64,000 bases of DNA. Origin: Acidimicrobiales bacterium. GTDB taxonomy: Bacteria; Actinomycetota; Acidimicrobiia; Acidimicrobiales; AC-14. Below are positions 1 through 64,000 of the stretch, piece after piece. Positions within the stretch are counted from its first letter, which is position 1. Every line of letters begins with the position of its first letter. A program made the position numbers and the translations under genes. A model generated the notes under the pieces. It ran no database searches. It saw nothing but the letters and a program-made list of their open reading frames with translations, and was not told where the DNA came from. The DNA is taken from the NCBI GenBank assembly GCA_025463925.1, contig JAODBK010000055.1, forward strand, positions 1 to 64,000. Direction: 5' to 3'.

Positions 1-1797
1 TACGTCAGCGAGGCCGACGAAGCGGTGCGACTGCCGGGCGTTGCCCCGGCGGACACCTATCTCCGGGCCGACCTGGTGATCGAAGCCGCCCTCCGCACCG
101 GCGCGCAGGCCGTGCATCCGGGCTACGGCTTCCTGTCCGAGAACGCTGCCTTCGCGGCCGCCTGCGTCGAGTCGGGACTGGTCTTCGTGGGCCCGTCCGT
201 GGCGGCCATCGAAGCGATGGGGTCCAAGATCCGGGCCAAGGAGCTCATGGCCGCGGCCGGCGTCCCGGTGCTCCCGAGCATCACGGTGCCGTCCTCCTCC
301 GAACCGGGCGCGGGCGCCGCTGTGCTCGACGAAGCCGCCGAGCGCATCGGCTTCCCGATCCTCGTCAAGGCCTCGTTCGGCGGTGGCGGCCGGGGCATGC
401 GGATCGTGCGCGTACCCAGCGAGTTGGCCGACGCCATCGCGGCCGCGCAGCGCGAAGCGGCGGCCGCCTTCGGCAACGGCACCGTGTTCCTCGAGCGCTA
501 CGTCGAGTCGCCGCGCCACGTCGAGGTGCAGATCTTCGGCGACAGCCACGGCACGGTCGTCCACCTCTTCGAGCGGGAGTGCTCGATCCAGCGCCGCCAC
601 CAGAAGATCATCGAAGAGTCACCGTCGCCCGCGGTCGACGACGATCTGCGCGACGCGATCTGCTCGGCGGCGACGCGTGCCGCCAAGGCCATCGGCTACG
701 TCAACGCCGGCACCGTCGAGTTCGTCCTCGAGCCCGACGGGCGGTTCTGGTTCCTGGAGGTCAACACCCGGCTCCAGGTCGAGCACCCGGTGACCGAGCT
801 CGTGACCGGGCTCGACCTCGTCCGCCTCCAGCTCGCAGTCGCGCAGGGCGAGCCGTTGCCGGCCGAGGTGATCGAGGCGTCGATCCACGGCCACGCCGTC
901 GAGGCCCGGCTCTACGCCGAGGACGTCGCCGCCGGTTTCCTGCCGACGAGCGGTCCCGTCCACCGCTTGCGTGTTCCCGACGAGCTCGGTCTGCGCGTCG
1001 ATGGAGGCTACGTCGACGGCTCGGTCGTCACGACGCGCTACGACGCGATGTTGGCCAAGGTGATCGCTTGGGCGCCGACGCGGGCCGAGGCGGCACGCCG
1101 GCTGGCAGCCGGCCTGGCACGCGCTGAGATCCACGGCGTCGTCACCAACCGCGACCTGTTGGTGCGCGTGTTGCGGCACCCCGAGTTCCTCGCCGGCCAC
1201 ACCGACACCGGGTTCCTGGAGCGGCACGACGTCGCCGCGCTGGCCGCGCCCCTGGCCGACGCCGAGGCCGAGATCCTGCACGGTGCCGCTGCCGCCGGCG
1301 CCGTCGTGGAGCGCGAGCGGGCGTCCTCGTCGCCGTTGCCGCCCGGCATCCCGATCAGTTGGCGCAACGTCGGCACCGCCGACCAGCCGGTCACGCTGCT
1401 CGCCGGCGACCGCCCCCTGACCTTTCGCGAGTTCTCCACCTCAGCGGTGGACAGCCGGCGAGAAGTCGCGACGAAGGTGCACCTCGTCGGCGACTGGGCG
1501 TACGTCGACAGCTCGTTGGGTTCGTCGGCGTTCCGGATCGAGCCGCGGTTCCCCGAGCCCGAGGTCGCGGTCGCCCACGGCTCGCTGCTCGCGCCGCTGC
1601 CGGGCACAGTGGTGTCCGTGCTGGTCTCGCAAGGCGACCATGTGACGGCCGGGCAACCGCTCGTCGCCCTCGAGGCCATGAAGATGGAGCACACGATCCG
1701 GGCGCCCCACGACGGCGTCGTGGCCGAGGTGCGGGTCGCGGTCGGCGATCAGGTCGAACCCGACGCGGTGTTGTTGGTGGTGGACGATGCCGGCTGA
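1..1797 (+). CDS. Acyl-CoA carboxylase alpha subunit (biotin carboxylase + BCCP), 5' truncated
   Basis: This subunit carboxylates its own biotin with ATP and bicarbonate; a partner beta subunit, not in the window, then passes the carboxyl group to an acyl-CoA. The reading frame is open from base 1, and about 50 N-terminal residues should lie upstream. Of 598 visible residues, the first ~400 are biotin carboxylase, with the ATP-grasp glycine loop GGGGRGMR near residue 130 and EVNTRLQVEHP near 252. The C-terminus is a biotinyl domain with AMKM, the biotinylated lysine being residue 561. It overlaps the next gene by 11 bp, so they are probably co-transcribed. Substrate (acetyl-, propionyl- or branched acyl-CoA) cannot be read from this subunit, but the downstream AtuA-family gene hints at branched or terpenoid acyl-CoA. 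Confidence 0.95.
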   Translation, partial: YVSEADEAVRLPGVAPADTYLRADLVIEAALRTGAQAVHPGYGFLSENAAFAAACVESGLVFVGPSVAAIEAMGSKIRAKELMAAAGVPVLPSITVPSSSEPGAGAAVLDEAAERIGFPILVKASFGGGGRGMRIVRVPSELADAIAAAQREAAAAFGNGTVFLERYVESPRHVEVQIFGDSHGTVVHLFERECSIQRRHQKIIEESPSPAVDDDLRDAICSAATRAAKAIGYVNAGTVEFVLEPDGRFWFLEVNTRLQVEHPVTELVTGLDLVRLQLAVAQGEPLPAEVIEASIHGHAVEARLYAEDVAAGFLPTSGPVHRLRVPDELGLRVDGGYVDGSVVTTRYDAMLAKVIAWAPTRAEAARRLAAGLARAEIHGVVTNRDLLVRVLRHPEFLAGHTDTGFLERHDVAALAAPLADAEAEILHGAAAAGAVVERERASSSPLPPGIPISWRNVGTADQPVTLLAGDRPLTFREFSTSAVDSRREVATKVHLVGDWAYVDSSLGSSAFRIEPRFPEPEVAVAHGSLLAPLPGTVVSVLVSQGDHVTAGQPLVALEAMKMEHTIRAPHDGVVAEVRVAVGDQVEPDAVLLVVDDAG

Positions 1798-2584
1798 CAT
1801 GGCCGCCCTCTGCTCGGACCTCGACGCCGAGACGGCCGCGCTCGACGCGCTGCTCGCGCCGCTCGCGCCGGACGACTGGGAGCAGCCGACCCCGGCGGAC
1901 GGTTGGGCGATCCGCGACCAGGTCAGCCACCTGGCGTGGTTCGACGAGTCGGCGGTCACCGCGCTCACCGATCCGGACCGCTTCCGGGCCGAGCTGGCCG
2001 AGGCCATGGCCGATCCGGACGGCATCACCGAGCGGGTCGCCAAGCGCTACCGCGACCGGACCGCGGCCGAGCTGCTGCCCTGGTTCCGCGACGCCCGCGC
2101 TCGCATGAGTGCGATCTTCCGCGTGACCGACCCGTCGACGCGCGTGCCGTGGTACGGGCCGGACATGGGGGCGGCGTCCTCGTTGACCGCCCGCATCATG
2201 GAGACGTGGGCCCACGGGCAGGACGTGGCCGACACCCTCGGCGTCGCCCGCCGGCCCAGCGCCGCGCTGCACCACGTCGCCCACCTCGGCGTGCGGACGC
2301 TTCCGAACAGTTTCCGCACGCGCGATCTGCCGGTGCCCGAGGCGCCGGTGCGGGTCGCGCTCGTCGGCCCGGACGGCGACACCTGGACGTGGGGTGACGA
2401 AGGGGCGGCCGACGTCGTGCGCGGTCCGGCGCTCGACTTCTGCCTCGTCGTCACGCAGCGACGCCACCTCGCCGACACCGCGCTCGTCGTCACCGGACCG
2501 GTGGCGACCACGTGGCTGTCGATCGCGCAGGCGTTCGCCGGGCCGGCGGGTCCTGGCCGGAAGCCGGGTCAGTTCCGTGACTGA
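1787..2584 (+). CDS. TIGR03084-family metal-binding protein (DinB/MDMPI fold)
   Basis: A 265-residue cytosolic protein of the TIGR03084 family, related to mycothiol-dependent maleylpyruvate isomerases. The N-terminal half is the DinB-like four-helix bundle, with WAIRDQVSHLAWFD near residues 39-52 and WAHGQDVADTLG near 142-153; these histidines and the aspartate are the usual metal ligands of the fold. Its enzymatic role is not established. It starts within the end of the carboxylase gene and its stop overlaps the GTG start of the AtuA-family gene, so it belongs to one translationally coupled unit. A role in acyl-CoA or terpenoid catabolism is inferred from neighbours only. Confidence 0.88.
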   Translation: MPADMAALCSDLDAETAALDALLAPLAPDDWEQPTPADGWAIRDQVSHLAWFDESAVTALTDPDRFRAELAEAMADPDGITERVAKRYRDRTAAELLPWFRDARARMSAIFRVTDPSTRVPWYGPDMGAASSLTARIMETWAHGQDVADTLGVARRPSAALHHVAHLGVRTLPNSFRTRDLPVPEAPVRVALVGPDGDTWTWGDEGAADVVRGPALDFCLVVTQRRHLADTALVVTGPVATTWLSIAQAFAGPAGPGRKPGQFRD

Positions 2585-4301
2585 GCGGCGACCGGTGCGC
2601 GTGGCCAACGTGTCGGGGTTCTACGGCGACCGGTTCGCAGCGCCGGCCGAGATGCTCGCCGGGCCCGACCCGATCGACGTGCTCACCGGTGACTATCTCG
2701 CCGAGCTGACGATGCTCATCCTCTGGAAGGCGAAGCAGAAGGACGCGACCACCGGGTACGCCGCGACCTTCCTGCGGCAGATGGAAGAAGTGCTCGGCAC
2801 GTGCCTCGATCGCGGTGTGAAGGTGGTGACCAACGCCGGCGGCCTCAACCCGTCGGGCCTGGCGTCGCGGTTGCACGACCTGGCGGACCGGCTGGGGCTG
2901 GGCCCGTCGATCGCGGTGGTCGAAGGCGACGACCTCGCCGATCGCGTCGACGACCTGCTCACGACGGACCGCAAAGCGGTCACCGCCAACGCCTATCTGG
3001 GCGGTTGGGGGATCGCGACCGCGCTCGATGCCGGCGCCGAGATCGTCGTCTGCGGTCGGGTCACCGACGCCGCGCTCGTGGTCGGCCCGGCGGCGTCGTG
3101 GCACGGTTGGGCCGGCGACGACTGGGACCGGTTGGCGGGCGCGATCGTCGCCGGCCACGTGATCGAGTGCGGCCCGCAAGCCACCGGCGGCAACTACTGC
3201 TTCCTCGACGAGCTGCCGGGCTCGCGCTACCCGGGCTTCCCGATCGCCGAGATCGCGGCCGATGGCAGCTCGGTCATCACCAAGCAACCGGGCACGGGCG
3301 GCGCGGTCACGATCGGCACCGTCACCGCGCAGCTGCTCTACGAGATCGGTGCGCCGGCGTACGCCAACCCCGACGCCGTCGCTCGGTTCGACACCATCCG
3401 GCTCGCGCAGGAGGCGCCCGACCGGGTGCGCATCAGCGAGGTGCGCGGTGAGCCGGCGCCCGACCGGCTGAAGGTCGCGGTCAACGTTCTCGGCGGGTAC
3501 CGCAACACCATGACGATGCTGCTGACCGGGCTCGACATCGAGGCCAAGGCCGACCACGCGCTGGCGCTGCTGTTCGAGGTGCTCGGCGGGCGCGATCAGT
3601 TCGCCGACGTGGACGTGCAGCTCATCCGCACCGACCAACCCGACGCCGCGACCAACGCCCAGGCGCTGGCGCAGCTGCGCGTCACGGTGAAGGACGCCGA
3701 TCCGACGAAGGTCGGCCGCCGGTTCGCCAACGGCGTCATCGAACTTGCGCTGGCGTCGTACGCCGGGTTCTTCGCGACGTCGACGCCCGGCGGCGAGTCG
3801 GCGTACGGCGTGTACCAGCCGGCGATGGTGCCGGCGTCCGCCGTCGAACACACCGTGGTGCTGCCCGACGGGCGCCGCGTCACCGTGCCCCATCCCGCCG
3901 CGGGCGCCGCAGTGTCCATCGCACCTCCGGAAATGCCGGAAGCCTGGCCTTCCGGCGGGCCCACGGCGCCCCGCCCGCTCGGGATGGTGTGCGGGGCCCG
4001 ATCCGGCGACAAGGGCGGCGACGCCAACGTCGGCGTCTGGGCCCGGAGCGACGACGCGTACCGCTGGTTGTCGACCGAGCTGACCGTCGAGCGGGTGAAG
4101 CAGGTGATCCCCGAGGCGGCGAGTCTCGAGGTGCAGCGCTTCGACCTCCCGAACCTGCGGGCGCTCAACTTCGTGATCGCCGGCATCCTCGGCGAGGGCG
4201 TGGCGTCGTCGGTGCGGGTGGACGCACAGGCCAAGGGTCTGGGGGAGTACCTGCGGTCGCGCGTCGTCGACATTCCGGTCGCGCTGCTTCCTGTTCAGTA
4301 G
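2577..4301 (+). CDS. AtuA-family (DUF1446) acyclic terpene utilisation protein
   Basis: A 574-residue protein resembling AtuA, encoded in Pseudomonas clusters for citronellol/geraniol breakdown. The long N-terminal domain begins VRVANVSGFYGDR and contains a conserved GGLNPSG segment near residue 87; a C-terminal AtuA-like domain of about 110 residues begins at GARSGDKGGDANVGVW near residue 470. I chose the GTG at 2577 because it overlaps the upstream stop by 8 bp and homology begins there; the frame stays open further upstream but without similarity. The pairing with a biotin-dependent acyl-CoA carboxylase resembles the geranyl-CoA carboxylase context. The reaction is unproven even in Pseudomonas, so substrate is inference. 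Confidence 0.9.
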   Translation: MTERRPVRVANVSGFYGDRFAAPAEMLAGPDPIDVLTGDYLAELTMLILWKAKQKDATTGYAATFLRQMEEVLGTCLDRGVKVVTNAGGLNPSGLASRLHDLADRLGLGPSIAVVEGDDLADRVDDLLTTDRKAVTANAYLGGWGIATALDAGAEIVVCGRVTDAALVVGPAASWHGWAGDDWDRLAGAIVAGHVIECGPQATGGNYCFLDELPGSRYPGFPIAEIAADGSSVITKQPGTGGAVTIGTVTAQLLYEIGAPAYANPDAVARFDTIRLAQEAPDRVRISEVRGEPAPDRLKVAVNVLGGYRNTMTMLLTGLDIEAKADHALALLFEVLGGRDQFADVDVQLIRTDQPDAATNAQALAQLRVTVKDADPTKVGRRFANGVIELALASYAGFFATSTPGGESAYGVYQPAMVPASAVEHTVVLPDGRRVTVPHPAAGAAVSIAPPEMPEAWPSGGPTAPRPLGMVCGARSGDKGGDANVGVWARSDDAYRWLSTELTVERVKQVIPEAASLEVQRFDLPNLRALNFVIAGILGEGVASSVRVDAQAKGLGEYLRSRVVDIPVALLPVQ

Positions 4302-4312
4302 CCTCTGCGGCC

Positions 4313-5260
4313 ATGCCGCTCCACCCCAGCCTCCAGCCGCTCGTCGACGCCGCGGCCGCCATGCCGGCATCGCCCGACGGCCTCTCCGTGGACGAGCTCC
4401 GCGCCTTCGCGCACGGCGCCATGGAGCAGATGTTCTCGCGGCTGAGCGAGGCCGGGCCGGAGATGGCCGCGGTCGAGGATCACCGCGTGCCGGTCGAGGG
4501 CGGTGCGATCACCGTACGGATCTACCGGCCGGAAGGCGACGGCCCATTCCCGGCCCACCTCTACCTGCATGGCGGCGGCTTCTGGCTCGGCAGCATCGAC
4601 ATGTTCGACGCGACCTGCCGGTGGGTGGCGAGCCTGGCCGACTGCGTCGTCGCATCGGTGGACTACCGGCTGGCGCCGGAAACGAAGTTCCCGACGCTTC
4701 CGGAGGATTGCTACGGCGCGCTCCTGTGGCTCGTCGACCACGCCGCCGAGTTGCAGGTCGACACCGGCCGGGTGTCCGTCGGTGGTGCCAGCGCCGGCGG
4801 CGACCTCGCCGCGGTCACCGCGCTGATGGCGCGCGATCGCGGGGGCCCGCCGCTCGTGTTCCAGGTCCTCGAGATCCCGGTCACCGACCTCACGATGAGC
4901 CAGCCGTCGATCCAGGAGAACGGCGAGGGCCTGATCCTCACTGAGTCGGCGATCTCGCAGTACATCGGCTACTACCTCGCCGATCCCTCAGACGCGACCA
5001 ACCCGTATGCGTCGCCCCTGCTGGCCGACGACCTGTCGGGCCTGCCGCCGGCGCTGGTGATGACCGCGGAGTACGACCCGCTCCGCGACGAGGGCGAGGC
5101 GTACGGCCGGCGGCTGCAGGCGGCCGGTGTGCCGACGACGATTCGCCGGTGGGCAGGTCAGTTCCACGGCTCGCAGCACATGGCGGCGATCATCCCGGCC
5201 GAGGCCAAGGAGTACCGCGAGATGGTCGCGGCCGCGCTCCGCGAGGCGTACGAGCGCTGA
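4313..5260 (+). CDS. Alpha/beta hydrolase, hormone-sensitive-lipase family esterase
   Basis: A 315-residue carboxylic ester hydrolase. The family signature HGGG starts at H86 (oxyanion hole), the nucleophile is S160 in GASAGG, and the remaining triad members are D255 in EYDPLRDEG and H285 in QFHGS. All catalytic residues are present and length fits the family. The ATG at 4313 lies 11 bp after the AtuA-family stop; the frame is open upstream but that part is the out-of-frame shadow of the previous gene. Probably the last gene of the carboxylase-AtuA run, where it could release an acid from an ester such as a terpenyl or short acyl ester (inference). Confidence 0.93.
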   Translation: MPLHPSLQPLVDAAAAMPASPDGLSVDELRAFAHGAMEQMFSRLSEAGPEMAAVEDHRVPVEGGAITVRIYRPEGDGPFPAHLYLHGGGFWLGSIDMFDATCRWVASLADCVVASVDYRLAPETKFPTLPEDCYGALLWLVDHAAELQVDTGRVSVGGASAGGDLAAVTALMARDRGGPPLVFQVLEIPVTDLTMSQPSIQENGEGLILTESAISQYIGYYLADPSDATNPYASPLLADDLSGLPPALVMTAEYDPLRDEGEAYGRRLQAAGVPTTIRRWAGQFHGSQHMAAIIPAEAKEYREMVAAALREAYER

Positions 5261-5331
5261 GTCCGGCTCACCACCCGGAGCCGATCGATCCCGACCTGGC
5301 TCCGGACGAGACCACCCGCGTCCGGCCGTCG

Positions 5332-5700
5332 GTGCTCGGCGCGATCGCGCTCGGCGGCGCGCTGGGCGCGCCGGCCCGGTACGGCGTCGCGCAGCTCGTC
5401 CACGGCGCGCCCGGACGTTTCCCGTGGGCCACGCTCTGGACGAACCTCAGCGGCAGCTTGGCCCTCGGCATCGTGCTGGTGGTGCTCGTCGAGCGGTTCC
5501 CGCCGGCGCGCCATGCCCGCCCGTTCGTCGCCACGGGGTTCCTCGGCGCGTACACGACGTACTCGACGTTCGCGGTCGACACCGACGTGCTCGTGCAGCA
5601 CGGCCATGTCGCAACCGCAGCGGCCTACGTCGTCGCGTCGATGGTCGGCGGGTTCGTCGCCGTATGGCTCGGCGTGTCGCTCGCTCGGGCGCGCCGATGA
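5332..5700 (+). CDS. crcB: Fluoride ion channel CrcB/FluC, first copy
   Basis: A small membrane channel that exports fluoride. The GTG at 5332 gives 122 residues, the usual length, and the first helix begins at once (GALGAPARYG). Family signatures are FPWATLWTNLSGSLALG and the pore motif YTTYSTF. An upstream extension back to the end of the esterase gene is open but hydrophilic and atypical. The stop overlaps the ATG of a second crcB copy (ATGA). FluC works as an antiparallel dimer; adjacent paralogous pairs are known to form obligate heterodimers, so these two may assemble together. I saw no fluoride riboswitch upstream. Confidence 0.9.
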   Translation: MLGAIALGGALGAPARYGVAQLVHGAPGRFPWATLWTNLSGSLALGIVLVVLVERFPPARHARPFVATGFLGAYTTYSTFAVDTDVLVQHGHVATAAAYVVASMVGGFVAVWLGVSLARARR

Positions 5701-6071
5701 CACCGCTGGCGTGGGTGGCGTTCGTCGGCGCCGGCGCGGTCGGCGCGCCGCTGCGCTATCTCGTGGATACCGCCGTCCGAGCCCGTATGCGCGGCCAGTT
5801 CCCGTGGGGGACGCTGGTGGTCAACGCCACCGGGTCGCTGGTGCTCGGGTTCATCGTGGGGCTGGCGACCTACCACGCGTTTCCGAACGCGCCGAAAGTC
5901 GTGCTGGGGGCCGGCTTCTGCGGCTCGTACACCACGTTCTCGACGTACGCGTTCGAGACGGTGCGCCTGGCCGAGGAGGGCAACGCGCGGCTCGCGATGT
6001 TCAACGCCCTCGGCACCCTCGTCGCCGGCGCCGGCGCGGCCGCGCTCGGGTTGGCGCTGGCCGCCATCTGA
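5697..6071 (+). CDS. crcB: Fluoride ion channel CrcB/FluC, second copy
   Basis: 124 residues with four hydrophobic helices. It carries GAVGAPLRYL near the N-terminus, FPWGTLVVNATGSLVLG in helix 2 and YTTFSTYAFET at the pore helix, matching the first copy at every family motif but clearly diverged from it. The ATG overlaps the preceding stop, so translation of the two is coupled, consistent with a heterodimeric fluoride channel. The next gene starts 46 bp downstream and is unrelated in function. Confidence 0.92.
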   Translation: MTPLAWVAFVGAGAVGAPLRYLVDTAVRARMRGQFPWGTLVVNATGSLVLGFIVGLATYHAFPNAPKVVLGAGFCGSYTTFSTYAFETVRLAEEGNARLAMFNALGTLVAGAGAAALGLALAAI

Positions 6072-6116
6072 TCCGAACCGCGCTCGCGGAGAGCCCGTTC
6101 GCTACGGTCGGGCTGG

Positions 6117-7118
6117 ATGGGCCGCACCGCCGCTGTCATCGTCGCCTTGGCCGTCACCACGATGGTCCTCGCGCCGGGCGCGGGCGCGGCTCGCACGTTC
6201 AGCCCGCCGCTGAGCGGCGTCGACGCCTTCGTCACCAACCTGCCGACGTGTGGGCCGGGCCCGGTCGGAATGCTGTTCGACGGCAGCAGCTTCTTCGTCA
6301 CCGACTACTGCAACGGGACGACCTACCGAATGTCGCCGAAGGGCGGCGACGCCAGCGGAGCGCCGAGCGCGGTCGAGAACGGGCTCACCCACGGGTTGGC
6401 GCTGAGCCACGGCCGGTACTACGGCGCCGGCAAGGGCAACGCCGCCCTGCCGCGTGGGGTGTACGCGTTCGGGCCGGGCACGCTCGAGATCGGCCACAAG
6501 GTGTTCGCGTCAGCGGCCGAGCCGCGCGGCGTCGTCGGTGACCCGAAGACCACGGACCTCTACGTCTCGACGAGCAACGGCCTCTACCGCATCCGCGATC
6601 CCGAGTCGGCCGACCCGCCGTCGAGCAAGGTCGCCGACGGGGAGTTCGACGGACTGGCCTTCACCGCCGATGGCTCGCGGCTCTATGTGACGGACTTCGC
6701 CGGTCAGCGCGTCGTCGGCTTCGACCGCGCCATGAAGAAGGTGTTCGACGTCACCGTGGGCCACGGCGCCGACGGCGTGGCGGTTGCTCGCGACGATGCC
6801 AAGGCCGGTGGCCAGTCGCTGGCGGGGAACGTCTTCGTCAACGCCAACGACGGGTCGGTTCTCCGCATCGACACCCAGCATGGCAACGCGGTCAGCGTCG
6901 TGTCGGCCGGCGGCACGCGCGGTGATTTCGCGGCGGTCGGCCCGGACGGCTGCCTCTACGCGACCCAGTCGGCGACGATCGAGCGATTGCGACCGTGCTT
7001 CTTCGAGCCCACCGTGCACGAGAAGGCCACTGGCCGCGGCTGGCTGTTGTGGGCCGTGCTCGCGGCCGTCATCGTCGGTCTCGGGCTGCTCGGGCTGGGG
7101 TACGCGCGACGCCGATGA
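6117..7118 (+). CDS. Membrane-anchored NHL/SMP-30-like beta-propeller protein
   Basis: 333 residues. The N-terminus is a signal peptide (hydrophobic stretch at residues 5-20, cleavage likely after AGA near 24), followed by repeated beta-propeller blades such as GDPKTTDLYVSTSNGLYRI and GLAFTADGSRLYVTDF, then a C-terminal transmembrane helix (about residues 303-326) ending ARRR. It should therefore sit outside the cell, tethered by its C-terminus. No catalytic residues of a gluconolactonase are evident, so it may bind rather than catalyse. It overlaps putA by 4 bp (ATGA). The functional link to proline oxidation is unknown. Confidence 0.78.
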   Translation: MGRTAAVIVALAVTTMVLAPGAGAARTFSPPLSGVDAFVTNLPTCGPGPVGMLFDGSSFFVTDYCNGTTYRMSPKGGDASGAPSAVENGLTHGLALSHGRYYGAGKGNAALPRGVYAFGPGTLEIGHKVFASAAEPRGVVGDPKTTDLYVSTSNGLYRIRDPESADPPSSKVADGEFDGLAFTADGSRLYVTDFAGQRVVGFDRAMKKVFDVTVGHGADGVAVARDDAKAGGQSLAGNVFVNANDGSVLRIDTQHGNAVSVVSAGGTRGDFAAVGPDGCLYATQSATIERLRPCFFEPTVHEKATGRGWLLWAVLAAVIVGLGLLGLGYARRR

Positions 7119-10105
7119 CGACGCCACCCGACGCCGAGGTCACCGACCTGGCGCGGAAGATCGCGATGCTCGGCGCCGGTGAGAAGGGTCGAGTGCTCCA
7201 GTCGTCGTGGTGGAGCGAACGGATGCTCGAGTTCGCCATGAATCATCCGTCGTTCAAGACCCAGCTGTTCCGCTTCGTCGACGTGTTCCCGGCCATGACC
7301 GACGACACCGACGTCGTCCGGCACCTCGACGAGTACTTCGCCGATGCCGACGTCCCACGGGTGATCGACCTCGGCCTCGACCTGGCCGGCAAGGTGCCGT
7401 TCGGCAAGGCGGTGTCGGCGTCGGTCGCCCGCCGGAACATCGCCCGCATGGCCGAGCAGTTCATCGTCGGCAGCACGCCCGACGAGGCGATCGAGGGACT
7501 CCATCGGCTGTGGCGGAAGGGGAGCGCGTTCACCGTCGATCTCCTCGGTGAGAAGACCGTCACCGAGCCCGAGGCCGATCGCTACGCCGCGAGGGTCGAC
7601 GAGCTGATGACCGCGCTGCTCCGCGCCACCGCGGCATGGGCACCCGATGATCACCTCGAGCGCGACGACCTCGGCCCGTTGCCACGGGTCAACGTCAGCA
7701 TCAAGCCGACCGCGCTGGCGTCGCTCTACGCGCCGTTGACGCGCCACGACGGCTTGGCCCAGGCCAAGAGCCGGCTCCGGCCGATACTTCGCAGGGCGCG
7801 CGACGGCGGTGCCTTCATCCATTTCGACATGGAGCCCTACGACGCCAAGGACCTCACGCTGGAGTTGTTCCGCGAGCTGCTGTCGGAGGACGAATTCGCC
7901 GAGGTCGACGCCGGGATCGTCATCCAGGCCTACCTCAAGGACTCGTTCCGCGATCTCGGCGGCTTGATCGAGTTCTCGGCGGCCCGCCGGCGCCCCATCA
8001 CCGTGCGGTTGGTGAAGGGCGCGTACTGGGACACCGAGACCGTGGTCGCGCGCGCCGAGGGTTGGCCGGTGCCGGTGTACGAGCACAAGGTCGAGACCGA
8101 CGCCAACTACGAGCGGTGCGTCCGGTTGCTGCACGATCGCCACGGCGAGGTGCGAGCCGCGTTCGGCAGTCACAACCTCCGGTCACTGGCGTACGCCGTC
8201 ACCTACGCCCGGTCGAAGAGGATCCCCGACACCGGCTACGAGATCCAGATGCTGTACGGCATGGCCGAGCCGGTGCACGCCGCGATCCGGCGGCTCGGAC
8301 TGCGGCTGCGGGTGTACGCGCCGGTCGGCGAGCTGGTGCCGGGCATGGCGTACCTGGTGCGCCGGCTGCTCGAGAACACGTCGAACGAGAGCTTCGTGCG
8401 TCAGCGCTTCGTCGATGGCAAGGACCTCGATTCGCTCGTCGAGCCGCCGAAGGTCGATCGCATCCCCGAGCCCGAGGAGCCGACGCCGCGGCCGCCGACC
8501 GACCCCGCCGAGCCGGGCCCGTATCACCACGAACCGCTGCGCGAGTGGCGCCGGGCGTCGGCTCGGGCATCGTTCGCGGAAGCGGTCGAGCGCGCCGCGA
8601 CAGTTGTGGACCGCGGGCCGGCCGACATCCCGGCAGTGATCGGGGGCCGGCCGCTGATGACCGCGGAGGTGATCGACTCGCCCGATCCGTCGCGCCCCTC
8701 GGTGATCGTGGCCCGCTCGGCGTCGTGCACCGCGGCCGACGGTGATCGGGCCGTCGCGGCCGCCCGCGCCGCGTGGCCCGGCTGGCGGCGGACGCGGCCG
8801 CGGGAACGCGCCGCGGTGCTCTTCCGCGCCGCTCACTGGATGCGGTCACGGCGCGACGAGCTGGCGGCGCTCGAGGTGTTCGAGGCCGGCAAGCCGTGGC
8901 GGGAGGCCGACGCCGATGTCTGCGAGGCGATCGACTTCTGCGAGTACTACGGCCGCGAGATGATCCGGCTGTCAGCCGGCGCGCCGGTCGAATCGCCGCC
9001 CGGCGAGGCGAACGCGATGCACTACCAGCCGCGCGGGATCGCGGTCGTCATCGCGCCGTGGAACTTTCCGTTGGCCATTCCGACGGGAATGGTGACGGCC
9101 GCGCTCGTGACTGGCAACTGCGTGCTCTTCAAGCCGGCCGAGCAGACGCCGGCGATCGCGTCGAAGCTCGTCGAGGCGCTGGTGGCGGCGGGGCTGCCCG
9201 AGGGTGTGCTGGCGTTCCTCCCGGGGTGGGGCGAGGACGTCGGCGCCCATCTCGTCGCCCATCCCGACATCGCGCTGATCGCGTTCACCGGCTCGAAGGC
9301 GGTCGGGCTGCAGATCATCGAGCAGGCCGCAGTCCACCGGCCCGGCCAGCGGCAGATCAAGCGGGTGATCGCCGAGCTGGGCGGCAAGAACGCGCTCGTG
9401 ATCGACGCCGACGCCGACCTCGACCAGGCAGTGCCGATCACGGTGACGTCGGCGTTCGGGTACTCCGGCCAGAAGTGCTCGGCGGCGTCGCGCCTCGTCG
9501 TGGTCGACGCGGTCGCCGACGAGATGCTCGAGCGCATGATCGGCGCGACCGAGCAGCTTCGCATCGGCCATCCTCGCGAGATGGGTGTCCAGGTCGGCCC
9601 GCTCATCGACGCCGACGCGCTGGCGCGAGTGCGCTCCTATGTCGAGTTGGCGCCGGCCGAGGGTGTGGTCGTGTTGGCGCGCGACGATGTCCCGACCGAG
9701 GGCTACTTCGTCGGGCCGACGATCGTCACCGACGCGCCGGTCAGCTCGCGGTTGGCCACCGAGGAGATCTTCGGCCCCGTCCTCACCGTCTTGTCGGCGC
9801 CCACCTTCGAAGCCGCCATCGATGTCGCCAACGCCACCGACTACGCGCTGACCGCCGGTGCCGTCTCCCGCTCGCCGGCCCACATCCACCTCGCCGCCGA
9901 GGAACTGCGCGCCGGCAACGTCTACATCAACCGCAACATCACGGGCGCCGTCGTCGGTCGCCACCCGTTCGGTGGCTACGGCATGTCGGGCGTCGGATCG
10001 AAGGCCGGCGGGCCCGACTACCTCCTCCATTTTCTCGACCCGCGGGCCATCAGCGAGAACACCCTGCGCCAGGGCTTCGCCCCCGATGGCCAGGAGTCCG
10101 GGTAG
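7115..10105 (+). CDS. putA: Bifunctional proline dehydrogenase / L-glutamate gamma-semialdehyde dehydrogenase
   Basis: A 996-residue fused enzyme that oxidises proline to glutamate: an FAD-dependent proline dehydrogenase barrel at about residues 60-430 (VNVSIKPTAL, IHFDMEPYDAKDLTLEL, FGSHNLRSL), then an NAD-dependent aldehyde dehydrogenase at about 535-985. The second half has the cofactor motif IAPWNFPLAIP, the ELGGKN glutamate motif and catalytic C788 in SGQKCSAASR. There is no N-terminal DNA-binding domain, so it is not the self-regulating enterobacterial form. The start at 7115 overlaps the previous stop; the open frame before it is the shadow of the propeller gene. Confidence 0.96.
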   Translation: MTTPPDAEVTDLARKIAMLGAGEKGRVLQSSWWSERMLEFAMNHPSFKTQLFRFVDVFPAMTDDTDVVRHLDEYFADADVPRVIDLGLDLAGKVPFGKAVSASVARRNIARMAEQFIVGSTPDEAIEGLHRLWRKGSAFTVDLLGEKTVTEPEADRYAARVDELMTALLRATAAWAPDDHLERDDLGPLPRVNVSIKPTALASLYAPLTRHDGLAQAKSRLRPILRRARDGGAFIHFDMEPYDAKDLTLELFRELLSEDEFAEVDAGIVIQAYLKDSFRDLGGLIEFSAARRRPITVRLVKGAYWDTETVVARAEGWPVPVYEHKVETDANYERCVRLLHDRHGEVRAAFGSHNLRSLAYAVTYARSKRIPDTGYEIQMLYGMAEPVHAAIRRLGLRLRVYAPVGELVPGMAYLVRRLLENTSNESFVRQRFVDGKDLDSLVEPPKVDRIPEPEEPTPRPPTDPAEPGPYHHEPLREWRRASARASFAEAVERAATVVDRGPADIPAVIGGRPLMTAEVIDSPDPSRPSVIVARSASCTAADGDRAVAAARAAWPGWRRTRPRERAAVLFRAAHWMRSRRDELAALEVFEAGKPWREADADVCEAIDFCEYYGREMIRLSAGAPVESPPGEANAMHYQPRGIAVVIAPWNFPLAIPTGMVTAALVTGNCVLFKPAEQTPAIASKLVEALVAAGLPEGVLAFLPGWGEDVGAHLVAHPDIALIAFTGSKAVGLQIIEQAAVHRPGQRQIKRVIAELGGKNALVIDADADLDQAVPITVTSAFGYSGQKCSAASRLVVVDAVADEMLERMIGATEQLRIGHPREMGVQVGPLIDADALARVRSYVELAPAEGVVVLARDDVPTEGYFVGPTIVTDAPVSSRLATEEIFGPVLTVLSAPTFEAAIDVANATDYALTAGAVSRSPAHIHLAAEELRAGNVYINRNITGAVVGRHPFGGYGMSGVGSKAGGPDYLLHFLDPRAISENTLRQGFAPDGQESG

Positions 10106-10173
10106 GCCACCGTCATCCGTCGGGCCTTCGATCGTTGTAGAGCCGGGGGGAAGGAGCGACCGAGGGACTCGCC

Positions 10174-10416
10174 GTGGAGCTGTACGAGCAGGTGGACACG
10201 TTGGTGACCATCGCGCACGGCCGCCTGGCCGAGTCAGGGGCGCGCTCGAAGGACGCGCGGGTCGTCCAGCTCGCGCTGTCGTGCATCGCCGACATCGTCG
10301 CCGGCCGGGCCGAGCTCGTGAGCGCCGATCCCGCCGTGGTCCGCTACCGCGACGGCCGGCTCGTCCTGTTCGACGGCGGCGAATCGGCGACATCGCCGTT
10401 GAGGCACCCGCGCTAG
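10174..10416 (+). CDS. Small hypothetical protein upstream of tRNA-Val
   Basis: An 80-residue frame starting with GTG, preceded by AAGGAG at 10151-10156, which is rather far from the start. The predicted product is soluble and mostly helical at first (MELYEQVDTLVTIAHGRLAE) with a short C-terminal beta segment (VVRYRDGRLVLFDGG). I do not recognise the family. It lies alone between putA and the tRNA, same strand as both. Third codon positions look GC-rich as in real genes here, but the length makes this weak. Confidence 0.45.
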   Translation: MELYEQVDTLVTIAHGRLAESGARSKDARVVQLALSCIADIVAGRAELVSADPAVVRYRDGRLVLFDGGESATSPLRHPR

Positions 10417-10429
10417 GGTTGTCGCCGAC

Positions 10430-10502
10430 GGGCCGTTGGCGCAGTTGGTAGCGCACTTGCATGACGCGCAAGGGGTCGGGGGTTCGAGTCCCTCACGGCC
10501 CA
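10430..10502 (+). tRNA. tRNA-Val (anticodon GAC)
   Basis: A 73-base cloverleaf: acceptor stem GGGCCGT pairs with ACGGCCC, the D arm is GCGC/GCGC, and the anticodon stem CTTGC/GCAAG closes the loop ATGACGC with anticodon GAC (valine, codons GTC/GTT). The variable loop is five bases and the T stem GGGGG/CCCTC closes TTCGAGT. The discriminator base is A and CCA is not encoded. An integrase gene lies just downstream and points toward it, so the 3' end of this tRNA is the probable attachment site of the adjacent element. Confidence 0.95.
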
Positions 10503-10564
10503 CCGGGTTTGTGCTGGTCAGAGCGTCAGACGCGCTGCGTGGGATGGCTGACGGTCATCGCGTG

Positions 10565-10689
10565 TCAGCCATTCTGTAAGCCGTGTTGTAAGCCATTCGC
10601 CCGCCGCTTGCCCGCGTTCGCGCTGAAGAGTCGCTCTACCGGCGCCACGGCGGCGGCAACGACGGGGACCACCGCGTGGCGGTACACAG
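10565..10689 (-). pseudogene. Tyrosine integrase, C-terminal fragment cut off by IS30 insertion
   Basis: On the minus strand this stretch encodes VYRHAVVPVV and about 30 more residues before a stop at 10565-10567. It contains the VYRH motif with the catalytic tyrosine of tyrosine recombinases. It is the missing tail of the integrase whose larger part lies at 12148-13201: deleting the IS and one copy of the CAG duplication joins the parts in frame (TRTTFT then VYRH) to give a 391-residue enzyme. The stop codon lies 62 bp from the end of tRNA-Val, the standard layout of a tRNA-integrated element. Too short to be listed as a gene by itself. Confidence 0.88.
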
Positions 10690-10717
10690 GGCGAACTCAA
10701 CCGGTCGTCGCAACACC
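10690..10717 (+). repeat. IS left terminal inverted repeat
   Basis: This 28-bp end matches the reverse complement of 12120-12147. The strongest shared parts are CTCAA at 10696-10700 and GCAACACC at 10710-10717. The outer six bases match poorly. Confidence 0.8.
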
Positions 10718-10739
10718 TCGATCGCGGAGGTGCATACAG

Positions 10740-12140
10740 ATGGCGACGATGCGGGAGCGTCAACGCGAGGTGCAGCTGTATCGAGGGCAGGTCCCTTCAC
10801 CGGGACGGCCGACTGTCGCGTGGCGCGAGGACCGCGTTCGGTTCTGGGAGGCGATCGGTCGCGGGATGATGACCGAGGACGCGGCGGCCGAGGCCGGCGT
10901 GTCATCCCCCGTCGGGTTCAGGTGGTTCCGTCACGCTGGCGGCGTGAACCCGTGTCTTCCGCCGACGGTGTCGGGCCGCTACTTGTCGTTCTCCGAACGC
11001 GAGGACATCGCGCTGTTGCGCGCCAAGGGCTTGGGCGTGCGAGAGATCGCGCGCCGTGTGAAGCGGCATCCGTCGTCGATCTCGCGCGAGCTGCGCCGCA
11101 ACGCATCGACGCGGACGTGGCGGCTCGACTACAAGCCATCGATCGCGCAGTGGCATGCGGAGCGGCGATCTCGACGCCCGAAGCGCGCAAAGCTCGTCGT
11201 CAACGATCGTCTTCGGGAGTATGTGCAGGACCGGCTCGCTGGCGTCGTGCGCGCGCCGGATGGCCACGTCGTTGGCCCGGACGGTCCGGAGTGGAAGGGC
11301 CGCAACAAGCCACACCGCAAGGACCGCCGATGGGTCCAGGCGTGGAGCCCCGAGCAGATCGCGAGCCGTCTCCGACTCGACTTCCCCAATGATGAGTCGA
11401 TGCGGATCAGCCACGAGGCGATCTACCAGGCCCTTTACGTGCAGAGCCGCGGCGCTCTGCAGCGAGAGCTGGTCGCCTGTCTGCGCACCGGACGGGCGCT
11501 GCGAGTCCCGCGAAGCCGGGCGAAACGGAAGGCGTGGGGCCACGTGACACCGGAGGTGATGATCAGCGAGCGACCGGCCGAGGTCGCCGACCGCGCCGTT
11601 CCCGGCCATTGGGAAGGCGACCTGCTGATCGGTCTCGAGCGCTCCGCGATCGGCACGCTCGTCGAACGCACCACGCGGTTCACCATGCTGGTTCACCTGC
11701 CGCGTGAGGACGGCTATCGCCACAAGCACACACCGAAGAACGGGCCGGCGCTGGCTGGCTATGGCGCGGTGACGATGAAGAACGCGCTCGCGTCGACGAT
11801 GAGCACGTTGCCTGCGCAGCTCCGTCGATCCTTGACGTGGGACCGCGGCAAGGAGTTGTCGGCGCACGCGGTGTTCAAGATCGAGACGGGGATACCGGTG
11901 TTCTTCGCCGATCCGCGCAGTCCTTGGCAGCGCGGCACGAATGAGAACACGAATGGTCTGCTGCGCCAGTACTTCCCGAAGGGCACTGACCTCTCGCGCT
12001 GGAGCGCGGAGGACATCGAAGCTGTCGCGAGTGCGCTCAACGCGCGGCCACGAAAGATCCTCGGATGGAAGACACCAGCCGAGGCACTCGATGAGCACCT
12101 ACGCTCTCTGCAACCAGCCGGTGTTGCTTCGATCGATTGA
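10740..12140 (+). CDS. IS30-family transposase
   Basis: 466 residues from the ATG at 10740, inside the IS ends. After an N-terminal extension of about 75 residues there is the IS30 helix-turn-helix (LSFSEREDIALLRAKGLGVR, then SSISRELRRN). The catalytic core has D294 in GHWEGDLLIG, D368 in TWDRGKE and E402 in NENTNG, with 33 residues between the last two, as in IS30. All three acidic residues are present, so it looks active. The open frame extends upstream into the tRNA, but that part lies outside the IS and is not coding. Confidence 0.94.
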   Translation: MATMRERQREVQLYRGQVPSPGRPTVAWREDRVRFWEAIGRGMMTEDAAAEAGVSSPVGFRWFRHAGGVNPCLPPTVSGRYLSFSEREDIALLRAKGLGVREIARRVKRHPSSISRELRRNASTRTWRLDYKPSIAQWHAERRSRRPKRAKLVVNDRLREYVQDRLAGVVRAPDGHVVGPDGPEWKGRNKPHRKDRRWVQAWSPEQIASRLRLDFPNDESMRISHEAIYQALYVQSRGALQRELVACLRTGRALRVPRSRAKRKAWGHVTPEVMISERPAEVADRAVPGHWEGDLLIGLERSAIGTLVERTTRFTMLVHLPREDGYRHKHTPKNGPALAGYGAVTMKNALASTMSTLPAQLRRSLTWDRGKELSAHAVFKIETGIPVFFADPRSPWQRGTNENTNGLLRQYFPKGTDLSRWSAEDIEAVASALNARPRKILGWKTPAEALDEHLRSLQPAGVASID

Positions 12141-12147
12141 GCCTGGT
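12120..12147 (-). repeat. IS right terminal inverted repeat
   Basis: Partner of the left end at 10690-10717. It contains the last residues and stop codon (12138-12140) of the transposase. The adjacent CAG at 12148-12150 is the second copy of the target duplication. Confidence 0.8.
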
Positions 12148-13201
12148 CAGTGAACGTCGTCCGCGTCGAGCGGTGCCCCACGATGTCTGCAACATCCTCC
12201 AGGCGCACGCCGGCAGCTGATAGGAGCGAGACCGCGCTATGACGCAACTCGTGTGGATGCCAATGGCCCAGCCCGCACCGCGTGGTGAGCGAGCTGAGAT
12301 CTGAGCGCAGGATCGTGTGATCAACGGGTCGGCCGTGCCGCGTGGCGACGACGAGGTTGTGATCGTCCCAGCGCTCGCCCGCCGCTCTGCGCTGGTCGGC
12401 CTGGTGATCGCGGTGGGTCACCAAGGCTGCCAAGACGGGCTTGGGCAGCGCCAGGCACCGCCTGGACTGCGCCGTCTTGGTCGGGCCCAGTCGCAGGCCG
12501 CTCGACTCGCGCTTGAGGGAGTGGGTCACTGAAAGCAACCCGGCGTCGAGGTCGACGTCGGCCCAGCGAAGCCCGAGCGTCTCTCCGGGTCGAAGGCCGA
12601 GCAGCAGCATCAACACGAAGGCGACGCCGAACCGCTCGCCCTGGGCCGCGGCCAACAACGAGCGCGCCTGTTCGAGGCTGAGCGACCGACCCGGCCTGAT
12701 CGGTCCCCTCGGGCTGCGAACCAACAGGCCGACATTGCGCTGGAGGTGGCCGTGCAAGACGGCCTGGGCTAAGGCGCTCGTCAGCACCGTCCGCAGTCGG
12801 GCCACGGTGCGCACAGCCAAGCCGGCCTCGAGCTTGGCGGCCAGGAATCTGGCCACGTCGACGGGCGAGAGGTCAACGAGTACCAGTTGCCCGAGCCCCG
12901 GCAACAGGTGACGTTCGACGGCCCAGCGGTAGTTGGCCAAGGTGTTCGGTGCTGCGACCGTTCCGGGCAGGAGGTCACCTAGCCATCCGGTGAGCCAATC
13001 GCCCACTGTGAGCTCCGGATCAGCAGCTGTGACCCGTCCGCGCAGCCGGCCCAGTCGCACCTCGACGGCCGGACGCGACCGCGATGACACTGTTACCCGC
13101 TGGCGACGGCCGGTCACGCGGCCAACATCGATGGCGCCGTACCACCGGCCGTCGACCCTGCGCTGGTAGATGGTGCCATCGCCGTAGTTGTGCGGTGTCA
13201 T
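12148..13201 (-). pseudogene. Tyrosine-type phage/element integrase, N-terminal part (interrupted)
   Basis: The main part (351 codons) of a tyrosine recombinase that would integrate and excise the adjacent element. From the ATG at 13201 it has an N-terminal AP2-like arm-binding domain (DGTIYQRRVDGRWYGAIDVG), a core-binding SAM-like domain near residues 75-165, and the catalytic domain with the first arginine in LGLRPGETLGLRW, the HELRH box and GHRSTRTT. The catalytic tyrosine is missing because the IS30 element entered six codons before it; the open frame continues 130 codons into IS sequence without similarity. As it stands the product cannot recombine DNA. No good ribosome site precedes the ATG; the open frame extends a further 22 codons. 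Confidence 0.92.
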
Positions 13202-13332
13202 GACGAACGCTATGACGCCTGGGTGTGCGCAATGCGCGCAGCGCAAGGGTGGTGTGAACAACCTCAACTTTGGCCGAGCGGGGAGGAACCGGAAGACCTT
13301 GGCAGCTTGATCGCTGCCATTCTCGGCACCGC

Positions 13333-13351
13333 GCTGTTAGCGCATAACAGC
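13333..13351. repeat. Perfect inverted repeat between integrase start and lipoprotein-like gene
   Basis: GCTGTTA at 13333-13339 and TAACAGC at 13345-13351 form 7-bp perfect arms around a 5-base loop. It lies 14 bp past the stop of the secreted-protein gene and upstream of the integrase start, so it could be a transcription stop for the former or an operator for the latter. There is no T-run. Confidence 0.45.
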
Positions 13352-13364
13352 ACATACAGGATGC

Positions 13365-13748
13365 CTACGGTGTCGATCCCATACCGTCGAGGTCCTGCCT
13401 GGAGTATCGGAGGTGAGCAACATCGCTCGGGGCGTCTCCGCCCTCTGCAATCGTCTCGATCGACGCGACGGTGCCTCTGAATGCTCGGAGCACGACATGA
13501 ACGGTTTCAACGCTGTCGCGGCGCACTGCGTCTGGGTCACCGTGGCTCTCGGTGTAATCGACGACGATCGCCGTACCGGAGGCTTGCTTGTGCTCGATCG
13601 TGCACGCATCGGAGAAGCCGGCGCTCCTCAACTGCTTGGCTGAAGCGGACTTGCTGTTGCACGAGAAGGTGGTGTGCAACTCTGAGCAGCCCGGTCCCGC
13701 AAGCAGGACGGCCAAGGCGACCACGACAGCCGCCCGATGAGCGTTCAC
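13365..13748 (-). CDS. Small secreted or lipid-anchored hypothetical protein
   Basis: 127 residues from a GTG at 13748. The N-terminus is a signal sequence (VNAHRAAVVVALAVLLAGPGC); the cysteine could be lipidated, but GPGC is a poor lipobox, so plain secretion is possible. The mature part is small and polar, with three cysteines counting the first, and repeated Asp/Ser/Thr. I do not recognise the family. The frame stays open upstream to 13823, but the hydrophobic start fits the GTG better. It belongs to the accessory region between the integrase and the HNH protein. Confidence 0.55.
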   Translation of the reverse strand: MNAHRAAVVVALAVLLAGPGCSELHTTFSCNSKSASAKQLRSAGFSDACTIEHKQASGTAIVVDYTESHGDPDAVRRDSVETVHVVLRAFRGTVASIETIAEGGDAPSDVAHLRYSRQDLDGMGSTP

Positions 13749-13838
13749 GACCGAATGATGGCTGCCTGGATGGCGGTCGTCACCCCCGTCGGTATGCCCG
13801 GCGTCGGTAGCGCATCGCGGCACTATCGGATGGTCGGC

Positions 13839-14261
13839 CTATGAGGGTTCGCGCACGAGCGCAAGGAGAACGCCCGCTGTGGTCCACCACCATCCGACCA
13901 GACGACGGTCGGATCGCTGTCGGCTGCGGCGCCAGAGGATCAGACCCCACGGCCAGATGACGAAGGAGACGATGGCCGCGAAACGGGCGTCGCTCGAACT
14001 CGTGCCGCTACGTCGCATGTCGCGCCCGATCAGCACTGCGCTCGACACCATGATCGTGAGAACGACCACGCCGTAGAACACGAAAATGGCATCAGCGACG
14101 CGGCCCTGGGCGTTCGTCACGGCGGCGACGCCAACGCTGATCCATCCCAAGAGCACGAGCACGATCAGGCACCAAGCTGTTCGCCGATCCCGATCCAGGT
14201 CGGTGTGGGGGCCGTCAATCACCCAGGCATGATGCCGGATTGGCTCGCCCTGGATCGGCAC
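13839..14261 (-). CDS. Small four-helix membrane protein
   Basis: 140 residues from GTG 14261. It has four hydrophobic helices: about residues 23-42 (CLIVLVLLGWISVGVAAV), 50-73, 88-106 (FAAIVSFVIWPWGLILW) and 115-135, with short basic loops including RRSRQRSDRR. This resembles small phospholipase-D-leader or DUF-type membrane proteins only in layout. Function unknown. It is divergent from the HNH/glycine-rich gene across about 120 bp. The start could lie further upstream, as the frame is open to 14417. Confidence 0.55.
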   Translation of the reverse strand: MPIQGEPIRHHAWVIDGPHTDLDRDRRTAWCLIVLVLLGWISVGVAAVTNAQGRVADAIFVFYGVVVLTIMVSSAVLIGRDMRRSGTSSSDARFAAIVSFVIWPWGLILWRRSRQRSDRRLVGWWWTTAGVLLALVREPS

Positions 14262-14383
14262 CTCGGCGCTACCTGAACCCGTCCAACATACGGAGTGGGT
14301 GCTCGTGTTTGGCCCCGGCGTTCGAGGTTTGAGCGAGACAACGTGGGAGCTCTCACTGGCACGGCCCGCGCGAAGCTGCCGGT

Positions 14384-15526
14384 GTGGCCGTGGAACACCC
14401 GCCGCCGACCGAGGCAACGGTGAAGCAGCTCTACGGAACCGCCTACAGCTGCGCGGCTCCCGGCTGCATTGAGCTGCTGTACCGGACTGCTGGTGAGCAA
14501 CGGGTGCTCAACTCGCGGGTAGCTCATATTCATGCTCGGCGAGAAAACGGACCGCGATGGGACGCTCAGATGACTGCTGGCGAGAATCGGGGATTCGAGA
14601 ACCTCTTGCTGCTTTGCCTTCCGCACGCCAGCGAGGCGGATGACACCGCCCGCGTAGCGGACCATCCGCCCGAGAAGCTTCGCGAATGGAAGCGGGCACA
14701 GATCGCGGAGTATGACGCGATTGGACTCGGGTGGAACCTGAAGAGCGAGGACTACGAACGCACGATCTCTGACTCCGTAACGATCACCGACAGCGTGGTC
14801 GTTGACTCGTCGACGGTTTCGTTGGGTGGTCAGGGCGGACAAGCGCCCGGAGCTGGAGGGGGCGGCGGCGGAGCCCTGGGATCCGGAGCGATCGCGGGTG
14901 ATGGCGGGCAGGGAGGTCAGATCGTCAGGGGGGCCTTCCGCGCCGAGGATCTTCCCGACGTGGTACAGGTCAAGGTGGGACGGGGCGGACTGGGTGGGCG
15001 TGACGGCGCGGACGGAGGCGAGGGCGGAGATACGGCGTTCGGTGAGTTAGTTGCTCGCGGCGGAAAAGGAGGTCTCGGCGCCATAGGTAAAGCGGCTGGA
15101 GTGGCCGACTCGCTTCGGGCTCGACTCAACGTGGTGGCGGTTCTCTTCGCCAACGCAGTCGATATACGAGATGGCCTCGTGTTCGTGCTGGCCGGTGGGT
15201 GGGACTTCTACGACATGCCGGCCGATGGTCGGCTGAGCGCCGGCCTGTTAGTTGCGGTTCAGGTCGCGCCGGCGAAGAACCCGAGGGCGGGAGTTCTCGG
15301 CGTTCGTCTTGCGTCTCCCGACGGGGCCGTCCGTTGGGAATCCCCTCTCGCTATTTCGCTCGATCCATCGGAGACCACGACAACTCTCAGCTTCCCATTA
15401 CAGGTCAACGTCGAAGACGCACCGAGTGGTGACTGGACGGTGAGCGTTCACGACCACGACGGAGAGGTGCTGGGCAGCGCAATGCTGGACGTGCGAGCTG
15501 GCTGGGCGTCAACCTCGGACGAGTAG
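14384..15526 (+). CDS. HNH-like nuclease domain fused to glycine-rich region and beta-sandwich domain
   Basis: 380 residues starting at one of two adjacent GTG codons. Residues 10-90 look like an HNH module: C23 and C28, then VAHIHARRENGPRWD near 46-60 and ENLLLLCLPH near 72-81, the usual pattern of HNH proteins that sit before variable domains in bacteria. A short repetitive strand region (TISDSVTITDSVVVDSSTV) leads into a glycine-rich domain at about 145-245 resembling phage/adhesin glycine-rich folds. The last 130 residues look like a beta-sandwich (LLVAVQVAPAKNPRAG and PSGDWTVSVHDHDG). The second histidine of the HNH is shifted (LPHASEAD), so activity is uncertain. Island gene; possibly defence-related (inference). 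Confidence 0.75.
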   Translation: MAVEHPPPTEATVKQLYGTAYSCAAPGCIELLYRTAGEQRVLNSRVAHIHARRENGPRWDAQMTAGENRGFENLLLLCLPHASEADDTARVADHPPEKLREWKRAQIAEYDAIGLGWNLKSEDYERTISDSVTITDSVVVDSSTVSLGGQGGQAPGAGGGGGGALGSGAIAGDGGQGGQIVRGAFRAEDLPDVVQVKVGRGGLGGRDGADGGEGGDTAFGELVARGGKGGLGAIGKAAGVADSLRARLNVVAVLFANAVDIRDGLVFVLAGGWDFYDMPADGRLSAGLLVAVQVAPAKNPRAGVLGVRLASPDGAVRWESPLAISLDPSETTTTLSFPLQVNVEDAPSGDWTVSVHDHDGEVLGSAMLDVRAGWASTSDE

Positions 15527-15889
15527 CACCGAGATCACCACCCCTGACGTGCGGTTCCGGAGCGGCTGCACCCATCCGGAAATGCCGGGACTGGTTGGCG
15601 CTACAACCGGCCGCTTGAATGGCAATGACCGCAACAGCCCCCAGCAGTAGCGCTTTCGGAGACCGGTGCCCCATGGACGAAGGCTAGGACGAGCCTCGTC
15701 GGACGGCGCGACGCGGCGTCCGGGAGCGGCACGTATGCGCTCCCTGAACCGGCGGTAGAGGGCACCCCCGAGCGGTGGCGGCGTCGAGTGTTATAGGCGC
15801 ACGTTCGGTAAAGCCGACTCCCAGTTGAATCGCTCGAATATCCGTCGTTCCGTCGCGAGGCAGCGGCCAACGTGCCACGACAAATCACG
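15527..15889. other. Gene-poor stretch with possible lipoprotein remnant
   Basis: No convincing complete gene. On the minus strand, 15674 down to about 15575 encodes a good lipoprotein signal (MGHRSPKALLLGAVAVIAIQ, then AAGCSAN), but the frame then runs without similarity into the antisense of the HNH gene. It may be the start of a lipoprotein whose remainder was lost. Confidence 0.4.
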
Positions 15890-16457
15890 TCAAGCCGTAA
15901 CTTGCGTGGGCCGGTATCGCAGGACGACCGCCCCCGACCGGAACTCATGGCGATCCACGAGCTCGAGCTGGATGCGCTCGCGCAGACCAGCGAGCAACGT
16001 CGGTCCGTGTCCGGCAAGGACCGGCTGCACAACGAACGCGTACTCGTCGATCAGTCCCAGATCTGCCAACGCCACGGGGAGCGTCACGCCACCCACGAAC
16101 GCCCTCGCCTGGCTCCTGCTTGAGCCGCTGAACCGCTTGCCCCAAGTCGCCTCGCACCAGCTCGGCATTCCAATCGACCCCGCTCAGCGTGCTCGACACG
16201 ACGTACTTCTTCGCCCGGTCGATGGTCTCGGCGAACGGGATCTCCCACTCACCCATCCAGTCAGGCCACGTCCCCGTCGCCGGCTGCCGCCACGCCGACT
16301 CCATCATCTCGTAAGTCACCCGGCCGAAGAGCAGGGCATCGGCTCGTTCCATCTCATCGGTCCAGTAGCCCATCGACTCCTCGTCCGGCGGGAGCCCTGC
16401 CTCGTGATGGCAGCAGCCGTCGAGCGTGACGTTGATCGAGTATCGAAGTGGTCTCAT
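15890..16457 (-). pseudogene. Dihydrofolate-reductase-like (RibD C-terminal) protein, frameshifted
   Basis: Start ATG at 16457 with AGGGAG about nine bases before it. The first frame gives MRPLRYSINVTLDGCCHHEA, continuing through LLFGRVTYEMMESAW to LKQEPGE. The family continues with FVGGVTLPVALADLGLIDEY, which is found in another frame ending at 15890. The switch lies near 16101-16106, where a run in GAGGGCG probably gained one G. Joined, the product would be about 188 residues, normal for YfjR/RibD-C proteins of unknown substrate. It may be a real inactivation or a sequence error; a second intact member lies at 34367. Confidence 0.82.
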
Positions 16458-16990
16458 CTCGTCGCTCTCCCTTGATGCGCGCCACGAGTTCACCGGACCG
16501 TACTCAGACGACTGGCGGCGCCCCTTCTCATCGACGCCCCTATCGCATCTACTCAACACCGTCGTGGTGCGAACCAGACCGCAGACCAAGCGCGCGACCG
16601 ATTCGGCGCTCGGCGCGACGCCCTGCGGTTGACGGTCGTCATTCGGGCGCGACCAAACGCCGCTGTCGATGCGCTGGGAGCCGGCGTTTGGAGGCAGGTC
16701 GTGGCGGCGGGGCGGAGAGCGGTATTGGGGCACCCTCTCTCAAGTGACAGGATCGGGGCGGCGACGGATTCCTTTCTTGGCGGTTCGCTCGCCCCCATCG
16801 GCGTCACCGTTTCGTTCCTCTCAGCAACGCCGCGGATGAACTCGATCGGCTAGTCCAGTGGCAGAATCGCTCGGACACCAGCTCGAGATCAACGAGAACC
16901 CTGTCTGAGCTCCCTCGACCCTTGACCCCCCTTGAATCACCGTCGCGAGCCCGCCAACTCGGCCCTCTCGGGTTGTCCAAGGAGTGAGAC
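16458..16990. other. Intergenic region without recognisable gene
   Basis: 533 bp between the divergent DHFR-like pseudogene and the MDR oxidoreductase. Short open frames on both strands have no similarity I recognise and no ribosome sites. AAGGAG at 16979-16984 serves the downstream gene. Promoters for both flanking genes probably lie here, but I cannot place them. Confidence 0.5.
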
Positions 16991-17950
16991 ATGACGACGA
17001 CGCTCCCTTCCCAGATGGCTGCGCTTCTCGCTCGGGAGCAAGACCAAGCTCCTGAACGCATGAGTGTTGAAGAACGCTCGCGGCCGGAACCTGGGATCGG
17101 CGATGTCTTGATTCAGGTTGGAGCGGCGAGCTTCACTCCGACCGAGTTGCAGTGGCCGTCGACGTGGGTGGACCGCTCCGGCAGGGACCGTCGGCCGGTG
17201 ATACCCGGTCACGAAGTTTCGGGGACCGTGGTCGCCCTCGGGTATGGCACCACGGGATTTGCCGTCGGTGACGAGGTGTTTGGGCTGACCGACTGGTACC
17301 GAGACGGTTCGCTTGCTGAGTTCGTGGCAGTCGAGGCCAGAAATCTCGCCACCAAGCCCGGTTCCTTATCCCACGTCGACGCCGCGGCGTTCCCCATGAC
17401 CGCGCTTACGGCGTGGCAGGCACTCTTTGTTCACGCCGAGCTCAAAGCTGGGCAGACGGTGGTTGTCCACGGTGCGGGCGGGGGCGTGGGGACGTTGGCC
17501 GTCCAGCTTGCCGTCAGTGCGGGTGCCCGGGTGATCGGGACCGGCAGGGCCGAAGCGCGCGACCTGGTCCTCCACCTGGGGGCAGAGCAGTATCTCGACC
17601 TTGCTGACGACGCGTTGGACCAAGTGAAAGGGGTGGACGTCGTGTTCGACCTAATCGGCGGAGATGTCCTTCACCGCTCCTGGCCAATGCTTCGACCCGG
17701 CGGCTCGATCGTCTCTATCGTCGAGGCACCCAATGCCGAGCGCGCCGACGTGAACTGTCTGCTCTTCGTCGTCGAGCCGAACGGTGAACAACTGACGGAG
17801 CTGGCTCGACGCATCGACACCGAACCCCTCCGTCCAGTTGTGGGCAACGTCGGTGCTCTGTCCGACGGGCCCCGCCTTTGGGCGAAAAAGATCGCGGGTG
17901 GCATACCCGGCAAGGTCGTGCTCACCCCATCGAGCCCTGCCGTGGGGTGA
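16991..17950 (+). CDS. MDR-superfamily NADPH-dependent oxidoreductase (quinone-oxidoreductase-like)
   Basis: 319 residues with AAGGAG six bases before the ATG. The N-terminal GroES-like domain has PVIPGHEVSGTVVALG near residues 63-78; the Rossmann domain has VVVHGAGGGVGTLAVQLA near 157-174, the family nucleotide-binding motif. The cysteine and histidine ligands of zinc alcohol dehydrogenases are missing at the catalytic site, so it is the zinc-free type that reduces quinones or enones with NADPH. Substrate unknown. It appears intact, unlike most genes around it. Confidence 0.92.
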   Translation: MTTTLPSQMAALLAREQDQAPERMSVEERSRPEPGIGDVLIQVGAASFTPTELQWPSTWVDRSGRDRRPVIPGHEVSGTVVALGYGTTGFAVGDEVFGLTDWYRDGSLAEFVAVEARNLATKPGSLSHVDAAAFPMTALTAWQALFVHAELKAGQTVVVHGAGGGVGTLAVQLAVSAGARVIGTGRAEARDLVLHLGAEQYLDLADDALDQVKGVDVVFDLIGGDVLHRSWPMLRPGGSIVSIVEAPNAERADVNCLLFVVEPNGEQLTELARRIDTEPLRPVVGNVGALSDGPRLWAKKIAGGIPGKVVLTPSSPAVG

Positions 17951-17959
17951 AGTGATCGG

Positions 17960-18295
17960 TTGCGAAATGGCAGCGGACCGCCCGTCCAAGGTGCGTCCCT
18001 CACCAGCCCGCCAGGGACGCAGGAGAAGAAGATGTTCGGCGGGTTGGCGTTCCTCATCGCGGGCAACATGGCTATTGCCGCGAGCGGCCAGGGCGGCGCG
18101 CTCGTTCGTGTCGATCCCGAGCAGTCCGACCGTCTCGTCGCGACAACGCCGGCGGAGGAGGCGGTGATGCGCGGTCGCCCGATGCAGGGTTGGCTCAGCG
18201 TTGCGCCAGAAGACCTTCGGACCAAACGCCAGCTTGAGAAGTGGGTGAAGCTCAGCGCGACCTACGCATCGTCGCTGCCACCCAAGAGCAAGTAG
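17960..18295 (+). pseudogene. TfoX N-terminal-domain protein, 5' end degraded
   Basis: The core of a TfoX_N domain is clear: EKKMFGGLAFLIAGNMAIA, VRVDPEQSDRLV, MRGRPMQGWLSV and WVKLSATYASSLPPKSK to the stop at 18295. Family members begin with about 22 residues of helix (MAYDEELAERIR-like) before EKKMFGG. Here that part is replaced by unrelated residues, starting only ten bases after the MDR stop. The domain is therefore truncated or shifted in frame at its start. These proteins often accompany DHFR-like and SRPBCC genes in actinobacteria; their function is unknown. Confidence 0.65.
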
Positions 18296-18814
18296 GGCAC
18301 CGACCATGAGCCGGCCGTAGGGGACATTCGCTGTCAACAAGCGCACGAGAAGCAGGCATGCGTGGGCAGCGGTTCGGTCAGCCCTCGAGGAAGCGCTCGC
18401 GCCGTGCGCCGAAGAGGCCGTCCTGCACGCGCAGCACCATCGCCTTGTTCTCGCTCTCGTGGACCCACGGCACACGCAATCCCTGCTGCCGCCTTTCGAC
18501 CACTCCGCAAGTAGAGCCGCGCGTATCGACGCCGCGGCTTGGTCGCGCGCAGACACGGCGACGATGAGCGGCTCAGCGTCGGCGTTTGCACCCGGTCTTG
18601 GCGCCGCGCAACTCCGGGAAACACTCCCGCTTGCACTCCCGGAAGTGCTCCCGGTGGGGAAGAAATTGAACACACAGTCGGTGCCGAGGGCGACACAAAC
18701 CGCTTCTCGCTTCCTCGGGCCTTCGGCTCTACGCTCACCAAGGGATGTTCGCTTCGACGTCGCGACACTCCACGATCGACAAGACACGAGCGACGCAACC
18801 GGGAGGACACGATC
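18296..18814. other. Non-coding stretch with a 12-bp tandem repeat
   Basis: 519 bp with no supported gene. It contains four degenerate 12-bp units (18611-18658), listed separately. GGGAGG at 18801-18806 is the ribosome site of the following epoxide hydrolase. Confidence 0.5.
18611..18658. repeat. Degenerate 12-bp tandem repeat, copy A
   Basis: Four units in register, each close to ACTCCCGGAAAC: ACTCCGGGAAAC, ACTCCCGCTTGC, ACTCCCGGAAGT, GCTCCCGGTGGG. The same unit recurs three times at 20132-20167, on the other side of the epoxide hydrolase pseudogene. Function unknown. Confidence 0.75.
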
Positions 18815-20021
18815 ATGAGCGACACCACGACCGCGAGCGCACAGACCGGCGTCCGCCCGTTCCGAATCGAGGTTCCTGAGCGCGAGATCGAGGAACTGCT
18901 CCGCCGCATCGACTCGCTGGCCGACCAGGGAACTCGTCGCCGATCGCTCGCAGGGTGTGCAGTTGGCGGCGATACAGGAGCTCGCCCGCTACTGGGCGAC
19001 CGAATACGACTGGCGAAGGTGCGAGGCGCGCCTCAACGCGCTGCCACAGTTCAAGACCCAAATCGACGGGCTCGACATCCACTTCATCCACGTGGAATCG
19101 AAACACGAGAACGCGTTGCCGTTGATCATGACCCACGGCTGGCCGGGCTCGATCATCGAACTGCTCGAGACCATCGGCCCACTCACCGATCCGCCCACGC
19201 ACGGCGGACGCGCCGAGGACGCGTTCCACCTCGTCCTACCGTCCATCCCCGGCTACGGCTTCTCCGACGAGCCAACCGAACTCGGCTGGGGCCCCATCCG
19301 CATCGGACACGCCTGGCATGAGCTCATGCGGCGCCTCGGTTACACCCGCTACGTCGCGCAGGGCGGCGACGTGGGCTCCCAAGTCACCGACGCGATGGGC
19401 CGCCTCGCACTCGGCGGTTTGCTCGGCATCCACACCAACCTGCTCACACCCGCGCTCGGCGACGCCGAAGCCCTGAGCGCGTCGCCACCGACTGAAGAGG
19501 AGCGTGCTGCGCTCGACCAGCTCGACGCATTCCACGCGACCGGCACTGGCTACTTCGTAGAGCAAGCGACGCGCCCGGAGACGATTGGCTACGCCATGCT
19601 GGATTCACCGATCGCCCTGGCGGCCTGGATGATCGATCACGATACGGACAGCTACCAAAAGATCGCCCGCGCCTTTGTCGACAATCAACCCACGGGCAAC
19701 CTCACCCGAGAACACATCGTCGACAACATCACGCTGTATTGGTTGACAGGCACCGGGGCCTCGGCTGCGCGTTCGTATTGGGAGGAAGGACAAGAGAACG
19801 CTCGGGCGGCCGGCCAGGCACCCACGCCGGTCTCGATTCCGGTCGGCTTCACCACGTTCCCCGGAGAGATCTGGCGGACCCCGCGCAGCTGGGTCGAGCG
19901 GGTATACCCCAACGTCGACATCTACTTCAACGAGGTCGACAAGGGTGGCCACTTCGCCGCCTGGGAAGAACCGGAACTCTTCGCGGAAGAGATGCGCGCC
20001 GCGTTCAGGCCACTGCGCTAA
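18815..20021 (+). pseudogene. Epoxide hydrolase (EHN-type), frameshifted near N-terminus
   Basis: The ATG at 18815 follows GGGAGG and encodes the family start (VRPFRIEVPEREIEELLRRI), but the frame breaks at about 18908-18912. The downstream frame resumes with STRWPTRELVADRSQGVQLA and continues intact to 20021. It contains HGWPGS (oxyanion loop), the nucleophile in GGDVGS, and a C-terminal histidine in DKGGHFAAWE. The restored protein would be about 400 residues, the usual size for microsomal-type epoxide hydrolases. One small indel explains the break. A shortened protein from GTG 18957 would lack much of the EHN domain. Confidence 0.88.
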
Positions 20022-20131
20022 CCGACAACGGTCAACTAAGTGACAGAGGATGGCCTCGCGAGCGCGTCGACCTCCGCGACTTCGCCGCAACTCGTCGGAG
20101 CCTCCTGACTGCGCGCGCCGTACACCGCGTT

Positions 20132-20167
20132 ACTCCCGGAAACACTCCCGGGAGTACTCCCGCGACG
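20132..20167. repeat. Degenerate 12-bp tandem repeat, copy B
   Basis: Three units: ACTCCCGGAAAC, ACTCCCGGGAGT (a perfect palindrome by itself) and ACTCCCGCGACG. They correspond to copy A at 18611-18658 in sequence, spacing and orientation. Confidence 0.75.
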
Positions 20168-20217
20168 AGTTCCTGACGCGAAAACACCCGAGCCCATACC
20201 GACCTCGGGTGGAGAAT

Positions 20218-20231
20218 CGAACATATGTTGC
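20218..20231. promoter_or_regulatory. Possible LexA (SOS) box
   Basis: CGAACATATGTTGC fits 12 of 14 positions of the actinobacterial/Bacillus SOS operator CGAAC-N4-GTTCG. Its core AACATATGTT is a perfect 10-bp palindrome. It lies 21 bp before the ATG of the DUF2510 gene. The outer two right-hand bases deviate, so this is only a candidate. Confidence 0.4.
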
Positions 20232-20252
20232 TTGACCGGCTGGGAGGAGGCC

Positions 20253-20441
20253 ATGGCGTCGGGTCCGTCGGGCTGGTCGTGGCTAGGTGATCGCCTCGTT
20301 GGCGCGGGAGTGACGGTGATTCCGAGCGGCATCCATGACCTGGAAGCCAAGCCCGAGTGGTATCCCGATCCCTGGGGTCATGGCTACCGCTATTGGAACG
20401 GCGTCAACTGGACATCGCGCGTGCAGGCGACCATCCGATAG
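20253..20441 (+). CDS. Small DUF2510-domain protein
   Basis: 62 residues from the ATG at 20253, preceded by GGGAGGAGG. The C-terminal half matches DUF2510: WYPDPWGHGYRYWNGVNWTS, a short tryptophan-rich module usually found at the N-terminus of actinobacterial membrane proteins. Here it stands alone at the end of a tiny protein, so it may be a remnant of a longer gene or a free module. A LexA-like box lies just upstream. It converges with the MarR fragment. Confidence 0.6.
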   Translation: MASGPSGWSWLGDRLVGAGVTVIPSGIHDLEAKPEWYPDPWGHGYRYWNGVNWTSRVQATIR

Positions 20442-20521
20442 GTGCCGTACAAGGACGCCGTCGCGATCCTGTCGCTACCGGTCGCCTCGATCGGGGCTCG
20501 CGACTTCCGCGAATGTCCGGC

Positions 20522-20848
20522 TCAGCCCGCCGAGCCGTTGGACTCCCGTGCGGTAGGCCCGACGGCGGCCGCCAAACGAGCGAGAAGCCCACTGAGTTGA
20601 CGGAGCTCCGTTGCCGAGAAGCCGTCGAGCGCGGCGCCGAGGAGCGCGCCCCACGTCTCGCGCAATCGGTCTCCAACCTTGACACCCAATTCGCTGACCC
20701 GGAGCAGGGTGGCCCGACCGTCCTCGGGGTCGGCCTCGCGCTCGATGAGTCCGGACTGCTCCAGCCGTCGGACATGGCGGCTCAGCGTGGACTTGTCGAG
20801 ATCGGTGAACTCGGCGAGGTCGGACAGCCGGAGCGGCCCACGTTGCGA
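20522..20848 (-). pseudogene. MarR-family regulator, N-terminally truncated
   Basis: The winged-helix part of a MarR repressor is clear: GPLRLSDLAEFTDLDKSTLS, HVRRLEQSGLIERE, DPEDGRATLLRVSELG, then the C-terminal dimerisation helices to the stop at 20522. The usual ~40 N-terminal residues are absent. The frame is open back to 20980, but that part is the antisense of the neighbouring fragment and has no MarR similarity. Similarity stops at about 20848, where another truncated gene begins on the opposite strand, which marks a deletion or recombination join. Confidence 0.75.
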
Positions 20849-20860
20849 TCGCCAGCGACG

Positions 20861-21202
20861 ACCCTCGTCGAGATCCTCCTGTATGACGGATGTGCCGACG
20901 ACGCCTGGGATGCCGCTGTCGCGCATGGCTGCGACGACCACACGTGGCTGAGCCTCGCCCGCGCCCGCGAGGCGGGCCATCCGCTAGACGTCATTCCGAT
21001 CTATCAGCGAGCAGCCGCCTCGCTCATCGACGAAAAGAACAATCGCGGCTACCGAGCCGCGGTCGACCTGCTGGCGCGCATCGGGGCGCTCGCCCAGTCC
21101 GCAGGCGAACCGGCGCTCTTCGAGGACGTGCTCGTATCGGTGCGCTCCGAACACGGCCGCAAGCGCAATCTGATGGCTCTCATCGATGAGCGGCATTGGT
21201 AG
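20861..21202 (+). pseudogene. C-terminal fragment of a DUF6880/SWIM-associated helical-repeat protein
   Basis: About 113 residues: LVEILLYDGCADDAWDAAVA, HTWLSLARAREAGHPLDVIP, VYQRAAA-like repeats and a basic end (EHGRKRNLMALIDERHW). This is the pattern of the helical C-terminal region of large SWIM zinc-finger or DUF6880 proteins. The several hundred N-terminal residues are missing; upstream in this frame lies antisense MarR sequence. There is no sensible start codon, so it is a remnant. Confidence 0.65.
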
Positions 21203-21306
21203 CCCTCTCGTCGTTGGTGCGCCGGAGGATGCCATGCGGCGTGAGGTCAATCGTTCGTCAGGAGGCGACGGCCACGAAGGTCGAGAACGACTCTCAGTTG
21301 ACTTTC

Positions 21307-21354
21307 TGTGACGTTGTTGTGACGTATGATAAGACAAAAGCACGACGAAGTGCT
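21307..21354 (+). promoter_or_regulatory. Putative promoter/operator of the Xre-RES module
   Basis: TGTGACGT occurs twice with an 11-bp period (21307-21314 and 21318-21325), one helical turn apart. A possible -10 (TATGAT, 21325-21330) follows, then an inverted repeat AGCAC-N6-GTGCT at 21339-21354. TTGACT at 21298-21303 is a possible -35 but 21 bp from the -10. AGGAGG at 21371-21376 is the ribosome site. Repeated elements here suit autoregulation by the antitoxin, as is usual for toxin-antitoxin operons (inference). Confidence 0.5.
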
Positions 21355-21380
21355 AGTCATTCCACGGACGAGGAGGGCGA

Positions 21381-21716
21381 ATGACCTCACTTGCGAGTCT
21401 TCTCGACCATCTCTACGAGGGCGACGTCGTCGACACGACCGACGTGGCACGGGTTAGCTCCACCCATCCACGAAGCGTCGCGCGCTGGCAGGCCGAAGAG
21501 GCGAAACCTCGCCGGGAGGCTGAGGAGCGGCTCCTGGAGTTGAAGGCGGTCGTCGATCTCACCCGCAGGGTGATGAGCGATGACGCGGCCAGGCTCTGGC
21601 TGCGGTCGCCCAACCCCGACCTCGACTTCGACAAGCCCCTCGACCTGATCTCGGCCGGCAACTACCAGCGCGTAGTGGATCTCCTGCTTGCGATCGCGGA
21701 GGGCGTCACCGCCTGA
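21381..21716 (+). CDS. Xre/MbcA/ParS-family antitoxin
   Basis: 111 residues. The N-terminal helix-turn-helix part includes DTTDVARVSSTHPRSVARWQ; the C-terminal DUF2384 toxin-binding domain has NPDLDFDKPLDLISAGNYQR followed by VVDLLLAI, the signature of Xre antitoxins of RES toxins. It should repress its own promoter and block the RES active site. A clear ribosome site precedes it and the toxin gene starts 1 bp after its stop, so the pair is one operon. Confidence 0.92.
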   Translation: MTSLASLLDHLYEGDVVDTTDVARVSSTHPRSVARWQAEEAKPRREAEERLLELKAVVDLTRRVMSDDAARLWLRSPNPDLDFDKPLDLISAGNYQRVVDLLLAIAEGVTA

Positions 21717-21717
21717 C

Positions 21718-22248
21718 ATGGCGGCGTTTGATCCGCGGAGCGTCGGCCGGCTCCCAGGCACCAAGCTGGCGGCTGTTGCCTATCGGAACCAGGCTCCGGG
21801 CTTCGATCCCAGGAGCGGTGATGGAGCTCGGCGCTTCGGCGGTCGGTTCAACGGACCGCACAGCTTTCCGGTTCTCTACCTGTGCACGAGCAATTCGTGC
21901 GTCGTCGCAGAGCTGACACGACAGGCCCGCAGGCAGAACATCGACGTAGCAGATCTCCTGCCACGAGAGCTTTGGAGACTGAAAGTCAATCTGACTCGCG
22001 TTCTCGATCTGACGGACGACGACGCCTTGCATGTGATCGGCACCGAGAGAGCTGAACTCGTCCGAGATGATCAGCGGTTGACGCGCCCGATCGGCGAGGC
22101 CGCGTTTGAGCACCGCTTCCAAGCGATTCGATCGTCGTCGGCGACGGGCGTCGACGAGATCTTGGCAATCTTCCCGGCGAACCTGGCCGGCGCTCTGATC
22201 GAGACCGAGCTCGTCAGCGAATGGCGCACCATCGAAGACTTGCCATGA
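21718..22248 (+). CDS. RES-domain toxin (NAD+-degrading)
   Basis: 176 residues with the RES fold. The arginine and tyrosine region is FGGRFNGPHSFPVLYLC, followed by the glutamate in SCVVAELTRQA and a C-terminal ASANLAGALIETE-like helix (FPANLAGALIETELVSE). RES toxins such as MbcT degrade NAD+ by phosphorolysis or hydrolysis and stop growth unless bound by the Xre antitoxin. The ATG at 21718 is 1 bp after the antitoxin stop. The protein looks complete and is one of few intact genes in the decayed island. Confidence 0.92.
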   Translation: MAAFDPRSVGRLPGTKLAAVAYRNQAPGFDPRSGDGARRFGGRFNGPHSFPVLYLCTSNSCVVAELTRQARRQNIDVADLLPRELWRLKVNLTRVLDLTDDDALHVIGTERAELVRDDQRLTRPIGEAAFEHRFQAIRSSSATGVDEILAIFPANLAGALIETELVSEWRTIEDLP

Positions 22249-22276
22249 CGACCATCAACGGTTCGAGCACGCGTTG

Positions 22277-22298
22277 AGCACGCGCGACTACGCGTGCT
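22277..22298. terminator. Hairpin downstream of the RES toxin gene
   Basis: AGCACGCG (22277-22284) and CGCGTGCT (22291-22298) form a perfect 8-bp GC-rich stem with loop CGACTA, 28 bp after the toxin stop codon. There is no U-tract, common in high-GC actinobacteria, so termination is probable but not certain. Confidence 0.5.
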
Positions 22299-22435
22299 GA
22301 CGGTCACCACGTGGCAAGCGACTCGCGCGGAGCCTTCGTGAGCGGTGCCTCGTGGTCCACGGAGGTCAACGCACCGCATCGATCTCAACGAGCGCGAAGC
22401 CATGCGTTCGAGGATGGCAACAAGCGAACGGAGTC

Positions 22436-22467
22436 TTGTTTTTGAGTATTACCTACGCTATTACTCA
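22436..22467 (+). promoter_or_regulatory. Promoter with TetR-type operator, first copy
   Basis: TTGTTT (22436-22441) and TATTAC (22459-22464) are 17 bp apart and fit -35/-10 boxes; the predicted start of transcription is at or next to the ATG at 22472, so the message is probably leaderless. The spacer and -10 lie in a 25-bp imperfect palindrome, TGAGTA to TACTCA (22443-22467), symmetric at 9 of 12 pairs. The block matches 23926-23957 at 25 of 32 positions. Confidence 0.7.
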
Positions 22468-22471
22468 GCCC

Positions 22472-23248
22472 ATGAGAGGACTTCGAGGCAAGGTCATCGT
22501 GGTCGCGGGTGGAGCAGGGGGGATCGGTACGGCGACGTCCGTGCGACTCGCCGACGAGGGCGCGGCTGTCGTGGTCGGAGATCTGAACGGCGACGCGGCG
22601 CTGGAGGTCGCCGCCCGCATCGAGAAGGACGGCGGCCGTGCGATCGCATGTGAGCTCGACGTCAGCGACGACAGCTCGGCGGCGGCGGGCGTCCGGCTCG
22701 CCATCGACACCTTCGGCGGGCTCGACGGCCTTCACGCCAATGCCGCCGACATGTCCCCGGAGACGATCGGCGGCGACTCCGACATCCTCGACATCTCGCT
22801 CGACGTCTTCGACCGCACCCTCGACGTGAACCTGCGCGGCCATGTCCTGTGCACCCGCCACGCCCTCCCGCATCTCCTGGAGCGAGGCGGGGGCGCGCTC
22901 GTGTACACGAGCTCGGCGGCGGCATTCGTCGGCGAGCCGCAGCGACCGGCGTACGCCATCTCCAAGAGCGGGCTCAGCGCGCTCGTTCGGCACATCGCCT
23001 CCAAATGGGGCAAGTCCGGGATCCGGGCCAACGGCGTCGCTCCCGGGCTCGTCCTCAGCGAGGCGGCCAAGGCATCGATGGGGGATGCCGGCGATGACTT
23101 CATCGCCTATGCGCTCGGGATCACACGCAGCACCCGCCTGGGCGATCCCGACGACATCGCCGCCATGGTGGCGATGCTGTGCTCGGATGACGGCGCGTGG
23201 ATCAACGGCCAGGTGGTCAGCGTCGACGGGGGCGCAACCTTGCGGTGA
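22472..23248 (+). CDS. Short-chain dehydrogenase/reductase
   Basis: 258 residues, classical SDR. Cofactor motif VVAGGAGGIGTATSV near residues 9-23, with D at the end of strand 2 (VVVGDLNGD) favouring NAD(H). The catalytic serine is in VYTSSAAA, and the YxxxK motif is YAISK. The C-terminal GAWINGQVVSVDGG is typical. No ribosome site is present and the promoter sits directly before the ATG, so translation is probably leaderless. Convergent with the TetR gene (4-bp gap), whose operator-like sequence precedes it. Likely oxidises or reduces a hydroxyl or keto group of the cluster's substrate. Confidence 0.93.
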   Translation: MRGLRGKVIVVAGGAGGIGTATSVRLADEGAAVVVGDLNGDAALEVAARIEKDGGRAIACELDVSDDSSAAAGVRLAIDTFGGLDGLHANAADMSPETIGGDSDILDISLDVFDRTLDVNLRGHVLCTRHALPHLLERGGGALVYTSSAAAFVGEPQRPAYAISKSGLSALVRHIASKWGKSGIRANGVAPGLVLSEAAKASMGDAGDDFIAYALGITRSTRLGDPDDIAAMVAMLCSDDGAWINGQVVSVDGGATLR

Positions 23249-23252
23249 CGCG

Positions 23253-23924
23253 CTAACGAGCGAGGCGCTGCTCGAGACCGGCAATGGTCAAGTCGATCAC
23301 CAACTCGAACCCGCGCGCGTGGAGTTTCTCGATGTGGGGGATGAGGCGGGCGTTGAGCGCGGCGTCGTCCTCGTCGAGGCTGTCGAGACGAGCGCGCAGA
23401 CGGTCGGTCGGGAACTGGCCCCGGCCGGCGGCGTCGATCATGGCGTGGCCCATCGTCGCCGTCGCGACCCAGTAGACCGCTTCGGCCAGCACTCGGTCGT
23501 CGTGGAACCCGGCCCGTTCGAACACACCGGCGAGGTAGGCGGAATCACCGAGCCACTCGGACGATTCGCCGCTGGCGAGCAGCTGGACGATCTGTGGCAC
23601 CCGACGCGCCTGCCGGTAGATGGCCTTCATCCACGCCCGCACCTCGACCTGCCACGCGGCGCCGCTGGCGACCCGTGGCCGGATGTCGGCGAACAGGTGG
23701 CGGGCGACGGCCGCGATCAAATCGTCGCGGTCGTCGAAGTGGCGGTACAGCGACATCGGCTTGGCGCCGACGGCCTCGGCGGCACGCGCGATCGTCAGCG
23801 GAGCGGACGGGTCGGCGACGAGCATGTCGGCCACCGCCGCGACGATCTGGTCGCGCGAGAAGCGGGCGGGCCGCCCTCGGCGGGGCGCAGAAGCCCCGTC
23901 TGTCTCTGATCTCATCGCAGACAT
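23253..23924 (-). CDS. TetR-family transcriptional regulator
   Basis: 223 residues from the ATG at 23924. After a short basic leader (RRGRPARFSRDQIV) comes the TetR helix-turn-helix with LTIARAAEAVGAKPMSLYRH, then a ligand-binding C-terminal domain resembling TetR_C. It is divergent from the SDR at 23984 across a 59-bp gap containing the operator-like block at 23926-23957, so it very likely represses itself and that operon. The same block before the SDR at 22472 puts that gene in the same regulon. The inducer is unknown. A longer start to 23990 would overlap the operator and is unlikely. Confidence 0.92.
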   Translation of the reverse strand: MSAMRSETDGASAPRRGRPARFSRDQIVAAVADMLVADPSAPLTIARAAEAVGAKPMSLYRHFDDRDDLIAAVARHLFADIRPRVASGAAWQVEVRAWMKAIYRQARRVPQIVQLLASGESSEWLGDSAYLAGVFERAGFHDDRVLAEAVYWVATATMGHAMIDAAGRGQFPTDRLRARLDSLDEDDAALNARLIPHIEKLHARGFELVIDLTIAGLEQRLAR

Positions 23925-23925
23925 C

Positions 23926-23957
23926 TTGATTTTGAGTATGACATGCGCTATATCTCG
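23926..23957 (+). promoter_or_regulatory. Promoter with TetR-type operator, second copy (divergent)
   Basis: TTGATT (23926-23931) and TATATC (23949-23954), 17 bp apart, fit the + strand promoter of the second SDR operon. The shared block runs TTTTGAGTATGACATGCGCT, then ATATCTC; it matches the copy at 22436-22467 in 25 of 32 positions. It begins 2 bp before the tetR start codon on the other strand, so bound TetR would block both directions. Confidence 0.7.
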
Positions 23958-23983
23958 ATTACAAACGTCTGGGGGAGAAGAAC

Positions 23984-24898
23984 ATGGCACAGCGACTCGA
24001 CGGCCGTGTGGCGCTCGTGACCGGCGCGAGCAAGAACATCGGCAAGGGCATGGCCATCGAGGTCGGCGCCAGTGGCGCCATCACCTACGTGACGGCACGG
24101 TCGCTGGACGACGTTCCGGGCCAGCTCGCCAGCCTCGAGCGGACGGTGGCGGAGATCGAGTCGGCCGGCGGCAAGGCGATCCCTGTCGCGTGCGACCACA
24201 CCGACGACGCGCAAGTCGAGGCCGTGTTCCAGCAGATCGCCGACGAGCAGGGCCGACTCGACCTCGTGGTGAACGTCGCGTCACCGGATTTCTCCGAGAT
24301 GGTGGGCGTGCCGTTCTGGGACCTGTCGTTCGATCACATCAGCCGGTGCCTCGACGTCGGACCTCGTTCGGGTTACGTGACCACCGTGCTGGCGGCACGG
24401 CTGTTCATGGTGCCGCAGCGTTCCGGCGTGATCGTCAACATCTCGTCGCACGGCGCAGAGGGCTACCTGCTGTCGGTGCCCTACGGGGTCGGCAAGGCCG
24501 GCATCGACAAGGTGACGCGTGACACCGCCTTCGAGCTCAAGCCACACGGCGTCGCGGTGGTGTCGCTCTGGCCCGGCCTGGTGCTCACCGAAGGGCTCAT
24601 GGCGAACGCCACCGTGGACGAGGACGGCAAGCAGACCCTGCACGGGCTGGACGTCAGCTTCGGGGAGTCCCCCAAGTTCAACGGCAAGGCGGTCGTCGCG
24701 CTGGCCTCCGACCCGAACATCATGGATCGCTCCGGCGGTTCGTTCTACTCGAGCCGGCTGGCGCGGGAGTACGGCTTCACCGAGGACGACGGGCACCTCC
24801 CCCCGGAGACACCGAACTCGATCCTGACGGACATGGGCGACGACATGCCCGACTTCTGGCGGGGCGTCGAGCGCGTCGCCGGCTCCGATGGAGCCTGA
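23984..24898 (+). CDS. SDR-family oxidoreductase (DHRS1-like)
   Basis: 304 residues with GGGGGAG before the ATG. The cofactor motif TGASKNIGKGMAIEVGASGA resembles the DHRS1 group of SDRs; the active-site serine is in VIVNISSHGAEGY and the YxxxK is YGVGK. The long C-terminal tail (after residue 240) is also typical of that group. It heads an apparently continuous run: the next gene starts 11 bp before its stop. Predicted to act on a hydroxyl or keto intermediate in the cytosol. Confidence 0.92.
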   Translation: MAQRLDGRVALVTGASKNIGKGMAIEVGASGAITYVTARSLDDVPGQLASLERTVAEIESAGGKAIPVACDHTDDAQVEAVFQQIADEQGRLDLVVNVASPDFSEMVGVPFWDLSFDHISRCLDVGPRSGYVTTVLAARLFMVPQRSGVIVNISSHGAEGYLLSVPYGVGKAGIDKVTRDTAFELKPHGVAVVSLWPGLVLTEGLMANATVDEDGKQTLHGLDVSFGESPKFNGKAVVALASDPNIMDRSGGSFYSSRLAREYGFTEDDGHLPPETPNSILTDMGDDMPDFWRGVERVAGSDGA

Positions 24899-26354
24899 TC
24901 GGCGGCGATGGTCGGCGTATCAGACGCTCACGGGTGTCGTCGTGGGGATGCTCGTCGCGGGTCTCGTCGTGCCGATGCTCGTCGACAACCCGAGCGACTC
25001 GTCGGGAGTGCAGGCCGGTGCGGCGTCGAGGCGGGCTGGCGCCGGCACTGACACGGGCAGCGCGTCCGGGGACATCACGGGTGCCGCGGCGACGACGGTC
25101 GTCGGTTCCGATCTCGCGAGTGGGAGCACTGGCGGCATTGGGGGCGCGGCGGGCACCACGGCCACCGGCGGAGCGGGTGCCGTCACTGCGACTGACAGCT
25201 CACCGATCAAGCTCGGATTCAGCCTGTTCGACGTCGCCGGCGCCAGCAAGGTCGGGTTCGCGATCGGCGTGTCTCCCGACCAGGAGAAGCAGGCCTGGCA
25301 GGCATTCGTCGACTACGTCAACGGCACCGGCGGATTGAACGGCCGGAAGATCGTTCCCTCGTACTCCACCTACGACCTCACCAGCGCCGACTCCGAGCAG
25401 GCGAGCTGCCTCGCGCTCACCCAGGACGACCACGTCTTCGCCGTGATGGGCGGCTACAACTTCCCTGCCGCCAACGTGTGCGTCGTCGACGCCAACCGGA
25501 CGTTGCTGTTCAACGTCCTCCCGTTCACCATCGACGAGGCCTACCGGTCCGGCCGCCACGTATCGATCTTCATGAAGGCGAGCCGGCTCATGGCCACGTT
25601 CGCTCGCCGCCTCGACGAGCAGGGCCTGCTGAAGGGCAAGCGGATCGGGATCCTCGACGACCTCGGGGGGGATCCGACCGAGAGCGTCCTGGGCGCCCTG
25701 CGCGCCGAGGTCAAAGCGCGCGGCGGCAACATCGTCCACGAGTCAGTGCTGTCGGCTGACCTCGGCGCGGGCAGCTCGAGAGTCCCGGTCGAGGTCAGTC
25801 AGATGCACACCGCCAAGGTCGACCTCGTGCTGTTGCTGTCGACCCCCATCTTCGGCACCCAGTTCGCCCACGAGGCGGAGAGCCAGCAATGGCGCCCGGT
25901 CTATGCCGGCAGCGACTTCAACGTCTGGTACACGGATGTCGGCACCCAGAACATGCCGAGCAGCTTCGACGGTTCGTATTCCTTCTCGACGGCGCGGGTC
26001 GGCGATTACAAGGCCGGCCTGCCCGAGTCGCCGCAAGCCCTTCGGTGCAAGGCGATCTTCGAGCAGATGACCCACACGAAGGCGCCGGCGTACGGGCAGG
26101 ACTTCTCGGGCTTCATCGGGACGGCCTGCGACGCGGTGCTCACGTTCGCATCTGCTGCGCGTGGCGCGGGACCGACCCTCGATCAGGCGAGCTTCATCGC
26201 CGCCACGCAGCGACTCGGGTCCCTCGACCTTGCGGCCTGGGGCGGCGGCTCGTTCGGTCCGGGGAAGCTCGACCTCAACGATCGCACCCGGATCCTCCGT
26301 TGGTTCGCGGCGTGCAAGTGCTGGAAGCCGACGACACCGTTCGAAGACCGATGA
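24888..26354 (+). CDS. Membrane-anchored Liv-type ABC substrate-binding protein
   Basis: 488 residues. Residues about 14-34 are one hydrophobic helix (LTGVVVGMLVAGLVVPMLV) that anchors the protein, and a low-complexity Gly/Ala/Thr linker runs to about 100. The rest is a Peripla_BP_6 fold like LivK or urea-binding proteins (KLGFSLFDVAGASKVGFAIG, VFAVMGGYNFPAANVCVVD, RIGILDDLGGDPTES). It would capture the ligand for the transporter encoded three genes on. Uncleaved anchoring instead of a lipobox is seen in many actinobacterial relatives. Ligand unknown; the Liv family also serves aromatic acids and other carboxylates. Confidence 0.9.
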   Translation: MEPDRRRWSAYQTLTGVVVGMLVAGLVVPMLVDNPSDSSGVQAGAASRRAGAGTDTGSASGDITGAAATTVVGSDLASGSTGGIGGAAGTTATGGAGAVTATDSSPIKLGFSLFDVAGASKVGFAIGVSPDQEKQAWQAFVDYVNGTGGLNGRKIVPSYSTYDLTSADSEQASCLALTQDDHVFAVMGGYNFPAANVCVVDANRTLLFNVLPFTIDEAYRSGRHVSIFMKASRLMATFARRLDEQGLLKGKRIGILDDLGGDPTESVLGALRAEVKARGGNIVHESVLSADLGAGSSRVPVEVSQMHTAKVDLVLLLSTPIFGTQFAHEAESQQWRPVYAGSDFNVWYTDVGTQNMPSSFDGSYSFSTARVGDYKAGLPESPQALRCKAIFEQMTHTKAPAYGQDFSGFIGTACDAVLTFASAARGAGPTLDQASFIAATQRLGSLDLAAWGGGSFGPGKLDLNDRTRILRWFAACKCWKPTTPFEDR

Positions 26355-26374
26355 CCATGAGAAGGAGTGTCGCC

Positions 26375-27673
26375 ATGCCTGAGCACCTGATCCTCATCTC
26401 GGCCGACGGCCATGCCGGGCCGCTCGTCGCGGACTACGGGCCGTATGTCGATCCGGAGTTGCGTGAGGAGTTCGATCGTTACGTCACCGCGCGGGAGCAG
26501 TGGCGGGCCAAGCGGAACCGGACGATGGGGCTCGCCGAGGACGACGAGCTGGTCGACGCGCTGTTCGGCGAGGAGATGGTCAAGATCTACGCCGATCAGG
26601 ACGCGGTCAAGAGTGGCGGTCGCAGCGGTGTCCATGACTCGGCCCGCCGGAACGCCGAACTCGAGAAGGAGGGCATCGTCGCCGAAGTCCTCTTCGCCGA
26701 TTTTCAGAACAGCAACGAGCCACCCTGGGGCGCGGCGTTCCCGTTCCCCGACACGAACAAGGAGCTCCGGCTCGCCGGGGCCCGGGCGTTCAACCGCTGG
26801 CTCGCCGACTTCTGCGCCGAGCTTCCCGGCAGGCGGGCCGGTGTCGCGCTCGTGCAACCGCACGACATCGACACCGCCGTGCGCGACGTGCACTGGATCA
26901 AGGAGGCCGGCCTCGCCAGCGTGATGTTGCCGACGGGCGACTTCGAGCTGGCCTCGTACCACGATCCCCGCTACGACCCGCTGTGGGCGGCGTGCGTGGA
27001 CACGGGGCTGCCGGTGACGATCCATTCGGGTGGCACCCCGTGGGAGGGATACGGCCCGCACGCCATGTGGGTCACCAAGGTCGAGTTCATGTGGTGGGCG
27101 CGCCGGCCGCTGTGGGAGCTGATCTTCGGCGGCGTGTTCGAACGCTTCCCGACGCTGCAGGTCGCGTTCACCGAGCAGGGCGCCGATTGGATCCCGTCGA
27201 TGCTCGAGCGTCTGGACGAGCAGTACTACTCCCCGTTCGAACGCGGCATAACCGACCACCTCAAGAAGTCGCCCACCGAGTACTGGCGGTCGAACTGCTA
27301 CGTCGGCGCGTCGTTCATGAGCCGCGCCGAGTGCGACATCAGGGACGAGATCGGCGTCGACCGGATCATGTGGGGCGCCGACTTCCCGCACATCGAAGGG
27401 ACGTGGCCCTACTCGGCGTTCGCGTTGCGGGATGCCTTGAACGGCTGCTCGGCCGAGGAGGTCCGGCTGATGTGCAGTGAGACCGTCGCCAAGCTGTACG
27501 GCTTCGACCTCGACGCGCTCCGCCCGGTCGCCGAACGGGTGTCACCACGACTGGAGGACGTGCTCTCATCGGCATCACCCGCGGCGGCGACGTATGACCC
27601 TGTCGACTACGCCCTCGGCAAGGTCAGCGGCAAGGAGACGGGCCGTCGCATCATGTCGACCATGTTGAGCTGA
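26375..27673 (+). CDS. Amidohydrolase-2 family metal-dependent hydrolase/decarboxylase
   Basis: 432 residues. I chose the ATG at 26375 because GAAGGAG lies seven bases before it, although two ATGs further upstream are in frame. The TIM-barrel motifs are ISADGHAGPLV at the N-terminus (D-x-H metal pair), HSGGTPWEG near 215, FTEQGADWIP near 266, and WGADFPHIEGTWPYS near 335, the metal-binding aspartate. Relatives include ACMSD-like decarboxylases and ring-cleavage hydrolases, often found with Liv-type transporters and SDRs. Exact reaction unknown. Confidence 0.9.
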   Translation: MPEHLILISADGHAGPLVADYGPYVDPELREEFDRYVTAREQWRAKRNRTMGLAEDDELVDALFGEEMVKIYADQDAVKSGGRSGVHDSARRNAELEKEGIVAEVLFADFQNSNEPPWGAAFPFPDTNKELRLAGARAFNRWLADFCAELPGRRAGVALVQPHDIDTAVRDVHWIKEAGLASVMLPTGDFELASYHDPRYDPLWAACVDTGLPVTIHSGGTPWEGYGPHAMWVTKVEFMWWARRPLWELIFGGVFERFPTLQVAFTEQGADWIPSMLERLDEQYYSPFERGITDHLKKSPTEYWRSNCYVGASFMSRAECDIRDEIGVDRIMWGADFPHIEGTWPYSAFALRDALNGCSAEEVRLMCSETVAKLYGFDLDALRPVAERVSPRLEDVLSSASPAAATYDPVDYALGKVSGKETGRRIMSTMLS

Positions 27674-27676
27674 CGC

Positions 27677-28405
27677 ATGGCGCCGTTGCTCGAGGTGCGC
27701 GACCTCGACTTCTCCTACGGGCCGCTCCAGGTGCTGTTCGGTGTGAACCTGGAGGTGGCTCGTGGCGAGGTCCTCGCGCTTCTCGGGACCAACGGCGCCG
27801 GCAAGTCGACGCTGCTCCGGGCGATCAGCGGGCTGGGGCGCGTCGACCGGGGGAGCATCGTCTTCGACAGCGACGACATCACCCACGCCGATCCGGGTGA
27901 GCGGGTCCGGCGGGGCGTCATCCAGATGCCCGGCGGCAAGGCCGTGTTTCCCGACCTCACCGTGGAGGAGAACCTCCGCGCCGCCGCCTACACCTTCATC
28001 TGGGATCGCCCCAAGGTCGCCGAGCGGATCAAGCGCGCGCTCGAGGTGTTTCCGGTTCTCGGCCTGCGGATGGACCAAGCGGCAGTCACGCTGTCCGGCG
28101 GGGAGCAGCAGATGCTCGGCCTGGCATCGACGCTGCTGCTCGACCCCACGATCCTGCTGATCGACGAGCTGTCACTCGGGCTGGCACCCATCGTCGTCGA
28201 GGAGTTGCTCGACGTCGTGGCCCGTCTCCGCTCGACGGGCGTCACGATCGTGATCGTCGAGCAGTCCGTCAACGTCGCCCTCTCCGTCGCGGATCGCGCC
28301 GTGTTCATGGAGAAGGGCGAGGTCCGCTTCGAAGGCGCGGCGGCCGAGCTGGTCGAACGAGACGACCTCGTGCGCGCCGTGTTCCTCGGCGGCGAGGTCG
28401 GGTGA
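27677..28405 (+). CDS. Branched-chain-type ABC transporter ATPase (LivF-like)
   Basis: 242 residues. Walker A GTNGAGKST near residue 37, signature LSGGEQQM near 142, Walker B ILLIDELSLGL near 162, and the switch histidine replaced by glutamine in IVEQSVN as is usual in LivF. It starts 3 bp after the amidohydrolase stop and its TGA overlaps the GTG of the next gene. It provides one of the two nucleotide-binding subunits; the other is fused into the following protein. Confidence 0.94.
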   Translation: MAPLLEVRDLDFSYGPLQVLFGVNLEVARGEVLALLGTNGAGKSTLLRAISGLGRVDRGSIVFDSDDITHADPGERVRRGVIQMPGGKAVFPDLTVEENLRAAAYTFIWDRPKVAERIKRALEVFPVLGLRMDQAAVTLSGGEQQMLGLASTLLLDPTILLIDELSLGLAPIVVEELLDVVARLRSTGVTIVIVEQSVNVALSVADRAVFMEKGEVRFEGAAAELVERDDLVRAVFLGGEVG

Positions 28406-31215
28406 GTCTCATCGCCGTGGGCATCGGCGGGTGGTCCATCTCGGGGGAGACCGTGGTCATCGGCGCGCTCACCGGGTTGACCTACGCCGTGCTCGCGGCC
28501 GGGCTGATCCTCGTGTTCCGCGCGACCAAGGTCATCAACTTCGCACAAGGCGAGATGGGGGCGTTCGGCGCCGCCATCCTTGCCAAGCTCGTCCTCGACG
28601 ATCACTGGAACTTCTGGATCGCGCTGCTCGCCGTCACCGCGCTCGGCGGGGTCCTCGGGGGCCTGATCGAGTTCACGGTCGTACGGCGGCTGTTCCGGGC
28701 GCCTCGGCTCATACTTCTGGTCGCGACGATCGGCGTCGCACAGCTCGTGCTCGTCGGCCAGTTGGTGCTCCCCAACATCAATCACGCGGCGCGCTACCCC
28801 TCGCCGTTCCATCAGACGCTGCACGTGGGCACCTTCCTCCTCCGGAGCGAGCACTTCATGGTCATCGCCCTCGTTCCGCTGGTGATCATCGGATTGACCC
28901 TGTTCCTCAACCGGACCCCGTGGGGGATCGCCATCCGGGCCGCGGCCGGCAATGCTGAGCGGGCCGAGCTCGTCGGCATCTCGACCAAGCGGATCTCGAC
29001 GCTGGTCTGGGTCCTGGCCGGCTCTCTGTCGACGCTCACCGCGGTGCTCATCAACCCGCTGCGCGGCACGATCATCGGCGTTCCGACCCTCGCCCTCGGG
29101 CCGAGCCTGCTCTTGCGCGCGCTGGCGGCCGCGCTCGTCGGCGGTCTCGTCTCACTGCCGCTCGCGCTCGCCGGCGGCGTGGCCATCGGTGTCCTCGAGG
29201 CGGTGATCTTCGCCAACGTCTCGAATCCGGGCGCGGCCGACATGGCGCTGCTCGTGATCGTCCTCGTCCTGGTGCTCACCCGTGGCAGGACGCTCGGTGG
29301 CGCCGAGACGGGCTCGTGGTCGCTCACGCCGAAGGTGAAGGCGATCCCGGAACGCGTGCGGGCGGTGTGGTGGGTCGGCCACCTCAACCAATTGGCAGGT
29401 GCCGCCGGGCTGGCAGTCGCGGTGGCCGCGCCCCTGGTGTTCGACCGGTCATCGCAGCTGTTCCTGCTCTCGCGGGTGCTCTTGTTCGCCATCGTGGCGC
29501 TGTCGGTCACCCTGCTGACCGGCTGGGCTGGGCAGCTGTCGCTCGGGCAGGCGGCCTTCGTCGGCCTGGGCTCGATGATGACGGCGGCGCTGCACGCGCG
29601 CGGGATGCCGTTCGGCGTGGCGGTGGCGTACAGCGTCGTGGCCGGCGTCGTGGCTGCCGTCCTCGTGGGCTTCCCGGCGTTGCGAGTGCGCGGCTTGGCG
29701 CTCGCGGTCACCACGCTGGCTTTCGCGGTCGCGGCGCGGGGCTGGATCCTCCCGCATCATTTCTTCGTCGGGAACTCGGCAGTGGTGACGGTGACCCGCG
29801 GCGAGTGGCTCGGCATCGACCTCCACGCGCAGCGCACCTACTACTTCCTCTGCCTGGTGGCGCTGGTCGGCTGCGTGCTCATGGTCGCCCGCCTGCGTTC
29901 GACGGGCGTCGGCCGCGGGATCATCGCCACCCGCGAGAACGAGGCCGCGGCGGCGAGCTTCACGGTGTCGCCGACCTTCGCCAAACTCGCCGCGTTCGGT
30001 GTGGCCGGCGGCCTCGCCGCGCTCGCGGGCGGGCTGCTGGCGGGGCTCCGCGTGCAGTTCGGCCCGGACGCGTTCGGGCCGGAGGTCTCGCTCCAGGTCG
30101 TCGCCATGACGGTCATCGGCGGCCTGGGATCGGTCGGCGGGGCCGTACTCGGGGCCCTCTACGTGATCGGCTTGCCGGCCCTGTTCAACAACAACACGAC
30201 CGTGGCGCTGGCCACATCCGGCATCGGGCTCCTGGTGCTGCTGCTGTTCCTGCCGGGCGGCCTCATCGAAGTCGTCTACCGGGCCCGCGACCTGATGGTG
30301 ACCTTCGCATCGAGGCGGCTCGGTCGGGCCGAGGAACCCCAACGAGATCGCTCGGTCGCCACTGCGCTGCCCGCGCCCGGCCGCGCCGTCGAGCTTCCGC
30401 CGCGCACGCCGGTGCTGGTCGTGGCCGGCATCACCGTGCGCTTCGGCGGCCGGGTCGCGCTCGACAATGTGTCGATCGACGCGTCACCCGGTGAGGTGGT
30501 CGGCTTGATCGGGTCGAACGGCGCCGGCAAGTCGACGTTGATGAACGTCATCTCGGGGTTTGTCCCGGCGCGGCAGGGGACGGTCGACATCTTCGGGCGT
30601 GACGTCACCCGGTACGCCCCTCACGAGCGGGCCGCGCTCGGTGTCGGCCGGGTCTTCCAGGACGCCCGACTCTTCGGCGATCTGACGGTGCGCGAGACGG
30701 TGATGGTCGCCCTCGAGGCCCACGAGCGATCGGAGCTCGTGCCGTCACTGCTCGCGCTTCCGCCGTCGGTCGCGGCCGAGCGGCGCAAACGCAGCCAGGC
30801 CGACGCGGCCATCGAGTTCCTCGGCCTCGGGCGCTTCGCCGATGCGTTCCTGTCCGACCTGTCCACCGGCACCCGTCGCATCGTCGAGCTCACGTGCCTG
30901 CTCGCGCAGGGCGCGCAACTGCTCCTGCTCGACGAGCCCACCGCCGGGCTGGCCCAGCGCGAGACCGAGGCGTTCGCGCCGCTGATCTCCCAGGTGCGCG
31001 GCGAGCTAGACGCGACCATCGTCATCATCGAGCACGACATGCCGCTCGTCATGTCGATCTCCGACCGCGTCTACTGCCTCGCGGCTGGACAACAGCTCGC
31101 CGAAGGCACACCCGACGAGATCCGGCACGACCCGCTCGTGGTCAGCGCCTATCTCGGTGCCGACGAGCGCGCCATCGCCCGGAGCGGCCGGCGCCCCGCA
31201 GGTGCCCAACGATGA
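28402..31215 (+). CDS. Fused LivH-LivM-LivG ABC transporter protein
   Basis: 937 residues combining three Liv subunits. About residues 1-300 are LivH-like permease (GLTYAVLAAGLILVFRATKV, FAQGEMGAFGA), 325-625 are LivM-like permease (LTGWAGQLSLGQAAFVGLG), and 670-925 are LivG-like ATPase with GSNGAGKST, LSTGTRRIVEL, LLLLDEPTAGL and the switch histidine in IIEHDMPLV. The GTG overlaps the preceding stop. With the LivF gene and binding protein upstream this forms a full importer. The fusion keeps both permeases and one ATPase at fixed ratio. Such fusions occur in some actinobacteria but are rare elsewhere. Confidence 0.95.
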   Translation: MSLIAVGIGGWSISGETVVIGALTGLTYAVLAAGLILVFRATKVINFAQGEMGAFGAAILAKLVLDDHWNFWIALLAVTALGGVLGGLIEFTVVRRLFRAPRLILLVATIGVAQLVLVGQLVLPNINHAARYPSPFHQTLHVGTFLLRSEHFMVIALVPLVIIGLTLFLNRTPWGIAIRAAAGNAERAELVGISTKRISTLVWVLAGSLSTLTAVLINPLRGTIIGVPTLALGPSLLLRALAAALVGGLVSLPLALAGGVAIGVLEAVIFANVSNPGAADMALLVIVLVLVLTRGRTLGGAETGSWSLTPKVKAIPERVRAVWWVGHLNQLAGAAGLAVAVAAPLVFDRSSQLFLLSRVLLFAIVALSVTLLTGWAGQLSLGQAAFVGLGSMMTAALHARGMPFGVAVAYSVVAGVVAAVLVGFPALRVRGLALAVTTLAFAVAARGWILPHHFFVGNSAVVTVTRGEWLGIDLHAQRTYYFLCLVALVGCVLMVARLRSTGVGRGIIATRENEAAAASFTVSPTFAKLAAFGVAGGLAALAGGLLAGLRVQFGPDAFGPEVSLQVVAMTVIGGLGSVGGAVLGALYVIGLPALFNNNTTVALATSGIGLLVLLLFLPGGLIEVVYRARDLMVTFASRRLGRAEEPQRDRSVATALPAPGRAVELPPRTPVLVVAGITVRFGGRVALDNVSIDASPGEVVGLIGSNGAGKSTLMNVISGFVPARQGTVDIFGRDVTRYAPHERAALGVGRVFQDARLFGDLTVRETVMVALEAHERSELVPSLLALPPSVAAERRKRSQADAAIEFLGLGRFADAFLSDLSTGTRRIVELTCLLAQGAQLLLLDEPTAGLAQRETEAFAPLISQVRGELDATIVIIEHDMPLVMSISDRVYCLAAGQQLAEGTPDEIRHDPLVVSAYLGADERAIARSGRRPAGAQR

Positions 31216-32438
31216 GCGCCATCGCTCGCCGCCTCGACGCCACCGACGGGCAGGTCTGGAGCCTCGCGCTGGGCCTGCTCCTGGCCATCGTGCTGGCCGT
31301 CGCCGGCATCCCTCCGGTCCTGCATCACGTCAGCAGATCCTCGGCTTCCCCCGCCTCGCCCGCCGTCTCGCCGGTTGCCTCGACGTCCCACGCGACTCGC
31401 ACCCCGACCCCGGCCGGCCCGGCTGCGGAGCCGTCGCCGTCCGTCCGGGCTGGTCCTGGCTCCACGACCAACCAGACGACATTCGGGCCGGCGACAAACG
31501 ATGACGTCGTGACGTCGGCCGCGCCACCGGCACTGTTCGGAACGGTTGTGTCGCTGGCGACCGTGCCGGCACCGCTGGCGGGCATCGCCGCCGGCGGCGG
31601 CCGGGTGTTCGTCGCAACCGACGGGGGCGCCCCGTCGCACGTGTTCACCTACGACCTGATTGGGCAACGGGTCGGCGACATCATCATCACGGGACAGCCT
31701 GACCATCACAGCCGCGGCATCACCGGTCTCGCCGTCGGTCCGGATGGGGCGCTCTATGCCACCGATGCCGCGACCGCACGGGTGCTGCGCATCGACCCCG
31801 CGAGCGGGCGACAGACGACGATCGCCACGATCGCCGACCTGCCGTCGTGCGTGCTCGCGCCCGCGGCGCGGCTGTGCGAGCCAGGCCTCGAGGATCATCG
31901 GCCGCTCGTACGCGGGATCGCTCGCGCCGCCGACGGCACGCTGTACGTGACCGACAGCGGCCAGGCGACGGTGTGGCGAATCCGACCGGGTGGCCAAGCG
32001 GAAACATGGTCGCAGTCCATGCAACAGGCGTCAGGCGACGGGCCGACCGCGGTCGCCATCGCGCCTGACGGCAGCGTCGTCTGCACGGTCGGCACCGATC
32101 TCAATCCGTTCAACGCAACGGCGGCGTCGGTGTACAGGATCCCGGTTGGGGGCAACGGAAGTGCTGGTACTCCCGTGTTGGTGGCCAAGCTGGCCAAGGG
32201 AGATCAGCCGACCGGCGTGGCCGCCGGATCCAACGGTCGTATCTACGTCGCGCTGCACGGCCCATCCGCGATCGTCGTCCTCAACGCCAACGGCTCCGAG
32301 GTCACGCGTCTGCGCGCCGCGTCGATCGACGGACCAGCCGGCCTCGGCCTGTCGTCCGGCGACGATCTGTACAGCACGACGCAGCCCACCGACGGGCCGA
32401 GCCAGCTGCTGCACATCAGCGTCACCGGGGGACCGTAG
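31212..32438 (+). CDS. Membrane-anchored beta-propeller (NHL/SMP-30-like) protein
   Basis: 408 residues starting in an ATGA overlap. One N-terminal transmembrane helix (about residues 17-37) and a Ser/Pro/Thr linker to about 95 lead into a propeller with blades such as GITGLAVGPDGALYATDAAT, GIARAADGTLYVTDSG and PTGVAAGSNGRIYVALHG. No calcium or catalytic set of gluconolactonases is obvious, so a scaffold or binding role outside the membrane is more likely. It is co-encoded with the importer, which suggests help in substrate capture or modification (inference). A similar anchored propeller precedes putA at 6117. Confidence 0.82.
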   Translation: MSAIARRLDATDGQVWSLALGLLLAIVLAVAGIPPVLHHVSRSSASPASPAVSPVASTSHATRTPTPAGPAAEPSPSVRAGPGSTTNQTTFGPATNDDVVTSAAPPALFGTVVSLATVPAPLAGIAAGGGRVFVATDGGAPSHVFTYDLIGQRVGDIIITGQPDHHSRGITGLAVGPDGALYATDAATARVLRIDPASGRQTTIATIADLPSCVLAPAARLCEPGLEDHRPLVRGIARAADGTLYVTDSGQATVWRIRPGGQAETWSQSMQQASGDGPTAVAIAPDGSVVCTVGTDLNPFNATAASVYRIPVGGNGSAGTPVLVAKLAKGDQPTGVAAGSNGRIYVALHGPSAIVVLNANGSEVTRLRAASIDGPAGLGLSSGDDLYSTTQPTDGPSQLLHISVTGGP

Positions 32439-32440
32439 CG

Positions 32441-32902
32441 ATGAGCCGTCAGGAGGCCCACGTCCGGATCGAAGCATCCCCCCATGAGGTGTGGCGGGTG
32501 CTGGTCGACATCGATCGCTACCCGCGATGGAACCGGTATGCCACGTCCGCCGTCGGTGACCTGCGACCCGGAGGCGAGGTCAAAATCGTCGTCCCGCTCT
32601 GGAAGGAGAAGCGCGGGCCGGTGAACAACCGGGTCACCGAACTGGTGCCGAACAAGCGCCTGTGTTGGCGGTCCCTGAGCTGGTTCAAGTTCCTCGCGTA
32701 CGGCGTGCGCTGCCGCCACCTCGAGGGCCAGCCGGACGGCTCCACCGTCTTCCGCGAGGTGGAGACGATGCACGGTGCATTCGCCGGCGTGATCCATCGC
32801 CTCCATGGGCCCCATCTGCTGCGCGGCCTCCAAACGGAGTGCGACTCGTTGAAGGCGGAGGTCGAACGACAGAAGTCAGCCGACGATCGCGGGAGGCCAT
32901 GA
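32441..32902 (+). CDS. SRPBCC-family protein
   Basis: 153 residues with the START-like helix-grip fold: VRIEASPHEVWRVLVDIDRY, PRWNRYATSAVGDLRPGGEV, and a C-terminal long helix after FREVETMHGAFAGV. It starts 2 bp after the propeller stop, so it is the last gene of the transporter operon. Members bind hydrophobic ligands or catalyse cyclisation and dehydration; the ligand here may be the imported compound (inference). Confidence 0.88.
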   Translation: MSRQEAHVRIEASPHEVWRVLVDIDRYPRWNRYATSAVGDLRPGGEVKIVVPLWKEKRGPVNNRVTELVPNKRLCWRSLSWFKFLAYGVRCRHLEGQPDGSTVFREVETMHGAFAGVIHRLHGPHLLRGLQTECDSLKAEVERQKSADDRGRP

Positions 32903-33223
32903 TGGGGGCGTCGACCCGTCGGAGCTCCGCCCGTGGTGGTCGCGGTGGACCCCGAAGTCTCCGCTTCTGGTCCACGATCGTCCGCTGCGACCAGGAGCGT
33001 GGCATCGAATGTGACGACGCAATGGTTTTCGGGTCCACCCGCATGGCGTCGGACGCGCCGATAGCGCGCACTCGGCAGAGATGCTTCGTCGGGTTCTTGG
33101 GCGCTTCTACCTCCACCGCAGCGCGTAATCCGCGCTGGTAGGGAGGGAGAAGTAGACCGAGCGGTGATGCCGGATCGGCGCACGCCGGGCGGTGCGAGTG
33201 GCAGTCTGGAGCCGGCGTCGTGG
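32903..33223. other. Intergenic region, nothing recognised
   Basis: About 320 bp between the end of the transporter operon and the convergent histidine kinase gene. Short open frames on both strands show no similarity, ribosome sites or hairpins that I could support. Confidence 0.5.
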
Positions 33224-34069
33224 CTAGGACTCGTCGCGAGGAAGGTCGAGCGTGAAGGTCGATCCCGCCCGCGGATTGCGGGCCGCACTCACGGTGCCTC
33301 CCATGGCTTCGACCAAGCCGTTGACGATGTAGAGACCGAGGCCCGAGCCGGCTACTCCCGTTGCCGGGCCGCGTTGGAACGGCTCGAAGACGGCAATGCC
33401 TTCCGGCACGCCGACCCCGTCGTCTTGCACGGTGATGCACACCCGTTCTTCGTCGGTGCGCAGGCCGATGACGATGCTCGCCGGGGCGGCTGAGTACTTG
33501 ATGGCGTTCTCGATGAGCTGGGCGACGACTTGCTGCAAGGCAACGGCATCCACGTGGACCTGCAAGGTCGCGGGTCCGTCGTAGGCCACCTCGTGACCCG
33601 GCGCCGAACCGTCGAACAACTCGGCTTCGAGCTGAAGCAGCTCAGCCAAGTCGATGGGCTCGGGGTCCAGATTGAGGCCGGTGATCTCGGCCCGTGTCTC
33701 CTCGACCAGTGACTCGGCTCGTCGGCCGAGGTCATCGGCCTGGCGGCGGATCGCGCCCAGCGCGCTGCGGCGCTGGGCGTCGGTGTAGTCGTCCCAACGG
33801 GCGTCGAGTGACGCGGCCCATCCTGAGATGATCGCCAGCGCGCTCTTGAGCTTGTGCTCGTAGGCGCCCAACAAGGTGGTGCGGGTCCGCAGGCGGTCAT
33901 CGGCCGCCGCCGCCCGCCCCTCGGCGACCTCGGCCCGGTCACTTTCCGCCACCGCTCGCCGTTCGGCGAACTCGGCCCGTCGCTCGGCGCGTGTCACCTG
34001 GGCTGCTTCGTCGTCGTCGACGGTCTGGGACAAACGCTCGCTCGAGTCGGAGGGCACACGCTCGGTCAT
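33224..34069 (-). CDS. Soluble sensor histidine kinase
   Basis: 281 residues from the ATG at 34069, preceded by GAGG. No transmembrane helix is present. An Ala/Arg/Glu-rich coiled coil (residues 15-65) leads to the H-box with H72 in AYEHKLKSAL, the N-box QLIENAIKYS, G1 DDGVGVP, F-box FEPFQRG and G2 GSGLGLYIVNG. The coiled coil suggests a cytosolic dimer that senses through a partner or an N-terminal signal. No response regulator gene is adjacent, so it is an orphan kinase. The open frame upstream of 34069 has no similarity. Confidence 0.92.
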   Translation of the reverse strand: MTERVPSDSSERLSQTVDDDEAAQVTRAERRAEFAERRAVAESDRAEVAEGRAAAADDRLRTRTTLLGAYEHKLKSALAIISGWAASLDARWDDYTDAQRRSALGAIRRQADDLGRRAESLVEETRAEITGLNLDPEPIDLAELLQLEAELFDGSAPGHEVAYDGPATLQVHVDAVALQQVVAQLIENAIKYSAAPASIVIGLRTDEERVCITVQDDGVGVPEGIAVFEPFQRGPATGVAGSGLGLYIVNGLVEAMGGTVSAARNPRAGSTFTLDLPRDES

Positions 34070-34366
34070 CGTCGGGCCTCGTCTCACGCTGGAGTTCGAG
34101 AGCGGGGCCGGGGTCCAGGGCGACCAACTCTTGGTCGAGGCTACCGGTGATCGGGGTGAGCTACCCGCCACTGGTCGTTCCGGCACGTTTCGGACCGGGC
34201 GAGCAGCGCAACCCGGCACATCTGATCGTCATCTGCCGATGCGCGGTGGCGCGGCGGGTAGTTGCATCGCGACGCGGAGCCCGCCAGCGCCGCTCGGGCA
34301 TGGCAACCCGGAGGCGTTTCATTACGCTCGCTCCCGGCACCGTCAGTTGGGCGCCTGAGGAGCGGC

Positions 34367-34927
34367 ATGGCCAAGCTGATCTACGTGGCGAATGTGTCCC
34401 TCGACGGCTACATCGAGGACGCGCGCGGCAGCTTCGAATGGACCGCGCCCGTCGACGAGGTCTTCACCTTCATCACCGACCTTGTGCGCCCCGTCGGTAC
34501 CTACCTCTATGGACGGCGCATGTACGAGACGATGGCCGTCTGGGAGACCCAACCTGCCCTGGCTGCCCAGTCGGAGCTCATGGCGGACTTCGCGAACGTC
34601 TGGCAGGCGGCCGACAAGATCGTCTACTCCACGACGCGGCACGTCGTCTCGACCGCCAACACGCGGCTCGAGCGCCGCTTCGACCCCGGTTCGGTCCGCG
34701 ACATGAAGACGTCCGCCGACCGCGACTTGACCGTCGGCGGGCCGACCCTCGCGGCGCACGCGTTCAACGCCGGGCTGGTCGATGAGTGCCAGCTCTTCAT
34801 GCATCCGGTGCTCGTCGGTGGCGGCAAGCCCGCATTCCCCAGCGACGCCGGCATCCAGTTGGAGCTGCTGGAGGAGCGCCGGTTCGGCAACGGTGTCGTG
34901 TACCTCCACTACCGCATCCAGAGCTGA
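34367..34927 (+). CDS. Dihydrofolate-reductase-like (RibD C-terminal) protein
   Basis: 186 residues with GAGGAG four bases before the ATG. The family pattern is complete: KLIYVANVSLDGYIEDARGS, YLYGRRMYETMAVWE, LTVGGPTLAAHAFNAGLVDE, and VLVGGGKPAFP. These proteins have the DHFR/RibD fold and probably bind NADPH, but the substrate is unknown; YwjB-like members are not true DHFRs. This intact gene is a paralogue of the frameshifted one at 15890-16457. Confidence 0.92.
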   Translation: MAKLIYVANVSLDGYIEDARGSFEWTAPVDEVFTFITDLVRPVGTYLYGRRMYETMAVWETQPALAAQSELMADFANVWQAADKIVYSTTRHVVSTANTRLERRFDPGSVRDMKTSADRDLTVGGPTLAAHAFNAGLVDECQLFMHPVLVGGGKPAFPSDAGIQLELLEERRFGNGVVYLHYRIQS

Positions 34928-35030
34928 CCCTGCAGTCGCATGACAACCGAAGACCGCCGGTTTTGGTGCTCGTCAGCGGAAGTCGCTGTCATGGCCGCTG
35001 AGCTTCGTGTCCGACGCGCGTCGGGCCTCC

Positions 35031-36824
35031 TCACGCGAGTTGGAGCACGTGCACGGCCTGCTGGAGGGTGTTGACTCCCCGCACCTGCAGCCGGCGGTCC
35101 CTGACCGAAGACACCTCGTCGGAGGCGACGAGGAAGACCGTGGCCCCGGCGCGCCGCGCCGCGATCGCCTTCTCGTGAACACCGCCCACCGGGCCGACTG
35201 ACCCGTCCGCTTCGATCGTCCCCGTGGCGGCGACGGCGCGGCCCCGCGCGTCGTCCGAGGGGTCGAGCATGTCGGTGATCGCCAGTGCGTACGCCAGCCC
35301 GGCCGAGGGGCCGCCCAGGCCGGAGCGGGCCTGAAGCGTGATGCTGAACGGGAGCACCACGCGCAGGTCGCGCGTGGCGACCACCACACCGATGCCAGTG
35401 CCGCCTGAGACCTCTGGGAGGCGCACTGTGGTCGTCGTCACTGGCAACGTCCGCCCTCTTCGCTCCACGGTCAGGGTCAGGTGCCGTCCGGCCGGGAGTC
35501 CGCCGACGACGTCGTGGAGGTCGGCGACGGTCCTGATGGGTTGTCCGTCCACGGCGGTGATGGTGTCGCCGGCTTTGAGGACTGAGGCTGCCGGCGACGA
35601 CCGGGTGACCCCGATGACTTGGGCACCGCGGCCGACGAGTGTGGCGTGGTAGCCGGCAGCAGTCGCGGCCGCGGCCGCCGCCGTCTGCTGGCTGTCGACG
35701 TAGAGCTGCCGCTCGAAACGGGCGATGGCACCGGGTGAGATGCCCTTGGGCGCGACGTCGCCGGCAGAGAGCACCTCGCGGTCGCTCCGTGCCATTGCCA
35801 GGAGCACCCCGAGGGCGCTCGGCTGACTCAACCGCACCGAGGTGAGCAGGTAGCGGCCGGTGAGCGGCTGAACGGGCACGCCGGTGATCGTGATGTCACC
35901 TCGAATGTCGAAGGATTCGCCCGGCGAGACCACCACGTACGGCGGGTGGTACAGCGCCGCGATCGCCACGGCGAAGGTGAGTGCGACCACCAACCAGACG
36001 CCGAGCCCGCCGGCGCGGCGTCGGGCGGACGGCAATTCGGCGGGAAGCACTCCTTCCGGGATGCGGAGCGCGTCGGGGGTCGGGAGGACGCCGAGCGCGA
36101 TCTCGAGTCGGGCCGCGATTGCCTCCGCATCAGCGGCGCGGATCAGGTACCAGCCGAGCACGACGAACCAGATCCCGCCGATGCCCGCGCCGGTCACGGC
36201 GCTGAGCAGGCCGAGACCGACGAGCAAGGAGCCGAAGGCGCGCCCGGCACCCGCGGCGGACAGCGTCGCTGCGGCCCGGTCGCCGGAGCGCCGCCAGAGG
36301 ACCGCGTGCAGGATCCGCCCGCCGTCCAGCGGCAGCGCCGGCACCAGGTTGAACGCGGCGAGGATCCCGTTGACGCGGGCCAGGTAGTCCGTCACGCCGC
36401 GCACGGCGACTGGCGCTCCGGTCGCGCGGGCCAGGGCGGTGAGTCCGAGGAACACGAGGGCGAGCACCGCGGAGGCGATCGGCCCGGCGGCCACCACGCG
36501 GAGCTCGGCCCTCGGGCTCGGCAGCTCGCCCTCGGTCTTGGACACGCCTCCGAAGAGCCAGAGCGTGATCTCCTGAACCCGGACGCCCTCGCGCAGCGCC
36601 CGCAGTGTGTGGCTCAGCTCGTGGGCCAGGATCGAGCCGAAGAACAGGACGGTGGCGAGCGCGCCCATGGCGAGGTACGTCGATCCCGACTGGCCGGGGT
36701 AGGTGGCCGGGAACAGCGCGCCCGCCAATGTCCAGAAGAAGAACAGGAAGATGAAGAGCCACGTCCAGTTGATCCCGACCGGGATGCCCTTGACGCGGAA
36801 GAGGCGAATGTTGCTGTTCAACAC
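35031..36824 (-). CDS. Fusion of M50 site-2-type protease and PDZ-Lon (S16) protease
   Basis: 597 residues from GTG 36824. Residues 1-300 are an M50 intramembrane metalloprotease: HELSH with H68, E69 and H72, and D167 in LVPALPLDGGRIL, both within hydrophobic helices. A further transmembrane segment near 320-340 (LGVWLVVALTFAVAIAALYH) begins a YlbL-like module with a PDZ domain at about 435-505 that includes VTRSSPAASVLKAGDTITAV. The C-terminal Lon protease domain has the Ser-Lys dyad S507 (GGPSAG) and K552 (HEKAIA). All catalytic residues are present. M50 cuts within membranes and YlbL-Lon cuts outside, so the fusion could process one substrate in two steps (inference). Confidence 0.92.
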   Translation of the reverse strand: MLNSNIRLFRVKGIPVGINWTWLFIFLFFFWTLAGALFPATYPGQSGSTYLAMGALATVLFFGSILAHELSHTLRALREGVRVQEITLWLFGGVSKTEGELPSPRAELRVVAAGPIASAVLALVFLGLTALARATGAPVAVRGVTDYLARVNGILAAFNLVPALPLDGGRILHAVLWRRSGDRAAATLSAAGAGRAFGSLLVGLGLLSAVTGAGIGGIWFVVLGWYLIRAADAEAIAARLEIALGVLPTPDALRIPEGVLPAELPSARRRAGGLGVWLVVALTFAVAIAALYHPPYVVVSPGESFDIRGDITITGVPVQPLTGRYLLTSVRLSQPSALGVLLAMARSDREVLSAGDVAPKGISPGAIARFERQLYVDSQQTAAAAAATAAGYHATLVGRGAQVIGVTRSSPAASVLKAGDTITAVDGQPIRTVADLHDVVGGLPAGRHLTLTVERRGRTLPVTTTTVRLPEVSGGTGIGVVVATRDLRVVLPFSITLQARSGLGGPSAGLAYALAITDMLDPSDDARGRAVAATGTIEADGSVGPVGGVHEKAIAARRAGATVFLVASDEVSSVRDRRLQVRGVNTLQQAVHVLQLA

Positions 36825-36825
36825 G

Positions 36826-37500
36826 TCAGCCGGGCTCGTCGACGCGGCCCGGAGACAGGTGGCGGACGAACCAGTCTCGAGCGAGGCGGGCGACCGGCTC
36901 CAGGGCGCCGGGCTCCTCGAAGATGTGGGTCGCGCCGGGAACGATCTCGAGCCGCGACTCGCCCGCGAGTTGCTGCATGGCCTGACGGTTGAGGTCGATG
37001 ACGATCTCGTCACGCCCCCCGACGATGAGCAGCGTCGGTTGGCGCACCCTGCGGAGCTGGTCGCCGGCGAGGTCCGCACGCCCGCCACGGGACACGACCG
37101 CCCGAACCGAATCCGGTCGTTCCGCGGCGGCGACCAGTGCGGCCGCGGCCCCAGTGCTGGCGCCGAACAGGCCGATCGGGAGGCCGGCGAGGGGCTCGTG
37201 TTCGCCCACCCAGTCGGTCACCGCGATGACCCGCGTCGCGAGAAGGTCGATGTCGAAACGGAGTCGGGCGGTGCGAGCGTCGAACTGCTCCTCCTGCAAC
37301 GTGAGCAGGTCGGCCAGGACGGTGGCGAGTCCGGCGCGTTGCAGTTCGCCGGCGACGTAGCGGTTGCGGGGGCTGTGACGGCTGCTGCCGCTTCCGTGTG
37401 CGAACACGACCACCCCCCGGGCGGAGTCCGGGACGGTGACGTCGGCCGCGACCTCGACCCCGGCGGCCGGGATGTCGAGGGTGCTGGGCATCTGGGTCAT
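36826..37500 (-). CDS. Alpha/beta hydrolase (dienelactone-hydrolase-like)
   Basis: 224 residues. GVVVFAHGSGSSRHSPRNRY forms the oxyanion loop, the nucleophile serine is in GLFGASTGAAAALVAA, the acid is in LLIVGGRDEIV and the histidine is in GATHIFEEPG. This is the family often fused to or found with phosphoribosyltransferases and stress genes in actinobacteria. Substrate unknown. Only 1 bp separates its stop from the GTG of the M50-Lon fusion, so the two are one transcription unit. Confidence 0.9.
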   Translation of the reverse strand: MTQMPSTLDIPAAGVEVAADVTVPDSARGVVVFAHGSGSSRHSPRNRYVAGELQRAGLATVLADLLTLQEEQFDARTARLRFDIDLLATRVIAVTDWVGEHEPLAGLPIGLFGASTGAAAALVAAAERPDSVRAVVSRGGRADLAGDQLRRVRQPTLLIVGGRDEIVIDLNRQAMQQLAGESRLEIVPGATHIFEEPGALEPVARLARDWFVRHLSPGRVDEPG

Positions 37501-37568
37501 GGCGCGCGCGTCCTACCCGGCCGCTGGGGCGGGGTAGCGGTCGACCGCGATGGGCGCCGCTCCAGGCC

Positions 37569-37598
37569 TTGACACGTCTTGGTGACAGACCACATACT
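37569..37598 (+). promoter_or_regulatory. Promoter of the arsR-SRPBCC operon
   Basis: TTGACA at 37569-37574 and CATACT at 37593-37598, 18 bp apart, resemble -35/-10 boxes. The predicted transcription start falls at about 37605, next to the ATG at 37606, giving a leaderless message. The -10 lies in the palindrome at 37590-37621. Confidence 0.65.
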
Positions 37599-37621
37599 TA
37601 GGTAGATGCCTAAGTATGTGG
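37590..37621. promoter_or_regulatory. Perfect palindrome over the arsR start codon (operator)
   Basis: CCACATACTTAGG (37590-37602) and CCTAAGTATGTGG (37609-37621) are perfect 13-bp arms around TAGATG, whose ATG is the start codon of arsR. The right arm also encodes residues 2-5 of the protein. Such a site fits autorepression by the ArsR dimer, which would cover the -10 and the first codons. Confidence 0.8.
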
Positions 37622-37950
37622 GAGCGCTCGACCAGATGTTCCACGCGCTCGGCGACGACAGCCGACGCGCGATGGTCGAACATCTGGCCCGCGGTCCGGC
37701 GTCGGTGACCGAGCTCGCCCGGCCGTTCCCCACGGCACTCCCGACCGTCGTGCAGCACCTTGGTGTGCTCGAGTCCGCCGGGATCGTCACGTCGACCAAG
37801 GTCGGCCGCGTTCGCACCTACCAGCTGGCCACGAAGGCACTCACGCCCGCCGCCGAGTGGATCAGCCGGCAGCAATTGTCCGCCGAGCGTCGACTCGACC
37901 GCCTCGGCGCGTTCCTCACCCGCCCGACCGACAAGGAGACCACGACATGA
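37606..37950 (+). CDS. ArsR-family winged-helix repressor
   Basis: 114 residues: MPKYVGALDQMFHALGDDSR, RAMVEHLARGPASVTELARP and LPTVVQHLGVLESAGIV form the winged helix. No cysteine is present, so it does not sense metals by the classical sites; this is the ArsR type that precedes SRPBCC/AHSA1 genes. It overlaps the next gene by ATGA. Autoregulation is likely through the palindrome on its own start codon. Confidence 0.92.
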   Translation: MPKYVGALDQMFHALGDDSRRAMVEHLARGPASVTELARPFPTALPTVVQHLGVLESAGIVTSTKVGRVRTYQLATKALTPAAEWISRQQLSAERRLDRLGAFLTRPTDKETTT

Positions 37951-38420
37951 CCGAGATCATCGAGCGCAGCCAGACCCACGCGACGTTCACCCTGGAACGC
38001 AGCTATCCGGTGCCCGTCACCGCGGTCTGGCACGCCCTTTCCGACACTGACGCGCGGGACCAGTGGTTCGGGGCCGGCGAGGCGTTCGACGTCCACCAGG
38101 CGTCGCATGACTTTCGCGTCGGCGGGCATGGCCTCGAAGAGGGTCAGTGGCGCGGTGGACCGACGTCGCGATTCGTGTCCACGTACACCGACATCGTCGA
38201 TCTGCAGCGGATGGTCTTCACCTACGACATGTGGGTCGATGACCGACACCTCTCCACGTCCCTCACCACGATCGTGGTGGAACCCGATGACGGTGGGACT
38301 CGCCTCACCTACACCGAACAAGGTGTCCACTTCGACGGGCTCGACACCGTCGAGGGTCGAGAAGAAGGCACTCGAGGGCTGCTCGACAACCTCGGCTCGT
38401 TCCTCGTGGCCAGCCGCTGA
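37947..38420 (+). CDS. SRPBCC/AHSA1-like protein
   Basis: 157 residues with the helix-grip fold: FTLERSYPVPVTAVWHALSD, DARDQWFGAG, and a C-terminal helix with TVEGREEGTRGLLDNLGSFL. The ATG overlaps the arsR stop, giving the common ArsR-SRPBCC pair. It may bind a small hydrophobic ligand; pairs like this often respond to environmental compounds, but the ligand is not known. Confidence 0.92.
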   Translation: MTEIIERSQTHATFTLERSYPVPVTAVWHALSDTDARDQWFGAGEAFDVHQASHDFRVGGHGLEEGQWRGGPTSRFVSTYTDIVDLQRMVFTYDMWVDDRHLSTSLTTIVVEPDDGGTRLTYTEQGVHFDGLDTVEGREEGTRGLLDNLGSFLVASR

Positions 38421-38475
38421 CTCGGGTCAGCTCCACCTCGCGGGCCGGGCCTCGGGCCACTCCTGCGCGGCCCCA

Positions 38476-39612
38476 CTACTCATGGCCGAACCACCGCCGT
38501 CGGCGGGAGGCCGCGAACTCGCGCTTCTCGGCCGCCGATTCGAGCGACGGCGGAGTGAACCGCGCGGTCGGGGCCGGTCCGGACAGGAAGTTGACGTCGA
38601 CCTTGCCGATGGTGTCGCCACCCATCTCGATGTAGCAGATCACCTCGCCAGGAAACGGAGCCGGCGCCGGCCCGCCACCGATGCTCGCGAGCAACACGTC
38701 GGCGACGGTGGAAGCTTCGCCCTCGGCAATGACCCCGGCGCGCGGGACCGGCGCGCTCGTGACGTCGCCCACCGCGTAGACGTCGGGGAACCTCGTTGCG
38801 AATGTCGCGGCGTCGACCGGAACCCAGCCGTCCTCGGTGAGGCCGGCCTCGACCACCACGGCCGGCGCTCGGTGCACCGGGACCGCGAGGAAGAGGTCGA
38901 ACGGGAGCGCGCGGCCGTCCTCGAGGTGCGCCACCTTGGCGACCGGGTCGAGGCTGGTGACCCACGACGCATGCGAGTGCTCGATGTTGCGATCGTCGAG
39001 CAAGCCGAGGATGGCGTTCGAGACGTCGTCGGACACCGGGATCGGCTTGGGCATCGGCGTGACGAGATGGATGGTGCACGCGTCGCGCATCCCGCGCTGC
39101 GTGAGAAAGTCGTGAAGCATGAACGCTGACTCGTACGGCGCAGGTGGGCACTTGAAGAAGCCGCCCAGCACGGCGATGACGACCGCACCACCGTCGAAGG
39201 TCGCGAGCGCCTCGCGGGCGCGCGCCGCGCCCTGCGGCGAGTAGAACTCGTAGCCGCTCTCGACGAGCCCCGGTGTCGCCTCGGGGGCCAGGTCGGCCCC
39301 CAGCGCGACGACGAGGATCTCCGCTTCGTACTCGCCCCCACTCGTCACGACTCGCTTGCGCTCCGGGTCGATGGAGAGCACGGTCTCCTGACGGAACTCG
39401 ACACTCGGCTTGACGATGTCGCGGTACGGCAGCCGGACATCCTCGAGGTTCCTTCGACCGAACAGCACGTCGAGCTTGGTGAACCCGAAGACGAAGCTGT
39501 CGCTCTGGTCGATGAGCGTGACCTCGACCTCATCGGCCAGATCCTCGGACAACCGGGTCGCCAGCTCGAGCCCGCCAAACCCAGCGCCGAGGATCACGAC
39601 ACGCCGGCGCAC
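38476..39612 (-). CDS. NAD(P)/FAD-dependent oxidoreductase (sulfide:quinone reductase/NDH-like)
   Basis: 378 residues from GTG 39612 (a TTG two codons upstream is an alternative). The FAD-binding motif is VVILGAGFGGLELATRL at the N-terminus, and YAVGDVTSAPVPRAGVIAEG near 285 binds the flavin. The second Rossmann motif (VVIAVLGGFFKCPP) is followed by a single central cysteine. Sulfide:quinone reductases carry two or three conserved cysteines; only one is obvious here (FFKCPP), so sulfide oxidation is doubtful and a type II NADH dehydrogenase-like role is possible. It converges with the SRPBCC gene. Confidence 0.9.
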   Translation of the reverse strand: MRRRVVILGAGFGGLELATRLSEDLADEVEVTLIDQSDSFVFGFTKLDVLFGRRNLEDVRLPYRDIVKPSVEFRQETVLSIDPERKRVVTSGGEYEAEILVVALGADLAPEATPGLVESGYEFYSPQGAARAREALATFDGGAVVIAVLGGFFKCPPAPYESAFMLHDFLTQRGMRDACTIHLVTPMPKPIPVSDDVSNAILGLLDDRNIEHSHASWVTSLDPVAKVAHLEDGRALPFDLFLAVPVHRAPAVVVEAGLTEDGWVPVDAATFATRFPDVYAVGDVTSAPVPRAGVIAEGEASTVADVLLASIGGGPAPAPFPGEVICYIEMGGDTIGKVDVNFLSGPAPTARFTPPSLESAAEKREFAASRRRRWFGHE

Positions 39613-39721
39613 GTTCAACGCGGTTGGGGAACGATGCGAATGGACGGTACGTCCGGGTGCGGCACCTTGCTCGCATGTCTGGAGATGAGGTCGGCCGGCG
39701 TGCCGCGACGCGGACGCGAGG

Positions 39722-40681
39722 TCACCAGGCGTACGCCTCGGGTGCCGGCCCGCCGGGCCCGGGAAAGATCTTGTCCAGACGCGCCAGGACGTCGGCGTCG
39801 AGGTGGATCTCGACCGATCGCAGCGATCCCGTGAACTGATCCATGGTGCGCGGGCCGATGATCGGTGCGGTGACCACCGGGTTGGCAAGAAGCCACGCGA
39901 TGGCGACGTCGGCCGGCCGCTCGCCGAGCTCGGAGCACAACTTCTCCCATGCCTCGAGCGTGTCGCGGAGCCACTCGGCGGCCGCCTTCATGCCGTCGGT
40001 CGCGCGACGCCCGTCGCCTTGCCCCACCGAGCCGCCCAGCAGTCCGCTGCCGAGCGGGCTCCAGGGGAGGAGGCCGACGCCGTACGACTCACACGCCGGG
40101 ATGACCTCGAGCTCGATGGTGCGCGTCTTCAGGTTGTAGAGGCTCTGCTCCGACACGAGCCCGAAGGAGTGCCGGCGCGTCGCCGCCTCGTTGGCGGCGG
40201 CGATGTGCCATCCGGCGAAGTTGGAGCTGCCGACGTAGATCACCTTGCCCTGCGCGACCAGCAGGTCCATCGCTTGCCACACTTCGTCCCAGGGCGTGGC
40301 CCGGTCGACGTGGTGCATCTGGTAGAGGTCGATGTGGTCCGTCTGGAGTCGACGGAGGCTGGCTTCGCAGGCGTCGCGGATGTGGCGGGCCGACAGCTTC
40401 GAGTCGTTCGGCCAGTCACCGGCCACGTTGCCGTACACCTTGGTCGCGAGGACGACTTTCTCGCGGCGGCCGCCGCCCTGCGCGAACCAGCGGCCGACGA
40501 TCTGCTCGGTCTCGCCGCCGCCATACCCGTTGGCGGTGTCGAAGAAGTTGATGCCGGCATCGAGCGCGGCGTCCATGATGGCGAAACTGTCCGGCTCGCT
40601 CGTCTGCGGCCCGAAGTTCATCGTGCCGAGACACAACGGGCTGACGAGCACGCCGGAACGTCCGAGGTGGCGGTAGTCCAT
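39722..40681 (-). CDS. Aldo/keto reductase
   Basis: 319 residues, (beta/alpha)8 barrel. The catalytic tetrad is visible: Asp and Tyr in FFDTANGYGGGETE, Lys in VVLATKVYGN and His in YQMHHVD. The C-terminal NADPH-binding loop is PIIGPRTMDQFTGSL. The subgroup is the YhdN/Tas-like bacterial AKRs of broad carbonyl specificity. It lies about 110 bp upstream of the flavoprotein on the same strand. Confidence 0.93.
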   Translation of the reverse strand: MDYRHLGRSGVLVSPLCLGTMNFGPQTSEPDSFAIMDAALDAGINFFDTANGYGGGETEQIVGRWFAQGGGRREKVVLATKVYGNVAGDWPNDSKLSARHIRDACEASLRRLQTDHIDLYQMHHVDRATPWDEVWQAMDLLVAQGKVIYVGSSNFAGWHIAAANEAATRRHSFGLVSEQSLYNLKTRTIELEVIPACESYGVGLLPWSPLGSGLLGGSVGQGDGRRATDGMKAAAEWLRDTLEAWEKLCSELGERPADVAIAWLLANPVVTAPIIGPRTMDQFTGSLRSVEIHLDADVLARLDKIFPGPGGPAPEAYAW

Positions 40682-40910
40682 GACTGCCGACCCTATGTGC
40701 TCAACGCCGCGGCGCGCGCCGCCCCCGATCGCTGCTCGCGATGTGCGAGGGGAACCGGCGTCGACTGGCGCCCGTGCCGGCCGCCCGGACGGCGGCCGGC
40801 GGCACCGGGCGCATTGCCAGGGTTCTTAGACGGTTCTTGTCCTGTCCTCAGGTTCGCCTCACCCGCGCGCCGGATGCTCGGTCCAGGTCGAGATCGAAAG
40901 GACCGTTGTG

Positions 40911-41747
40911 ATGGCCGATTCACCGTTCCAGACACCGGAGGAGCCGCCGCAGGGCGCGGCGCCGGAAACGCACCCCGCTCCCGCCGTGAGCAGGCGGAAG
41001 CCGATGATGGTCGCGGCCGCCGCGGTCGTCGCCGCCCTCGCCCTGGTCGGGGGCCTCCTCATCTCGCGCGGCGGGTCGAGCGCGGCGAAGACCACCGCCG
41101 GCTCGGCGAGCAGCACATCCACGACCAGCACCACCGGCCGGCGTGGCGCACGACCCGGGACGTCCGGCACGATCGCGTCGAAGTCGGGGTCGACGTTGAC
41201 CATCACCACGACGGCGGGCCAGACAGTGACCGTCGCCACCAGCGGCTCGACCACGGTCACCCGCACGGTGTCGAGCGCGCTGACCGGCATCAAGGTCGGC
41301 GACCATGTCGTCGCACGCGGCACGACCTCCGGGGCGACGGTCGCGGCGACCGCCGTGACGGATCTCGGCACCAATCCACCGACGCAGGGCACCCCCGGCG
41401 GCAACGGCGGCAACGGCGGCAACGGCGGCCCGAACTCGGGCAACCCCAATGCCAACGCCGCCAATCGCGGCGCGCAGGGCACGGTGACCGCGGTCAGCCC
41501 CACCGGGTTCACGATGGCTGACGCGACGGGCACCACCATCACGGTCTCGACCAACGGGTCGACGACCTTCAGCGTCACGACGCCGAGCACGGTCGACTCG
41601 CTCGTCGTGGGCGAGCAGATCCAAGTGATCGGCACGACCGGAAGCAACGGCACCGTGACTGCCACGTCCATCCGCGTAGGCGGCGGCGGCTTCGGTGGCG
41701 GACCGGCCGGCAACGGCAACCCGAACACCCCCCCGACGGGCGCCTGA
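40911..41747 (+). CDS. DUF5666-like membrane-anchored repeat protein
   Basis: 278 residues. AAAGGA precedes both a GTG (40908) and the ATG (40911). One transmembrane helix at about residues 33-52 is followed by a Ser/Thr linker and two DUF5666-type beta modules: GTIASKSGSTLTITTTAGQT with GIKVGDHVVARGT, and GTVTAVSPTGFTMADATGTT with VVGEQIQVIGTTG. The modules are joined by an Asn/Gly-rich linker of repeated GGNGGNGG. It heads the MacAB operon. Function unknown; it may be an envelope adaptor of the exporter (inference). Confidence 0.8.
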   Translation: MADSPFQTPEEPPQGAAPETHPAPAVSRRKPMMVAAAAVVAALALVGGLLISRGGSSAAKTTAGSASSTSTTSTTGRRGARPGTSGTIASKSGSTLTITTTAGQTVTVATSGSTTVTRTVSSALTGIKVGDHVVARGTTSGATVAATAVTDLGTNPPTQGTPGGNGGNGGNGGPNSGNPNANAANRGAQGTVTAVSPTGFTMADATGTTITVSTNGSTTFSVTTPSTVDSLVVGEQIQVIGTTGSNGTVTATSIRVGGGGFGGGPAGNGNPNTPPTGA

Positions 41748-41784
41748 ACCGGGCCCGGGCTCCAACTCGAAGCAAGGAGACGTC

Positions 41785-43410
41785 ATGTCCAACACACTCA
41801 CTCGCCGCTTCTCGCGGAGCGGCCGCCGCATGGCGATCGTCTACGGCGGGCTCAGCTTGGCGCTCATCGGGTCGGGCACGATGGCCTACGGCGCCATCGG
41901 GTCGACCGGAGCCGGAACCGCGTCCAACGCCAGGGTCGTCACCGCGCAAACTGGAACAGTGACGCGCTCCGTGTCGGCCACGGGCAACGCGCAGCCGGCG
42001 AGCACACTCAACGTCGGCTTCGCGACATCGGGGACGGTCACCGAGGTCGACGCGAAGGTCGGCCAGCAGGTCAAGGCCGGCGACGTGCTGGCCAAGCTCG
42101 ATCCCACTGCCGCGCAGACGAACCTTCAGATCGCACAGCTGAACCTGACGTCGGCGCAGGCGAAGCTCTCGAGCGCCGAGTCGGGCACGTCCAGCTCGAG
42201 CGGCGGGGGATCGTCGAGCGTGTCGGGCTCGACGTCGGTGAGCAGTCTGCAAGTCACGCTGGCCAACGATCAGCAGTCGTTGGTCGACGTGCAGCGGCAG
42301 GCGAACGTCAACGCCAACGGCTACCAGCTCACCGTCGACCAAGCCCAGGCGCAACTCTCGAAGGATCAGCAGCAGCAAACCGCGGACGCCGGTACCCCGG
42401 CGGCGACGCAGGACCAGAACGCGGTCGACAAGGACAGGAACACCCTTGCGGTCGCGCAGCAGAACCAGGCGGCCGGTCTGGCCAAGGACAAGCAGACGGT
42501 GGACCAGGGCGGCGCCAAGGTCGCTTCCGACCAGGTGGCGCTCGCCAATGCGCAGACCCCGGCATCCGGGACCGTCGACCCGTCGGCGGTGGCGTCGGCG
42601 CAGGCCGCGGTGTTGCAGGCGCAAGCGGCGGTGACCGCCGCGCAGAAGGCGCTCGACGAGACGACGCTGACTGCCCCGTCCGCCGGGACGATCACCGCAC
42701 TCACCGGTCTGGTCGGCGAAACCGTCACCGCATCGGGCACCAGCGCGGCATCGAGCTCGGCCGCCGGGTCGACCGGCGGCGCCGGCACTGGCACCGCGTC
42801 GAGCGCGACCAGCACCGGGTCGAGCGGGTCGAGCAGCACGGCGTTCCTCACGCTGGTGGACATGTCCGCGGTGCAGGTCAAGGTGGGCTTCGCCGAGATC
42901 GACGCCGTGAAGGTGCAGGCCGGGCAGCCCGCGACCGTCACCGTCTCGGCGCTGACCGGGACGCCGCTGACGGGCACGGTCATCGCGGTGGATCCCACCG
43001 CCACCGTGGTCAGCAACGTCGTCACGTACAACGCCCTCGTCGCGGTCGCCGATGCGCCGGCGACGCTCAAGCCGGGCATGACCGCGTCGGTGAGCGTCCA
43101 GGTGGCCAGTCATCCGAACGTGGTCGAAGTGCCGACCGCGGCGATTCAGACGCAGGGCGGCGCGAGCTTCGTGAACGTCGACGTGAACGGCAAGCCCGTC
43201 TCCACCCCGGTGACGACCGGTCTCCAGGGCGACAACACCACCGAGATCACGTCGGGATTGACTGCCGGCCAACAGCTGCTCGTGAGCACCGGAACCGTCA
43301 GCACCAGCACCGCGGCCACCACCGGCACCCGGACGGGCACCGGCACGGGTGGCGGGGGCGGGGCCGGGTTCACCGGCGGCGGCGGCGGCGGCTTCCCGGT
43401 CGGGGGCTGA
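41785..43410 (+). CDS. MacA/HlyD-type efflux adaptor
   Basis: 541 residues with AAGGAGA before the ATG. An N-terminal helix (about 16-38) anchors it; a biotinyl-lipoyl half-motif follows (TSGTVTEVDAKVGQQVKAGD), then a long Gln/Ala-rich coiled coil at about 115-310 (LTVDQAQAQLSKDQQQQ), then the second lipoyl half (DETTLTAPSAGTITALTGLV) and beta-barrel. Ser/Gly/Thr-rich linkers and a Gly-rich tail are unusually long. In Gram-positive bacteria such proteins work with MacB ATPase/permease to export peptides, antibiotics or lipids. Cargo unknown. Confidence 0.9.
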   Translation: MSNTLTRRFSRSGRRMAIVYGGLSLALIGSGTMAYGAIGSTGAGTASNARVVTAQTGTVTRSVSATGNAQPASTLNVGFATSGTVTEVDAKVGQQVKAGDVLAKLDPTAAQTNLQIAQLNLTSAQAKLSSAESGTSSSSGGGSSSVSGSTSVSSLQVTLANDQQSLVDVQRQANVNANGYQLTVDQAQAQLSKDQQQQTADAGTPAATQDQNAVDKDRNTLAVAQQNQAAGLAKDKQTVDQGGAKVASDQVALANAQTPASGTVDPSAVASAQAAVLQAQAAVTAAQKALDETTLTAPSAGTITALTGLVGETVTASGTSAASSSAAGSTGGAGTGTASSATSTGSSGSSSTAFLTLVDMSAVQVKVGFAEIDAVKVQAGQPATVTVSALTGTPLTGTVIAVDPTATVVSNVVTYNALVAVADAPATLKPGMTASVSVQVASHPNVVEVPTAAIQTQGGASFVNVDVNGKPVSTPVTTGLQGDNTTEITSGLTAGQQLLVSTGTVSTSTAATTGTRTGTGTGGGGGAGFTGGGGGGFPVGG

Positions 43411-43414
43411 TCCG

Positions 43415-44143
43415 ATGACCGCCATCCGACCAGTCATCGATCTCCGCCGGATCGTCAAGACGTACGCGACCGGCGAGGCCGAGGTGCACGCCTTGCGCGG
43501 CGTGGACCTGCGGATCGAGCGCGGGGAGTTCGTCGCCATCATGGGCGCCTCGGGTTCGGGCAAGTCCACGCTGATGAACATCATCGGCTGCCTCGACGTA
43601 CCCACGTCGGGGCGCTACCGGCTCGACGGCGTCGACGTGCGCCGCCTCGAGGACAACCAGTTGGCCATGGTCCGCAACCGGAAGCTGGGGTTCGTCTTCC
43701 AGAGCTTCAACCTGATCCCGCGCACCAGCGCGTTGGCCAACGTCGAGCTTCCCCTTGCCTATGGGGGCGTCAAGCGCCGGGAACGCGCCGAACGGGCGCT
43801 CGCCGCGCTCGACAGCGTCGGTCTCGCCGACCGGGCCCACCACATGCCCACCGAGCTGTCGGGGGGCCAGCAGCAGCGGGTCGCGGTGGCGCGGGCGCTG
43901 GTCACCCACCCGGCACTGCTGCTCGCCGACGAACCCACCGGCAACCTCGACACCACTGCGACTCGGGAGATCCTCGACCTGTTCCATCGCGTCCACGCCG
44001 AAGGCCGCACGATCGTCCTGATCACGCACGAACCGGAAGTCGCGCACGCCGCGGCGCGGGTCGTGCGGATCAGCGACGGTCTCGTCGTGTCCGACGAGCG
44101 TCAGACCGCACAGCGGTTCGACACGTACTCCAAGGCGGTGTGA
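43415..44143 (+). CDS. MacB-type ABC transporter ATPase
   Basis: 242 residues. Walker [10 protein letters not shown] near residue 47, the Q-loop in [11 protein letters not shown], signature LSGGQQQR, Walker [13 protein letters not shown], and the switch histidine in [10 protein letters not shown]. This matches the LolD/MacB/FtsE subfamily that drives mechanotransmission exporters. It starts 4 bp after the adaptor stop and 1 bp before the permease start. Confidence 0.95.
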
Positions 44144-44144
44144 G

Positions 44145-45374
44145 GTGTCACTCGACAGCTTCCGCATCGCGCTGCGGGGCATCACGGCCAACCGGCTGCG
44201 GTCGTCGCTGACGGTGCTCGGCATCCTCATCGGCGTCGGCGCCGTGATCGTCCTCGTCGCCGTTGGCAACGGCTCGTCGATCGCGGTGCAACAGCGCATC
44301 CAGAACCTCGGCACCAACACGTTGCTGGTCAACAACCGGGGACGGGCCGGCGGCGGCGCGCAGCGCACCGGCACGCAGACGACCCGCATCCAGATCGACA
44401 ACGGTGATGTCGCCGCGCTCAACGACAAGAGCCAGGCTCCCGACATCGCCAGCGCGTCGCCGGTGGTCACCGTCGGCGCCGCGACGGCGACCTTCAACGG
44501 CGCCACCACGACCGTCGGGCAGTTCGTCGGCAGTGACGCCAACTACCTCACCGCGTCGGCCCGCACCGTCGACGCCGGCCGGGCGCTGACCATCGACGAC
44601 ATCACCAACCACAACCACGTCGTGGTGTTGGGCCGCACCACCGCCGCCAACCTCTTCGGGTCCGGCACCGACGCCCTCGGCAAGACGATCCAGATCAACG
44701 GCGTGTCGTTCCAGGTGGTCGGCCTCCAAGCCACGAAGGGGTCGAACGGCAGTCAAGATCTCGATGACTTCGCGGTCGCGCCCTACACCGCCGTGCAGGA
44801 CACGCTCACCGGCGCGACCGGCGGCTACCCGCAGGTGATCGTGGAAGCCCGCACTGCCAGCGTCGAGAACAACGCGCAGGCCGAGATCGTCACCATCCTC
44901 GACTCCCGCCACCACCTCTCGGCCACCGCCGCGAGCCCGTTCACCGTGCTGAACCAAGGCAGCCTGTTGCAGACCTCGCAGAGCACGACGCACACCTTCA
45001 CGGTGCTGCTCGGTGCGGTCGCCGCGATCTCGCTGCTCGTCGGCGGAATCGGCGTGATGAACATCATGCTGGTCACCGTCACCGAACGCACGCGAGAGAT
45101 CGGCATCCGGAAAGCGATCGGCGCGCCCCGCAGCGCGGTGCTCGGCCAGTTCATCACCGAGGCGGTGGTGCTCACGATCATCGGCGGGCTCGCCGGCATC
45201 GGGGCCGGTCTGATCGGCAGCCACTTCAAGATCGTCGGCGTCTCGCCGGTGATCGCCGGCTACTCGATCCCACTCGCCTTCGGCGTCGCCGTTGCCGTCG
45301 GCCTCTTCTTCGGCATCTATCCCGCCAACCGAGCCGCGTCGCTCCGCCCGATCGACGCGCTTCGCCATGAGTGA
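44145..45374 (+). CDS. MacB-type ABC transporter permease
   Basis: 409 residues from GTG. Topology is the MacB pattern: one N-terminal helix ([20 protein letters not shown]), a large extracytoplasmic domain at about 50-280, then three C-terminal helices with the FtsX signature [20 protein letters not shown] followed by GIRKAIGAP. The ATPase is separate, unlike E. coli MacB. Its stop overlaps the start region of the next gene. Confidence 0.94.
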
Positions 45375-45390
45375 TCCAAGGAGCGACACC

Positions 45391-45939
45391 ATGATCCCCA
45401 CCGACACCGAACACCTGCCGAGTGTCGAAGCCGAAGCACCCGACGAGCCCGAGCTCGACGAGGTCGAGGACGACTCCTGGCTCGCCGCGACCCAGGCGAG
45501 GGGCATGCGCGTCCGGCTGCCGCTCGCGGCACTCACCCTCGGCATCGTGGCGGCGCTCGGCCTTTGGGGCGGCGCCAAGCTCGAAGCGGCCCAGAACCCC
45601 GCTGCAACTGCGACGTCGGCCCGTGCCGCAGCAACTGGTCGCGGCACCGGTGCGACTGCCGGCGCGGGCACTGGAGCGACCGGCGGCACCGGCGCCCGGG
45701 GTGGCCTGAGTGGCACCGTCACGTCCGTGCACGGCACCCAGATCCAACTGACCACGAGCACCGGGTCCATCGTGACCGTCAACCTGCTGCCCAGCACCAC
45801 CGTCACCCGAACCGCGTCGGCGGCGCCGACCGACATCACCGCGGGCGAGACGATCACCGTGCGGGGTCAGACCGGATCGGACGGCAGCACCACCGCGCAG
45901 AACGTCGCCATCGTTCCCGCGACGACGACCGGCGGCTGA
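45391..45939 (+). CDS. DUF5666-like membrane-anchored protein
   Basis: 182 residues from the ATG at 45391, preceded by AAGGAG at seven bases; an ATG at 45367 is also in frame but lacks a ribosome site. An acidic N-terminus, a transmembrane helix near residues 48-66 (LPLAALTLGIVAALGLWGGA), an Ala/Gly/Thr linker and one DUF5666-type module (GTVTSVHGTQIQLTTSTGSI, ITAGETITVRGQTG). It is the last gene of the MacAB operon and a short relative of the first, so two such proteins bracket the exporter. Confidence 0.8.
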   Translation: MIPTDTEHLPSVEAEAPDEPELDEVEDDSWLAATQARGMRVRLPLAALTLGIVAALGLWGGAKLEAAQNPAATATSARAAATGRGTGATAGAGTGATGGTGARGGLSGTVTSVHGTQIQLTTSTGSIVTVNLLPSTTVTRTASAAPTDITAGETITVRGQTGSDGSTTAQNVAIVPATTTGG

Positions 45940-46021
45940 GCCGCCCCGGGGCCTACGGTTTGGCGATGGCAATCGTGGATGATCTGTTGGCTCATCCGGG
46001 GCTCTACCTCGGAATCGACCG

Positions 46022-46855
46022 GTGTTCGCGCCGCTGACCATCGCGCTGCACGAGGCCGGCCCGGACGACCCCTACCGCTGGCTGATGACCGACACCCTGG
46101 TGTGGTCGGGGCCGTTCCGCGGCGAGACCCGGGAGCTCCGGGTCACGGCGTCGGCGGCGCATCCGTTCTTGACGGATCTCGCGTCGGTGCCGAGGAGTCT
46201 CACGTGGCTGTTCCCTCGCTATGGCAAGTACACCAAGGCCGCCGTGCTGCACGACTACCTGTGCCAGCGGTTCCGGGAGACGCCGTCGATGGGGTCGGCG
46301 GCACCGTCATTGCTGCCGCTCGGTGACCGGTCCGACGCCGACGAGGCGTTCAATGTCCTGATGAACGAGCTCGGCGTGCCGCGATTGCGGCGGGGGCTGA
46401 TGTGGACTGCGGTCAGCTGGGCCACGCTGATCACGAGCCTCGTGCCGGGACGGCGCAGCAAGCCCGTCGGCCGTCGGGTGGGGCGGGTGATCGTCCTCGC
46501 CGCCCTCGTGGCGATCGTGGCGCTGCTCGTCGCGCGGCACGATCTCGCGGCGCTGGTGGTGGGTGGTCTCGTCGTGCCCGCGGCCGTTCTCGCCGGCGGC
46601 ATCGTCGCCCTCGGTCGGGGGGATCGTGTCCGCCCGTACGTCTTCGCCTATGGCCTGACGTTGCTGTTCTCGCCACTGCTGGCGCTCGGCCTCGGGCTCG
46701 GCCTGGCGCTCTATCTCTATCTGTTCCTCGAGGACCTGTTCGCCGGGCTGCCGGCGATCCGAGGTTTCTTCTCGGACCTGTTCTCGAACGAGGCGAAGGT
46801 CCGGAAGCTCGGGACGCCGCAGTTCGCTCGCGTCGCCGCGGTCATCGAGAGCTGA
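46022..46855 (+). CDS. DUF1353 domain fused to C-terminal membrane helices
   Basis: 277 residues from GTG 46022. Residues 15-135 match DUF1353 (HPFLTDLASVPRSLTWLFPR, KAAVLHDYLCQR, DADEAFNVLM), a small domain best known from phages and of unknown function. After a basic linker there are about three hydrophobic helices at 155-240. A short frame from ATG 45966 (MAIVDDLLAHPGLYLGIDR) ends just inside this gene in another frame and might be a remnant of a different gene. A membrane-attached DUF1353 is unusual. Confidence 0.8.
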   Translation: MFAPLTIALHEAGPDDPYRWLMTDTLVWSGPFRGETRELRVTASAAHPFLTDLASVPRSLTWLFPRYGKYTKAAVLHDYLCQRFRETPSMGSAAPSLLPLGDRSDADEAFNVLMNELGVPRLRRGLMWTAVSWATLITSLVPGRRSKPVGRRVGRVIVLAALVAIVALLVARHDLAALVVGGLVVPAAVLAGGIVALGRGDRVRPYVFAYGLTLLFSPLLALGLGLGLALYLYLFLEDLFAGLPAIRGFFSDLFSNEAKVRKLGTPQFARVAAVIES

Positions 46856-46906
46856 GCCGGAGCCGGTTGTCGCGCGGCTGACTCGTCGATGAGGGATGCT
46901 CGTCGC

Positions 46907-49399
46907 ATGGACACTGACGACGAGGGCGCGGCCACCGAACCGTCGGCCACGCGCAGTGCCCGAGGTGCAAGCCGGTCCGGGGTCCGCTTGTTGCCCCTCG
47001 CCGTGCTGTTCGTGTTCTCGTTGGCGTCGGTCGCCATGTTCCTCGTCTCGCGGAGAGTGGTCGACGATCAGGAGCAGCGTCTCCTCCGAGAGCGCACCGG
47101 CGAGGTCTCGGCCTTGCTCGCCAACTCGACCGCCAGCATCCAGTCCTCGTTGCGGGTGCTCGGCGCACTCGGGTCGTCGGGTGACCCGCAAGTCATTCGC
47201 CTCTTCAGCCAGGTCGCGGCACCGCAGCTCACGGGCGGGACCGTCGCAGTCGGCGTGGCGGCCGAGACGGGTGGCCGCTTCACCGTGCTCGCCGGTGCCG
47301 GTGGCAGCCCGCCACCGGGTGCGGTGCTCGATGGTGCGCGCGCCGCCCTGGTGGCCAGGGCGCTCGCTGCCGGTCAGCTGGTGTCGGCGCGGTTCCAGGA
47401 TGCGACGACCACCCGCTTGGCCCTCGCTCTGCCGGCCGAAGGCCCGAGCCGCGCCGTCGCCTACCAGGAGTCGGTGGTCGACCCGACCCACCCGATCCCG
47501 CGAGCGCCCGGTTCGCCGTTTCGTGAGCTCCGAGTCGCGCTGTATGTCTCGCCGCGCGTGGATCCGTCGCAGCTCCTCTTGACCACCGAGGCGCACGTGC
47601 CGTTGACCGGCCGGGTCGTCCGCGTTGCGTACCCGGTCGGTGCCGATAGCTGGCTCCTCGCCGTCGGTTCGCGGCGGCCACTCGTGGGATCGTTCGCGAA
47701 GCACGCGCCGTGGTTCCTCCTCGGTGGCGGCCTCGTCGCGGGACTGCTCGCAACGGCGATGGTCGAGATGCTGACTCGCAGGCGCGCCTACGCGTTGGCG
47801 ATGGTCGGCGAACGCACCGGTGAGCTGGAGCGCGCCCTCGCCGAGCTGGGCGAGACGCAAGCGTTTCTCGAGCGGCTCTTGACCGCAGGGCCGGTGGTCG
47901 CGACCCGCGCGACCATCCCGTTGCAGCTCGCGTCCTATGTCAGCCCGAACATCGAGCGGCTGCTCGGGCACGCCGCGTCGGCGGTGCTGGCCCCGGAGTT
48001 CATCCCCGAGCAGGTGCATCCCGACGATCTGCCGGCATTCCTGGCGGCGCTCGCCAACATCGCCGACGGGCTCGCACCACAAGCCAACCTCGAGCTGCGG
48101 CTCCGACATGGCAACGGCATGTACCGCTGGGTGTCGTACACGTTCGTTCCCGAGAACGACGCCGACGGAGTGCCGATCGCGGTGGTGGGCTACATCCTCG
48201 ACGTCGACGATCGGCGGCACGCCGAGGAGGCACAGCGCGAGGCGCAGGAGGCTGCCGAGGCGGCCAGCCGATCGAAGAGCGAGTTCCTCTCGCGCATGAG
48301 CCACGAGCTTCGTACGCCGTTGAACGCCGTGCTGGGCTTCGGTCAGCTGCTCGAGCTGGACGCGCTCAGCGGCGAGCAGCGCGAGTCGGTTGAGCAGATC
48401 CTCAAGGGTGGCCGCCATCTCCTCGATCTCATCAACGAGGTGCTCGACATCTCGCGCATCGAGGCCGGCGAGCTGGCCCTCTCACCCGAAGCGGTGCTCG
48501 CCAGCGAGCTCGTCGAGGAGACCACCGGTTTGATCCGGCCGCTGGCCGACCAGCGGAGCATCCAACTCGTCGTTGACCGGTCCGGCTTGTGCGACTGCTT
48601 CGTGTTCGCCGACCGGCAGCGCACCAAGCAGGTGCTCCTGAACCTCCTCTCGAACGCGGTGAAGTACAACCGACCTCGCGGCACGGTTGCGGTCACGTGC
48701 GAGCAGCCCAGCGAGACGCGCGTCCGGATCTCGGTCGTGGACACCGGCCCGGGCATCGCCGCCGAGCGCGTCGATCAGCTCTTCGCTCCGTTCGAGCGGC
48801 TCGGAGCCGAGTACACCGACGTCGAGGGGACGGGCATCGGGCTGGCCCTGTCTCGGCGGCTCAGCGAGGCGATGGGCGGCACCTTGGGCATGACCAGTGA
48901 GCTCGGCCGGGGGAGCACGTTCACCGTCGAGCTGCCGCGCGTCGAGGGCCCGGTCGAACGCTACGAACGACTCAACGGTGGGAGCGAGGCCGCGGCCCCG
49001 GCACCGGCGGTCGCAGCGTCGGAGCCGCGCCACAAGGTGCTCCACATAGAGGACAACCTGTCCAACCTCAAGCTGGTGGAGCGGATCCTCGCACCCCGCG
49101 GCGACATCGAGATCGTCGCCGCGATGCAAGGGCGTCTTGGCCTCGAGCTGGCCCACGAGCACCATCCGGTGCTCGTGCTGTTGGATCTGCACCTCCCGGA
49201 CATGGGCGGGGACGACGTGTTGCAGCGCCTTCGTGACGATCCCGTCACCGCATCCATTCCGGTCGTCATCGTCAGCGCCGACGCGACACCCGGCCAGGTC
49301 AGCCGTCTCCTCGCGGCCGGCGCCACCGCCTACCTCACCAAGCCGATCGACGTCCGCGAGCTCCGGAGCGTCCTCGACGAAGCACTCCGCGATCGTTGA
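46907..49399 (+). CDS. Hybrid sensor histidine kinase with PAS and receiver domains
   Basis: 830 residues. Two transmembrane helices (about 27-50 and 263-284) enclose an extracytoplasmic sensor of some 210 residues; a PAS domain with PAC follows (MYRWVSYTFVPENDADGVPI), then HisKA with H466 in MSHELRTPLN, the ATPase with NAVKYNRP, DTGPGIA and GTGIGLALS, and a C-terminal receiver with D760 in LLDLHLPD. The chain suggests phosphotransfer to its own receiver, with an external output. It is followed by a nucleotide cyclase gene. An ATG at 46889 is an alternative start. Confidence 0.93.
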   Translation: MDTDDEGAATEPSATRSARGASRSGVRLLPLAVLFVFSLASVAMFLVSRRVVDDQEQRLLRERTGEVSALLANSTASIQSSLRVLGALGSSGDPQVIRLFSQVAAPQLTGGTVAVGVAAETGGRFTVLAGAGGSPPPGAVLDGARAALVARALAAGQLVSARFQDATTTRLALALPAEGPSRAVAYQESVVDPTHPIPRAPGSPFRELRVALYVSPRVDPSQLLLTTEAHVPLTGRVVRVAYPVGADSWLLAVGSRRPLVGSFAKHAPWFLLGGGLVAGLLATAMVEMLTRRRAYALAMVGERTGELERALAELGETQAFLERLLTAGPVVATRATIPLQLASYVSPNIERLLGHAASAVLAPEFIPEQVHPDDLPAFLAALANIADGLAPQANLELRLRHGNGMYRWVSYTFVPENDADGVPIAVVGYILDVDDRRHAEEAQREAQEAAEAASRSKSEFLSRMSHELRTPLNAVLGFGQLLELDALSGEQRESVEQILKGGRHLLDLINEVLDISRIEAGELALSPEAVLASELVEETTGLIRPLADQRSIQLVVDRSGLCDCFVFADRQRTKQVLLNLLSNAVKYNRPRGTVAVTCEQPSETRVRISVVDTGPGIAAERVDQLFAPFERLGAEYTDVEGTGIGLALSRRLSEAMGGTLGMTSELGRGSTFTVELPRVEGPVERYERLNGGSEAAAPAPAVAASEPRHKVLHIEDNLSNLKLVERILAPRGDIEIVAAMQGRLGLELAHEHHPVLVLLDLHLPDMGGDDVLQRLRDDPVTASIPVVIVSADATPGQVSRLLAAGATAYLTKPIDVRELRSVLDEALRDR

Positions 49400-49474
49400 G
49401 GCCGGCAAGGCCGAGCCTCGTCACGCGAGTCAGACCATGAGACTGCCGATCGAGTCCACGAGAAGAGGTGCCAG

Positions 49475-50110
49475 ATGAAGGCGACGCCGCTCGACGTCAC
49501 CGGGCCGAGCGTGCGGGTGACCAGGACCTTTGCGTTCCTGGACCTGTGCGGGTTCACCGACTTCGTCGACCGGCGCGGGGACGACGAGGGCGTGGACGAG
49601 CTCCGAGCGTTGCGGTCGACCGTGCGCGACGTGGCCCCGCTGTGCGGGGTGCGAGTCGACAAGTGGTTGGGCGACGGGGTGATGCTCGTCGGTGTCGAGT
49701 CGGAGCCGCTCGTGACCGCGGCCATGGCGATCGCGGCCGGCCAGACCGCACGAGGTCGGTTGGCGGTGCGGGGCGGGATCGCGTCGGGCGCGGTGATCCT
49801 CGTCGAGGGCGACGAGTACGTGGGTCGAGCGGTCAACATCGCGGCGCGCCTGTGCGATCGCGCCGACGCCGGCGAGATCCTGGCGGCTACATGGGACCTG
49901 CGACTCCCCGACGACGTCGAGGCCGTCGGCGAGCGGGCGATCCCGCTGAAGGGCCTGTCGGAGGAGGTTCCGGTCGCGGTGTTGGGAGTCGGCACGCTCG
50001 ACCGGCGGTCGGCATTGGCGGCCGGGGCCGGCGCGTGGATGACCCTCGTCGAAGGCCTGACCCGGCCCGTCCGCCATCTCCGTCCGCTCCGGCCTCGTCC
50101 CCCGGACTGA
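49475..50110 (+). CDS. Class III adenylate/guanylate cyclase
   Basis: 211 residues with AGAGGTG before the ATG. The single cyclase domain has the first metal aspartate in FLDLCGFTDFV, the second in KWLGDGVMLVG, and the Asn/Arg pair in VNIAARLCDRA, so it looks catalytically complete as a homodimer. There are no transmembrane segments or sensory domains. It lies 75 bp after the hybrid kinase on the same strand, which suggests one signalling pathway. Substrate choice (ATP or GTP) cannot be read with confidence. Confidence 0.9.
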   Translation: MKATPLDVTGPSVRVTRTFAFLDLCGFTDFVDRRGDDEGVDELRALRSTVRDVAPLCGVRVDKWLGDGVMLVGVESEPLVTAAMAIAAGQTARGRLAVRGGIASGAVILVEGDEYVGRAVNIAARLCDRADAGEILAATWDLRLPDDVEAVGERAIPLKGLSEEVPVAVLGVGTLDRRSALAAGAGAWMTLVEGLTRPVRHLRPLRPRPPD

Positions 50111-50129
50111 CACCACCCGGCGGATCCGG

Positions 50130-50306
50130 TCAGGGTTGCGCGGGCGGGTAGCTGACGACGAAGTCGGGCACGCCGCGGCGACGGGTGACGATGGTGTAAG
50201 GCCGCCCCGGATGACGGCGCGCCACCCAGACATGGGCGTCTTGCTCGTCGGAATCGAAGACCGGGCCGACCTCGTCGCCGTCGATCTCCACCCGGAAGGT
50301 CTCCAT
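50130..50306 (-). CDS. Small hypothetical protein (58 aa)
   Basis: A 58-residue frame from ATG 50306 to TGA 50130-50132. It starts METFRVEIDGDEVGPVFDSD and ends in a proline-rich VVSYPPAQP. Composition is balanced (acidic first half, basic TRRRGVPDF centre), unlike a random high-GC frame. No family recognised. It lies between the cyclase gene (convergent) and the binding protein gene, and fills an otherwise empty gap of about 280 bp. Confidence 0.55.
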   Translation of the reverse strand: METFRVEIDGDEVGPVFDSDEQDAHVWVARRHPGRPYTIVTRRRGVPDFVVSYPPAQP

Positions 50307-50396
50307 GGCCGTCCCGTCGCAACGTGGGGAAGGCGTCGGGCCGGCAGTCGCGGTCTGCGGCCTTCGGATGTTCCGCGACCCTAGACCCCGTCGGGT

Positions 50397-51824
50397 CTAC
50401 TTCAGGTAGAAGTAACCGCCGTCGTTGCACCGGAACCCGGGTGCCGGCGATTCCCATCGCTCGAACTTGGCGTTGTGGACCCGCACGATGATGAAGCAGA
50501 CCGACGGCCGCTTCGAGGCCGGCCCGGCCGGGGCGATCAGCCCGTTGCTGTCGAAGGAGTCGATCTTGCGGAGGGCGTCGGCGATCCCGCCTCGCGTCAC
50601 CTTCGGGCCTGCGGCTTGCAGCGCCTGGGCGAACATCCGCGCCGACGCCCACCCGTAGGCGGCGTAGAGGTCCGGCTTGTAGCCGGGCTTCACCTTCTGG
50701 AGCCACTGGTCGAACAGCGCGACCTCGGGAACGGCACTCGCATCCTCGCCGAGGTACATGGCTTGGGTCGTGATGTTCAACGTCCCCTCGGCGGCCGGAC
50801 CGGCGAGCGGCATCAGCGACGCGTCGTACGCCGGGCCGTACGAGACGTAGGCGTCGGGCTTGTAGTTCTGCTGCGCCATCGCCTTGGCGACCCGAGCGAC
50901 GCTCTTGACGTCGGCCATGTTGAACACGAGCTTCACGTTGGACTGGCGCATCCGGACGACGTCGGCGGTGAAGTCGGTCTCGGTCGCCTGGAACCCGCGT
51001 TCGTACACGATCTTGTATCCGACCGACTGCATCGCCGCCTTCGCACCATTGAACGCGGTCGTCGCTGCCGGCACGTCGCTGTAGAGCGCGCCGACGGCAC
51101 CGACGGCGCCGGGGAACTTCGCCTTGAAGAAGTTCCACGCGCCGGTGGGCGCGCCCGGCCGGACCGGGTTCACGGAGAAGTTGAGTGGCGAGTTCTTGCG
51201 GGCCTCCCCGAGGGCCTCGCCGACGTCGGGAAGCTTCACGTTCGCCATCTCGGTCTCCGCCGAGTCGTCGTAGAGCGAGAACGAACCGACCATCGCGAAC
51301 ACCTTGTCGAGCAGGTCCAGCGTCTGGGCCCGGTTCTGGCCGCTGTCGAACTGGTCGTCGCGGATGTCGAGCTTCAGCTTGCGACCGAACACGCCACCCA
51401 AACTGTTCTGATAGGCCACGAACGCCTGCGTCCCGACGACCGCGCCTTGGAAGAGCCCCGGCACCGGTCCGGACAACGTCGACACGTTGCCGATGGTGAC
51501 GGTGTCGGCGGTGACGCCGACGTCGGTGGCGCCGCCATTGCCCCCGGCGGGGACGGCCGACGCCGGTTGCGTGGCGCCGCCGGCACCCGCTGGGCCGACG
51601 CCGCCGGCCGCGGCCGACGAGCCCGCGGAACCCGATGAGCCGCCGGAGACGTCGCCCACCCCACCGGGCGAGGTGCCCGCCTGCCCGTTGGCATCGGCGG
51701 CGAGGGTCCGGGCCGCCTGGCCCTGCCGAGCCGCCGCCATCCGCTGCGGGGACACCCGCATCCCGCAGCCGGACGCCGCGAGCGCCGCCAAGAGCACCAT
51801 GGCGCCGGCTCTGCTTCTCGGCAT
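50397..51824 (-). CDS. Liv-type ABC substrate-binding lipoprotein
   Basis: 475 residues. The N-terminus is a lipoprotein signal (VLLAALAASGCGMRV, lipobox AASGC near residue 20), then a Gly/Ala-rich linker to about 95, then a Peripla_BP_6 fold (GNVSTLSGPVPGLFQGAVVG, FAMVGSFSLYDDSAE, VKLVFNMADVKSVARV). No transporter subunits are next to it, so it may feed a Liv transporter elsewhere, perhaps the one at 27677-31215. Ligand unknown. Confidence 0.92.
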   Translation of the reverse strand: MPRSRAGAMVLLAALAASGCGMRVSPQRMAAARQGQAARTLAADANGQAGTSPGGVGDVSGGSSGSAGSSAAAGGVGPAGAGGATQPASAVPAGGNGGATDVGVTADTVTIGNVSTLSGPVPGLFQGAVVGTQAFVAYQNSLGGVFGRKLKLDIRDDQFDSGQNRAQTLDLLDKVFAMVGSFSLYDDSAETEMANVKLPDVGEALGEARKNSPLNFSVNPVRPGAPTGAWNFFKAKFPGAVGAVGALYSDVPAATTAFNGAKAAMQSVGYKIVYERGFQATETDFTADVVRMRQSNVKLVFNMADVKSVARVAKAMAQQNYKPDAYVSYGPAYDASLMPLAGPAAEGTLNITTQAMYLGEDASAVPEVALFDQWLQKVKPGYKPDLYAAYGWASARMFAQALQAAGPKVTRGGIADALRKIDSFDSNGLIAPAGPASKRPSVCFIIVRVHNAKFERWESPAPGFRCNDGGYFYLK

Positions 51825-51930
51825 GACGCACCCTCCCCCGGAGCTGGGATGCCGGCGTTTGTGCCGCGGAATGAGCTTCGACGAGTCGGCCGGAAAATCC
51901 TGCGAGATTGTATATCGTATCTGTGAGTGC

Positions 51931-52320
51931 TCAGCTGCGCGCCGGCGAGACCAGCTCGACCTCGAACCCGTCGCGATCCTCGAGGTAGGCGACGTCGGCG
52001 CCGCCGGCGATGGGATGGCGGTCTACCGGCAGCTTGGACCACCCGTACTCGGCCGCTCGTTCGAGGATGGCCGCGAGCGCGGCGGGCGACGGCAGCGCGA
52101 ATGCCACGTGATTGAGGCCGGGCCGCAGCCGGCTGTGGAGCATGCCCGGGACCATGTCCAGCGATTGCTCGAGCACCAGCGCGAAGCCGCTCGGGTGACG
52201 GAAGAGCAAGACGTTCTCGAACGAGCGGTCCGGGCGGTAGTCGAGCTCACCGAGCAGCCAGCGCCACGACTCGTCCGCCCGCGCCAGGTCAGGCACCCAC
52301 AACGTCAGATGGTGGAGCAC
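51931..52320 (-). CDS. VOC-family (glyoxalase/dioxygenase fold) protein
   Basis: 129 residues with the paired beta-alpha-beta-beta-beta fold. Metal-binding candidates are the histidine in LHHLTLWVPDL, the histidine in LNHVAFALPSP and the glutamate in DGFEVELVSP, all at the family positions. It may be a dioxygenase, isomerase or resistance protein; nothing around it points to a substrate. Confidence 0.9.
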   Translation of the reverse strand: MLHHLTLWVPDLARADESWRWLLGELDYRPDRSFENVLLFRHPSGFALVLEQSLDMVPGMLHSRLRPGLNHVAFALPSPAALAAILERAAEYGWSKLPVDRHPIAGGADVAYLEDRDGFEVELVSPARS

Positions 52321-52329
52321 TCGACGAGG

Positions 52330-53553
52330 CTACGTTCGCCAGCGGGCCGCGGCGTCCTCGACCGCCTGCCAGGCCGGTTTGAACGATCCGCTGCTCCGCC
52401 GCAGCGCGAAGTTGCCCTCGCTGTCGGTCATGTTGCCGTTCGACGTCCCCCACGCGAACACGAAGACCTTCTCGACGTACGGCCACGTCGTGAGTGCCCG
52501 CTCGATGGCGCGGCTGAGGTACGCCGCCTGCGTCGCCTCGCTCACACCGTCGGCCGACCGCGTGGCCGTGCTCCAGCCGATCTCGGTGATCCAGATCGGA
52601 TGCTCGGCGCCGTGGGCAATGGCGACGGCGCGCGTTTGTGGCACCCGGCCGTAGCTGCCGGCGGCGTCGCCCGAGTCGTCGGTGGGCCCCCGGCGCCGCG
52701 GCGACGGATACGGGTGCACGCTGTACACGTCGATGAGCGCGCCGAGGTGGGGGTCGGCCGTCAGCACGCGGTCGAGCCACTGCGCGGTGCCGACCTGACG
52801 CCATTGCAGGATGTCGCCGGGCATGAGGATCTTGACCGCCGGGTTGGCGGCGCGGATGGCGGCCGCGGCGGCGTGGGCCATCGCGGCGTACGCCGCCGGG
52901 TCGGGGTTCGGTTGCCAGAACCAGTGGCCCCATGGCTCGTTCCAGAGCTCGAGCGCCAACGCGGCCGGCACCAGCGTCGGGTTCTGCACCCAGAAGTCGC
53001 CACGCGAGCCGTAGCGCGACGCGACTGCCGCGGCGTACGTCGCGTAGTCGGCGTTGTTCCGTGGTGGGGAGTGGCTGTTGCCGTGCGGGCCCGACGACGC
53101 CCAGGGCGCCGAGTAGTCGAGGATTCCGAGCACGCTCACTCCGGCGACCGCGGCGGCGCGCATCAGCGTGTCGGCGTGATCCCAGTCCCACCGGTCGCGA
53201 CCGGGCTGCAACGTGGCCCAGTCGAAGTCGGCGCGCACCCAACGCACACCGCCGCTGGCGATCGTCTGCAAGTCGGCGCCGACCTTGTCGGGCGACGGCC
53301 AGAACAGGTCGCTGGACAGCCCGACCCGTCCCGGCTGGGGGAGACTCGGTGGCGGCTCGGCGGCGGGCGCGGCTGCCGGCGGCTTCGACGGCGCCGACCT
53401 CGTCGCCGGCACGGACGTTCCGGCAACCGGTGCGAGGCCGGTGGTCTCGCCGGCCCGGGTCATCGGCCACGCGATCCCGACGGCGGTCACCGCGGCGATC
53501 ACCGCAACGACAGCGCCGGTGACGAGCAGCCGTCGCGCTCGCCGGTCGCCCAT
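52330..53553 (-). CDS. Secreted or anchored glycoside hydrolase (clan GH-A, GH39/GH5-like)
   Basis: 407 residues from the ATG at 53553. An N-terminal hydrophobic helix (RLLVTGAVVAVIAAVTAVGI) and a Pro/Ala linker are followed by a TIM barrel: VRWVRADFDWATLQPGRD, the acid/base glutamate in LELWNEPWG and the nucleophile in IWITEIGWST near the C-terminus. The barrel is complete. Activity on a beta-linked glycan is likely but the linkage is unclear. The open frame beyond 53553 is the antisense of the next gene. Confidence 0.9.
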   Translation of the reverse strand: MGDRRARRLLVTGAVVAVIAAVTAVGIAWPMTRAGETTGLAPVAGTSVPATRSAPSKPPAAAPAAEPPPSLPQPGRVGLSSDLFWPSPDKVGADLQTIASGGVRWVRADFDWATLQPGRDRWDWDHADTLMRAAAVAGVSVLGILDYSAPWASSGPHGNSHSPPRNNADYATYAAAVASRYGSRGDFWVQNPTLVPAALALELWNEPWGHWFWQPNPDPAAYAAMAHAAAAAIRAANPAVKILMPGDILQWRQVGTAQWLDRVLTADPHLGALIDVYSVHPYPSPRRRGPTDDSGDAAGSYGRVPQTRAVAIAHGAEHPIWITEIGWSTATRSADGVSEATQAAYLSRAIERALTTWPYVEKVFVFAWGTSNGNMTDSEGNFALRRSSGSFKPAWQAVEDAAARWRT

Positions 53554-53621
53554 GCGGCATTCTGACCCGTCGGGCCGCGGCACGGACGGCGCGGCCCCGG
53601 CGGTCGGTCGGCGAGAGTGAG

Positions 53622-54311
53622 CTACGTCAGCGTGCCGGGCGAGAGCTGCATGCCGTCGCCGAGGCGGCCCACCGCGTAGCGGACGCACCAGACGATCATG
53701 ACGAGGATGCCGGCGGCATCGAGCAGCCGCACCGCGACGAAGGCGTCGATGCCGACGGTGAGCAGCACCAGCAACTGGATCGCCGCGAACCCGATGAAGA
53801 ACACACCGAAGACGATCGAGATGTGCGAGAAGGTCGAGCGGTACGCGTCCGACGCGCGGGTCTCCTCGTCGAACGGGAACACCTCGCCGGCGAACGCCCC
53901 GGCCAGCGGCTTGCGCAACGCGACCGACACCAGCCACGCGGCACCGTTGAGCGTGCCGAGGATCGCCGGTTGGATGAGGTAGGCCTCGGCGCTCCCGGTG
54001 GCCAGGCCGACGATGGCCTGCACGACGACGAACGCCAGGACGAGTCGGGCGACGATGCCGGGCCGGCCGTGCCGGCGCTCGTACCGGTAGGCGGCGAACG
54101 AGAACGCGCTGCCGAGGGCGACACCGACGACGAGATTGCCGGTGATCTTCCATCCGGCGTAGAAGGAGAGCGTCGGCCCGAGGATGTCACGGAGCAGGCG
54201 CGGCCCGGCACTCTTGAGCAGCGAGCGGCTCAGCTCGGCGGTGCCGTCGGCGACCGCTGCTTCACCCGTGACGGTGGGCTCGACGTCGGGCGTGGTCGGT
54301 TCCGCTTCCAT
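53622..54311 (-). CDS. DUF3159 family membrane protein
   Basis: 229 residues with about six helices, including LSFYAGWKITGNLVVGVALG near 45-65 and IVFGVFFIGFAAIQLLVLL near 170-190. The family (DUF3159, VC0807-like) is widespread in actinobacteria and unstudied. An acidic N-terminal tail of 25 residues is predicted cytoplasmic. It stands alone, divergent from the epimerase gene. Confidence 0.85.
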   Translation of the reverse strand: MEAEPTTPDVEPTVTGEAAVADGTAELSRSLLKSAGPRLLRDILGPTLSFYAGWKITGNLVVGVALGSAFSFAAYRYERRHGRPGIVARLVLAFVVVQAIVGLATGSAEAYLIQPAILGTLNGAAWLVSVALRKPLAGAFAGEVFPFDEETRASDAYRSTFSHISIVFGVFFIGFAAIQLLVLLTVGIDAFVAVRLLDAAGILVMIVWCVRYAVGRLGDGMQLSPGTLT

Positions 54312-54422
54312 GAGCTGCCCCCAGCTGTCGGCGGTTCGGCTTCAACCTAGTTCGACCCGGCCAGGGGCCGCGCCTGCCGCGGTCAGTCGATGAGCCGGCG
54401 CCATTCGCGCGATCCTCGCCGC

Positions 54423-55343
54423 ATGCTCAGTGGTGCGAAGGTCCTGGTCACCGGGCCCGCCGGCCAGATCGCCTTCCCGCTCGTGCAGGCGCTGGCCGCC
54501 GGCAACGAGGTCTGGGGCGTGGCCCGCTTCGGCGATCCGGACGCCCGCCGGCGGGTCGAGGTCCTCGGCGTCACGACCCGCTCGTGCGACTTCGCCGCCG
54601 GCGATTTCGGTGACCTGCCGGACGACTTCACCCATGTCGTCCACCTGGCGGCGTTCCAGGGGCCGACGCTCGACTACGACCACGCGCTCGCGGTCAATGC
54701 CGAAGGCACCGGGATGCTGCTGCACCATTGCCGCAACGCGAAGGCCGCCCTCGTCATGTCGACGCAATCGGTGTACAAGCCGAACGCCGACGCCGGTCAC
54801 GTCTACCTCGAGACGGATCCCCTCGGCGACACCAACCCGGTTCACTCACCCACGTACGCGATCGCGAAGATCGCGCAGGAGGCGGTGGCCAGATACTGCG
54901 CCCGCGCCTACGACCTGCCGGTGGTGCTGGCGAGGATGAACGCGTCGTACGGGCCCAACGGCGGACTGGTCAGCTACCACGCCGACGCGGTCATCGCCGG
55001 GCAGCCGGTGTCGGCGCGCTGGGACCCGCAGCCCTATCGCCCGATCCACCAGGACGACATCAACGCCCAGCTCGGCGCGCTCCTCGAGGCCGCCTCGGTG
55101 CCGGCAACGATCGTCAACTGGGCGGGCGACGAGGTCGTCACCGTGCAGGAGTGGTGTGCGCACGCCGGTGAGCTGACCGGTCGCCCGGCATCGGTGGTCG
55201 TCAACGAGATGCCCGGGACGCAGCGGGGATCCATCGCCGACGTGACGCGACGCGTCGCGATCACCGGTCCCTGCTCGGTGCCGTGGCGCGACGGCGTGCG
55301 CCAGGCGATCGCGGCCCGTCACCCGGAGGTCGTGGCCGGATGA
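54423..55343 (+). CDS. NAD-dependent epimerase/dehydratase
   Basis: 306 residues, extended SDR. The cofactor motif is KVLVTGPAGQIAFPLVQAL, the catalytic serine lies in VMSTQSVYKPN and the YxxxK is YAIAK. The C-terminal half resembles sugar-nucleotide epimerases but may act on other NAD substrates. It reads in the opposite direction to its neighbours on both sides. The start at 54423 is the first ATG after the promoter gap. Confidence 0.9.
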   Translation: MLSGAKVLVTGPAGQIAFPLVQALAAGNEVWGVARFGDPDARRRVEVLGVTTRSCDFAAGDFGDLPDDFTHVVHLAAFQGPTLDYDHALAVNAEGTGMLLHHCRNAKAALVMSTQSVYKPNADAGHVYLETDPLGDTNPVHSPTYAIAKIAQEAVARYCARAYDLPVVLARMNASYGPNGGLVSYHADAVIAGQPVSARWDPQPYRPIHQDDINAQLGALLEAASVPATIVNWAGDEVVTVQEWCAHAGELTGRPASVVVNEMPGTQRGSIADVTRRVAITGPCSVPWRDGVRQAIAARHPEVVAG

Positions 55344-55352
55344 ACTGCTCCG

Positions 55353-55739
55353 TTACCCGCCGTTGGGCTTGATGCTGAACGGCGAGGCCGCCTCGCCGCG
55401 CAGCACGCGGATGGCGAGCTGCCCGTTGGCGAGGGTCGCCTCGACGCCGCCGCCATAGCCGGTCGGGACGTCGATCTCGCGCTCGTAGCCGCCGTACTCC
55501 CACTCGTGCACCAGGTAGTCCCGCGGGCCGGAGCTCCGCAGGTGCGCCCAGAAGCGGAGGGTGCCGGGCTGCAGATCGATGGTGACGTCGTCGGGCTGCA
55601 CGGCCGGCAACGGCGCGATGACCACCAGCGCGCCGGTCGTCTCGTACACGTTGACCGGCACCGTCTGGCAGCGCATCGTCCGCTCGGTCTCCGCCGTGGC
55701 CGCGGCGACCACCTGCTGGTTGGACTGGTCGACCGTCAT
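55353..55739 (-). CDS. Hsp20/alpha-crystallin-like protein
   Basis: 128 residues. The core is an alpha-crystallin domain: VPVNVYETTGALVVIAPLPA, VQPDDVTIDLQPGTLRFWAH, then YERYEREID-like strand (EYGGYEREIDVPTGYGGG) and GQLAIRVLRG. The terminal IxI-like motif is weak. Small heat-shock proteins hold unfolding proteins; this diverged, Gly-rich version may have another role. It converges with the epimerase gene, 9 bp apart. Confidence 0.8.
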   Translation of the reverse strand: MTVDQSNQQVVAAATAETERTMRCQTVPVNVYETTGALVVIAPLPAVQPDDVTIDLQPGTLRFWAHLRSSGPRDYLVHEWEYGGYEREIDVPTGYGGGVEATLANGQLAIRVLRGEAASPFSIKPNGG

Positions 55740-55774
55740 GACGGAAACGCTACCCCGCCGTGGCCGCATCTCAT

Positions 55775-56689
55775 TCAGCCGATGGCGATCGGGTTGACCG
55801 GGCTGCCGGTGCCGCCCGTGACGAGGAGTGGCGCGACGACGAGCAGCGCCTCGTGGCAGCCGTCGGCGGCCATCGGTGTCAGTCGCAGGTGCTCGATCAA
55901 CGTGACGCCCAGCTTCACGAGGAGCTCGACGTGGACGGACAGGAAGCGGTCCTGGTCGAACGGGATGCACTCGATGGCGGCGTTGTCGGCGCCGACGACC
56001 GACAAGTCGTTGTCGCGCACGAAGTCGACCGAGCTCAGGTCCAGGCCCGGCTGCGCGAACGGCGGGGCTTGGCCGGCCAGCGACGCGAACAGGTCGAGCC
56101 ATCCGGTGCGAACGAGGAGTATGTCGCCCGCGCCGACGTCGACGCCCTGCGCCGACCGGCACGCCTCGAGGTCGTCGCCGCTGATCTTGCTGCCCGGCTC
56201 GAGCCAGTCGACACCCTGGTGCGCGGCGATGTCGAGCAGCACCGCGCGGCCGGCGAACCCGGCGCTCTTCTCGACGCCGCAGCGCGCCGCGCCGGTATGC
56301 GACGCGAAACCGGACGCCGGGAAACCGTTGTAGATGGTGTCGTCGGCGAAGATGTGGCACAGGGCGTCCATGTGGGTGCCGTTGTGCGCCGGGACGACCA
56401 GCACGTCCTCGTTGGCGCCGAGACCCGGAGGCGCGCCGTACGAGGCGTACATGTCCGAGTCGGTCTGGCTGGTGAGCGTGAGCCGTTGCGGCGCGCCCCG
56501 GTAGTCGAACATCGGCACGCCGCTGCGCTGCACCGGGAGGCCGAGGGGGTAGACCTTGCCGGTCCGGCAGACCCGCGTCGCCTGCAACACGACCTCGGGC
56601 GTGAGCAGGTTGAGCGCACCGCGCTCGTCCTCGTCGCCCCAGCGGCCCCAGTTCCCCGTGGTGCGGTCGGATGTCGCCACGTCAACCAT
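55775..56689 (-). CDS. Cyclase family protein (kynurenine formamidase-like)
   Basis: 304 residues. The metal-binding motif of the family is AHNGTHMDALCH, followed by the conserved GRAVLLDIAAHQGV and ILLVRTGWLDLF. Members are manganese or zinc hydrolases of amides, lactones or cyclic compounds. It is the downstream member of the minus-strand group that includes the SDR, LLM and enoyl-CoA hydratase genes, separated from them by about 45 bp. Confidence 0.9.
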   Translation of the reverse strand: MVDVATSDRTTGNWGRWGDEDERGALNLLTPEVVLQATRVCRTGKVYPLGLPVQRSGVPMFDYRGAPQRLTLTSQTDSDMYASYGAPPGLGANEDVLVVPAHNGTHMDALCHIFADDTIYNGFPASGFASHTGAARCGVEKSAGFAGRAVLLDIAAHQGVDWLEPGSKISGDDLEACRSAQGVDVGAGDILLVRTGWLDLFASLAGQAPPFAQPGLDLSSVDFVRDNDLSVVGADNAAIECIPFDQDRFLSVHVELLVKLGVTLIEHLRLTPMAADGCHEALLVVAPLLVTGGTGSPVNPIAIG

Positions 56690-56735
56690 GTGTTGCCCCC
56701 GTTCGGCGCGTGCTCGGTCGGGCGCGACGATACCG

Positions 56736-57566
56736 TCACTCGGTCGGCGGCCACCCGGGCAGCAGCCCGCGGCGCTTCACCTCGCGTTGGGCGATCACGA
56801 CCTTGCCGCGGAGCTCGTCGGACTCGGCGTCGGTGGCCAGCCAACGGATGGCGCGGCCGATCACCTCGGGCCGGGCGCCGGCGAAGTGCTGCGCGTACTG
56901 GCCGGTGGCACCGGTGGCCTCCATGCGCTCGGTGATGGTGAACCCAGGGTCGACGCTGAACGCTCGCAGTCCCAGGTCGCCGTATTCGACGTGCAGGAGC
57001 GGGGCGACGCGCGCGAATGCCGCCTTCGTCATCGCGTAGCCCATGCCCCAGCCGCCTTGGCCGATCTTCGCCGGAGGGTCCTGGTACGCGGTGGCCGAGA
57101 TCATGTTGACCACGGTCGACCGCTCCTGCTTCAGCAAGTGGGGGAGCGCGGCGCGGATCACCGCCAGCTGGGCGAACACGTTGCCCTCGAACAGGGTGTG
57201 GAGGTCGTCGTCGGTCAACTCGTCGAACGGCGCCATCACCGCCCGGCCCTGGTAGATCGCGTTGTTCACCACCAGATCGATGGTGCCGAACCGTTCAGCG
57301 ACGGCCGTGACGAACGCTTCGACCGAGGCACGGTCCAACAAGTCCATCGGCATGCCGAGCGCGGTCGCGCCCTCGGCCTCGATGCGGGCGACAGTGGTGT
57401 CGAGGCCACCAGGGATGGCGGCGCCGTCGTCAGCGCGACCTTCACCCTCGTGCAACGTGCGGGCGCAGACCGCGACGTCGTAGCCGGCGGCCGCCAGGTC
57501 GATGGCGGCAGCCTTGCCGATGCCGCGGCTCGCGCCGGTCACCATTGCCACGGGTCGTCGGCTCAT
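56736..57566 (-). CDS. Short-chain dehydrogenase/reductase
   Basis: 276 residues. MVTGASRGIGKAAAIDLAAA binds the cofactor, NNAIYQGRA replaces the usual NNAG, the active-site serine is in VNMISATAYQD and the YxxxK is YAMTK. Its ATG overlaps the stop of the LLM gene (ATGA). In this run it would oxidise or reduce a hydroxyacyl intermediate. Confidence 0.92.
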   Translation of the reverse strand: MSRRPVAMVTGASRGIGKAAAIDLAAAGYDVAVCARTLHEGEGRADDGAAIPGGLDTTVARIEAEGATALGMPMDLLDRASVEAFVTAVAERFGTIDLVVNNAIYQGRAVMAPFDELTDDDLHTLFEGNVFAQLAVIRAALPHLLKQERSTVVNMISATAYQDPPAKIGQGGWGMGYAMTKAAFARVAPLLHVEYGDLGLRAFSVDPGFTITERMEATGATGQYAQHFAGARPEVIGRAIRWLATDAESDELRGKVVIAQREVKRRGLLPGWPPTE

Positions 57567-58597
57567 CGGGGCGGCTCCTTCTGGATGGCGGCAACCACGG
57601 CAGCCGCGGTGTCGTCGTGGGCCGGGTCGGCGGGCGGCGAGAGCAGCAGGCCGTCGGCCAGCCGGCCGAAGCGCTCGACGAGCAACGGCGCGAGCTCGTC
57701 GTAGGTCGCCGTCGGCACAAGCGTCGACAGCACCTCGTCGGTGACGACCGCGTGGAGGTCGTCCCATTGGTCGGCGCGGATCATCGCCTGCAACCGCCCG
57801 GCAAGGTCCTCCCAGCCGTGCATCTCGAGCGTCCGCCGGTAGGCCGGCGTGGAGTAGAGGAACGCGAACAACCGGCGCTGCCGCTCGCGCTCGGCATGCA
57901 GCTCGGCGGCGGTGACGCCCGTGATCGCCTGGGTGCCGACCACGACCTGGACATCGGCGGGATCGCGGCCGGCCCGCGCCGCGCCGATGCGCACGTTCGG
58001 ATGGCAGATCGTCTCGAGGTACCGCGGGTTGGAGTTGGTCGGATGGGTGACGATGCCGGCGGCCATCTCGCCGGCGAGCTGGCAGATGCCGGCGTTGACG
58101 CCCCCGAGCCACGTCACCGGCGGCCGCGCGTCGGTGTCCGGGCCCGGGTTGAAGTACGGCTGCATCCGGGTCAGCCGGTAGTGGGGCCCTTCGTGCTGCA
58201 GGCGCGCGCCGGTCTGGAACGTGCGGTAGAGGTCGCCGAGCGCCGAGAGGTAGTCGCGCATCCGCTCGACCGGCTCGGCCCACGGCATCCCGTAGCGATC
58301 CTCGATGTTCTGGCGGATCTGGGTGCCGAGCCCGAGCTCGAACCGGCCGCCGGAGAACTGCGCGAGGTCCCACGCGGTGTAGGCCGTGAGCAACGGGCTC
58401 CGGACGAACGCCAGCGCCACACTCGTACGGATGGTGATCCGATCGGTGTGCTCGGCGGCCAGCAGGGAAACCGCGAACGCGTCGTGGATCGTCTCGGCGA
58501 CGTGCAGGCCGTCGTAGCCCATCACCTCGACCCGCTGCGCGTACCGACCGACGTCGCGCAGCGGCATCCGCGGGTCCATCCCGGCGTAGACCTTCAT
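57563..58597 (-). CDS. LLM-class F420-dependent oxidoreductase (TIGR03617-like)
   Basis: 344 residues, bacterial luciferase-like barrel: YDGLHVAETIHDAFAVSLLA, RITIRTSVALAFVRSPLLTA, GRFELGLGTQIRQNIEDRYG and the cofactor region TWLGGVNAGICQLAGE. The TIGR03617 group is typical of actinobacteria with F420. Overlaps at both ends (4 bp) tie it to the SDR and enoyl-CoA hydratase genes, which suggests oxidation of an alcohol or acyl-CoA-derived intermediate. Confidence 0.93.
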   Translation of the reverse strand: MKVYAGMDPRMPLRDVGRYAQRVEVMGYDGLHVAETIHDAFAVSLLAAEHTDRITIRTSVALAFVRSPLLTAYTAWDLAQFSGGRFELGLGTQIRQNIEDRYGMPWAEPVERMRDYLSALGDLYRTFQTGARLQHEGPHYRLTRMQPYFNPGPDTDARPPVTWLGGVNAGICQLAGEMAAGIVTHPTNSNPRYLETICHPNVRIGAARAGRDPADVQVVVGTQAITGVTAAELHAERERQRRLFAFLYSTPAYRRTLEMHGWEDLAGRLQAMIRADQWDDLHAVVTDEVLSTLVPTATYDELAPLLVERFGRLADGLLLSPPADPAHDDTAAAVVAAIQKEPPR

Positions 58598-59367
58598 TGC
58601 TGCGATCGGCCGCGCGCCACGATCTTCTCCCGCTCGGACGCCAACCGGCTCTGGTCGAACCGCTTGGCCATCCACTCGCGTGACCACTCGCTTTCGCGAG
58701 CCCATGCGGCGTCGCCGGCGAGCGTGGTCATCTCGGCGTACATGGCACGGATCTCGCGCACGTGCTCGAACGGGATGGTGGCGATGTGGCCCGCGATCTC
58801 GAGCGCACGCGGCAGCAGCTCGGCGTGCGGCACCACCTCGTTCACGAGGCCCCAGTCGTACGCCCGACCGGCATCCACGTAGTCGCCCGTGAAGCTCATC
58901 TGCCGGGCCCGGTTGACGCCGACCAGCTGCGGCAGTCGCACCGTCAGACCCCAGCCCGGCATCACGCCCACACGCGCGTGGGTGTCGGCGAACGTCGCCC
59001 GCTCCGACGCGACGAGGAAGTCGCACGCCAGCACGAGCTCCAAGCCGCCGGTGACCGCCGGCCCGTTGATGGCGCCGATCACCGGCGTGTCGTGGGGTGG
59101 CAGGGTGCCGTAGAACGGCGGCGGCTCGTCCTGCCGCGTGACCTGAGCCGGCCGGTCCATCGTCGCCAGCTGCTTCAGGTCGACGCCCGCGCAGAACGCC
59201 GGGTCGGCGCCGGTGATGACGATCGCACGGACGTCGTCACGGCGGTCGAGCTCGACGATGGCCGATTGGATGGCCGACGTGAGCTCGACGGACAGCGCGT
59301 TCCGCGCTTCGGGCCGGTTGAGCGTGACGGTTGCGACCGGGCCATCGACGTCGACGAGGAGCACCAC
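58594..59367 (-). CDS. Enoyl-CoA hydratase/isomerase family protein
   Basis: 257 residues, crotonase fold. The oxyanion-hole segments are FCAGVDLKQLA and INGPAVTGGLELVLACDF. The first catalytic-position residue is DTHARVGVMPGW, where many hydratases carry Glu, so a simple hydratase role is not certain. The gene starts the overlapping catabolic run on the minus strand; function in beta-oxidation of an unusual acyl-CoA is inferred from neighbours. Confidence 0.92.
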   Translation of the reverse strand: MVLLVDVDGPVATVTLNRPEARNALSVELTSAIQSAIVELDRRDDVRAIVITGADPAFCAGVDLKQLATMDRPAQVTRQDEPPPFYGTLPPHDTPVIGAINGPAVTGGLELVLACDFLVASERATFADTHARVGVMPGWGLTVRLPQLVGVNRARQMSFTGDYVDAGRAYDWGLVNEVVPHAELLPRALEIAGHIATIPFEHVREIRAMYAEMTTLAGDAAWARESEWSREWMAKRFDQSRLASEREKIVARGRSQQ

Positions 59368-59427
59368 GGCCGACCTGTGTACTACGCGGTGCCGCCGGAT
59401 GCCCGGCGTCGGCCGACGCAGTCGAGA

Positions 59428-60501
59428 TCAGCGGGCCTCGACGTAGACCCAGTCGGGCGACCGCTCGCCCGGCCGGTACGGGCTGCCCACGCGCTTCGCG
59501 ACCAGGCCCGGAAGACCCTGCGCGGCGGCCGCGCCGAGCAGTGCCGCGCCGTCACCCTCGTGGTCCGACGGCGTCTGCCAGGTCGGGCCGTCGAGGCCCA
59601 GCCCGAGCAGCCGATCCCGACGGTCGCGGTAGGCGTCGTGCGTGATGTCGTGACCATCGATCCACAACAGGTCGACGAGGGTGATCGTCGCCGGCAGGTC
59701 GCGGCTCAGCCGCCGGACGGTGTGGTCGGTCGCGCCGAGGCGTCGCAGGAGCCCCTCACTGTCGGGGCGCCCGTCGGCGCCCGGCACGATCGCGATCGCG
59801 TCGAGCACCGCTTGCGTCGCGCCCATCGTCTCGGCCATGGCGCGAGCTTCCGGCCAGCGACTGCTGACGTCGTTGCCGTCGACGTCGGTGGCGTAGGCCC
59901 GTCCGCCTTCGACGCGAGCGAGCATGCGCTGGCCCGGCCACGCGACCTCGAACGCCCAACCGGCACCGTCGGGAAGTGGACCGTGCACCGGTCGCATCGG
60001 CCGCCAGTCGTCGCGCGGCGGCTGCCACGCCGGATCCTCGGGCGGATCCATCCGGTGGATCATCCACTGCTTGCCGCGCGTCCGGAACAGGGCATAGCGC
60101 CCGTGAGCCCGCCGGCCGTGGAACGTCACCTGCACCTTTCCGTCCTTCCACTCGTGCAGGTCGTAGGTGCCCGTGTCCCAGAGGTGCACCTGACCACCTC
60201 CGTACTCGCCTTCGGGAATCTGCCCCTCGAAGTCGATGTACGCGAGGGGATGGTCCTCGGTCTGGATCGCGAGATGGTTCTTCTTCGGGTCGGGCGGGAG
60301 GCCCTTGGGCACGGCCCACGACACCAGCACGCCGTCGCGTTCGAGCCGAAGGTCCCAATGCAACGCAGTCGCATGGTGCTCCTGGATCACGAATCGCGGG
60401 CGATCGTCGGCGCGCGGCAGCGGCTCGTCGCCCGACGGCTCGGCCGTCGCATCGAAGTCCCGCATCGAGCGGTAGCGGGCGAGCTTCTCGTCCGGGGCCA
60501 C
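59428..60501 (-). CDS. LigD-like 3'-phosphoesterase with degenerate ligase domain
   Basis: 357 residues. Residues 35-155 are the LigD phosphoesterase domain, with VIQEHHATALHWDLRLE and EGEYGGGQVHLWDTGTY carrying the metal and catalytic histidines. Residues 180-357 match the adenylation domain of LigD, but the nucleotide-attachment motif KxDG is changed: residue 187 is Ala and the motif reads EVAWPGQR. Motif IV reads PGLVAK instead of EGxVAK, and the last lysine motif is also lost (WVYVEAR). It probably cannot ligate. It may trim 3' ends for Ku, encoded at 62424-63290. There is no polymerase domain. Confidence 0.9.
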   Translation of the reverse strand: MAPDEKLARYRSMRDFDATAEPSGDEPLPRADDRPRFVIQEHHATALHWDLRLERDGVLVSWAVPKGLPPDPKKNHLAIQTEDHPLAYIDFEGQIPEGEYGGGQVHLWDTGTYDLHEWKDGKVQVTFHGRRAHGRYALFRTRGKQWMIHRMDPPEDPAWQPPRDDWRPMRPVHGPLPDGAGWAFEVAWPGQRMLARVEGGRAYATDVDGNDVSSRWPEARAMAETMGATQAVLDAIAIVPGADGRPDSEGLLRRLGATDHTVRRLSRDLPATITLVDLLWIDGHDITHDAYRDRRDRLLGLGLDGPTWQTPSDHEGDGAALLGAAAAQGLPGLVAKRVGSPYRPGERSPDWVYVEAR

Positions 60502-60554
60502 CCAGGGGTTTTACCCCGGCAGGATCCCAACAGCCCGCAGCGAACAGTCTTTGC

Positions 60555-60920
60555 ATGGGATTGGGGATCCCGGGGGGAGAGGATCGTCGCGCGCACCCTC
60601 GGATCCGGACGCACCTCGACGCGGGCTTCGAAGTACCGGGTGAACTGCAGGTCTTTCAGTGCCATGTGGTCGATTTGTCCGAAGACGGCGCGCGGCTGCG
60701 CTCGGAGATCGCGCTCCATCCGGGCCAGAACGGCATCCTCGTCGTCGCGCCACCCGACACCGGCGTGCCGGTCGTTGCGGTGGTCGAAGTGCTGCGGGCC
60801 CAGATCAACATCGACGAGGCGACGCAGGAATCGGGCGTCCGCTTCCATCACCTTTCGCCGGCGGCGCGCCAGCGGCTCGCCGACCTGTTGGTCGGCCTCG
60901 AGCACGGATCCGCCTCGTAG
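60555..60920 (+). CDS. PilZ-domain c-di-GMP-binding protein
   Basis: 121 residues from ATG 60555. The PilZ signature is intact: RRAHPRIRTHLDAGF for the first arginines, and VDLSEDGARLRSEIAL for the D/NxSxxG motif. Length is that of a single free-standing PilZ domain. It should bind cyclic di-GMP and relay it to a partner; no diguanylate cyclase is in the window. A class III cyclase lies 10 kb upstream but makes a different messenger. Confidence 0.85.
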   Translation: MGLGIPGGEDRRAHPRIRTHLDAGFEVPGELQVFQCHVVDLSEDGARLRSEIALHPGQNGILVVAPPDTGVPVVAVVEVLRAQINIDEATQESGVRFHHLSPAARQRLADLLVGLEHGSAS

Positions 60921-60958
60921 CTGCAGCGACCCATCAAAATGATCGGGTGGGTCAGGAA

Positions 60959-61762
60959 ATGCCGCCGAACGGCGGCAACGAAAAGACGCCGGACGACGAG
61001 GAGGCGGCCGGGCTGACGGCCAGCCTCTGGACTCAGCTCCGGCGGGTCGAGCGGCTCCTCGACCCGGGAGTGAAGGTGCTCGAGGGCGCGCACGACCGAT
61101 TCCTGGTGCCGGCGTGGCGGCGCGTCACCGAGGGGGAGCCGCGTTGGCCGGTGAGCATCGCCATCATCGCGGCCATCGCGATGCAACTCGCGCTGCCGAA
61201 GCGGTTGGCCTTCCATCCGCGGTATCTCCTTCCGGCGTTGGAGTTCCTCCTGCTCGTCGGACTGGTCATCGCCAACCCGACGCGCATCAACCGCGAATCG
61301 GCCCGCCTGCGCAGCGCCAGCATCATGCTGATCGGCGTCATCAGCGTGGCCAATGTCTGGTCGGCGGCCCGGCTCGTGAACGGCCTCGTCCAGAGTCACG
61401 ACACGTCCACCGCGCCCCAGCTCATGGTGCGGGGCGGCGCCGTCTGGATGACCAACGTGATCGTGTTCGCGCTCTGGTACTGGGAGCTGGATCGTGGTGG
61501 GCCTGTCGCGCGCGCGATGGCCGTGCGTCCGTTGCCGGACTTCCTGTTCCCCCAGATGCAGTCACCTGAGCTGGCGCCTCCCGATTGGGAGCCGGCGTTC
61601 GTCGACTACTTGTACGTGTCGTTCACCAACGCGACTGCGTTCAGCCCGACGGACGTCCTGCCACTCGCGCGGTGGGCCAAGCTGACGATGATGCTGCAGT
61701 CCGGCGTCTCGCTGATCACCGTCGCACTGGTGATCGCGCGCGCCGTCAACATTCTCAAGTAG
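60959..61762 (+). CDS. DUF1345 family membrane protein
   Basis: 267 residues (ATG 60959; a GTG at 60947 is an alternative). Five or so helices: PVSIAIIAAIAMQLALP, YLLPALEFLLLVGLVIA, IMLIGVISVANVWSAARLV, TNVIVFALWYWELDRG and SGVSLITVALVIARAVNIL. The signature WEPAFVDYLYVSFTNATAFS is typical of DUF1345. Function unknown. It converges and overlaps by 8 bp with the coiled-coil gene. Confidence 0.85.
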   Translation: MPPNGGNEKTPDDEEAAGLTASLWTQLRRVERLLDPGVKVLEGAHDRFLVPAWRRVTEGEPRWPVSIAIIAAIAMQLALPKRLAFHPRYLLPALEFLLLVGLVIANPTRINRESARLRSASIMLIGVISVANVWSAARLVNGLVQSHDTSTAPQLMVRGGAVWMTNVIVFALWYWELDRGGPVARAMAVRPLPDFLFPQMQSPELAPPDWEPAFVDYLYVSFTNATAFSPTDVLPLARWAKLTMMLQSGVSLITVALVIARAVNILK

Positions 61763-62423
61763 CGGCGTCGCGCGCCTTCTCGTACTTGCGCCGGGCTTCG
61801 ACGGCCCGATCGGCGGCGGCCGCCGCTTCGCCGGCGAGCAGCTCCGCCCGCTCCCGCGCCCGGTCGGCTTCGGCGCGCAGGCGGTCGACGAGATCCTGGT
61901 GCTGGGCCCGCCGGCGGGCCTCGCGGTCGCCGGCGGCCCGGTCGGGGCCCTCGTCGGGTGCCCGGTCGGGCGCCATGATGCCGAGGCCGGCGGCGTCGAA
62001 CCCGGTGGCCGCCAGTGGCGTGACGAGCTGCGCGGATCGCAGCTCGCCGGCGAGTGCGGGGTCGGCGGCGGCGGCACGAAACGTCGTCACCGCGTCGTCG
62101 CGTGCGACCGCACCGCCGAGTGCGGCGGCGGCGTCGGCCAACTCGTCGACCACCCGACCCAATGCCTGGGACGGCGCACGCGGGTCGCGCCCGGCCGCCA
62201 ATGCCTCGCGGACGTCGTCGCCGGCCGCCAGCAAGCGGTCGACGTCGTCGCGCTGCCGGCGGACGACTTGGTTGATCGCCCACGCCGCCTTCGACGGCTT
62301 CCGCAGCGCCTTCACCTCGTCGGCGCCGGCGCGGTCGCCCTCCTTGCGGAGCCGTTTCGCCTCGTCGTCGCGTGCCCGGGTGAACTCCTCGAGCGGCCGC
62401 GCGTAGAGATCGTCGGCGGGCAC
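61755..62423 (-). CDS. Helical coiled-coil protein next to Ku
   Basis: 222 residues, almost all helical and rich in Ala, Arg, Asp and Glu. The N-terminal part (residues 10-80: EFTRARDDEAKRLRKEGDRA, KAAWAINQVVRRQRDDVDRL) is the recognisable unit and recurs in actinobacterial hypothetical proteins. The C-terminal 60 residues form a regular heptad coiled coil. Its stop overlaps DUF1345 and its start abuts the Ku gene with no gap, so it may be in the Ku operon. Role unknown. Confidence 0.7.
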   Translation of the reverse strand: MPADDLYARPLEEFTRARDDEAKRLRKEGDRAGADEVKALRKPSKAAWAINQVVRRQRDDVDRLLAAGDDVREALAAGRDPRAPSQALGRVVDELADAAAALGGAVARDDAVTTFRAAAADPALAGELRSAQLVTPLAATGFDAAGLGIMAPDRAPDEGPDRAAGDREARRRAQHQDLVDRLRAEADRARERAELLAGEAAAAADRAVEARRKYEKARDAAT

Positions 62424-63290
62424 CTACGCGCTCTTGCGGGCGTTGGCCTTCTTGGCGCTCGACTTCTTGGCCGGCCGCTTGCCGGCGCGCGTGGACCCGC
62501 CGGCGCGCGTGCCGCGCGTCGCGGCGTTGAGACTGGCCTCGAGCGCGGCCATCAGGTCGACGACCTCTGCCTTCTCGGTCTCCGGGTGGTCGACCACCAC
62601 GTCCTGACCCTTGGCCTTCTTGTCGATGAAGTCGAGCACCCGCTCACGGTACGTGTCGCGGTACTTCTCCGGCTTCCAGTCGGCGCTGAGCGCGTCGACG
62701 ATCTGCTCGGCCAGCTCGATCTCGCGCGGGGTGACGCGAGCCTTGCCGGATGGGATGGCGTCGATCTCCTCGGGCGCGACCACTTCGTCGGCGAACCGCA
62801 TGGTCGACAGCGCGAGCACGCCGTTGAGCGGCCGGATCGCGGCCAGATACTGCTTCGTGCGAATGACGACCTTGCCGATGGCGACTCGACCGGTGCGCGC
62901 CATCGCCTCCAGCAGCAGCCGGTACGGCTTCTCGGCCGCCTCGTTGGCCGGGGCGAGGTAGTAGGTGCGCTCGTAGTAGATCGGGTCGATGTCATCCATG
63001 GGCACGAAGTCCTCGATGTCGATGGTCTTCGTGGCCTTCGGGTCGAAGTTCTCCAGCTCCTCCGGGTCGACCATGACCCACTCGCCCCTCTTGATCTCGT
63101 AGCCCTTGACGATGTCCCCGTAGTCGACTTCGCGGCCGCTCTTCTCCGATACCCGCTTGTAGCGGATGTGGTTGCCGTTCTTGTCGAACTGGCTGAAGTG
63201 GAGGTCCTCGTCGTGGGCCGCCGAGTACAGCTTCACCGGCACGCTGACCAGCCCGAAGCTGATGGTGCCGGACCAGATCGCCCGAGCCAT
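62424..63290 (-). CDS. ku: Non-homologous end-joining protein Ku
   Basis: 288 residues from ATG 63290 (a GTG two codons upstream is open). The bacterial Ku core is complete: WSGTISFGLVSVPVKLYSA, SGREVDYGDIVKGYE, YYLAPANEAAEKPYRLLLEA and LSTMRFADEV. The C-terminal tail is short and lysine-rich (KRPAKKSSAKKANARKSA), which binds DNA. It encircles DNA ends and recruits LigD. A LigD-like gene with a dead ligase lies 2 kb away, so an active ligase must be encoded elsewhere if repair works. Confidence 0.95.
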   Translation of the reverse strand: MARAIWSGTISFGLVSVPVKLYSAAHDEDLHFSQFDKNGNHIRYKRVSEKSGREVDYGDIVKGYEIKRGEWVMVDPEELENFDPKATKTIDIEDFVPMDDIDPIYYERTYYLAPANEAAEKPYRLLLEAMARTGRVAIGKVVIRTKQYLAAIRPLNGVLALSTMRFADEVVAPEEIDAIPSGKARVTPREIELAEQIVDALSADWKPEKYRDTYRERVLDFIDKKAKGQDVVVDHPETEKAEVVDLMAALEASLNAATRGTRAGGSTRAGKRPAKKSSAKKANARKSA

Positions 63291-63321
63291 GGTCACGCGC
63301 TACCCCGCTAACGTCGGCGTC

Positions 63322-64000
63322 ATGCGCACCCGGCTCACGGATGTCCTGCAGATCGAGCACCCGGTGATGCTCGCCGGCATGGGCGGCGTGTCGTATGCGC
63401 CGCTCGTGATCGCGGTTTCGGAAGCCGGCGGCTTCGGCACCCTCGGCGCCGGGGCCATGTCCAACGACCAGATGGTCGCCGAGATGTCGGCGGTCGCGGC
63501 CGGCACCGACAGGCCCTGGGGCGTCGACCTGCTGACGGCGATGCCCGGTGACATGGTGAGCCAGGTCGAGCAGATCATCGCCGCCGGGGCGAGCGTGTTC
63601 GTCGCCGCGCTCGGCGTGCCGCTCGACGTCATCGACCTGTGCCATCGCCATGGGGTGATCGTCGTGAACATGTGCGGCAAGGTCGATCACGCCCGGCGGG
63701 CCGTCGATGCCGGATGCGACATCGTGGTCGCCCAGGGGACCGAGGCCGGCGGCCATACCGGCACCGTCGCGACGTTCCCGTTGGTGCCGCAGATCGTCGA
63801 CGCCGTGGGGGACCGCGTGCCGGTCGTTGCGGCCGGCGGCATCTTCGACGGGCGTCACCTGGCCGCGGCTCTCGCGCTCGGTGCCGACGGGGTTTGGGTC
63901 GGCACCCGGTTCATCGCGACACCGGAGGCGCGCAGCTCGGCCGGCTACAAGGATGCGCTGCTGCGCACCGCCGAGGACGGCACGGTCGTCTCGCGGGCGT
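63322..64000 (+). CDS. Nitronate monooxygenase, 3' end outside the window
   Basis: 226 codons of a FMN-dependent TIM-barrel enzyme, open to the window end. MRTRLTDVLQIEHPVMLAGM starts the barrel; VAQGTEAGGHTG contains the family glycine motif and the active-site histidine, and PVVAAGGIFDGRHLAAALAL binds FMN phosphate. It oxidises nitronates or related compounds and may be a class I enzyme. It is divergent from Ku across 31 bp. Confidence 0.95.
   Translation, partial: MRTRLTDVLQIEHPVMLAGMGGVSYAPLVIAVSEAGGFGTLGAGAMSNDQMVAEMSAVAAGTDRPWGVDLLTAMPGDMVSQVEQIIAAGASVFVAALGVPLDVIDLCHRHGVIVVNMCGKVDHARRAVDAGCDIVVAQGTEAGGHTGTVATFPLVPQIVDAVGDRVPVVAAGGIFDGRHLAAALALGADGVWVGTRFIATPEARSSAGYKDALLRTAEDGTVVSRA

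Follow-up and report, generated by a model that had tools for sequence, protein, structure and literature searches.

An open reading frame on the minus strand of the 64,000-nucleotide stretch analysed here, referred to as the window, raises the question of whether two membrane proteases that are usually separate can be one protein, and whether such a union reflects a functional partnership. A sequence-only reading of the window had described this frame as an M50 intramembrane protease fused to a PDZ-Lon protease and had suggested that the two act together. We examined the integrity of the frame, the conservation of the fusion, its evolutionary origin and the mechanisms that it could serve.

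A continuous frame with two proteolytic sites

The fused M50B site-2 protease/TM-PDZ-S16 protease gene lies at 35031..36824 (-) and encodes 597 aa from a GTG start that aligns with the start residue of its homologues. The frame from 36824 to 35031 on the minus strand is uninterrupted over its 597 residues, with neither a stop nor a frame break, and it is continuous at about residue 310, the point at which a break had been named beforehand as an argument against the fusion. By sequence, both active sites are preserved in this single 597-residue chain, and the frame is predicted to encode a complete M50B site-2 protease joined to a YlbL/SepM-type TM-PDZ-S16 unit. The fused chain described earlier is borne out by the continuous frame, by the Pfam domains and by 19 other fused proteins, and the residues assigned to it (H68, E69, H72, D167, S507 and K552) are all correct. 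That the product would function as a single-chain, two-site membrane protease is a claim to which we give even chances.

The M50B intramembrane metalloprotease half (residues 1-235, 36120..36824, minus strand) contains six hydrophobic segments and the residues H68, E69, H72, N159 and D167, and its Pfam Peptidase_M50 match (4.6e-21) is above the curated cut-off. HELSH occupies residues 68-72, while N159 and D167 lie within NLVPALPLDGGR, so that the second M50B motif with its N and D (N..P....DGG) is present alongside HExxH. The half matches the M. jannaschii structure mjS2P 3b4r with phmmer (5e-20). The AlphaFold model of this half is confident, with pLDDT above 85 in most blocks, and Foldseek aligned it to 3b4r_A (E 6e-12, TM-score 0.81 by target length) and also to SpoIVFB 8vjl, which supports a predicted S2P membrane fold. 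The hydropathy profile comprises this S2P core plus one further strong segment at residues 273-291.

Between the halves lies a short linker (residues 236-271, 36012..36119, minus strand), at the position of the CBS pair found in every other fused relative. The seventh hydrophobic segment (residues 273-291, 35952..36008, minus strand; hydropathy peak 2.42) starts the YlbL-type unit and appears in the AlphaFold model as a helix at 274-291, with low confidence. It is followed by a PDZ domain (residues 398-465, 35430..35633, minus strand; Pfam PDZ_2 6.9e-12, above the curated cut-off), which resembles the YlbL PDZ 2kjp by sequence, and by an S16 (Lon-type) protease domain (residues 505-582, 35079..35312, minus strand; Pfam Lon_C 3.2e-10, above the curated cut-off), in which S507 sits in GGPSAG and K552 follows 45 residues further on. 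Pfam gave no AAA hit in the chain at E up to 1; the AAA+ ATPase module that defines ATP-dependent Lon is absent from the chain, and the TM-PDZ-S16 order, the Ser-Lys dyad and the lack of AAA+ correspond to the YlbL/SepM layout. The NCBIfam SepM_fam_S16 match (276-574, 1.3e-40) scores 139.5 bits, below the curated cut-off of 200 bits. The PDZ-S16 half of the full-chain AlphaFold model is poor because only two sequences covered it. From hydropathy and homology, we infer that the chain starts in the cytoplasm, where the CBS linker also lies, and that PDZ-S16 is on the outer side of the membrane, since an M50 part with six TM segments would end in the cytosol, which would place the CBS pair in the cytoplasm and let TM7 take PDZ-S16 across the membrane.

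Fused relatives across Actinomycetota

Full-length fused relatives came to light in G008, G016 and the Actinomycetota MAG KatS3mg013 when 60 related genomes were searched and named genomes were scanned for the pattern; one more, in G191, came from a draw at the order level. These four proteins align with the window protein at 48-52% identity as one protein family; they are 704-711 aa long, with Pfam CBS-domain matches between the M50 and TM-PDZ-S16 parts. A profile built from the window protein and these four relatives was then applied to 396 Actinomycetota genomes. Fused proteins were found in 14 of the 396 phylum-draw genomes outside the window's class, 13 of them complete and one truncated where its contig stops; G815 and G893 each have two copies. 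The class of G815 is comparatively rich, with a fused protein in 10 of 24 genomes and two copies in two of these. In the window's order the fused protein is rare (4/397 genomes), a draw of 395 genomes from the class yielded no additional one, and in the window's family it occurs in two of ten genomes, all ten of which have a separate YlbL. The counts across order, class and phylum therefore describe a patchy distribution, to be explained by loss or transfer; outside Actinomycetota, the coverage consists of the pattern scan of named genomes. The M50-PDZ-S16 architecture that the sequence-only reading had proposed to look for is thus recovered in the window's order and elsewhere in Actinomycetota. 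Relatives carry the fusion, as opposed to keeping the two domains separate throughout, and the phylum search rejects a fusion private to this genome in favour of a conserved Actinomycetota family.

Constraint was assessed in 20 fused proteins from Actinomycetota, namely the window protein and 19 others. All 19 fused proteins that include the M50 region keep H68, E69, H72, N159 and D167 unchanged, S507 and K552 are invariant in 20/20, and both proteolytic sites are thus under selection in the fused family. The interval between window residues 245 and 272 behaves differently: it measures 27 aa in the window protein vs 133-147 aa in all other fused relatives, and the CBS pair kept between the halves in 19/19 of these is absent from the window protein. 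The shortened interval indicates that the window protein derives from an M50-CBS-CBS-TM-PDZ-S16 protein by loss of the CBS pair.

The missing CBS pair, together with the division of the genome assembly into 119 contigs, might also be taken as signs of a chance joining or an assembly chimera. Such an origin is ruled out for the fusion by the 19 other fused proteins, which come from independent genomes; for the window itself, the single M50 clade described below, the continuous frame and the intact active sites also speak against it, and we regard it as extremely improbable.

An overlapping gene pair with the same domains

One genome with a fused copy, G835, also contains an M50-CBS gene that terminates in the ATGA that starts a YlbL-type gene. 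Using this YlbL as the phylum query, we inspected 30 saved loci: 18 have an M50-CBS gene immediately upstream on the same strand, five are fused and seven are neither. Start and stop overlap by 4 bases in 11 of the 18 pairs (ATGA/GTGA) and by 1 base in three more. GGPSA and the lysine are kept in all 18 operon-linked pairs, DGGR is present in all of the M50 partners, and HExxH in 17/18. The M50 partner without HExxH, in operon L209 (G771:C1), has a very long branch and is possibly inactive. Other Actinomycetota with the M50-CBS + YlbL gene pair would make the same machine from two separate chains.

The surroundings of these operons vary with lineage. Those of f122 and f129 lie upstream of dnaX-ybaB-recR, whereas operons L213-L216 and L219 (f100, f148) are near a GATase gene and an AMP-ligase; around L215 we found crgA, a polyprenyl synthetase and a sortase (Pfam-confirmed). 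The dnaX-ybaB-recR and crgA surroundings give only a weak hint of a role in dividing cells or in recovery from DNA damage, which is the known context of YlbL in Bacillus subtilis.

Origin of the linkage

In the PDZ-S16 tree, the fused and operon proteins, with a few others, stand apart from classical YlbL (100/99; 100 in a second tree). The fused proteins and two cNMP-PDZ-S16 proteins form one clade (99), the operon proteins and four solo proteins form another (97), and the YlbL halves of the fused and operon proteins are sister groups. The M50 tree places the fused halves in one clade (97/88) and the operon halves in another (100/97), with solo M50-CBS proteins between them. These are midpoint-rooted, single-gene trees; a single clade for fused and operon M50 halves was rejected (AU p = 0.0099, for a group picked after earlier trees), and for the M50 half the same test rejects a derivation of the fusion from the present-day operon. 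Since the fused and operon M50 halves belong to different lineages, the linkage has more than one origin or one partner has been swapped; the simplest reading would be that the fusion arose once, and that the same two families were linked independently as an operon or the M50 partner was exchanged. Under either origin, linking the two proteases has been favoured repeatedly.

Two YlbL proteins had seemed to be solo members of the fused clade (L017 and L129), and this was rejected because they carry an N-terminal cyclic-nucleotide-binding-like region. L129 (G034:C143:1664-2620) and L017/L182 (G046:C91:35788-36720) are YlbL-type proteases of 569 and 611 aa that keep Ser and Lys, and their N-terminal regions before TM-PDZ-S16 are mutually homologous (Pfam cNMP_binding 5.9e-12 in L017/L182). 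In such cNMP-PDZ-S16 proteins, cyclic nucleotides would appear to control an extracytoplasmic protease. A further locus, L176 (G668:C142), has a cNMP-region-like frame (5206-6252) just upstream of an unfused YlbL gene (6598-7713) on the same strand, a gene pair that looks like an unfused version of these proteins.

Genomic neighbourhoods

In the window, an alpha/beta hydrolase (DLH/S33-like, Pfam) gene at 36826..37500 (-) ends 1 nt before the fused gene and, given this gap and the shared strand, is probably co-transcribed with it. Relatives of this hydrolase (51-60% identity) adjoin solo M50-CBS genes in L084, L096 and L102, within longer frames. The window neighbours typed are the alpha/beta hydrolase, RibD_C, a histidine kinase, ArsR, AHSA1, Pyr_redox and an aldo/keto reductase; there is no sigma or anti-sigma gene among them, in agreement with the earlier reading. 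Beside the fused genes in general, we recognised neither a sigma/anti-sigma pair nor any other recurrent gene for a substrate, and no gene neighbourhood was conserved beyond close relatives. In three genomes (G893, G815 and G757; loci L145, L147 and L154), one fused paralogue belongs to a conserved gene cluster that also encodes a CBS-domain protein, a Ser/Thr kinase and a lipoprotein-like product; the same genomes contain, in addition, either a separate YlbL or another fused copy.

Proposed mechanism and competing explanations

The occurrence of the pairing across the phylum, as a fused gene or as overlapping genes, suggests that the two proteases probably act as one machine, and it provides strong circumstantial support for a group III site-2 protease and an extracytoplasmic PDZ-serine protease working as a pair. 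In the mechanism that we propose, PDZ-S16 would recognise a membrane-anchored protein and cut or trim its outer domain (the site-1 role). M50, tethered next to it, would then take the site-2 role and cleave the TM stub left behind within the membrane, which would either set free a cytoplasmic fragment or dispose of the remnant. In the relatives, the CBS pair would be a probable cytoplasmic gate answering a ligand or partner; the window protein, having lost this gate, may be constitutive or otherwise controlled. It is plausible that one substrate would be cut in tandem, first outside and then within the bilayer, and the outer cut fits B. subtilis YlbL, which uses S234 to act on a membrane protein that has an extracellular domain, YneA (PMC6051672). 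Several points count against the proposal: no recurrent substrate gene was recognised beside the fused genes, YlbL without its TM segment had no activity in vitro (PMC6051672), and SpoIVFB, a characterised relative that bears CBS, needs no site-1 cut to work (PMC10202637). The tether might instead help assembly or localisation, as opposed to sequential cutting. In its general form, the proposal is that Actinomycetota CBS-type (group III) site-2 proteases have a dedicated YlbL-type PDZ-S16 site-1 protease, fused in one lineage and, in another, encoded by a gene that overlaps theirs, and that the extracytoplasmic cut is controlled from the cytoplasm by CBS or, in side branches, by cyclic nucleotides; we advance this tentatively, as a possibility that falls short of being probable.

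The same architecture could instead serve general membrane quality control, with both sites degrading many damaged or mislocalised single-pass proteins at a single location and no signalling role. The varied neighbourhoods of the fused genes, in which no linked regulator was recognised, would suit this explanation, as would the housekeeping genes, for example dnaX-ybaB-recR or crgA, that adjoin operon copies and the clearance of a membrane inhibitor by YlbL in B. subtilis (PMC6051672). The CBS pair in all other fused members and the cNMP-PDZ-S16 proteins, however, suggest specific cytoplasmic control, and we consider pure quality control somewhat unlikely. It is also conceivable that PDZ-S16 is the switch of M50 and degrades an M50 inhibitor, in the way that SpoIVFB is freed when SpoIVB and CtpB cleave SpoIVFA/BofA. 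SpoIVFB is a CBS-type S2P under such control, its substrate needs no preparatory cut, and SpoIVB is, like the PDZ-S16 part, a PDZ-serine protease. An activator in the same chain as M50 would nevertheless be hard to regulate from outside, and next to the fused genes we recognised no gene for a BofA/SpoIVFA-like inhibitor, in a search that would miss weak homologues; we judge this explanation unlikely. The proposed pairing of an outer and an intramembrane cut remains our preferred reading. The sequence-only reading anticipated the fusion, the active sites and joint action, all now supported by the 19 other fused proteins and the 18 two-gene operons; from the sequence alone it could not reveal the conserved Actinomycetota family or the CBS pair of the relatives.

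Relation to known proteases

The M50 half shares HExxH, N-x(2)-P-x(4)-DGGR and six TM segments with group III S2Ps (SpoIVFB, M. jannaschii S2P 3b4r and the Rip3-type M50-CBS proteins), and 3b4r and 8vjl are its closest solved structures. Group III S2Ps are described as bearing CBS and no PDZ, which is assigned to group I (review, PMC10202637). Compared with group III, the fused proteins add the TM-PDZ-S16 unit, with the PDZ of the window protein at 398-465, and the window protein departs further in having no C-terminal CBS. It does not fall into group I (RseP/Rip1 type) either: there, PDZ lies between TM segments of the M50 core, whereas the window PDZ stands behind the whole core and TM7, and the RseP model matches the PDZ part alone (405-479). 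With YlbL/SepM, the window unit shares one TM, PDZ, the S16 Ser-Lys dyad, the absence of AAA+ and the dyad spacing, which is 45 residues for S507-K552 as for YlbL S234-K279 (YlbL residues: PMC6051672). It differs in its position behind M50, in its membership, with the operon-linked proteins, of a separate YlbL clade, and in its SepM score below the cut-off.

The DegS-RseP and SpoIVB/CtpB-SpoIVFB cascades likewise combine a PDZ-serine protease outside with M50 inside the membrane. In DegS-RseP, the PDZ-serine protease prepares the substrate and the RseP PDZ excludes uncut ones (PMC10202637). These cascades consist of separate proteins with S1, S41 or S55 chemistry, whereas the fused or overlapping pair described here uses S16. 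A PDZ survey treats PDZ-Lon and RseP as separate families, and a serine-protease survey gives the YlbL architecture as PDZ-Lon_C alone. We found no literature on the fusion, the operon or YlbL joined with a site-2 protease, although subscription papers and preprints were outside our coverage and absence is not proved.

Group III S2Ps such as the Rip3 type are widespread, and little is known of the selection and preparation of their substrates. The recurrent fusion and operon name a candidate partner for them and offer a compact system in which two point mutations are enough to test both cuts. If the proposal is true, the fused protein would be a self-contained regulated-intramembrane-proteolysis enzyme.
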